In this document: one piece after another, positions 1 to 25,344 of the stretch | Numbering within the stretch: the first letter of the stretch is position 1 | How the letters are laid out: the number at the start of each line of letters is the position of its first letter | Source of the DNA: a virus | Length of the DNA stretch: 25,344 nt | IMG/VR virus record: IMGVR_UViG_3300028025_002813 | Location: 1-25,344 of that record | Strand: one strand, 5' to 3' | Made by a program: the position numbers and the translations under genes | The notes under the pieces: model-generated | Told to the model about the DNA's origin: nothing | Seen by the model: the letters and a program-made list of their open reading frames with translations, nothing else | The model's database searches: none

Positions 1-2
1 AG

Positions 3-1193
3 GCAGTACCACGATTTAAAAAGGCTGGATACGATATCGCTATTGCTGCTAATTATGGTTTAGAAGCGGCAGCATCTACATGGCCTACACCCTATGGTGA
101 CGTGCCAGTTTATCCACGTGGACATGATCAGTGGAGCAACGATGTAATTCCTGCACACATGTATGACTGGTATCGACATGACCCTACAGCTGAGCACGCC
201 ATGATCACCCTATTCGACCAGTGGATATTCAAAGGACCTAGATATTCTGACTGGCGCATAGGTGCCTGGACACCGATAGATCACATGCCAGCACCACCAG
301 ATGTCGCTGCATGGGTAAGACAAGACTTCGTGACACCTATCGCTATGAGCATGTATGGCAAGGCGATGCTTGAGAATGTGGGTATTCCATCTGAGTATGT
401 GCCACATGCTATCGAACGTGTGTACGAACCAACTGATTTTATTATTAGAGATGATGAGCAGATTACTGCTCGCGAGATGATGCGTGTACCAGAAGATGCA
501 TTCGTGGTGGGTATGAATGCTGCTAATAAAGGTGTGTACCCATGCCGTAAAGCGTTCGGTGAGAATATTTTGGCATTTTCTATGTTTGCACAAAAGCACC
601 CAGATGCAGTCCTCTATCTACACACTGATGCATTAGGCAGTTTAGGTGGAATCAAAATGCTTGACTTAATACAATCTGTAGGACTTAAGAAAGACCAATA
701 TAGGTTTGTAGATCCATACATGCTGAGGACTGGTATTCCATCTAGTGAGATGGCTGCTATCTATACTGGTATGGATGTTCTGCTTGCCACGTCATATGGT
801 GAGGGTTTTGGAATACCAACTATTGAGGCTTTAGCGTGTGGTACAAGAGTTATTGTGTCTGACTTTGCAGCATCTACAGAGTTGTGTGGAGATGGCTGGC
901 TGATAGGTGGACAACCATTATGGGATGCGCCACAAAAGTCTTTCTTCCATGTCCCATCTATACCTGAAATAGTGTCAGCTCTAGATGAGGCCTACATTAA
1001 AGCAGATGATAGGTCTATTAAGGCGATAGATTTTGCAGCCCAGTATGAGGCTGATGCAGTCTTTGACAAGTACTGGACTAAGGCTCTAAACACCCTTTAT
1101 GGCAAACCTGCACCAGTTTTGAAGGATGGGGTTAAGGCAGTGTCGATTGAAAGCCCAGGAGTACCAGCAGAGGCCTCAGAAAGCAAAATATGA
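3..1193 (+). CDS. Glycosyltransferase, GT-B fold (GT4-like), 5' end outside window
   Basis: The reading frame is open to the left edge, so the real start lies upstream; the first in-frame GTG at 102 is internal, because residues before it (ending WPTPYGD) continue the fold without a break. The C-terminal half has the group 1 signature: GEGFGIPTIEALACG at about 798-842, with the E-x7-E pair (codons at 801 and 825) that binds the donor nucleotide-sugar, followed by a GTRVIVSD strand. A central GMNAANKG...CRKAFGENI stretch matches the domain linker and second Rossmann fold. The expected role is retaining transfer of a sugar from an NDP donor in the host cytoplasm. It overlaps the next gene by ATGA, so the sugar genes are one operon. 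Acceptor unknown; a virion protein, host wall polymer or DNA are all possible. Fold call is firm, substrate is not. Confidence 0.85.
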   Translation, partial: AVPRFKKAGYDIAIAANYGLEAAASTWPTPYGDVPVYPRGHDQWSNDVIPAHMYDWYRHDPTAEHAMITLFDQWIFKGPRYSDWRIGAWTPIDHMPAPPDVAAWVRQDFVTPIAMSMYGKAMLENVGIPSEYVPHAIERVYEPTDFIIRDDEQITAREMMRVPEDAFVVGMNAANKGVYPCRKAFGENILAFSMFAQKHPDAVLYLHTDALGSLGGIKMLDLIQSVGLKKDQYRFVDPYMLRTGIPSSEMAAIYTGMDVLLATSYGEGFGIPTIEALACGTRVIVSDFAASTELCGDGWLIGGQPLWDAPQKSFFHVPSIPEIVSALDEAYIKADDRSIKAIDFAAQYEADAVFDKYWTKALNTLYGKPAPVLKDGVKAVSIESPGVPAEASESKI

Positions 1194-1837
1194 TCCCTGT
1201 ACTCATAGTCCCAGTACTAGCCCGACATGACTTACTAGATCGCATGATTGCATCCGTAAATTATCCAGTTAAAGATTTAGTGATTATAGATAATGGTGGG
1301 TCTAATAACTATAAACCTGTATGGAATCAGTGGATTAGTAAAGTACATCACTGGACATTTCCCCATAATCTAGGTGTATCAACATCGTGGAATCTAGGCA
1401 TCAAAGCATTTCCATATGCTGATTACTGGATGGTATGCAATTTTGATATTGAGTGGTCAGGTGAGTCACTTAAATTATTTGCAGAAACAGCTACAACAGA
1501 CTCATTAGTACTATCAGGTTCACCTCAGCCCTGGTGCGTGTTCACAATCGGCTGGCAGGTCGTAGATAAAATAGGATTATTCGATGAGGCGTTGCATCCT
1601 GCATATTTTGAAGATAACGACTATCAGCGCCGATGTAACTATGCAAACATCAAGACGAATCGCTCATTCATACCTGTAGCACACGATAACTCATCCACAC
1701 TGCACGCAGGTTACACAGCATGTAACGCTGAGACATTTCCAAACAACGCAGAGTATTATCACGATAAAGAGCAACGAGGAGATCTATCAGAGGGCAGATG
1801 GACTATTAGACGTAGGAGACGTAATGCCTGGGACTAA
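1190..1837 (+). CDS. Glycosyltransferase, GT-A fold (GT2-like)
   Basis: A 215-residue protein opening with the GT2 pattern: a hydrophobic strand (IPVLIVPVLAR), a helix with DRMIASV, then LVIIDNGGSNN, the usual nucleotide-binding loop. NFDIEW at about residues 84-89 sits where the metal-binding DxD-type motif belongs, and the later FEDNDYQRR is like the catalytic-base region (ED) of GT2 enzymes. It has no membrane segment, so it is likely cytoplasmic. Its ATG overlaps the stop of the preceding GT4 gene and its stop abuts the cytidylyltransferase start, so the three are translationally coupled. The C-terminus ends in an Arg-rich tail (RRRRRNAWD). It probably adds a sugar to the same glycan as its neighbours; donor and acceptor cannot be read from sequence. 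Confidence 0.75.
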   Translation: MIPVLIVPVLARHDLLDRMIASVNYPVKDLVIIDNGGSNNYKPVWNQWISKVHHWTFPHNLGVSTSWNLGIKAFPYADYWMVCNFDIEWSGESLKLFAETATTDSLVLSGSPQPWCVFTIGWQVVDKIGLFDEALHPAYFEDNDYQRRCNYANIKTNRSFIPVAHDNSSTLHAGYTACNAETFPNNAEYYHDKEQRGDLSEGRWTIRRRRRNAWD

Positions 1838-2263
1838 ATGGCTTTAAGTGTTTATACTGGTGGTACTTTTGATTTATTACACTCAGGTCACATTAACTTT
1901 CTGAGAAGATGCCATGAGATAGCTGGTGTCAAAGGCACTGTGACTGTGGCTCTGAATACTGACGAGTTTATTTATCAGTATAAGAATAAACAACCAATCC
2001 TGAATTATCAGGAGCGATGTGATGTCTTAGAAGCCTGTAGATATGTTACTGCCGTTATACCGAACAGTGGTGGAGCTGACTCTAAGCCAACGATAGATAA
2101 GTGTAAGCCAGATGTCATTGCTATCGGATCAGATTGGGCTAGGAAAGATTACTATGCACAAATGCAGTTCCATCAAGACTGGTTAGATGAAAGAAACATA
2201 AGTTTAATTTATATACCATACACAAAAGGTATCTCTACCACACAAATTAAAACCAGAATATGA
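1838..2263 (+). CDS. Cytidylyltransferase-like nucleotidyltransferase (TagD/GCT family)
   Basis: A 141-residue single-domain protein, the normal size for glycerol-3-phosphate cytidylyltransferase-type enzymes. The N-terminus YTGGTFDLLHSGHINFL carries the T-x-G/T-FD and HxGH (HSGH) nucleotide-binding signature. RCDVLEACRYV and IAIGSDW fit the middle of the fold, and ISTTQIKTRI near the C-terminus matches the conserved ISTT(x)I motif. Enzymes of this family join CTP (or ATP) to a phosphorylated alcohol or sugar to make an activated donor such as CDP-glycerol or ADP-heptose. Here it lies between glycosyltransferase genes with no gaps (ATG follows the previous stop directly; stop overlaps next ATG), so it probably supplies an activated donor for that pathway. 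Family is clear; the substrate is inference. Confidence 0.85.
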   Translation: MALSVYTGGTFDLLHSGHINFLRRCHEIAGVKGTVTVALNTDEFIYQYKNKQPILNYQERCDVLEACRYVTAVIPNSGGADSKPTIDKCKPDVIAIGSDWARKDYYAQMQFHQDWLDERNISLIYIPYTKGISTTQIKTRI

Positions 2264-2778
2264 TACCCATAGTTGTATGCACCACCCCCGGGCGCGAGAT
2301 GTGGTTATCAGATTGTTTAACTTCCATAAATCGTGAGGTTATTGTCATATCAGATTTTACCTTTGAGCTGGGCAAAATTGACTGGATGTCAAAAAATACT
2401 GGTTTCGATAGATTTCTTATACTGCAAGATTCTGTGGTAATAAAAGATGATTCATTCTTTGATTTGCTTTTCTCAGTAGATGGGTCGGTTTCACTTAATC
2501 AAGATCCATCTTGGTATGGGTGTTACATGGGGATATATGAAAGATCTGCCCTGCTAAGTGTGGGTGTTCCATTGCCAAAAACTAAACAGGAGTCTATTCG
2601 TTACGAATATGAGTGGACATCTCAATATGTTGCAGCATGTGATTCTGTAACAGTTCTGTTTCCAGACTTAAAAGATCAAAATGCATCAGGAAAGTGCCTG
2701 AGACATGGTCGAGAAAACCTGATACTAGAAAACGATTACCTCATCAAATACAAGGGCGATTGGGGTCAAAACCACTAG
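2260..2778 (+). CDS. Glycosyltransferase-like protein (GT-A-like, putative)
   Basis: A 172-residue protein starting with IPIVVCTTPGREMWLSDCL, like the first strand and helix of GT-A enzymes (compare the start of the gene at 1190), followed by VIVISDF. FLILQDSVVIKDDSFFDLL resembles the part of the GT-A fold that carries the metal-binding acidic residues (QDSVVIKDD). The protein is shorter than a full GT2 enzyme and lacks a clear C-terminal acceptor domain, so it may be a reduced or specialised transferase. Its start overlaps the stop of the cytidylyltransferase (ATGA), making it the last gene of the sugar operon before the head-tail genes. Function inferred from fold-like features and neighbours only. 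Confidence 0.5.
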   Translation: MIPIVVCTTPGREMWLSDCLTSINREVIVISDFTFELGKIDWMSKNTGFDRFLILQDSVVIKDDSFFDLLFSVDGSVSLNQDPSWYGCYMGIYERSALLSVGVPLPKTKQESIRYEYEWTSQYVAACDSVTVLFPDLKDQNASGKCLRHGRENLILENDYLIKYKGDWGQNH

Positions 2779-2822
2779 ATCGTGGAGTTATGACTGCAGA
2801 AGATTTTACCGATAGACTATGA
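2694..2822 (+). CDS. Possible small ORF overlapping the GT-like gene end (42 aa)
   Basis: An open frame in the -1 register relative to the gene at 2260 runs from a GTG at 2694, preceded by AGGA, to a TGA at 2820-2822. The product would be 42 residues, very basic at first (RKPDTRKR) and ending GVMTAEDFTDRL. Its last part fills the otherwise empty space between the GT-like gene and the connector gene. It may be a real short gene, or the remnant of a gene displaced when the sugar cluster inserted; chance is also possible. No family recognised. Confidence 0.25.
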   Translation: MPETWSRKPDTRKRLPHQIQGRLGSKPLDRGVMTAEDFTDRL

Positions 2823-2842
2823 CTCAGATATAGGAGTTTCAA

Positions 2843-3448
2843 ATGGCGATTACAAATGGATACGCAACACTGGCCGAGGTTAAATCAGCCCTGCGTATAA
2901 CAGACTCAGTAGATGATTCTTTACTCGAGATGGCTGTCGAGTCAGCATCACGACTAATAGACGGCTACGCAAATAGACAATTTTATTCCTCTGGAACAGC
3001 TACTAGATATTATGCAGCCGAAGATGACTTCGTGTGCGAGATAGATGATATATCCTCAGCTACCATCACTTTAATTACAGCGATGGATGCTGATGCAGTA
3101 TTTGATACCACCTGGGCTACCACTGATTATCAGCTGGAACCATTAAACGGTGTCCTTGACGGTCAGGTTTGGCCGTTCACACGTATCAGAGCAGTGGGCG
3201 ATTACCTTTGGCCTATCTCTGGTGGCGAAGCATTAGTGAAACTGACTGCCGTCTTTGGATGGCCAGCTGTACCTATCGCTATTAAACAAGCATGCATTAT
3301 TCAGGCATCACGCATATTTAAGAGACTTGATTCTCCTTTAGGCGTTGCAGGTTTTGGAGATTTAGGCGTTATGCGCGTTTCTTCCAGCCTTGATCCTGAT
3401 GTACAACAGTTAGTGGCAGCGTACAGACGTATGAGGATAATCGCCTAA
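2843..3448 (+). CDS. Head-tail connector protein (HK97 gp6-like)
   Basis: A 201-residue protein beginning ITNGYATLAEVKSALRI and continuing DDSLLEMAVESASRLIDGYANRQFY. This helical opening is typical of phage connector/adaptor proteins of the HK97 gp6 type: a first segment like a translated 'TLAEVKxxLRI', then a helix spanning AxxxID. A beta-rich middle domain (ATRYYAAEDD, ITLITAMD) and a helical C-terminus (QACIIQASRIFKRL) follow, as in actinophage relatives. These proteins form the ring between portal and tail. A good ribosome-binding site (AGGAG, seven bases before ATG) marks the start. The gene is the first morphogenesis gene after the sugar cluster and overlaps the next gene by one base (TAATG). 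Confidence 0.75.
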   Translation: MAITNGYATLAEVKSALRITDSVDDSLLEMAVESASRLIDGYANRQFYSSGTATRYYAAEDDFVCEIDDISSATITLITAMDADAVFDTTWATTDYQLEPLNGVLDGQVWPFTRIRAVGDYLWPISGGEALVKLTAVFGWPAVPIAIKQACIIQASRIFKRLDSPLGVAGFGDLGVMRVSSSLDPDVQQLVAAYRRMRIIA

Positions 3449-3855
3449 TGGCATCCATCACCACACTGAGAACTCAGATAGCCACTAACCTGGCTACTAT
3501 TTCAGGTCTTAGAACTGCATCTACTATGCCTGACAATCCAAACCCACCTGTGGCAATCGTGATACCAAGAACCGTTACATTCGATGATGCATTTAGAAAA
3601 GGCATGCAAACGTATTCCTTTAATGTGATGGTCATCGTAGGTAGAGCTGATGAACGATCAGCACAAAATAATCTGGATGCATACTGTTCAAGTACAGGAG
3701 CATCTAGCATAAAACTCGCAGTGCAAAGTGACAGAACCTTAGGTGGTAACGCCTTTGATTTGCGAGTGACAGAGATGACAAACTACGGCCAGATAACCGT
3801 AGGTGAGGTAGTATATCTATCAGCAGAGTTTCAAGTCCTCTGCTACGCAGACTAG
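3448..3855 (+). CDS. Tail terminator / head-tail completion-like protein
   Basis: A 135-residue protein starting SITTLRTQIATNLATISGLRT, followed by MPDNPNPPVAIVIP. This opening (a helix 'LRxxIAxNLxxIxGLRT', then a proline-rich turn and a strand) is the one seen in actinophage tail-terminator-type proteins placed between connector and tail tube genes. The rest alternates strands (YSFNVMVIVGRADERSAQ, FDLRVTEMTNYGQ), consistent with the compact alpha/beta fold of tail terminators. The role would be to cap the growing tail tube and join it to the head. The call rests on gene order and N-terminal pattern more than on a unique motif, so other small neck proteins remain possible. Confidence 0.55.
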   Translation: MASITTLRTQIATNLATISGLRTASTMPDNPNPPVAIVIPRTVTFDDAFRKGMQTYSFNVMVIVGRADERSAQNNLDAYCSSTGASSIKLAVQSDRTLGGNAFDLRVTEMTNYGQITVGEVVYLSAEFQVLCYAD

Positions 3856-3865
3856 GAGCAATAAA

Positions 3866-4273
3866 ATGGCAAAATTTGCAGCGACTGATTATGCAGTTAG
3901 CATAAACGGTACACAATTCGGTTCTTCGCTTAACAGCGTAGAACTAACAATAGAGGCTGACGACTTAGAAACCACAGCGTTTGGTGGAACATATCGAACA
4001 CGTGTTGGTGGATTAAAGTCAGCATCGGTCACACTGAACTTCATGCAAGACTTTGCATCAGCATCAGTAGACGCAACATTAAACGGCCTTGTAGGTTCAA
4101 TCGCAACAGTTGTGATTATTCCTAATGGCACAGCAGTAACAGCTACCAACCCTAAGTACACAAGTGAATGTTTAGTTACCCAATACTCTCCATTCGCTTC
4201 AAGCGTTGGGGATCTAGCAACATTTTCTGTGACATGGCCTGTCACTGGAACAGTAACAAGAGGAACTGTCTAA
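3866..4273 (+). CDS. Major tail (tube) protein
   Basis: A 135-residue, almost entirely beta-strand protein with many Thr, Ser and Val residues. The pattern NSVELTIEADDLETTAFGG, then TRVGGLKSASVTLNFMQDF and a C-terminal FSVTWPVTGTVTRGTV, is that of siphovirus tail tube subunits: repeated strands with 'E-A-D-x-L-E-T-T-x-F-G' around the loop. It is preceded by AGGAG at the right spacing and lies directly before the tail assembly chaperone with its frameshift, as in most long-tailed phages with this gene order. It polymerises into the hollow tail tube through which DNA passes. It is small for a tail tube protein but within the range for small actinophages. Confidence 0.7.
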   Translation: MAKFAATDYAVSINGTQFGSSLNSVELTIEADDLETTAFGGTYRTRVGGLKSASVTLNFMQDFASASVDATLNGLVGSIATVVIIPNGTAVTATNPKYTSECLVTQYSPFASSVGDLATFSVTWPVTGTVTRGTV

Positions 4274-4275
4274 AC

Positions 4276-4527
4276 ATGAGAATCAATCTGCGCGTTGAAT
4301 ATATAAATGGTGATCCTAAAGAGATTACCTGCTCTGCTAAAGACCTAGTTGCTTTTGAGGACAAATATAATCGGTCAGTCGTTGCTCTTGAGAAAGAAAT
4401 GCGACTGACAGATTTATTCTGGTTAGCCTGGCACTCAGAATCTCGTACTGGTTCTACTAAGAAAGATTTTGATAACTGGCTAGACGATATCGAGGGTGTA
4501 ACAGCTAGCGAGATCGACCCAAAATAA
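4276..4527 (+). CDS. Tail assembly chaperone, unshifted product (gpG-like)
   Basis: An 83-residue acidic protein starting at ATG 4276, two bases after the tail tube stop; a longer open frame upstream overlaps the tail tube gene in another register and is not credible. It has strands (LRVEYINGDPKEI), then helices containing LVAFEDKYNRS and LTDLFWLAWHSESR, and ends DDIEGVTASEIDPK. The pattern 'L-A-W-H' and an acidic C-terminus followed by a frameshift is characteristic of actinophage tail chaperones. The protein coats the tape measure protein during tail assembly and is absent from the virion. The stop TAA (4525-4527) follows directly on the slippery CCCAAAA, so a share of ribosomes should read into the downstream frame. 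Confidence 0.85.
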   Translation: MRINLRVEYINGDPKEITCSAKDLVAFEDKYNRSVVALEKEMRLTDLFWLAWHSESRTGSTKKDFDNWLDDIEGVTASEIDPK

Positions 4528-4548
4528 AGCCGCTCGGTGATTCGAGCG
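4518..4548 (+). promoter_or_regulatory. -1 programmed frameshift signal: slippery CCCAAAA plus hairpin
   Basis: The heptamer CCCAAAA (4518-4524) is in the correct phase, read as C CCA AAA before TAA. Slipping back one base gives CCC AAA. Six bases further on, CGCTCG (4531-4536) pairs perfectly with CGAGCG (4543-4548) across a six-base loop, which is the usual spacing for a pausing hairpin. The -1 frame is then open to 4688. Confidence 0.88.
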
Positions 4549-4688
4549 AGCACTGGATGATTGCATACCTGGCTGTAGAAACAGGTATAGCACCGTCATT
4601 GTTATTACAAGAAACTGACCGTATGCTTTATACGATGTCCATGTATCTGCGTTGGCGTGCATCAGAGGCTAATAAACAGAAAAGATAG
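4524..4688 (+). CDS. Tail assembly chaperone, frameshifted extension (gpT-like part)
   Basis: This is the -1 frame continuation of the chaperone at 4276, not a separate gene. After the slip the frame reads I-K-P-L-G-D-S-S-E-H-W and goes on to MIAYLAVETGIAPSLLLQET and MYLRWRASEANKQKR before TAG at 4686-4688. The pattern 'TGIxPSxLL...YLRWR' is typical of the T part of actinophage chaperones. The -1 frame is closed upstream by TAG at 4506-4508 and has no start codon before an ATG at 4557, so it is best explained by fusion through frameshifting. The long form (about 137 residues) binds tail tube subunits as well as tape measure protein. Confidence 0.82.
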   Translation: MKPLGDSSEHWMIAYLAVETGIAPSLLLQETDRMLYTMSMYLRWRASEANKQKR

Positions 4689-4691
4689 AGC

Positions 4692-5279
4692 ATGTATGTA
4701 AATAAAATTACAGGCGCATCGGTTTTAAACAAAAAAGATACAAGTGGAATAAAAATTGACGTACCGATTATCATTGGGGTACAAGAATTATTAGCTGAGT
4801 TAAAACAAACTGAGCCAGAATTATATAAACAAGCACGCAGAGACATGATTAGCACTATCAGACCTATGACTGAGGCTATTAAAGGTCACATTCGAGGTGA
4901 TGTCGTAGGTAATCTACCATCAGGATTCAGTCGTGGCAGATTAGGTCCATCACTTAGATCTATCAGAGTTAATGCAAGAGTTTCAGCGCGTAAGCGTAAA
5001 GGTCTATCTACATTAGCGAGTGTACGCACTACATCTGCTGCGATTGAGATAGCAGATATGGCTGGGCGTAAAAATCCTAGTGGTAACCAGGCTTCAGGTG
5101 GAGCACTTATCGAGTTCTTAAATTTTAGATTTGGTACGAGGCCATCCCGATTCATATGGCCAGTGGCTGAGCAGTATGTAGATGAAGTTACTGAGGGTCT
5201 AAAGCGTTCTGTGACTAAATATTCAGCTATGACGAATGTGCGCTTAGCTGAGTCTGAGCGCTATTCCAAACCTAACTAA
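4692..5279 (+). CDS. Tail or neck-associated structural protein, HK97 gp10-like candidate
   Basis: A 195-residue protein between the tail chaperone and the tape measure gene. The first half is helical (GVQELLAELKQTEPELYKQ, then RRDMISTIRPMTEAIKGHI). The second half is basic, with many Arg and Ser (RGRLGPSLRSIRVNARVSARK), followed by AIEIADMAGRKNPSG and FRFGTRPSRFIWPVAEQYV. The order 'helix, then AxIE..., then R-F-x-WPA' resembles HK97 gp10-type minor structural proteins, which usually lie earlier, near the connector. Its position just before the tape measure is less usual. It starts three bases after the chaperone stop with only a weak ribosome-binding site, so it may be translated by coupling. 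Structural role likely, exact part unknown. Confidence 0.5.
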   Translation: MYVNKITGASVLNKKDTSGIKIDVPIIIGVQELLAELKQTEPELYKQARRDMISTIRPMTEAIKGHIRGDVVGNLPSGFSRGRLGPSLRSIRVNARVSARKRKGLSTLASVRTTSAAIEIADMAGRKNPSGNQASGGALIEFLNFRFGTRPSRFIWPVAEQYVDEVTEGLKRSVTKYSAMTNVRLAESERYSKPN

Positions 5280-5300
5280 TCGAATAGGATAGGTGTCACT

Positions 5301-7562
5301 ATGGCCATTATTATTCCGATTCTGTCTCAGTGGAACCCTACTGGGTTAAATAAAGCACTATCTGATATTAAGCGTGCTGAAACAGGCTTCGGTAAGTTCA
5401 AGGCTGGCATTAAAGGTCTAGCAGTCCCAGCAGCAGCAGCATTCGCAGCGATTACAGCTGGCGCACTCACATCTATCAGAGCAGCCGAAGAGGCTCAGGT
5501 AGCAAATAAAAGACTTTCAAATGTCTTAAAACAGATGGGCTACGGTCAGGCCACAGATCGTGTCCTAAATTATGCCGATGCTTTATCTAGACAAATCGCT
5601 AAAGAAGATGAGTCAATTAAGTTAGTCCAGGCAAAATTAGCAACATTTAAGAATCTCACTGCAACAGTTAATACAGCTGGTGGTGCTTTTGATAGAGCCA
5701 CAAAGGCTGCATTCGATTTGGCTGCTGCAGGCTTCGGCGAGGCTGAACAGTCAGCTACACAGTTAGGTAAAGCATTACAGGATCCTATTAAGGGAATCAC
5801 AGCATTGGCCAGATCAGGTGTCACATTTACTGAGGCCGAGAAAGAAAAGATTAAAACCCTAGTCGAGTCAGGTAAGGTACTCGAGGCACAAGATGTAATT
5901 CTTAAGGCCATTGAGACTCAGGTCGGTGGGACAGCAGCAGCAACAGCGACTGCAACTGAAAAGATGAAAATAGCATTCGGTGAGGCACAAGAGGCATTAG
6001 GTAATGCGTTACTACCAGCATTTGAACGTCTAGCACCTGTGGTCGAGAAGGTGTTTAAGTTTATACAAGATAATTCAGATATCTTTGTAACTTTGGCCAC
6101 TGTCATAGCAGCAACTACAGTTGCTGTTATTGGACTTAATATCGCTCTAGCACTAAATCCTTTCACATGGATTGTTGTCGGCATAGGCGCTGCTATTGTG
6201 CTCATCGCACTGGCTATCCAAAGATTTGAATATCTAAAACTGACAGTAATAAATATTGCTGCAGCAATCGCTCAGGTGTTTGTTTATATGGCTAATGCTG
6301 CTGCTGATGTGCTAACTAAGTTAGTAAATGAGTTCGTTAAAGGCTATAACACATATCTTCTACCAGCTATACGAGTCTTTAAAAAAGATGCACAGGCATT
6401 AGCACAGGTCGATTTCACTAAACCCTTCGATAATGCTAATGCTGCTATAGATGCGTTCGCAGCAGCAAACAGAAAGACCAGAGATGCGCTGGACTATAAC
6501 GTAGATGCTATCGGTGCTGTGACCAGTGCTGTGGGATCATTAACCCCAGCTATAGATGATTATGACATCGCTACGGCTAAGGCTACAAAGCAGGCAGACA
6601 AATTAACTAAGGCTATGGAAGCGCAGAAGAAAGCAGCCGAGGATGCTGCAAAAGCAATAGTTGATAACTTAGAGAAATCATTGCAAAGTGCTGAGCAACA
6701 ATTAGATGATGTAAAAGGTAAGTTTGATAACCTCAAGGACAGTATCTCGGGATCAGTAACTGACGTGGTCGATTTTGGTAAAGCCTTAGAGACAGGTAAC
6801 TTCATACAGGGTCTAGTAGGTCAGGCCACTGCAGCACGAACATTCGCAGACAAAATTAAACAGTTAATACAGATAGGTTTATCTGAGCGTGGTATTAGAC
6901 AGGTATTAGATGCAGGATATGAGTCTGGCACTCTTATAGCTGACCAGATTATTACTGGTGGTACCACAGTTGTTGAGCAAATAAATACATTAGTGGATTC
7001 CATCGCAGTCGTAGCTGATGAAGTGGGTATGCAGGGAGCACAGAACTTCTATCAGGCTGGTGTGGATAGCGCACAAGCATTAGTTAATGGCATCCTGTCA
7101 CAATTAACAGCAGCGCGAGCAGCATATAAAGCATTGACAGATGTCACAGGCACTACACCATCTGCCACCGATATCGCCCCATCAGGTAAAGGTGACACAC
7201 CTGGACCTAGACCAAAAATTGACACATCTAAATTAACCACCAGCGCAGTTTCAAAAATCGCTGCACAGTTAGGTGGCAGATCTGATGCTGCTGCTAGATC
7301 TTACACAGCATTAGCACAAGCCTATGGAATTACTAAGTTTGCCCAGGGTGGGATAGTCACCCAACCTATGATGGGACTTGTTGGTGAAGCAGGACCTGAA
7401 GCGATCATCCCTCTAAATAAAGCAGGTGGAGCGATAGGTAACACATTTAATATCACTGTGAACGCTGGTGTAGGAACTGATGGTGCAGCAGTCGGCAGAG
7501 TTATCGTGGATGCTATTAAGAAATTTGAAAAAACCTCAGGTCCAGTCTTTGCGAGTGCCTAA
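5301..7562 (+). CDS. Tail tape measure protein
   Basis: The longest gene here, 753 residues, follows the chaperone as expected. It is Ala-rich and mostly helical. An N-terminal coiled region (ALSDIKRAETGFGKFKAGI) is followed by the family's AxxAxxGLxxVAAAE-type stretch (ITAGALTSIRAAEEAQV). About residues 260-308 form strongly hydrophobic segments (FVTLATVIAATTVAVIGL and WIVVGIGAAIVLIALAI) that probably insert in the host membrane during DNA entry. Residues about 430-490 are a charged coiled coil. The C-terminus has the near-universal FAQGGIVTQPMMGLVGEAG followed by PEAIIPL, a late tape-measure motif. It sets tail length and is ejected into the cell. At this length the tail would be of modest size. 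Its stop overlaps the next start (TAATG). Confidence 0.92.
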   Translation: MAIIIPILSQWNPTGLNKALSDIKRAETGFGKFKAGIKGLAVPAAAAFAAITAGALTSIRAAEEAQVANKRLSNVLKQMGYGQATDRVLNYADALSRQIAKEDESIKLVQAKLATFKNLTATVNTAGGAFDRATKAAFDLAAAGFGEAEQSATQLGKALQDPIKGITALARSGVTFTEAEKEKIKTLVESGKVLEAQDVILKAIETQVGGTAAATATATEKMKIAFGEAQEALGNALLPAFERLAPVVEKVFKFIQDNSDIFVTLATVIAATTVAVIGLNIALALNPFTWIVVGIGAAIVLIALAIQRFEYLKLTVINIAAAIAQVFVYMANAAADVLTKLVNEFVKGYNTYLLPAIRVFKKDAQALAQVDFTKPFDNANAAIDAFAAANRKTRDALDYNVDAIGAVTSAVGSLTPAIDDYDIATAKATKQADKLTKAMEAQKKAAEDAAKAIVDNLEKSLQSAEQQLDDVKGKFDNLKDSISGSVTDVVDFGKALETGNFIQGLVGQATAARTFADKIKQLIQIGLSERGIRQVLDAGYESGTLIADQIITGGTTVVEQINTLVDSIAVVADEVGMQGAQNFYQAGVDSAQALVNGILSQLTAARAAYKALTDVTGTTPSATDIAPSGKGDTPGPRPKIDTSKLTTSAVSKIAAQLGGRSDAAARSYTALAQAYGITKFAQGGIVTQPMMGLVGEAGPEAIIPLNKAGGAIGNTFNITVNAGVGTDGAAVGRVIVDAIKKFEKTSGPVFASA

Positions 7563-8788
7563 TGCCAGCACCAGCTACTAAAGTCGAAATCGGATTTGAT
7601 TTATCAGCTCTAGGTGGACCGTTCTTTATATTAGATGATGCTGTTCAGGGTGTGTTAGATAACCCGACCTACACATTAGGTGGCACCTTATTTTATGATG
7701 TCTCATCAAAAGTACTAAATGTCAGTGTTAATCGTGGTAAGTCCAGGCAGTTAGATAAGTTCACAGCAGGTAACTCTAATATCTTATTCATAAATCAGGA
7801 TCGTGCGTTTGATCCTCTTAATGCTTCTAGTCCCTACTATGGGCAAATTGTCCCTAGACGTACTGTCAGAATTACTACCTCAGGCTCAGCTGTCTTTTAT
7901 GGATCTGTGGATGACTGGAACCTTAACTATGACATTTCAGGGTATTCGACTGCTGGTGCTGTCGTATCTGATGGTTTCACATATCTAGCGCAACAAGTAT
8001 TGACAGCACATACGGCTGTTTCACAAACGTCTGGAGCACGAATCGGTGCTGTGCTAGATCGTGCATCTGTGGACTGGCCAGCATCTCTAAGAGACTTAGA
8101 TGCAGGAGCGACCACATTACAGGCAGATGTCGTAGCTGATGGAACTAATGCTTTGGAATATTTGCAGTTAGTTAATTATTCTGAGCCAGGTAAATTATTT
8201 ATGGGTGCAGATGGGTACGTAACATTTAGAGATCGTACTGATGCACCAACATCTACAGGCCTAGTTACTTTCTCAGATACTGGCACAGGTATCCCATTTG
8301 TCGGAGTAGAAATCGTTTATGGCTCTGAGTTGTTATACAACTTCGTGCAGATAGAACGTAATAACGGTGGTACAGCTACAGCATCTGATTCAGATAGCCA
8401 GAACCAGTATGGTGTCGTGGCATTAGTGCAAGAGGGTCTTTTAATGGACACTGATGCTGATGCATCATCTCTAGCCAGTTTTCTATTAAGTAAATATTCT
8501 GAACCTGAATACAGGTTTGATCGTCTGACTGTGGCACTCGAGGATTTATCTAATGCAAATCAGTCATCTGTGCTTGGGCTAGAAATAGGTGATATAGCAC
8601 GCATTAGGTTTACGCCTAATCAAACTGGGACACAGATAGACAAATACGCTAGTATTATCGCTATAGATCATGACATACGACCTATGTCACATCGAATCAC
8701 ATATGGCTTTGAAACATTAGACTTTGCAAGTCTGATATTAGATGACAGCGTATTCGGTCTACTAGATGATGCATATCTAGGTTTTTAA
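7562..8788 (+). CDS. Minor tail protein (distal tail/baseplate type)
   Basis: A 408-residue protein directly after the tape measure, where distal tail and tail-associated proteins lie. It is beta-rich: YDVSSKVLNVSVNRGKSRQ and ILFINQDRAFDPLNASSPY, then GSVDDWNLNYDISG; this 'R-G-x-S-x-x-L-D-x-F-x-A-G' and 'N-x-D-x-x-F-D-P' arrangement is common in actinophage minor tail proteins. A repeated motif marks both ends: ILDDAVQGVLDN at residues 23-34 and ILDDSVFGLLDD at 392-403. No enzymatic domain is seen. It probably joins the tail tube to the tip or fibre and may bind the host surface. Confidence 0.7.
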   Translation: MPAPATKVEIGFDLSALGGPFFILDDAVQGVLDNPTYTLGGTLFYDVSSKVLNVSVNRGKSRQLDKFTAGNSNILFINQDRAFDPLNASSPYYGQIVPRRTVRITTSGSAVFYGSVDDWNLNYDISGYSTAGAVVSDGFTYLAQQVLTAHTAVSQTSGARIGAVLDRASVDWPASLRDLDAGATTLQADVVADGTNALEYLQLVNYSEPGKLFMGADGYVTFRDRTDAPTSTGLVTFSDTGTGIPFVGVEIVYGSELLYNFVQIERNNGGTATASDSDSQNQYGVVALVQEGLLMDTDADASSLASFLLSKYSEPEYRFDRLTVALEDLSNANQSSVLGLEIGDIARIRFTPNQTGTQIDKYASIIAIDHDIRPMSHRITYGFETLDFASLILDDSVFGLLDDAYLGF

Positions 8789-8796
8789 GGAGCAGC

Positions 8797-9672
8797 ATGG
8801 CATTACAGACATTTACAGCAGGTCAGGTATTAACTGCTACACAAGTTAATAATCTACAGGCTAATGATTACAATCAAACTGTTTCAACCAAAACTGATTC
8901 CTATGTATTAACTGCGGCCGATAAAGGCACTCGCGTGGTAATGAATAAAGCCACAGCTACAACTATCACTGTAAATACCAGCCTATTCGCTGCTGGTGAC
9001 ACACTTTGGATTCATAACATCGGTGCAGGTGTTTGCACTATTACAGCTGGTACTGCGACAGTTTCAACCTCAGGATCTCTAGCATTAGCACAAAACGCTG
9101 GTGGAACTCTTTATTTCACTTCTACTGGTGTTGCAATCTTCTTTCCAACTGTTGCCTCATCAGCTCAAGGTTTGACGTTGTTGTCAACCGTTGCTTTTAG
9201 TGCAGTAGCCAGTCAATCAATCAATGATGTTTTTAGTGCAACTTATACAAATTATCAAATTTTAGTTAAAGCATCTTGTTCTTCTGCAACGCAATTATCT
9301 TTAAGAATGAGAGTTAGTGGTTCAGATTTAACTTCATCAAGTTATATGTATGGTGGTTCTTATACTCAATTTACTGGTGCTGCTACTCCTGGTGCTGAAA
9401 ACGCAACACCAACAACTGCTGCTGGTTTTAACGTTTTAGATGTTGATGGAAACCCTGGATATGCAAGTATTCAAATTTTTGACCCTTTTGCAACCGAACA
9501 AACAGGTTTAATATATGACCAAATTTTCAATCAAGGTGGTTCAAGAAATAATGGTTATTGGCAAGCATTTTCTGGCTTAACAACTGTCACAACTTCTTAT
9601 ACTGGTTTTACTTTGTTACCTGCTGCTGGAAATATAACTGGATATGTGAGGGTTTATGGCTACAACCAATAA
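8797..9672 (+). CDS. Tail fibre / receptor-binding protein candidate
   Basis: A 291-residue beta-rich protein with a strong ribosome-binding site (AAGGAG, five bases before ATG). The N-terminus ALQTFTAGQVLTATQVNNLQ is the opening found in many small tail-tip proteins ('F-x-x-G-x-V-L-T-A-x-x-V-N-x-L'), followed by DSYVLTAADKGTRVVM and a repetitive beta structure. The C-terminal half (from about residue 123) contains FSATYTNYQILVKASCSSAT and ends YTGFTLLPAAGNITGYVRVYG, a jelly-roll-like pattern common in aquatic phage receptor-binding domains. Codon use changes sharply near 9165: glutamine is CAG or CAA before this point, and only CAA (11 of 11) after it. The C-terminal half may therefore have been exchanged. 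Receptor-binding role is inferred from position and form. Confidence 0.65.
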   Translation: MALQTFTAGQVLTATQVNNLQANDYNQTVSTKTDSYVLTAADKGTRVVMNKATATTITVNTSLFAAGDTLWIHNIGAGVCTITAGTATVSTSGSLALAQNAGGTLYFTSTGVAIFFPTVASSAQGLTLLSTVAFSAVASQSINDVFSATYTNYQILVKASCSSATQLSLRMRVSGSDLTSSSYMYGGSYTQFTGAATPGAENATPTTAAGFNVLDVDGNPGYASIQIFDPFATEQTGLIYDQIFNQGGSRNNGYWQAFSGLTTVTTSYTGFTLLPAAGNITGYVRVYGYNQ

Positions 9673-9889
9673 AAAAGAAGAACAAATATTTATCGGCAAT
9701 GACGATATGGTTGTCGAATTAACTGGAGAAGCAAAAGCCGAATTTATTGCTGATAGAGATGCACGCGTTCAAGAAGCATTACTACTTGAAGCCGAGTATG
9801 AAGCAAAGAGAACTGCGCGTGCTAATGCGATTAACAAATTAGCTGAGATCGCTGGACTAACAGAAGAAGAAATTAACTCAATACTGTAA
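9656..9889 (+). CDS. Small tail-fibre-associated protein, function unknown
   Basis: A 77-residue acidic, helical protein whose ATG lies inside the end of the fibre gene, after GTGAGGG. It has a short beta start (EEQIFIGNDDMVVELTG), a long charged helix (EYEAKRTARANAINKLAEI) and ends GLTEEEINSIL. The helical 'A-x-x-K-L-A-x-x-x-G-L-T-E-E-E-I' end is common in small genes that follow tail fibre genes in aquatic phages, where they may act as fibre chaperones or attached subunits. Codon choice (CAA only for Gln) is like the exchanged half of the fibre gene, which suggests that both moved together. No enzymatic function suggested. Confidence 0.6.
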   Translation: MATTNKKEEQIFIGNDDMVVELTGEAKAEFIADRDARVQEALLLEAEYEAKRTARANAINKLAEIAGLTEEEINSIL

Positions 9890-9901
9890 TTCTGCAGTAT
9901 T
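9880..9901 (+). terminator. Stem-loop over the stop codon, possible weak terminator
   Basis: AATACTG (9880-9886) pairs perfectly with CAGTATT (9895-9901) around an eight-base loop containing the TAA of the preceding gene. The stem is AT-rich and no U-run follows, so a true terminator is uncertain; it may protect the 3' end of the tail transcript. Confidence 0.3.
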
Positions 9902-9945
9902 ATCTGTACTAACTATTACACTGCGCAGATATGTGCAGGTATGAA

Positions 9946-10431
9946 ATGAAATACAAAGTATTAACAGCTACAACACTCTGCGCACTTATCGCATCACCAT
10001 CATTAGCATTTACAGAACCATTTCCAGGTAGTTATCGTGAGACACGTGATATCACATGTCCAGCGCAGTACCCGATAAAGACTGGTGAGGGTGTTATGGG
10101 TGGTGGATACATCACTACATGCTGGACATCACAAGCATGGTCATTACAGATGGCTGGTGGAGATGACTGGACTGCCTGGCTAAACGGCACCTATACTCCA
10201 GCACCAACTCCTACACCTACAGTCACCGTTACACCTGCACCACAGATTATAGAAAGAGTGGTAACAGTTAGTGGTGGCACTAATACTGTGATCCAGTATG
10301 TGCCTGAGGTTAAGTCTGAGCCTGTCACAAAGAAAGAGATTAGAGCTGAAATTAAAAGACTTAAAGGTGAAATGTCTAAATTAAATAAGAAACTAAAGAG
10401 ACTGGTGGCAATATCCAAACCGACACCGTAG
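9946..10431 (+). CDS. Secreted protein with Pro/Thr linker and coiled-coil end, unknown function
   Basis: An in-frame ATG exists at 9931, but the start at 9946 gives an ideal signal peptide (MKYKVLTATTLCALIASPSLAF, written here only to show its length of about 21 residues up to SLA) and has AGG seven bases upstream. The mature protein has a small domain with two Cys (DITCPAQYPIKTG and TTCWTSQAWSLQM), likely a disulphide pair outside the cytoplasm. Then come a Pro/Thr linker (TPAPTPTPTVTVTPAP), a VTVSGGTNTVIQYV segment and a Lys-rich helix (EIRAEIKRLKGEMSKLNKK). It lies between tail and lysis genes. It could be a host-surface protein made by the prophage, a virion protein, or a lysis helper. 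No family recognised. Confidence 0.6.
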   Translation: MKYKVLTATTLCALIASPSLAFTEPFPGSYRETRDITCPAQYPIKTGEGVMGGGYITTCWTSQAWSLQMAGGDDWTAWLNGTYTPAPTPTPTVTVTPAPQIIERVVTVSGGTNTVIQYVPEVKSEPVTKKEIRAEIKRLKGEMSKLNKKLKRLVAISKPTP

Positions 10432-11288
10432 TAACAGGTGAGCCCTGGTACACAGTTGAACAGATATTAGAGGCATACCATAGGCGCTTTCAGGTATTAG
10501 GTCATAAGAGACAGTTATGGCTGACTGATAAGCATCTAATAAACAGGCTCGCTAAGCGTGTGCATCCACAGTTCGCTACCACTGATGACCTTGAGCAGGT
10601 AATTATGCTATCGCCTGCTCAGGCCACCAGAAAGACGAATAGTAACCGTTACAAGATGATCTACAGGCATCTAATACATCTGCAGTTAGTACCTGAGGAT
10701 CATAACCCTGCTGAGAAACTGGTACGCATTAGGAAACCTAAATCGATGCCTAGACCATTTACAGCTGGTGAGGTGGCCACGATTATGGAATCAGCTGACA
10801 GCCCTATGCGTGACTGGTTTATCCTGTCATGTTTTGCAGGGTTCAGAGCAGCAGAAATATCTTTGACCTGTGGTGCTGACTTAGAGGAGCATCAGGATGG
10901 ATACATGATACGTATCCCTCATGGCAAAGGTGGCACAGATCTAGCATTACCAGCGCACCCAGTTGTCGTGGAAATGATTAAGTCATATAAGACTCTGGGC
11001 AGATTATGGCCAACAGTTAAACCACACACTTTATCAACTTATGCATGTAAAGAGTTAAGACGATTAGGTATAAATAAGAAACTGCATTCGGGTCGTCACT
11101 ATTTTGCTACTAACTGCTACTCCGTTTCTGGTGGTGACTTATTAGCTGTATCTAAACTTATGCGCCACGCTTCACCAGCCACGACAGCGATATATGCAGA
11201 GTTAGCATCACCTGTCGCTAAACAAGTGGTAAATGCATTACAGACTCCTGGGGTAGAATTAGGTAATCGTACTGAGGAGACTTCATGA
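10413..11288 (+). CDS. int: Tyrosine recombinase (phage integrase), probable AUC start
   Basis: The catalytic domain is complete: Arg in CFAGFRAAEI (codon 10845-10847), Lys in HGKGG, H-x-x-R in HSGRHYFAT, the second His/Trp position in LMRHASPATT, and the nucleophile Tyr in TAIYAEL. The first canonical start (GTG 10560) would cut the N-terminal core-binding domain in half. In-frame sequence upstream clearly belongs to it (WYTVEQILEAYHRRFQVLG and LTDKHLINRLAKRV), yet contains no ATG, GTG or TTG back to the stop at 10386. ATC at 10413, with GGTGG five bases before it, gives a normal 291-residue integrase; ATA at 10464 is another option. The gene overlaps the secreted-protein gene at its start and the holin-like gene at its end. 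It should integrate the phage DNA into a host site, making this phage temperate. Family certain, start uncertain. Confidence 0.88.
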   Translation: MQTDTVVTGEPWYTVEQILEAYHRRFQVLGHKRQLWLTDKHLINRLAKRVHPQFATTDDLEQVIMLSPAQATRKTNSNRYKMIYRHLIHLQLVPEDHNPAEKLVRIRKPKSMPRPFTAGEVATIMESADSPMRDWFILSCFAGFRAAEISLTCGADLEEHQDGYMIRIPHGKGGTDLALPAHPVVVEMIKSYKTLGRLWPTVKPHTLSTYACKELRRLGINKKLHSGRHYFATNCYSVSGGDLLAVSKLMRHASPATTAIYAELASPVAKQVVNALQTPGVELGNRTEETS

Positions 11289-11536
11289 GTATCACAATTA
11301 TTAAAGATGTTGTAATGAGAGCATTTGCTCTATTTCTAGCCACAGCACTTCCAGCCATCGGTGTTGGCGCATTCGCTGGAGTCGCACCTATAAACTCGGC
11401 TGCTATTGCTGGGGGGCTTGCAGTTTCACGTGTGATCACAGATTTGGCCAAAGCGTTCTTGGATGATGGAAAACTTACACAGGCTGAAGTCGATGCAATA
11501 TTTAAACGTGCTAATAAGAAAGATGAAACTAAATAA
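11285..11536 (+). CDS. Holin-like membrane protein
   Basis: An 83-residue protein with hydrophobic segments at about residues 10-32 (VMRAFALFLATALPAIGVG) and 37-50 (NSAAIAGGLAVSRVI), then a charged C-terminus (DDGKLTQAEVDAIFKRANK). The layout of one or two membrane helices, followed by 'D-G-x-L-T-x-x-E-V-x-x-I-F', is that of r1t-type and similar actinophage holins. It overlaps the integrase stop (ATGA) and its stop overlaps the endolysin start (TAATG). Coupling to the endolysin is the best sign of its role: making the lesion that lets the M23 enzyme reach the wall and timing lysis. It could instead be a small membrane protein not directly forming pores, since two more membrane proteins follow at 12910 and 13079. 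Confidence 0.68.
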   Translation: MSITIIKDVVMRAFALFLATALPAIGVGAFAGVAPINSAAIAGGLAVSRVITDLAKAFLDDGKLTQAEVDAIFKRANKKDETK

Positions 11537-11937
11537 TGGCGTTACCCATTAAAGATGGCAAGATAACCACAAAATATAAGAAGTTAGGCAAGATGTGGAG
11601 TCGTGGCTATCACACTGGTGTGGACTTCGCAGTGCCATCAGGCACAGATATTCTCGCAGTCGATGATGGTGTAATCGCTAACGCAAACTGGGGTAAATCC
11701 TATGGCACACAAATCGTTCAACAGGTTACCGTTAATGATCAAAAAAGATGGGTTATCTACGCACATCTTACAAAGTCATTAGTTAAACCAGGTGATGCTG
11801 TAGTAAAAGGCCAACACATAGCTGAGTCAGGTAACACTGGTAACTCATCAGGTCCACACCTACACTTCGAGATGCGCGACAACATTAGATGGTCAGCTGG
11901 TGCTGACTGTGACCCAGCCGAGATCTTAGCGAGATAA
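11536..11937 (+). CDS. Endolysin, M23 family metallopeptidase
   Basis: A 133-residue single-domain peptidase of the LytM/M23 family. All zinc and catalytic residues are visible: His26 and Asp30 in YHTGVDFAVPSGT, His77 in IYAHLT, and the HLH pair (His108, His110) in GNTGNSSGPHLHFEMRD. It has no signal peptide and no separate wall-binding domain, so export should depend on the holin. M23 enzymes cut cross-bridge or stem peptide bonds in peptidoglycan. The gene sits directly after the holin-like gene. A second, lysozyme-like wall enzyme is encoded at 14225, far from this cassette; the two may serve different steps (lysis here). Confidence 0.87.
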   Translation: MALPIKDGKITTKYKKLGKMWSRGYHTGVDFAVPSGTDILAVDDGVIANANWGKSYGTQIVQQVTVNDQKRWVIYAHLTKSLVKPGDAVVKGQHIAESGNTGNSSGPHLHFEMRDNIRWSAGADCDPAEILAR

Positions 11938-11938
11938 G

Positions 11939-12913
11939 ATTCGTAGGTTACGCCTGCGACTATTACTACCATTAGCACTACTAGCTGTCATGATGTCATC
12001 TAGTGCATTCGCTGATGATGTGCTCATAGAGTTATCACCTGAGCAGCCGTATGTAGATGTGCCTATAAATGTAGAAACTCCTAGCACTGTAACAGTGCAG
12101 ACTACTACTGGTACTCCACAAACTTCTGGATTTATAGATTCGTGGGTGGAGTTATGGCAAGACACACTTAAATTAGGCGCTAACGATGATGGTGCGCACT
12201 CAGCTACAAATTATCTGGCCTCATTATTATCTTTACCATTAGATGCTGGTACATATTTTATTAGAGCCACATCATATGCGTGGGCTGTCACTAATGGTAA
12301 TCAAACACCGACAGGTAGTTACACACTTACATGGTCTGGTGCTGTATTAACATCACCGTCACCAACTATTACTCCGAGTGAAACACCCACACCAGAGCCA
12401 ACACCGTCACCAACAGAAACAGAAACCCAGACACCTACACCAACCCCGACACCAGAATTAACGCCTGAAGCAACCCCAGAACCAGTAATAGATAACTCAG
12501 ATAACGCACCGACTTCAACTCAGGAACCTGAAATCGTAGTACCAGCCCCAAGCCTGCCACCGATAGTAGAGCCAGAATTAGAGATAGTTGAGCCAGTAGT
12601 TGAACTAGAGCCATCTGAAACTCCTATTATCGAACCTGAGTTAAGTGTAGAGGAATTAGAGGAACAAATGCAAGAACAAATAATTCAGGAATACATAGCT
12701 GAAAATACTCTAGAATTAGAGATACCCACTGCGCTGGCTGAGATACCTGGCATTGCCGAAGTCTTTGCAGCAACTGAAGCGATATTAAATGTGGGATCGG
12801 ATATGACACCTGAGCAACGCGAAGAGTCACAGGGCGTGGTTATCGCAGCAGTCTTAGTGCAACAGATAGCACAAATATCTGCCGTAGGCGCTATGAGTAG
12901 GAGAAACAAATGA
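11939..12913 (+). CDS. Secreted protein: PPC-like beta domain, Pro/Thr linker, acidic region; probable AUU start
   Basis: The first ATG (11990) lies inside the signal peptide. Reading upstream to ATT 11939 gives a textbook one: an Arg-rich start (IRRLRLR), a hydrophobic core (LLLPLALLAVMM) and a cleavage site AFA-DD. CTG 11954 with AGG upstream is the alternative. The mature protein has a beta domain like pre-peptidase C-terminal (PPC) domains: DSWVELWQDTLKLGANDDG, then NYLASLLSLPLDAGTYFIRA and PTGSYTLTWSG. A long Thr/Pro repeat region and a Glu/Pro-rich region follow, then a weak hydrophobic segment (VVIAAVLVQQIAQISAVGAM) and a basic end (RRNK). That order suggests an exported, perhaps membrane-tethered surface protein. 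It is 324 residues from ATT. It starts right after the endolysin stop and overlaps the next membrane-protein gene (ATGA). A role in lysis, adhesion or superinfection exclusion cannot be decided. Confidence 0.65.
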   Translation: MRRLRLRLLLPLALLAVMMSSSAFADDVLIELSPEQPYVDVPINVETPSTVTVQTTTGTPQTSGFIDSWVELWQDTLKLGANDDGAHSATNYLASLLSLPLDAGTYFIRATSYAWAVTNGNQTPTGSYTLTWSGAVLTSPSPTITPSETPTPEPTPSPTETETQTPTPTPTPELTPEATPEPVIDNSDNAPTSTQEPEIVVPAPSLPPIVEPELEIVEPVVELEPSETPIIEPELSVEELEEQMQEQIIQEYIAENTLELEIPTALAEIPGIAEVFAATEAILNVGSDMTPEQREESQGVVIAAVLVQQIAQISAVGAMSRRNK

Positions 12914-13092
12914 TTTGGTTAAAAAAATACTTTATTGGTATGACTGGTGATGTTTGGACATATGTTGGCCTTTTAATTGCCTATTTCACACTCGATGGCA
13001 GTGCAAAGATAGTTACAGGGTGGCTAATCATCATCGGTCTAGTAGTATGGCTCATATCTTTCCCGATTAGGGAGTCCGATGACTCTAATTGA
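12910..13092 (+). CDS. Small two-helix membrane protein
   Basis: A 60-residue protein with a basic start (MIWLKKYF) and two hydrophobic segments, about residues 15-28 (VWTYVGLLIAYFTL) and 34-51 (IVTGWLIIIGLVVWLISF), separated by a short polar turn (DGSAK). It ends in an acidic tail (RESDDSN). It overlaps the gene before it by ATGA and the one after it by 14 bases. Size, topology and place in the lysis cassette suit a holin, antiholin or spanin-like helper; no specific family recognised. Confidence 0.6.
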   Translation: MIWLKKYFIGMTGDVWTYVGLLIAYFTLDGSAKIVTGWLIIIGLVVWLISFPIRESDDSN

Positions 13093-13348
13093 TTACATAC
13101 TCCTGACAGGTCAGGTAGCGATGGCTATTACAGCTGTTGGTGCCTTGTTATTAGCCACACATCGTTATGTGGTGGTAAAACCTATTCAAAGATCTATAGC
13201 TGAGCACACACAACTTATCCAGCCTGGTAGTAATGGTGGTAGGTCACTTCCAGATATAGCCCTGGGCATCCAACGTGTTGAGGCAAAATTAGAGACTATA
13301 AATAAGCGTGTGGACACATTAGAGAAATCCATCAAATCTAGTAATTAG
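13079..13348 (+). CDS. Membrane-anchored coiled-coil protein of lysis cassette (DUF2746-like candidate)
   Basis: An 89-residue protein with one N-terminal membrane segment (VAMAITAVGALLLATHRYVVV, residues about 13-33), then a polar stretch (PGSNGGRSLPDIALG) and a C-terminal coiled coil (RVEAKLETINKRVDTLEKSIK). This layout matches small membrane proteins in actinophage lysis cassettes that are often assigned to DUF2746 and thought to aid or time holin action. It is the last gene of the late region; a new promoter begins just after it. The family name is a likeness in size, order and topology, not a confirmed match. Confidence 0.55.
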   Translation: MTLIDYILLTGQVAMAITAVGALLLATHRYVVVKPIQRSIAEHTQLIQPGSNGGRSLPDIALGIQRVEAKLETINKRVDTLEKSIKSSN

Positions 13349-13354
13349 CCACTA

Positions 13355-13383
13355 TTGTCAGACCGTCTGTATAAAGTCATTAT
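13355..13383 (+). promoter_or_regulatory. Promoter with palindromic operator candidate
   Basis: TTGTCA (13355-13360) and CATTAT (13378-13383) are 17 bases apart, upstream of a gene with an excellent ribosome-binding site. Between them lies an 11-base palindrome, CAGAC-C-GTCTG (13359-13369), which overlaps the -35 box by two bases. This is a natural place for a repressor to bind. The promoter would drive the annealing-protein and nuclease genes up to the hairpins at 16766. Confidence 0.5.
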
Positions 13384-13402
13384 CACTATAGAAAGGTGAA
13401 AT

Positions 13403-13546
13403 ATGACCAAGATTACTGATCCGAGCATATGGGACAAATTAGCCCTATCTGCCAAGATTAAGTGGTTACAGATACAGGCTGATAATGAGGCGCAGAGATG
13501 CACGACATGTCAGCATTACCTATGCACGTGTGGAGATGATATATAG
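13403..13546 (+). CDS. Small Cys-rich protein, possibly zinc-binding (47 aa)
   Basis: ATG 13403 follows AAAGGTGAA, a strong ribosome-binding site, and the frame runs to TAG 13544-13546, abutting the next ATG. The 47-residue product starts TKITDPSIWDKLALSAKIKW and ends QRCTTCQHYLCTCGDDI. The C-x2-C...C-x-C cluster at the end could hold a zinc ion. As the first gene after the promoter it may be an early regulator or an inhibitor of a host factor. No family recognised, but the start signal and the tight fit with the next gene make it a real gene. Confidence 0.65.
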   Translation: MTKITDPSIWDKLALSAKIKWLQIQADNEAQRCTTCQHYLCTCGDDI

Positions 13547-14212
13547 ATGGCATTCGATTTAAGCAATTATGAACCTGTTGAGAAAAGAATAGACAGATTT
13601 TATGGTGAGTTCAAAAACGGCAGGATAGTGACTGAATTAGTCGCACATTCAGACCAAATGTTCATAGTGAAAGCGTTTGCGTATCGTGATGCAGCAGATG
13701 AACGACCAGCATCAACAGGCTTCGCTGAGGAACGTGTTGGATCTAATCCTGTAAATCGTCAGTCAGCCCTAGAAAATTGTGAAACCTCAGCTATCGGGCG
13801 TTGTTTAGCCAACTTAAATTTTGCGCCTAAGGGTGCTCGACCTAGTTTGGAAGAGATGACTAAGACTGAGCGTGTGGCAGATGTGCCAGCGACTGAGCCG
13901 TACTCATGGTCTGGAGTGAAAATATCTAATGGTCCTGCATCTAGAGCTGATGCATCAGATAAACAAATCGGTTACCTAAAGAAATTACTGAAAGATATCG
14001 CTGAGGAGATGCAGGTAGACATCAAGCATGCAACAGAATTAGCATGGCAGGAGATGGGATGCGACCAGGTGACTGGTATCCCTAATAAAGCCAGTGCATC
14101 ACTTTTGATAAATGACCTCACACAAGGTCAGGCATCAAACTCTATGTTTCGAGAGAAACTAAGAGGCACCACAGGTGAGAAACCAGATCCTTGGAACTCA
14201 CCTAACTTCTAA
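13547..14212 (+). CDS. Single-strand DNA annealing/binding protein candidate
   Basis: A 221-residue protein whose first half holds the motif SALENCETSAIGRCLANLNF (residues 74-92 region). The 'E-N-x-E-T-S-A-I-G-R-x-L-A' signature is shared by a large set of phage proteins of the Rad52/Sak-like or related annealing class. Before it are FYGEFKNGRIVTELVAHSD and MFIVKAFAYRD, like the beta strands of the same fold. The C-terminal third is helical (SDKQIGYLKKLLKDIAEEM), with a resemblance to C-terminal tails of such proteins, and it ends in an acidic, Pro-containing tail (EKPDPWNSPNF) as in single-strand binding proteins. Nuclease genes follow within 1.5 kb, which fits a recombination module. Whether it anneals or only binds DNA cannot be told. 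Confidence 0.6.
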   Translation: MAFDLSNYEPVEKRIDRFYGEFKNGRIVTELVAHSDQMFIVKAFAYRDAADERPASTGFAEERVGSNPVNRQSALENCETSAIGRCLANLNFAPKGARPSLEEMTKTERVADVPATEPYSWSGVKISNGPASRADASDKQIGYLKKLLKDIAEEMQVDIKHATELAWQEMGCDQVTGIPNKASASLLINDLTQGQASNSMFREKLRGTTGEKPDPWNSPNF

Positions 14213-14224
14213 CAAAGGAGCCAG

Positions 14225-14605
14225 TTGCTAGATCTGCTAATAACAGTTACGGCACCTGTGCAAGACCCTGATAAGCGTGTTGAAACGGCACATTATCGGG
14301 TGTATGCCCAGTCTCAGCTCTCATCTAAGCAATGGAAGTGCCTGGATGAGTTATGGGATCGGGAGTCATCGTGGAGAACGCATGAGAAACCCTGGCGTGC
14401 TAAGAACAGAAGTTCTGGAGCATTCGGGATACCTCAGGCATTACCAGCATCAAAGATGTATTCAGCTGGTTTAGATGCGATGACAAATCCTGTCACTCAG
14501 GTTAAGTGGGGACTCGCTTATATTAAACAGCGATACTCATCTGGACCTAAGGATGCTGGGGCGTGTAATGCGTTAAGGCATCATGACAGGAAAGGATGGT
14601 ACTAA
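14225..14605 (+). CDS. Lysozyme-like / lytic transglycosylase domain protein, TTG start
   Basis: A 126-residue protein starting at TTG 14225 with AGGAG five to six bases upstream. After a short non-homologous start, QWKCLDELWDRESSWR has the catalytic Glu (in RESSWR) of transglycosylase-type lysozyme folds, followed by NRSSGAFGIPQALPASK, the typical SGAxGIPQ strand-turn, and WGLAYIKQRYSSGPKDAG near the end. Such enzymes cut the glycan strand of peptidoglycan. No signal peptide is clear. It lies among recombination genes, about 2.3 kb from the M23 endolysin and after a different promoter, so it may be virion-linked or act early rather than at lysis. Catalytic fold likely; role open. Confidence 0.72.
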   Translation: MLDLLITVTAPVQDPDKRVETAHYRVYAQSQLSSKQWKCLDELWDRESSWRTHEKPWRAKNRSSGAFGIPQALPASKMYSAGLDAMTNPVTQVKWGLAYIKQRYSSGPKDAGACNALRHHDRKGWY

Positions 14606-15084
14606 TCGTTAAAATCTGTCCTAGATGTGAGACAGAGAAACCTGCGCACGATTATGCTCGCGACAAATCCCGACCTGATGGGATGCAGCGCATCTGCCGA
14701 TTATGCGACAGTCGTAAGGCACGTGCCTGGTACAAAATCAACAGAGAAAAAAAAGCAACTTATTATCGTATTCATAAAGGGTACAAAAAGTATCAGAGAT
14801 TAAAAGAAAAATACAACTTAACTGATGTCCAGTTCGATGAGATGCTCGTAGCACAAGATGGTAATTGTGCTATCTGTGGGCATAAAGACAGTCGTGGTTT
14901 ATCTGTAGACCATGATCACTCATGCTGTCCAGGTCGTAACTCCTGTGGTAAGTGTGTGCGAGGCCTGCTGTGTAGTCGATGCAACATGGGGCTAGGCAAC
15001 TTAGGTGATGATATAGAAACATTACTTAAATCTGTTGATTATTTGATGTCACATCATGAAAAGCAAAAGAATACGATACGATAA
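14596..15084 (+). CDS. Recombination endonuclease VII-like HNH nuclease
   Basis: A 162-residue protein with the endonuclease VII arrangement: CAIC (C91, C94), the catalytic VDHDHSC (D105, H106), and VRGLLCSRCNMGLG (C126, C129), the well-known 'V-R-G-L-L-C-x-x-C-N-x-x-L-G' end of the family. Before it, a second zinc site is likely from CPRC (C8, C11) and CRLC (C34, C37). Enzymes of this type resolve branched DNA, such as replication forks and Holliday junctions, often before packaging. The start overlaps the previous gene by ten bases and has AGGAAAGG upstream. It probably works with the annealing protein at 13547. Close relatives also act as simple homing or nicking nucleases, but no insertion into another gene is seen. 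Confidence 0.88.
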   Translation: MVLIVKICPRCETEKPAHDYARDKSRPDGMQRICRLCDSRKARAWYKINREKKATYYRIHKGYKKYQRLKEKYNLTDVQFDEMLVAQDGNCAICGHKDSRGLSVDHDHSCCPGRNSCGKCVRGLLCSRCNMGLGNLGDDIETLLKSVDYLMSHHEKQKNTIR

Positions 15085-15088
15085 TCAT

Positions 15089-15340
15089 ATGAGTCTATTA
15101 GATGATTTAGACAAAGTAAAAAACACTAAAACTTATCGCAATAAAATATGCGCAGTGGAGCGCCTATTATCAAAATTAAAAGAACCTGAGCGCACTAAAG
15201 TCGCTACAGCTATAGATGACCCTGAGTACCAAATATCACTCCTATACAGAGTATTCAAAGACCATAAATACGAAATCTCTGCATCATCTTTATATCGCCA
15301 TCGTAGGAGATTAACGCATGGTGGCTGCATATGTCCTTAA
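15089..15340 (+). CDS. Small putative DNA-binding protein (HTH-like)
   Basis: An 83-residue basic protein with helices: SLLDDLDKVKNTKTYRN, then AVERLLSKLKEPERTKV and SLLYRVFKDHKYEISASSLY followed by RHRRRL. The end, 'I-S-x-S-S-L-Y-R-H-R-R', looks like a recognition helix, and similar small proteins occur in actinophages next to metallophosphoesterase genes. An upstream in-frame ATG (15056) would overlap the nuclease gene; I prefer 15089 because the product then begins like its neighbour (MSLLDD against MSLIDD) and starts just after the nuclease stop. Neither start has a strong ribosome-binding site. It could be a regulator or a terminase-like small subunit; the evidence does not decide. Confidence 0.55.
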   Translation: MSLLDDLDKVKNTKTYRNKICAVERLLSKLKEPERTKVATAIDDPEYQISLLYRVFKDHKYEISASSLYRHRRRLTHGGCICP

Positions 15341-16539
15341 TAGATGACATAGAAAACTCGAGCACCGATAACTTAAAAGATAAACAAAAGCCCTGGGCTG
15401 AAATCAGTTTAGATGGTGGAGAACTCTACACAGGTGTTCTTGATAGTCCCATAGCTGAGGACTGGTCACCTATCTTGAGAGGCTTCGGGTTAGACCCAGA
15501 TGTATTTGAGGTTGTAGGCGATCAGGTGAAGATGTCAAAGTGGCAACAAAGCAAACGCACCGAATCGGGAGATCGTGACATCGTTTGGCTTTACGCATAC
15601 AAGGCTACCTTTAGAAGAAAACTATCTACAGCTATATCAACTGTGGATATAGATGAGATTAGAAAACATGTACGCAAATGGAAACCATCTAAGATTACAA
15701 AACCTGTAGATGACGTGCCGAGCACATTATTAGTCTGTTGGGCTGACTGGCAATTATATAAGTCAGCATCGGGTGGTGTTGAGGCTACAACTGCACGTGT
15801 ACTCGAATCATTTGATAAGACTGTGCAGCGTGTAAAAGAGTTAAGAAAATTAGGCAGAAATATCGAGGGCATACACATCGTGAACTGTGGGGATCCAATT
15901 GAGGCTTGCGATGGCATGTACGCATCTCAACTCTTCTCCGTTCAAGGGGGGCTTCGTGATCAGTTACGTCTAGCCCTTGATTTATGGACTCAGGGTGTAC
16001 AAACGCTCGCACCTTTAGCTGAATATGCCAGTTTCACATCGTGTATCAGTAATCATGGTGAGTGGCAGCGCAAAGGTAATAAATCTATGACTACAGATTC
16101 TGACTCAGCTGATGGATTTCTAGCTGATGCACTTATGCGTGTGCTAGATGGCTCAGACTTAATAGATGAGTGGAATATCCCACATGATCAGATGGTAATG
16201 CAGAGTGAAATCTCTGGGGTAAATGTCGCATTCCATCATGGTCACAAGATGGTTGGTAAAGAAATAGATTGGCTTCGAGGTCAGTCACTGAAACAGCTAA
16301 AAGAGGTGGGAGCTGAACCTGAGATATGGATAACGGCTCACCGTCATCATCTAAAGATGACAGATTATGGTGGCGTTCAACACTTCCAAGCCCCATCTTT
16401 GGACACAGACGGTTCACCTAGTGGTGGGTCCAAATGGTACTCCGATACCACAGCACAGTGGTCCACCTCACCAGGCACATTGACTATGCTAATCGGGCAT
16501 CATGATCCTAAGAAGTGGAGTGATCTAGCAGTCTTATGA
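15331..16539 (+). CDS. Metallophosphoesterase (calcineurin/Mre11-like)
   Basis: A 402-residue protein. Residues 1-130 form a separate N-terminal part; the phosphoesterase domain then shows its metal motifs in order: ADWQLYK (Asp139; the usual D-x-H appears as D-x-Q, as in many phage members), NCGDPIE (Gly187, Asp188), SNHGEW (Asn241, His242), FHHGHK (His302-His305) and TAHRHH (His337, His339). The end, SPGTLTMLIG and so on, closes the fold. Such enzymes hydrolyse phosphodiesters with two metals; in phages of this type they lie in replication and recombination modules and may process DNA ends, but nucleotide or RNA substrates are equally possible. Its start overlaps the small gene before it and its stop overlaps the next start. 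Confidence 0.85.
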   Translation: MSLIDDIENSSTDNLKDKQKPWAEISLDGGELYTGVLDSPIAEDWSPILRGFGLDPDVFEVVGDQVKMSKWQQSKRTESGDRDIVWLYAYKATFRRKLSTAISTVDIDEIRKHVRKWKPSKITKPVDDVPSTLLVCWADWQLYKSASGGVEATTARVLESFDKTVQRVKELRKLGRNIEGIHIVNCGDPIEACDGMYASQLFSVQGGLRDQLRLALDLWTQGVQTLAPLAEYASFTSCISNHGEWQRKGNKSMTTDSDSADGFLADALMRVLDGSDLIDEWNIPHDQMVMQSEISGVNVAFHHGHKMVGKEIDWLRGQSLKQLKEVGAEPEIWITAHRHHLKMTDYGGVQHFQAPSLDTDGSPSGGSKWYSDTTAQWSTSPGTLTMLIGHHDPKKWSDLAVL

Positions 16540-16772
16540 CATCAGAACAGCTAGCAAAAGCCATAGGTCACATGATTAACTCATTAGAGTCCCGAATTAT
16601 TGGTGTAGGCGCTGCACAGTACGATAAAGGATCTAGGCAAAAGATAGAGGATAAGTCTATCGACCAGGTACTCGATGAGGCACTGGAAGAAATAGATGAT
16701 CTACTGGTCTATCTATCCTGGGCTAGAATACGTACACAGAAAGTACGCGCTAATCTTAAAGACCTCACCTAG
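16536..16772 (+). CDS. Small helical protein, unknown function
   Basis: A 78-residue helical protein. Its second half (KSIDQVLDEALEEIDDLLVYLSW) has the spacing of Glu/Asp residues seen in MazG-like NTP pyrophosphohydrolases ('E-x-x-D-x-x-x-Y-L'), but it is short for that family and the first metal-binding motif is not clear. It overlaps the metallophosphoesterase stop by four bases (ATGA). Its own stop lies inside a perfect hairpin (16766-16785), which ends the operon. A dNTP-pool role would fit the context but is only a suggestion. Confidence 0.55.
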   Translation: MTSEQLAKAIGHMINSLESRIIGVGAAQYDKGSRQKIEDKSIDQVLDEALEEIDDLLVYLSWARIRTQKVRANLKDLT

Positions 16773-16812
16773 CACCCTCTAGGTGGATGACAGTCGCTCT
16801 GGCGAGGGACTG
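16766..16812 (+). other. Two tandem hairpins at operon end, possible structured RNA
   Basis: Hairpin one: CACCTAG (16766-16772) pairs perfectly with CTAGGTG (16779-16785) across a six-base loop. Hairpin two: CAGTC (16791-16795) pairs with GACTG (16808-16812), and inside it CTC (16797-16799) with GAG (16804-16806) across TGGC, with one G-G mismatch. A terminator-like third hairpin follows seven bases later. Three stable stems in a row are more than a terminator needs. Confidence 0.5.
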
Positions 16813-16818
16813 GGTTTA

Positions 16819-16850
16819 GGGCTGTGTCACCCTTTCTTCACAGCCCTTTA
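16819..16850 (+). terminator. Terminator-like hairpin
   Basis: GGGCTGTG (16819-16826) is an exact inverted repeat of CACAGCCC (16839-16846), with a 12-base loop rich in pyrimidines, followed by TTTA. The U-run is short, but the eight-pair stem and its position before a new promoter support termination of the 13403-16772 operon. Confidence 0.6.
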
Positions 16851-16857
16851 CTTAAAT

Positions 16858-16899
16858 CGCGTGTCGCGTATTACAACCCTATTAGATATGTCATACACT
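16858..16899 (+). promoter_or_regulatory. Promoter for the RHH-methyltransferase operon, with CGCG inverted repeat
   Basis: TTACAA (16871-16876) and TACACT (16894-16899) are separated by 17 bases. An inverted repeat, CGCG-TGT-CGCG (16858-16868), ends two bases before the -35 box. AGAGG precedes the ATG at 16923. The first gene encodes a ribbon-helix-helix protein, so the repeat could be its own operator. Confidence 0.5.
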
Positions 16900-16922
16900 A
16901 ATTAAGAAAATGAGAGGAATAA

Positions 16923-17066
16923 ATGGCTGAAAAAACAAACATGATTGCTCTGCGACTTAATGATGAACAGATGACAGCTGTGCATGCGTGGGCTAAACAG
17001 CATAACGGCACAGTATCTGAGGTCATTCGCTTAGCAATCCAGATGATGACTGGAGCAAAACCATGA
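16923..17066 (+). CDS. Ribbon-helix-helix (CopG/Arc-like) DNA-binding protein
   Basis: A 47-residue protein starting at ATG 16923, eight bases after AGAGG. It has the RHH layout: a short strand (NMIALRLN), helix A (DEQMTAVHAWAKQHN), a turn (GT) and helix B (VSEVIRLAIQMM). The strand of alternating residues and the 'x-S-E-x-I-R-x-A-I' helix B are typical. Such proteins bind DNA as dimers, placing the strand in the major groove. As the first gene after its promoter, with an inverted repeat next to the -35 box, it is a candidate autorepressor or lysogeny regulator of this operon. It overlaps the next gene by ATGA. Confidence 0.75.
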   Translation: MAEKTNMIALRLNDEQMTAVHAWAKQHNGTVSEVIRLAIQMMTGAKP

Positions 17067-17356
17067 AACACCATTCTTCTGCACTGCTAGCACGTTACAC
17101 ATTTCTTAGGGATCATCCAGCGTTAGCACAATGCGATTTTGAATTAGGGAAAATTAACTGGGAGTACATAGATGCTCAGGAGTGGTCACCTACACAGTTG
17201 ATTATTATCGAGATACTTAGGTTTTTGGTGACAGGCTCAGCTAATGTGCAACTCGAGGATTTGAATTATCTTACTGATGTGGAGCGTAATGCTGTCGTAA
17301 TGGCATTGACTGATCGCTACAACATGGCTTCGCTGGAAGAAAATCTGGCGAGATAA
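17063..17356 (+). CDS. Conserved-looking phage protein, function unknown
   Basis: A 97-residue acidic, helical protein: SALLARYTFLRDHPALAQ, then INWEYIDAQEWSPTQLIIIE, FLVTGSANVQLEDLNYLTDVE and ALTDRYNMASLEENLA. No catalytic motif, signal peptide or membrane segment is visible. It starts by overlap with the RHH gene (ATGA) and so is probably co-expressed with it; a co-regulator or an inhibitor is possible but not shown. A 26-base gap with a good ribosome-binding site separates it from the winged-helix gene. Confidence 0.55.
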   Translation: MKHHSSALLARYTFLRDHPALAQCDFELGKINWEYIDAQEWSPTQLIIIEILRFLVTGSANVQLEDLNYLTDVERNAVVMALTDRYNMASLEENLAR

Positions 17357-17382
17357 ATATCATCTCAAGAAAGGGGATAGAT

Positions 17383-17679
17383 ATGAGAGAACCGATAGAT
17401 AGAGATGTGGTGCTGACTAATTATCAGCAGACATCTATTTTATCTGCGCAGAAGTTAATACCTAAATCGGGTACTAAGCGTAGAAAGATATATGACCTAA
17501 TACAGGAGTCTGGTGTGTTAGGTATGTGTGATCATGAAATAGAAGAAGTTACTGGTTGGAAGCATCAGACCGCATCTAGTAGTCGATGTGGTTTAGTTAA
17601 AGATGGCTGGGTTATTGACTCAGGTATGAAGCGATTAACTAACGATGGTAATAAAGCAATCGTCTGGATAGCATGCTGA
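17383..17679 (+). CDS. Winged-helix DNA-binding protein candidate
   Basis: A 98-residue protein with AAGGGGATAG before the ATG. Residues about 30-98 look like a winged helix: KRRKIYDLIQESGVLGMCD (helix 1), HEIEEVTGWKHQTASSSRCG (helices 2 and 3, the recognition helix), LVKDGWVIDSGMKRL (wing) and KAIVWIAC. The 'T-G-x-x-x-x-T-A-S-S-x-x-x-L-V-x-x-G-W-V' pattern is common in small phage transcription factors. It overlaps the start of the SPPY methyltransferase by seven bases, so it could control this modification operon or assist replication. DNA-binding fold likely, target unknown. Confidence 0.65.
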   Translation: MREPIDRDVVLTNYQQTSILSAQKLIPKSGTKRRKIYDLIQESGVLGMCDHEIEEVTGWKHQTASSSRCGLVKDGWVIDSGMKRLTNDGNKAIVWIAC

Positions 17680-18485
17680 ATCAAATATTAGTGGGTGACA
17701 ATGCTCAGCTAATTAAAACAATTTCAGATAGTTATGTGAACACGATTATTACATCACCACCGTATTATGGTCTGCGTGATTACGGTAATGATGCTCAGCT
17801 GGGCTTAGAGTCTACACCTGATGAGTACATATCTAAATTAGTTAAGTTATTTAACGAATGCAGGCGCGTGCTAAAAGACGATGGCACTTTATGGGTTAAT
17901 CTGGGTGACTCTTACGATAAAGATAAGAATCTCTATGGTATGCCCTGGCGTTTGGCTTTGGCACTAAAAGATGATGGGTGGATTTTGCGACAGGATGTTA
18001 TCTGGAGTAAAACAAACCCGATGCCTGAGCCAGTTAGAGATAGATGCGTAAAATCTCATGAATACATCTTTATGCTGTCTAAATCTAAAAGTTATTACTT
18101 TGACCATGAGGCTATACAAGAAGATGCCATACATAAAACCTCAGGTAATAGTGCGAGAAAACCAGCTACAGAACGAGGAGCACCTAAGGATATCTTGTCA
18201 GGTAATGCACCCTGGTCTGGCACTAAAAGAAATAAACGCAGTGTCTGGTCAGTTAGTGTTAAACCTTTTAAAGAGGCACACTTCGCCACATTCCCTGTCG
18301 ATTTGATTACGCCCTGTATCTTAGCTGGATGTCCTGTAGATGGTGTCGTGTTTGATCCCTTTATGGGTGCTGGTACTACAGCTGTAGCATCAAAACAATT
18401 ACAAAGAAATTACTTAGGTATCGAGTTAAATCCTGAGTATGTGCAGATATCTAAGAAAAGATTAGAGGGCGATTTCTTATTCTAA
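17673..18485 (+). CDS. DNA methyltransferase, N4-cytosine/N6-adenine (beta-type)
   Basis: A 270-residue enzyme with the amino-methyltransferase motifs in permuted order. The catalytic motif IV, TSPPYYGLRDYG (TSPPY at residues 27-31), is near the N-terminus, and the AdoMet-binding motif I, DPFMGAGTTAVAS (about residues 228-240), near the C-terminus, followed by RNYLGIELNPEYVQIS. SPPY is more usual in N4-cytosine enzymes, although N6-adenine enzymes can have it. Between them, DGTLWVNLGDSYDKDKNLYG and DVIWSKTNPMPE are typical. No restriction enzyme gene is adjacent, so it probably protects phage DNA or alters regulation. It is followed with no gap by the C5 methyltransferase. Confidence 0.87.
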   Translation: MLNQILVGDNAQLIKTISDSYVNTIITSPPYYGLRDYGNDAQLGLESTPDEYISKLVKLFNECRRVLKDDGTLWVNLGDSYDKDKNLYGMPWRLALALKDDGWILRQDVIWSKTNPMPEPVRDRCVKSHEYIFMLSKSKSYYFDHEAIQEDAIHKTSGNSARKPATERGAPKDILSGNAPWSGTKRNKRSVWSVSVKPFKEAHFATFPVDLITPCILAGCPVDGVVFDPFMGAGTTAVASKQLQRNYLGIELNPEYVQISKKRLEGDFLF

Positions 18486-19861
18486 CTGCTGTCAGTTTAT
18501 TTGCAGGTATAGGTGGCTTTGATTTAGCACTTAGTAATGCAGGTGTAAAAGTATGCGCATCTGTAGAGATAGACAATAAATGCAGGGATGTGTTATCTAA
18601 GCATTTCCCTGAAACTAAACTATTTACCGATATTAAGGATGTAACAGGTGAACAACTCAGAGCAACAGGATTTATTCCCGATAGAGGAATCATCACAGCT
18701 GGATTCCCATGCCAAGACCTCAGCGTTGCAGGACTGCGTAAGGGTTTGGCTGGAAGCCGATCTGGACTTTTCTGGGAAATCATACGACTGGTCGATGAAA
18801 CACAACCGAGATATCTCATCATTGAAAATGTCGCTGGACTCTTGTCATCGCAGTCAGGAAGAGATCTGGGTATCGTCATCGAAGCGTTGGTTGAACGCAG
18901 GTATGGCATCGCCTGGCGTGTGCTGGACTCTCAGCACTTCGGAGTGCCACAGCGCCGCAGACGTGTCTTTATTGTCGCAAGTCTTGGAGAACACAGAAGT
19001 CCAGTCAAAATATTATTTGAGCCAGAAAGCCGCACAGGGCATCTTGAGCCGAGCAAAAAGAAGAAACAAAACTCTACCAGATTATCTACATCAAGCGTTA
19101 ATGGCAATAGCTCAGTAGATGCACAATTATTTGATGCTACGAGAAATGCTGATGTCAGATTTTATGATCAGTCACCTACGATGAAAGCACGTTGGGGTAC
19201 TGGTGGTAATAATGTGCCGATGCTCGCGTTACCTATACAAGATGGTCGTGATATAGAAAAGAAACAAAATGGTTTAGGTGTGGGCGTTACTGATGCGCCA
19301 TCATATACATTAGATGCGACTGGAGCACAGGCTGTTGCTTATGTGCCAAGAGTTGCGACTATGCAGGGTATAGGTGATTATGCTGACACTGGTGTTGCCT
19401 CTACTATGAAACAGCGTGATTACAAAGATGCAAGAGATTTAATAGTGACTCAGCCCATAGCGTTCGATACATATAATCAGACTGTATCTAATCAGAATCA
19501 AACTCTTTCTAGTGCTGCATCAGACTCCAGCCATTACGGCACAGTGTTCTTGCCAGATAATCAGCCTAATGTGTTGATGAGAAATCGTGAGGGGAAACCC
19601 GGGGGTGGAAAAGGTCCACTGATGAGTGAGGATCTATCTTTAACTATCGCTACATCTAATGATCAGACACTATTTACTAAAGGCACAGTGCGTAGACTTA
19701 CTCCGACTGAGTGTGAAAGACTGCAAGCATTTCCAGATGGGTGGACAGCTGGACAGTCCGACTCAGCTAGATATAAACAATTAGGTAACGCTGTAACTGT
19801 GTCGGTAGTTGCGTGGATAGTTAATCGTATGGTATCTGTTGATGAGGCAAATACTAAATAG
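18479..19861 (+). CDS. DNA (cytosine-5) methyltransferase, probable AUU start
   Basis: All C5 motifs are seen: motif I SLFAGIGGFDLAL at the very N-terminus, GFPCQDLSVAG with catalytic Cys (about residue 78), ENVAG, QRRRRVFIVAS, a long target-recognition region (about 19040-19680), then RRLTPTECERLQAFPDGW and LGNAVTVSV. The first canonical start (GTG 18590) would delete motif I and the enzyme could not bind AdoMet. No ATG, GTG or TTG lies between it and the upstream stop. ATT 18479, preceded by AGAGGG, gives a clean start reading L-T-A-V-S-L-F-A-G and a 460-residue protein. ATT overlaps the end of the previous gene. It methylates cytosine in DNA, likely against host restriction. The recognition region is long, with several Q/N/S-rich repeats, so it might read more than one site. 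Confidence 0.87.
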   Translation: MLTAVSLFAGIGGFDLALSNAGVKVCASVEIDNKCRDVLSKHFPETKLFTDIKDVTGEQLRATGFIPDRGIITAGFPCQDLSVAGLRKGLAGSRSGLFWEIIRLVDETQPRYLIIENVAGLLSSQSGRDLGIVIEALVERRYGIAWRVLDSQHFGVPQRRRRVFIVASLGEHRSPVKILFEPESRTGHLEPSKKKKQNSTRLSTSSVNGNSSVDAQLFDATRNADVRFYDQSPTMKARWGTGGNNVPMLALPIQDGRDIEKKQNGLGVGVTDAPSYTLDATGAQAVAYVPRVATMQGIGDYADTGVASTMKQRDYKDARDLIVTQPIAFDTYNQTVSNQNQTLSSAASDSSHYGTVFLPDNQPNVLMRNREGKPGGGKGPLMSEDLSLTIATSNDQTLFTKGTVRRLTPTECERLQAFPDGWTAGQSDSARYKQLGNAVTVSVVAWIVNRMVSVDEANTK

Positions 19862-19880
19862 AGCGACAGAGGCTCTTTAA
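19860..19880 (+). terminator. Short hairpin with T/A tract after the C5 methyltransferase
   Basis: AGAGC (19860-19864) pairs with GCTCT (19872-19876) across seven bases, followed by TTAAAA. The stem is only five pairs and overlaps the stop codon, so it is a weak terminator candidate for the methyltransferase operon. Confidence 0.4.
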
Positions 19881-20292
19881 AATCTCTGGCTGGCCTAGTC
19901 ATCCAGTTAATCACCGTTAGAGGGTGACGTTTCACTCATTTAGACTACGTGGGCGTGCAGATATACGTGAATCTGCGAGTGATCATGGTGGGCATAAAAC
20001 CGAGAACCTATGTCCGATATATCCAGCTATCATCACATATGGCGTTCTTCTGACCTTAGGGTCAGCATCCGATACCTATACATACCTACACTGGGTGTAA
20101 TTAGGGGGTGGTGCTTATATGCCATCCTCTGCCTGCCAAGACCTGCCTGAATGTAAAGAATGAGATAAATACCTTTAAAACAGACAATATGGACTTTCGC
20201 TTAGACACACCCTAAAAGATTATTAGCTGAAACACTTGACCTATGTTATACAAATGCTACGCTTGTTATACAGGCTCTAGAAAGGGGCAAAT
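19862..20292. other. Non-coding region rich in inverted repeats (about 430 bases)
   Basis: No convincing gene is found. Short stems include GTGA-CGTT-TCAC (near 19924), GCAGAT/ATCTGC (19957-19962 with 19971-19976), TGACC-TTAG-GGTCA (20051-20064), ACAC-TGG-GTGT (near 20089) and GGGTGG/CCATCC (20106-20111 with 20122-20127, one G-U). GCCTG is repeated at about 20131 and 20144, and TGTTATACA occurs twice (about 20244 and 20264). The region ends in a promoter. It could hold a replication origin, an RNA or the phage attachment site. Confidence 0.5.
20236..20263 (+). promoter_or_regulatory. Promoter (TTGACC / TACGCT) for the 20293 operon
   Basis: TTGACC (20236-20241) and TACGCT (20258-20263) are 16 bases apart, close to the actinobacterial pattern (TTGACA, TAnnnT). 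TGTTATACA occurs in the spacer and again overlapping the expected start of transcription, so it may be a binding site. AGAAAGGGG lies before the ATG at 20293. Confidence 0.6.
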
Positions 20293-20733
20293 ATGTCAGT
20301 AGTTAAGTCAGCAGAACCAGTAAGTAAGAAAGAAGCAGAAGTTATCGCTAAGGAGATTGAAACAGCTATTAGCGAAATCTTAAAAAAGCATAATCTTAAG
20401 ACTGAGAAGCAGAGTGTCAAATACGGCACAGCCTTTCAGTACAAGATAGATGCAGTGGCAGTAGAATTAGTTAATGGTGTGAATCTGGCATCAGTCGAGG
20501 CACAACAATGGGTAACGAATGCAGGTTGGGCTTTCGATGTAGTTAATGCTGATGATGTTATCGGTGCAGAAATCGTTATCAGTGATGCGACCTACAGATT
20601 AGGTGGTTGCAAAGTTAATAAGGCAAAACCGATACTCATTATAGATATCAAAACTAATAAAGAGTATTACGCACCAAAAGATATCCTGAATAAAGTTAAG
20701 GGCATTAAATTCGGTGTAAGTGTGAGCGCATGA
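20293..20733 (+). CDS. Unknown alpha/beta protein, first gene after promoter
   Basis: A 146-residue protein with a very good start (AGAAAGGGG upstream). It begins with a charged helix (KKEAEVIAKEIETAISEILKK), has YKIDAVAVELVNGVNLASVE, then a run of strands (DVIGAEIVISDATYRLGGC, PILIIDIKTNKEYYAPKD) and ends KFGVSVSA. It has no clear enzymatic motif. Being first in its operon with a strong promoter, it may be made early and in quantity. It overlaps the next gene by ATGA. I do not recognise the family. Confidence 0.6.
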   Translation: MSVVKSAEPVSKKEAEVIAKEIETAISEILKKHNLKTEKQSVKYGTAFQYKIDAVAVELVNGVNLASVEAQQWVTNAGWAFDVVNADDVIGAEIVISDATYRLGGCKVNKAKPILIIDIKTNKEYYAPKDILNKVKGIKFGVSVSA

Positions 20734-20915
20734 CTTACAAAATAATCACAGATATCTCACCAGAATTATTAAATCAGTACGCAAAACTCATCAGGGAACG
20801 ATGGGATGATAACGCTGTCGAGGCTCTAATCGGACTGATGTCCACAATCATTAGTGCTAGACAGCTGGAAGTTTTGATAGAGGACTTAACTAACGAACTA
20901 GAGGAACTCGTATAA
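20730..20915 (+). CDS. Small acidic helical protein, unknown
   Basis: A 61-residue protein: YKIITDISPELLNQYAKLIRE, then ALIGLMSTIISARQLEVLIE and an acidic end (DLTNELEELV). It overlaps the previous gene by ATGA, which indicates real translation by coupling. Probably an all-helical, perhaps dimeric protein. It is followed by a strong RNA hairpin (20928-20969). No function can be named. Confidence 0.5.
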   Translation: MTYKIITDISPELLNQYAKLIRERWDDNAVEALIGLMSTIISARQLEVLIEDLTNELEELV

Positions 20916-20927
20916 ACAACTAAGACT

Positions 20928-20969
20928 CCTGTCTAGTGGGGTGGACTGCGTTCCATGTCACTGGGCAGG
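20928..20969 (+). other. Stable RNA hairpin between operon genes
   Basis: CCTGTCTAGTG (20928-20938) pairs with CACTGGGCAGG (20959-20969) over 11 positions, nine Watson-Crick and two G-U; the G-U pairs mean the structure forms in + strand RNA. Within the loop, TGGA (20942-20945) pairs with TCCA (20952-20955). No U-run follows. A ribosome-binding site (GGGAGAAAGG) starts about 11 bases later, so it may control translation or RNA processing. Confidence 0.5.
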
Positions 20970-20992
20970 CCTAAGAAAAGGGAGAAAGGCAA

Positions 20993-21166
20993 ATGTTACA
21001 AACTAAATACAGCAAGCCAGCATTAACGAGATTAGACATCAATATCATGGTGGATACACTTATGTTTACAGTGCAGGGTCTTATCGAGGATGATAAATCA
21101 GATCCACGTATCGACACATTAAATGCCATCATGACAAAATTGTTGAAGATGCGTGATAGCAAATGA
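20993..21166 (+). CDS. Small unknown protein (57 aa)
   Basis: ATG 20993 follows GGGAGAAAGGC, a strong ribosome-binding site, and the frame ends at TGA 21164-21166, overlapping the next ATG (ATGA). The 57-residue product reads QTKYSKPALTRLDINIMV, TLMFTVQGLIEDDKSD, then TLNAIMTKLLKMRD. It is helical and mixed in charge. No family is recognised, but the start signal and the four-base overlap support a real gene. It follows a stable hairpin that might affect its translation. Confidence 0.6.
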   Translation: MLQTKYSKPALTRLDINIMVDTLMFTVQGLIEDDKSDPRIDTLNAIMTKLLKMRDSK

Positions 21167-21351
21167 CCACACAATTATTAAGCGCTGTGGATGCACTGGA
21201 GTTAGCGATGTATCTAGCTGTGACTGCGCCGACTAAACAAAAAGCGCAGAGATGCACAGATATAGCCATAGGTATCGCATCAGAGTTAGATGCTAAAACA
21301 GTTAGGGCATCAAAACGTAAAGTTGCGCAGAGGCTAAAAGATGAGCGTTAA
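21163..21351 (+). CDS. Small basic helical protein, unknown (62 aa)
   Basis: A 62-residue protein with an Ala-rich helical first part (LLSAVDALELAMYLAVTAP) and a basic end (KTVRASKRKVAQRLKDER). Between them is KAQRCTDIAIGIASELDA. It overlaps both neighbours, at the start by ATGA and at the end by 11 bases with the prim-pol gene. The basic tail might bind nucleic acid, and its place just before a primase-polymerase suggests a replication helper, but no family is recognised. Confidence 0.5.
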   Translation: MTTQLLSAVDALELAMYLAVTAPTKQKAQRCTDIAIGIASELDAKTVRASKRKVAQRLKDER

Positions 21352-21862
21352 ATTATCTGGGCTGGACTTAGCGCACTCATATCTAGATGCAGGACTGTGG
21401 GTGTTACCAATTAAACCTAATAAGAAAGAACCATATACACGATTAGCAGAACGTGGACACTTAAGCGCTACAAATGACCATGTTGTGCTACAGGACTGGA
21501 TAGATTTTGATCCAGATATGAATATCGGCATAGCGTGTGAAATGTCTCAGTTGGTAGTCCTAGATTTTGATTACAGAAATATGTCTGATGATGCTGATAC
21601 TTTTCTAGGATGGATGGATCATCTTTATTATGATGAGACGATGGTCGTTCGTACAGGTAATGGTTTTCACTATTACTTTAAATGCGCTGCAGGGCTACAA
21701 CTAAAAGCAAAATGTCTAGATGGCGTAGATGTTAAATATCGTGGCTATGTGGTCGCACCACCATCCATGCATCCTGATGGAGATATCTACAGGTCTAATG
21801 GCAAATCAATAATGGACATACCCGACTATCTACTAAAGGAGATTACTAATGCAGTTCGATAG
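21341..21862 (+). CDS. Stand-alone primase-polymerase domain (bifunctional prim-pol, N-terminal type)
   Basis: A 173-residue protein that is little more than the prim-pol domain. LWVLPIKPNKKEPYTR (residues 19-34), LSATNDHVVLQDWIDFDPD, NIGIACEMSQLVVLDFDYRN with catalytic Asp75 and Asp77, ETMVVRTGNGFHYYFKC with His110, and GVDVKYRGYVVAPPSMHPDG give all expected motifs. Such domains make primers and can extend DNA; usually a helicase domain follows in the same protein, but here the gene ends after the domain. No phage DNA polymerase or helicase gene is in the window. It may prime phage DNA for the host replisome, or work with a helicase encoded outside this window. Confidence 0.85.
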   Translation: MSVKLSGLDLAHSYLDAGLWVLPIKPNKKEPYTRLAERGHLSATNDHVVLQDWIDFDPDMNIGIACEMSQLVVLDFDYRNMSDDADTFLGWMDHLYYDETMVVRTGNGFHYYFKCAAGLQLKAKCLDGVDVKYRGYVVAPPSMHPDGDIYRSNGKSIMDIPDYLLKEITNAVR

Positions 21863-22202
21863 AAAAGACGACATGATTACCCTCAGCATGGATGTCGATG
21901 AATTATCACCCATCATGCTCAGAGTCGCTAATGCGATGATAAACAGCGACACCATCCACACTCATGCCCTGTACTGGATCAGTACCCATAAGTACTCTGC
22001 GTATCAGAAGATGATGGATTGCATAGATGTTCGAGAATCACGCATATCTATGAGCAGACAACATGCAATTAAGTTACTGAACGAATTAACTGATGCTCTG
22101 GGTGTAGCTGAGAACTCTGAAAAGTTAGGGCGTATCTGCGTGGACTGTCATAGAGGTTACATATCTGAGGCTGGTAAAGCACATGAGTGTGGGGTGAAAT
22201 AG
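21849..22202 (+). CDS. Unknown protein with C-terminal zinc-binding candidate
   Basis: A 117-residue protein: LSMDVDELSPIMLRVANAMI, ALYWISTHKYSAYQKMMD and ISMSRQHAIKLLNELTDALG, then a C-terminal RICVDCHRGYISEAGKAHEC. The end, C-x2-C-H and H-x-C, is a probable zinc site. The start overlaps the prim-pol gene by 14 bases. It may be a replication accessory protein, given its neighbour, but I do not recognise the family. Confidence 0.5.
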   Translation: MQFDRKDDMITLSMDVDELSPIMLRVANAMINSDTIHTHALYWISTHKYSAYQKMMDCIDVRESRISMSRQHAIKLLNELTDALGVAENSEKLGRICVDCHRGYISEAGKAHECGVK

Positions 22203-22295
22203 ATGACACTCTACGACTTTATTGTGTATGGCACATGGGTATTTCTACTCACACTGCCCTGGACTATCCACAAATTACCTGGGAAAAACAAGTGA
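22203..22295 (+). CDS. Tiny membrane protein (30 aa)
   Basis: ATG 22203 directly follows the stop of the gene at 21849, and the frame ends at TGA 22293-22295 by overlapping the GTG of the next gene. The 30 residues read TLYDFIVYGTWVFLLTLP, a single membrane segment, then HKLPGKNK, a basic end. The tight stop-start junctions on both sides support translation. Function unknown. Confidence 0.5.
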   Translation: MTLYDFIVYGTWVFLLTLPWTIHKLPGKNK

Positions 22296-22435
22296 TTACT
22301 AGAAATAATGACGATGGGTCAGTGACTTTTATCTTCGAGTCATGGGATGAGTTAATTAAATCTGAGCCTAAGTGGGAGCCAGATGCAGATTTATGGGCTA
22401 AAGATAGAGCAGATCAGAGGGCGTGGGACTACTGA
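22292..22435 (+). CDS. Small acidic protein, unknown (47 aa), GTG start
   Basis: A longer open frame begins at 22187, but its first 35 residues are a shadow of the genes at 21849 and 22203. The start that fits is GTG 22292, overlapping the stop before it (GTGA). The 47-residue product reads ITRNNDDGSVTFIFESWDEL then KSEPKWEPDADLWAKDRAD. It is strongly acidic and Trp-rich (four Trp), like some DNA-mimic or inhibitor proteins, although this is only a resemblance. It overlaps the XF1762-like gene at its end. Confidence 0.5.
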   Translation: MITRNNDDGSVTFIFESWDELIKSEPKWEPDADLWAKDRADQRAWDY

Positions 22436-22911
22436 AAAGTAATAATCAATCCAAATTATATGCAGTGCCTATCACCTTTCGTGCTGCATCTACTTTTGTA
22501 AAGGATTTGCATCGACATCATAAACCACCAGCTGGTCATAAGTTTAGTATCGGAGTATCAAACGCTGATGGGGTATTAGTAGGTGTGGCCATGTCTGGTA
22601 GACCCTCAGCTAGACACTGGGATGATGGATACACAATAGAAGTTATCAGGACCTGCACCGATGGTACACCTAATGCTAATAGTTTTCTTTATGGTGCATC
22701 ATGGCAGGCTGCAAAAGCAATGGGGTATCACAGGGCTATAACTTACACTCAAGATGGTGAATCGGGATCATCTTTGCGAGGTGCTGGCTGGAAAGTGATT
22801 GGTATTAGGAAGCCAAGAGGTAATTGGCACGAATCATCTAATGCATTAAAACTAATAAGAGATCCTGATGTTAAGGGATGGATTCAGAGAACAGTCTGGG
22901 AGATATCATAA
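22423..22911 (+). CDS. XF1762-family / Mom-like GNAT-fold protein
   Basis: A 162-residue protein with the XF1762 pattern: ITFRAASTFVKDLHRHHKPP, then GHKFSIGVSNADGVLVGVAM, SGRPSARHWDDGYTIEVIRT, CTDGTPNANSFLYGASWQAA and YHRAITYTQDGESGSSLRGA followed by GWKVIG. The fold is GNAT-like ('S-F-L-Y-G-A', then 'G-x-S-L-R-G-A-G-W'), and phage Mu Mom, a DNA-modifying protein, is structurally related. The gene is at GTG 22423. It may modify phage DNA or a small molecule. Its presence with two methyltransferases suggests defence against restriction, but family members have no settled function. Its end overlaps a tiny gene. Confidence 0.7.
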   Translation: MGLLKSNNQSKLYAVPITFRAASTFVKDLHRHHKPPAGHKFSIGVSNADGVLVGVAMSGRPSARHWDDGYTIEVIRTCTDGTPNANSFLYGASWQAAKAMGYHRAITYTQDGESGSSLRGAGWKVIGIRKPRGNWHESSNALKLIRDPDVKGWIQRTVWEIS

Positions 22912-22985
22912 TGGATTTTATTCTTACGATTACTCAACTCGGCATGATGTATTACATTATTAGATTACTGAAACAGACTCGCTGA
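22911..22985 (+). CDS. Tiny hydrophobic peptide ORF (24 aa)
   Basis: ATG 22911 shares a base with the previous stop (TAATG) and the frame ends at TGA 22983-22985. The product reads DFILTITQLGMMYYIIRLLK then QTR: one amphipathic or membrane helix with a basic end. The tight junction is the only evidence that it is translated; it may be a small membrane peptide or chance. Confidence 0.35.
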   Translation: MDFILTITQLGMMYYIIRLLKQTR

Positions 22986-23020
22986 GCACACCAGTCACAT
23001 GATTATCCTGAACGAACTGC

Positions 23021-23026
23021 CATACT
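23021..23026 (+). promoter_or_regulatory. -10 element of possible leaderless promoter for WhiB gene
   Basis: CATACT (TAnnnT-like, shifted by one) ends six bases before the ATG at 23033, and no ribosome-binding site is present. Transcription starting about seven bases after the -10 would begin at the ATG. No good -35 box is seen. Confidence 0.4.
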
Positions 23027-23032
23027 TAGCGC

Positions 23033-23371
23033 ATGTTAAAAGACTGCACACACAACGCTCTAGATGGCACACAGATATGTGCAGAGTGTCCTAGACCTGA
23101 CAGCTGGAAACTGTTTGCAGAGTGCAGGAAGCATGACCCAGACTTATGGTTCACAGGTGAAGATATCCCATCCCAGTGCCTCAAGGCTGTAAAGATATGC
23201 ATGTCCTGTCCAGTTCGAGGCTACTGTCTTGAAAAAGGCTGGCAGGAACGATTCGGTATCTGGGGTTCATTTACAGCATTAGAACGAGAAAGACTCAGAC
23301 GTGTATTCCCTATGCATGCTGATATCAAAGTCAGACGTAGACTCATACGCACTATCGCACATCGACTGTAA
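23033..23371 (+). CDS. WhiB-family iron-sulphur transcription factor
   Basis: A 112-residue protein with the WhiB layout: Cys31 in FAECRKHDPDLWF, then Cys56, Cys59 and Cys65 in ICMSCPVRGYCLEKGW (C-x2-C-x5-C), and the FGIWGSFTALERERLRR turn (G-I-W-G) and basic end. The four Cys hold a 4Fe-4S cluster, and the protein binds the main sigma factor to regulate promoters. WhiB proteins occur only in Actinobacteria and their phages, so this gene is the strongest host clue in the window. An N-terminal extension has extra Cys (C5, C16, C19). It has no ribosome-binding site and may be translated from a leaderless RNA. It may adjust host or phage transcription, or block superinfection, as for some mycobacteriophage WhiB proteins. 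Confidence 0.93.
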   Translation: MLKDCTHNALDGTQICAECPRPDSWKLFAECRKHDPDLWFTGEDIPSQCLKAVKICMSCPVRGYCLEKGWQERFGIWGSFTALERERLRRVFPMHADIKVRRRLIRTIAHRL

Positions 23372-23377
23372 TACAAC

Positions 23378-23383
23378 TACAAT
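23378..23383 (+). promoter_or_regulatory. -10 element of a second possible leaderless promoter
   Basis: TACAAT lies exactly six bases before the ATG at 23390, the same spacing as at the WhiB gene. No ribosome-binding site precedes this ATG. No clear -35 is present. Confidence 0.42.
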
Positions 23384-23389
23384 TATCCT

Positions 23390-23503
23390 ATGCGCTTACT
23401 ATCATTCCTGCTGCAGTTGCTGAGAAAAGAGCAGGTTCCACCACCACCAGACCCAACACCCGACATATTCGGTATTAGATCAGATAACACATGGTGGTTC
23501 TAA
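23390..23503 (+). CDS. Small protein with hydrophobic start and Pro run (37 aa)
   Basis: ATG 23390 opens a frame to TAA 23501-23503, which overlaps the start of the HNH gene (TAATG). The 37 residues read RLLSFLLQLLRKEQVPPPPD then PTPDIFGIRSDNTWWF. It has an amphipathic helix, a proline stretch and an aromatic end. There is a -10 sequence six bases upstream. Real translation is likely because of the overlap with HNH and the promoter; function unknown. Confidence 0.5.
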   Translation: MRLLSFLLQLLRKEQVPPPPDPTPDIFGIRSDNTWWF

Positions 23504-23769
23504 TGCGCCACAGGTCAGCTAAAACAGAGAAAATCTACAGAACAAAACGCAGAAACTTAGTACGATCATTACTACAAGAACGACCTATCTGCCAGAGATG
23601 CTCAGCTGATAGATCACATGACGTTCATGAAAAAAAGACCAGGGCAAGAGGTGGGTCAATTACTGATCCTGAGAACTTAGTAACTCTATGCCGTTCCTGT
23701 CACATATGGGTAACAGAACACCCCACAGAAGCACATGCACAAGGTTGGTTGTTATGGAGCTGGGAATGA
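23503..23769 (+). CDS. HNH endonuclease (zinc-type)
   Basis: An 88-residue basic protein. PICQRC (C30, C33) and TLCRSCH (C63, C66) form the zinc site, and SHDVHEKKTRARGG (His39, His42) with DPENLVTLC (Asn58) gives the HNH catalytic motif 'H-V-H-H-x...N-L-x-x-L-C-x-x-C-H'. An in-frame ATG at 23491 would add four residues, but ATG 23503 overlaps the previous stop (TAATG) and is preferred. It cuts DNA, either as a mobile homing-type nuclease or as a packaging helper. A second HNH gene at 24882 is nearer the genome end and is the better packaging candidate. It overlaps the next gene by ATGA. Confidence 0.87.
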   Translation: MRHRSAKTEKIYRTKRRNLVRSLLQERPICQRCSADRSHDVHEKKTRARGGSITDPENLVTLCRSCHIWVTEHPTEAHAQGWLLWSWE

Positions 23770-24059
23770 CACCTGAGATATTTGAAGATGAGGTAGGTCA
23801 GCGTATTAGAACTAAGATGCGTAACTATGCCATTGAGCATTATGGGTCAGAGATAAAAGGGCTAGATGAATCATTAGATAGGACATGTGTGATCGTGGGT
23901 ATGACTCGCGAGGCTGTGGTCGAAGCATTAGAGGCTGAGATATCGGTAATGTGTTTCCGTAACTCTACTGGAGATGAGATACCAGTCACATTTATCGGTG
24001 GGGTGCTACATGCGCAGGATGTTATCCAGGGCAAGAACTCAATGATGGGTAAGAGCTGA
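23766..24059 (+). CDS. Unknown small protein (97 aa), source of terminal inverted copy
   Basis: ATG 23766 overlaps the HNH stop (ATGA); a longer frame from 23688 is a shadow. The 97-residue acidic protein reads TPEIFEDEVGQRIRTKMRNY, then SLDRTCVIVGMTREAVVEAL and FRNSTGDEIPVTFIGGVLHA. It is a mixed helix/strand protein without a catalytic motif. Bases 23804-23909 of this gene recur exactly, inverted, at the right end of the window. Its stop overlaps the next start by one base. Confidence 0.55.
   Translation: MTPEIFEDEVGQRIRTKMRNYAIEHYGSEIKGLDESLDRTCVIVGMTREAVVEALEAEISVMCFRNSTGDEIPVTFIGGVLHAQDVIQGKNSMMGKS
23804..23909 (+). repeat. Left copy of a 106-base perfect inverted repeat
   Basis: This stretch, inside the gene at 23766, is identical base for base to the reverse complement of 25239-25344. 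The copies are separated by 1329 bases. The match ends at the window edge on one side and at a GC microhomology on the other. Confidence 0.97.
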
Positions 24060-24289
24060 TGAGTAAAGGTAAGGGTAGGCAGTTAGTTAAGACATCACGT
24101 AATGACAACAGACCTAATGGTAAAGCGTTTAAGAAACGACCAGTGGATTTGGCCAAGCGTTACACAGGTCGCACAGTTAATGGTTATAGTCCAGCTAAGT
24201 TAAAACTGCGTGCAAAGAAACGTGCCTATGTTAAGTCGCATACACCTAACGAAGTGACTATAGAAGCGATGAATGAGGCTGCAGACTAA
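24059..24289 (+). CDS. Very basic small protein, possible nucleic-acid-binding (76 aa)
   Basis: A 76-residue protein with a strongly basic body: SKGKGRQLVKTSRNDNRPNG, KAFKKRPVDLAKRYTGRTVN and LKLRAKKRAYVKSHTPNEVT, then an acidic helical end (IEAMNEAAD). It looks like ribosomal or DNA-binding small proteins. Its ATG shares a base with the previous stop and its own stop shares a base with the Ntn-hydrolase start. It may bind DNA or RNA, or be a partner of the Ntn hydrolase encoded directly after it. No family recognised. Confidence 0.5.
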   Translation: MSKGKGRQLVKTSRNDNRPNGKAFKKRPVDLAKRYTGRTVNGYSPAKLKLRAKKRAYVKSHTPNEVTIEAMNEAAD

Positions 24290-24906
24290 TGACTACTATC
24301 GCTGTCACCATGTCAGATAAATACGCATACATCTGTTCAGAATCTGGTATAACTGACGAATCTTTTCATACGATGCCGGGTATGCCAAAAATAGTTCGGC
24401 AAGATGAGTGGTTGATAGCAGCAGCAGGAGCCGATAGAACTTGCGATGTACTGCAATACCAAATCAAATATCCTGTAGTACCGAACACACTTAAGTCAGC
24501 ACCAGATCAGAAATGGTACGAGTGGATATCTAAACGTGTCATCCCACGCATAAGAGATGGCGCACAGAAAGAACTCAGCCTGGACACTAAAGATGGTGTA
24601 GCTGAACTACCTGACTCAGAAATTATCCTGGTCACACATGGTCGAGCATTCGGTATCTCAGCATCACTAGGCATATCACGACTACACCCATATTGGGCTA
24701 TCGGTTCAGGTGGATCTATAAGTCTAGGAGCATTAGCCATCACATACGCTAACGAAACAGACTGGAACGAAAGACATGAAGATTATTGCTACTCAGCTGT
24801 AGAGGCTGCAGTTAAACACGACTCATTTAGTCACGCACCCATACAGGGATATAAGTCACTACGCACAGGCAGGATCATCGAGTGGGCTTCCAAAGACCAT
24901 GTTTAG
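24289..24906 (+). CDS. HslV/20S proteasome beta-like Ntn hydrolase
   Basis: A 205-residue protein that follows HslV: M-TTIAVTMSDKYAYICSESG, then MPKIVRQDEWLIAAAGA, SEIILVTHGRAFGISASLG and YWAIGSGGSISLGALAIT. If the first Met is removed, Thr1 is the nucleophile; counted from it, Lys33 falls exactly at the K in MPKIV, as in HslV and proteasome subunits. Position 17, normally Asp, is Glu here (in CSESG). The GSGG turn is at processed residues 138-141, near the Ser124/129 region. The rest (NERHEDYCYSAVEAAVKHD) is helical. HslV and proteasomes degrade proteins unfolded by a partner ATPase; no such gene is here, so it may use a host ATPase, work alone on small substrates, or have a non-proteolytic job. 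Confidence 0.8.
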   Translation: MTTIAVTMSDKYAYICSESGITDESFHTMPGMPKIVRQDEWLIAAAGADRTCDVLQYQIKYPVVPNTLKSAPDQKWYEWISKRVIPRIRDGAQKELSLDTKDGVAELPDSEIILVTHGRAFGISASLGISRLHPYWAIGSGGSISLGALAITYANETDWNERHEDYCYSAVEAAVKHDSFSHAPIQGYKSLRTGRIIEWASKDHV

Positions 24907-25190
24907 ATTGTGGTTTATTAACACAGAAAGGTAACCGATGCCCCACCCATCAGACCCAATACCAGGCACGACTAGATAGCAGAAAAGACAGACGACACTA
25001 TAGAGGAGATTATGCAAAGAGAGCAAAGCACGTCAGAGAAACAGCTACAGTCTGCTGGTTATGTCATGAGGGATACAGACCTAACGATCCCTGGACAGCC
25101 GACCACTACATTCCAGGTTCCCCAGCCAGTCCACTACTCAGCGCACACAGATCTTGCAACTCGAGAAGAGGAAACAAACCACCTAGATAA
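24882..25190 (+). CDS. HNH endonuclease, likely packaging-associated, GTG start
   Basis: A 102-residue protein starting at GTG 24882, with AGGA upstream, overlapping the Ntn-hydrolase gene. An N-terminal zinc site (C7, C10, C20, H23 in CLDCG...CPTHQ) precedes the HNH domain: VCWLCHEGYRPNDPWTADHY, with C58, C61 and D74-H75, then SAHRSCNSRRG with H89, C92, N93. The 'A-D-H...H-x-x-C-N-x-x-R-G' order is that of HNH proteins encoded beside cos sites and terminases in many actinophages, where they assist terminase in cutting DNA. A possible cos region follows immediately. It is the last gene before the chimeric end of the window. Confidence 0.87.
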   Translation: MGFQRPCLDCGLLTQKGNRCPTHQTQYQARLDSRKDRRHYRGDYAKRAKHVRETATVCWLCHEGYRPNDPWTADHYIPGSPASPLLSAHRSCNSRRGNKPPR

Positions 25191-25238
25191 CCCCCGTACG
25201 GGTTACTGGGGGGTGGGTCATAATCTGTCAGACGTGAG
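25191..25238. other. Candidate cos/genome-end region (palindrome and G-run)
   Basis: Directly after the HNH stop is a perfect palindrome CCCGTACGGG within AACCC-CCGTAC-GGGTT, followed by CTGGGGGGTGGGTC. GC-rich, G-tract sequence beside an HNH gene is the usual setting of cos sites in phages of this type. The fold-back copy begins only a few bases later, as expected if the linear genome ended about here. Confidence 0.4.
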
Positions 25239-25344
25239 GCGAGTCATACCCACGATCACACATGTCCTATCTAATGATTCATCTAGCCCTTTTATCTCTG
25301 ACCCATAATGCTCAATGGCATAGTTACGCATCTTAGTTCTAATA
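25239..25344 (-). repeat. Right copy of the 106-base inverted repeat (probable fold-back chimera)
   Basis: Exact reverse complement of 23804-23909, running to the last base of the window. Complete identity and an abrupt start suggest a recent copying artefact (inverted chimera) rather than an evolved repeat. An apparent open frame reaching 25308 crosses this junction and is not a gene. Confidence 0.95.

Follow-up and report, generated by a model that had tools for sequence, protein, structure and literature searches.

A proteasome-like Ntn hydrolase gene beside a terminal HNH endonuclease gene at the right cos end of a probable actinobacterial siphophage

The gene at positions 24289-24906 of the window, which here means the whole stretch of 25,344 nucleotides that was analyzed (IMG/VR record IMGVR_UViG_3300028025_002813), encodes a protein with the homology, the fold and the active-site residue set of the proteasome-like Ntn hydrolases. 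The gene is under purifying selection and is linked to an HNH endonuclease gene at the right cos end of the genome. The encoded protein is, in our judgment, rather likely to be a catalytically competent, ring-forming, BPH-like peptidase of group I (HslV/BPH) that is made without a propeptide and works without an unfoldase of its own. The gene and its catalytic features are given below, with Thr2 of the reading frame taken as mature position 1, so that Glu18 becomes residue 17 and Lys34 becomes residue 33.

24289..24906, + strand: proteasome-like Ntn hydrolase gene, 205 aa, phrog_1040 "peptidase HslV family", propeptide-free
24292..24294, + strand: Thr1 codon, predicted nucleophile once Met is gone; Thr in 182/182 relatives
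24340..24342, + strand: Glu17 codon, predicted triad acid; Asp in 172 and Glu in 10 of 182 relatives
24388..24390, + strand: Lys33 codon, predicted triad base; Lys in 182/182 relatives
24703..24714, + strand: GSGG turn (residues 139-142) with the Ser129 equivalent; Ser in 146, Thr in 34 and Cys in 2 of 182 relatives
24820..24831, + strand: DSFS, holding the Asp166 and Ser169 equivalents at the proteasome-like +3 spacing; roles according to PMC4792962

The translation of 24289-24906 begins with MTTIAVTMSDKYAYICSESGITDESFHTMPGMPK. An earlier note, made from the sequence alone, had placed Thr1 and Lys33 at the HslV positions, a Glu at the position of Asp17 and a GSGG turn in this protein, and all of these are present in the translation. 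Ser140, Asp178 and Ser181 of the protein occupy the expected places of Ser129, Asp166 and Ser169. The homologues agree with the assignment: Thr1 and Lys33 are kept together in all 182 phage relatives, position 17 is Asp or Glu in every one of them, and the glycine on the oxyanion side is conserved in 179. The reading frame has 209 codons and opens just four codons 5' of the ATG; the list of open reading frames uses the first possible start and has none earlier for this one. The protein is therefore made without a propeptide. Among the proteasome homologues, propeptides are confined to the 20S beta subunits and HslV (Fuchs et al., PMC8665760).

The glutamate at position 17 had been described as unusual, a claim that did not hold. 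The published proteasome triad consists of Thr1, Lys33 and Asp/Glu17 (Huber et al., PMC4792962), and Glu17 is thus an accepted variant. The 20S beta subunit of Thermoplasma carries Glu17, and the E17A mutation of that subunit is inactivating (cited in PMC4792962). In the phylogenetic tree the window clade and the protein of contig L263 form one group with support of 100/99, and the L263 gene, which occupies the same gene slot as that of the window, encodes Asp17. Asp and Glu have therefore been exchanged within a single lineage, and Glu17 as an anomaly was ruled out on both grounds.

The assignment of the protein to the proteasome/HslV type of Ntn hydrolase, proposed from the sequence alone, is supported by profile search, by fold and by the active-site residues, with similarities much stronger than chance would give. 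In the PHROG profile search, phrog_1040 ("peptidase HslV family") matches residues 1-189 with an E of 7.3e-14. The Pfam search of the protein gave no match. When the protein was used as a single query against the PDB, BPH was found with an E of 9.4e-4; a profile of 19 phage proteins matched HslV with an E of 8.8e-20 and BPH with an E of 9.7e-15, and with a profile of 42 relatives BPH ranks first (E of 1.1e-12). The HslV models TIGR03692 and NF003964 and the bacterial 20S beta model TIGR03690 (PrcB) gave no match to the protein at E ≤ 1; an E of 0.2 was obtained for TIGR03690 with the homologue in L003. With the window protein as tblastn query, none of 50,697 phage records was matched at E ≤ 0.01. 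The distant relatives were found stepwise, from the 80%-identical homologue in L003 to those of DSL-LC01 and WaterT, and the search with the WaterT protein reached 494 records. A viral scan in which the Pumpernickel protein was the query gave no match, and no relative was found in bacterial genomes by the patterns used. The Ntn protein of phage contig L121 has relatives of 24-30% identity on large plasmids of Rhizobium, Sinorhizobium and Mesorhizobium. In four relatives of the window protein (in L201 at 7443-8198, and in L215, L203 and L200) the C-terminus is longer by about 20-45 residues, and the added stretch overlaps the HNH gene. The dN/dS of the gene is 0.03-0.15 against relatives of 60-98% identity, the distant pairs being near saturation of dS; this strong purifying selection shows that a functional protein has been retained.

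The structure of the protein was predicted using AlphaFold2 with 42 aligned relatives, which gave a pLDDT of 88.7 and a pTM of 0.87; a model built from four near-identical sequences had a pLDDT of 30.6 and was discarded. The retained model has the full four-layer Ntn sandwich, with its strands and its helix pairs H1/H2 and H3/H4 correctly ordered, as the earlier note had anticipated. Neither of the two observations that the note had named as refuting it, a model that lacks this fold or homologues that lack Thr1 and Lys33, was made. Helices are predicted at residues 49-58 and 73-96. The first five matches of a Foldseek search against the PDB are all BPH, with an E of 2.5e-11. In the VIA-align comparison, BPH has a Z of 20.0 with an rmsd of 2.7 over 172 residues, the 20S beta subunits tie with it, and the Mtb proteasome entry 3mka is found at Z 19.3; because of these ties the scores establish the fold and not the subfamily. 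The nearest viral model is that of the uncharacterized phage protein A0A6J5RF45, with 42% identity. The predicted loop at the position of the BPH pore loop spans approximately residues 96-110 and contains four acidic residues and one basic residue, which makes it less acidic than that of BPH; in the sequence alignment its length is about that of the BPH loop.

The genes and sequence elements around the Ntn gene are as follows.

23033..23371, + strand: WhiB-like regulator, phrog_472, E of 6.7e-16
24059..24289, + strand: basic protein of 76 aa, pI 10.7; not a conserved partner
24882..25190, + strand: HNH endonuclease, phrog_338, E of 4.6e-5; overlaps the end of the Ntn gene and is the last gene before cos
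25239..25344, no strand: foldback artefact, 106 nt, an exact inverted copy of 23804-23909

The inverted copy of 106 nt is absent at the same place from the relatives L001, L002 and L003, and the terminal 106 bases of the window are therefore an assembly foldback. By comparison with the relatives, the actual cos end falls near 25249. When mapped on the spanning contig L002, the ends of L001 and L003 and the starts of L187-L190 and L193 fall on two points 10 nt apart (CCCGAGCCCA), a pattern that probably reflects a cos site with a single-stranded overhang of these 10 nt. The proposal of a genome end at this place is thus borne out as a cos end, and it fails for the last 106 bases; an end that is artefact only was rejected, given where the contigs of the relatives end. 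On the other side of cos, L189 encodes a ParB/methyltransferase, TerS, TerL, the portal, a head-maturation protease, the major capsid protein and a glycosyltransferase, and its other end overlaps the start of the window with 92% identity over 1.8 kb. The gene order can therefore be written as WhiB-HNH-x-basic-Ntn-HNH-cos-ParB/MTase-TerS-TerL-portal-protease-capsid.

The window also encodes a head-tail adaptor, a tape measure protein, an integrase, an exonuclease and a primase-like protein. Judged from its gene content it is probably a temperate siphophage, and the WhiB gene points to an actinobacterial host. DSL-LC01 and two relatives likewise have a WhiB gene no more than about 1 kb from the Ntn gene (L005:6001-6954, L024:6001-7024 and L025:5004-6591). 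Other genes of the window include one for a Mom-like DNA modification protein at 22423-22911 (phrog_1384, E of 1.3e-36) and two for DNA methyltransferases at 17673-18485 and 18590-19861. The stretch 102-2263 codes for two glycosyltransferases and a heptose kinase/adenyltransferase-like protein. Sugar-transfer genes are unusually placed here, with the major capsid protein (on the L189 side) to one side and the head-tail adaptor to the other.

Both flanks of the Ntn gene, the basic protein upstream and the HNH protein downstream, are as the earlier note described them. The Ntn-HNH pair is kept in nine further relatives, six at 59-64% identity, the one in L221, where the locus is cut by the contig end, and two at 32-37%. 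The gene at 24059 had been put forward as a partner of the Ntn gene. Its product was found in four relatives (L200, L201, L203 and L215) and not detected in L253, L241, L263 or L264, on which ground it was rejected as a conserved partner. The HNH gene, kept beside the Ntn gene in all nine, is thus the fixed neighbor, the basic protein having been found in only four of them. In the Arthrobacter phages Hum25 and Pitbull the right genome end has a terminal HNH gene, with a distant Ntn gene a few genes ahead of it; the left genome end of Hum25 starts with TerS. The claim that no HslU- or ClpX-like ATPase is encoded nearby is supported: searches for AAA and AAA_2 domains in the window, and in the contigs of L189, L190, L201 and L215, gave no match. 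L201 and L215 are near-complete relatives with contigs of 35-36 kb. These searches cover the phage side, and a host HslU or ClpX could be the partner.

The favored reading of the protein as a BPH-like peptidase can be set out as a sequence of steps. Met1 would be removed by the methionine aminopeptidase of the host. The subunits may assemble into a double ring like that of BPH or HslV with Thr1 inside, as the predicted fold suggests. Glu17 would orient Lys33, Lys33 would deprotonate Thr1, and Thr1 would cut peptides. Unfolded or flexible proteins would most likely be taken, or a host unfoldase borrowed, by analogy with what has been proposed for BPH, because no unfoldase of its own was detected for the phage. 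Candidate substrates are a regulator of the host or the phage and stress-damaged protein. BPH is a tetradecameric double ring with no known unfoldase, and the literature on it favors an unfoldase-free, possibly specialized proteolysis (PMC5777263). It was inactive on the model substrates tried (PMC5777263), and catalytic residues are therefore no guarantee of general proteolysis. No functional study of phage proteasome-like genes was found in the literature searched. The syntenic set Ntn-HNH-cos-ParB/MTase-TerS-TerL, with variants having D17 and E17 in the same slot, is amenable to genetics and biochemistry, which could reveal what such enzymes do for phages.

A narrower function would be that of a dedicated processing protease of the packaging step, whose target would be the HNH protein, the terminase or some other late protein with its gene near cos. 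This is rather unlikely in our view. It would account for the terminal HNH gene that directly follows the Ntn gene in 13 of the 13 contigs of the window lineage that show both, for the arrangement of the genome ends in Hum25 and Pitbull, and for the place of the gene directly after the portal gene in contigs of the ct2KA10 type. Elsewhere in phages, however, the gene adjoins ThyX, DNA ligase, lysis or exonuclease genes; nearness at the end of a genome arm can be plain gene order, and no cleavage site is known. In the ct2KA10-like contigs the Ntn gene is directly 3' of the portal gene in 78 of 79 cases, and it is so in 29 more contigs, L121:1337-6220 and L029:2058-7267 being examples of the arrangement; this slot is the usual position of the prohead protease in many phages. 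Among 11 contigs with the portal-Ntn arrangement no head protease of the S78 or phrog_80 type was found, these being the types sought. A self-compartmentalized protease that is tied to the HNH/terminase module of the cos end and works in genome packaging or in the late switch, together with a proteasome-type enzyme that replaces the prohead protease in the related phages with the order TerL-portal-Ntn, is a speculative and improbable combination. Head maturation in the phage of the window itself is an extremely unlikely role. The protein has a protease fold, is encoded by a tailed phage and has relatives that adjoin the portal gene elsewhere, but a canonical protease of this kind is encoded in the left arm of this phage group (L189; phrog_80, E of 1.6e-89; Peptidase_S78, E of 1.4e-45), and WaterT carries both an Ntn and a head-maturation protease gene. 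With the canonical enzyme across cos, the Ntn protein is not needed for head maturation, and this role was rejected. The suggestion that the protein processes a virion protein accordingly falls in its head-maturation form.

Actinobacteria often have PrcAB, and it had been suggested that the protein could be a decoy. A subunit that inhibits the 20S proteasome of the host, or acts as its decoy, would fit with the commonness of PrcAB in these hosts and with the beta-subunit fold of the protein, which resembles that of the Mtb proteasome. The suggestion is very improbable, since by sequence and by profile the protein is closest to BPH/HslV and it gave no match to the bacterial 20S beta model; a decoy could do without the invariant catalytic triad, whose residues here are under strong purifying selection, and the host is not known to have a proteasome. 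A non-proteolytic Ntn enzyme, for example an amidase or a ligase like connectase, is quite improbable. The proteasome-like family includes a ligase, the monomeric connectase (PMC8665760). The window protein, however, keeps the peptidase residues and BPH-like helices H1/H2, which are absent from connectase, and its AlphaFold2 model is without a helical insertion between strands 3 and 4.

Proteasome-like genes of this type are already known in many phages, and the window protein adds a new lineage to them. Phage members of phrog_1040 share with it homology over the full length, Thr1, Lys33 and the GSG turn, and they are likewise phage-borne with no known AAA+ partner; the window clade forms a lineage of its own (100/99 with L263), with 205 aa and Glu17, and the window protein is approximately 14-27% identical to the aligned members from named phages. 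BPH (5OVS/5OVT/5OVU) is both the best solved fold and the best sequence match, and the two have in common a loop at the pore-loop position and no known unfoldase; BPH differs in being bacterial, in having Asp17 and a Lys at 37, and in its identity of 16-19% to the window protein. The fold, Thr1, Lys33 and IGSGG are shared with HslV, whereas the HslV equivalog models missed the window protein, no HslU was found and residue 17 is Glu. The 20S beta subunit of Thermoplasma acidophilum (1pma, among the structure matches) shares the triad of Thr1, Glu17 and Lys33; it differs in that it works inside alpha rings and needs processing of a propeptide, and the identity is about 16%. The phage proteasome homologues PPH and AAH have been described, with no functional context found (Fuchs, Alva and Lupas 2021, PMC8665760). 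Like the window protein they are group I proteasome homologues of phages with no identified AAA+ partner, but PPH has approximately 140 aa and is without helix H2, whereas the window protein has 205 aa and includes H2 (PMC8665760 for PPH). The comparison, which covered PPH, HslV and PrcB, thus sets the window protein apart from these three. No actinobacteria-specific phage with AAH was reported by Fuchs et al. (2021, PMC8665760). Proteasome-like genes occur in several actinobacterial phages, namely DSL-LC01, WaterT, Hum25, Pumpernickel and the window clade, and more than one lineage is represented: such phages harbor several separate ones.
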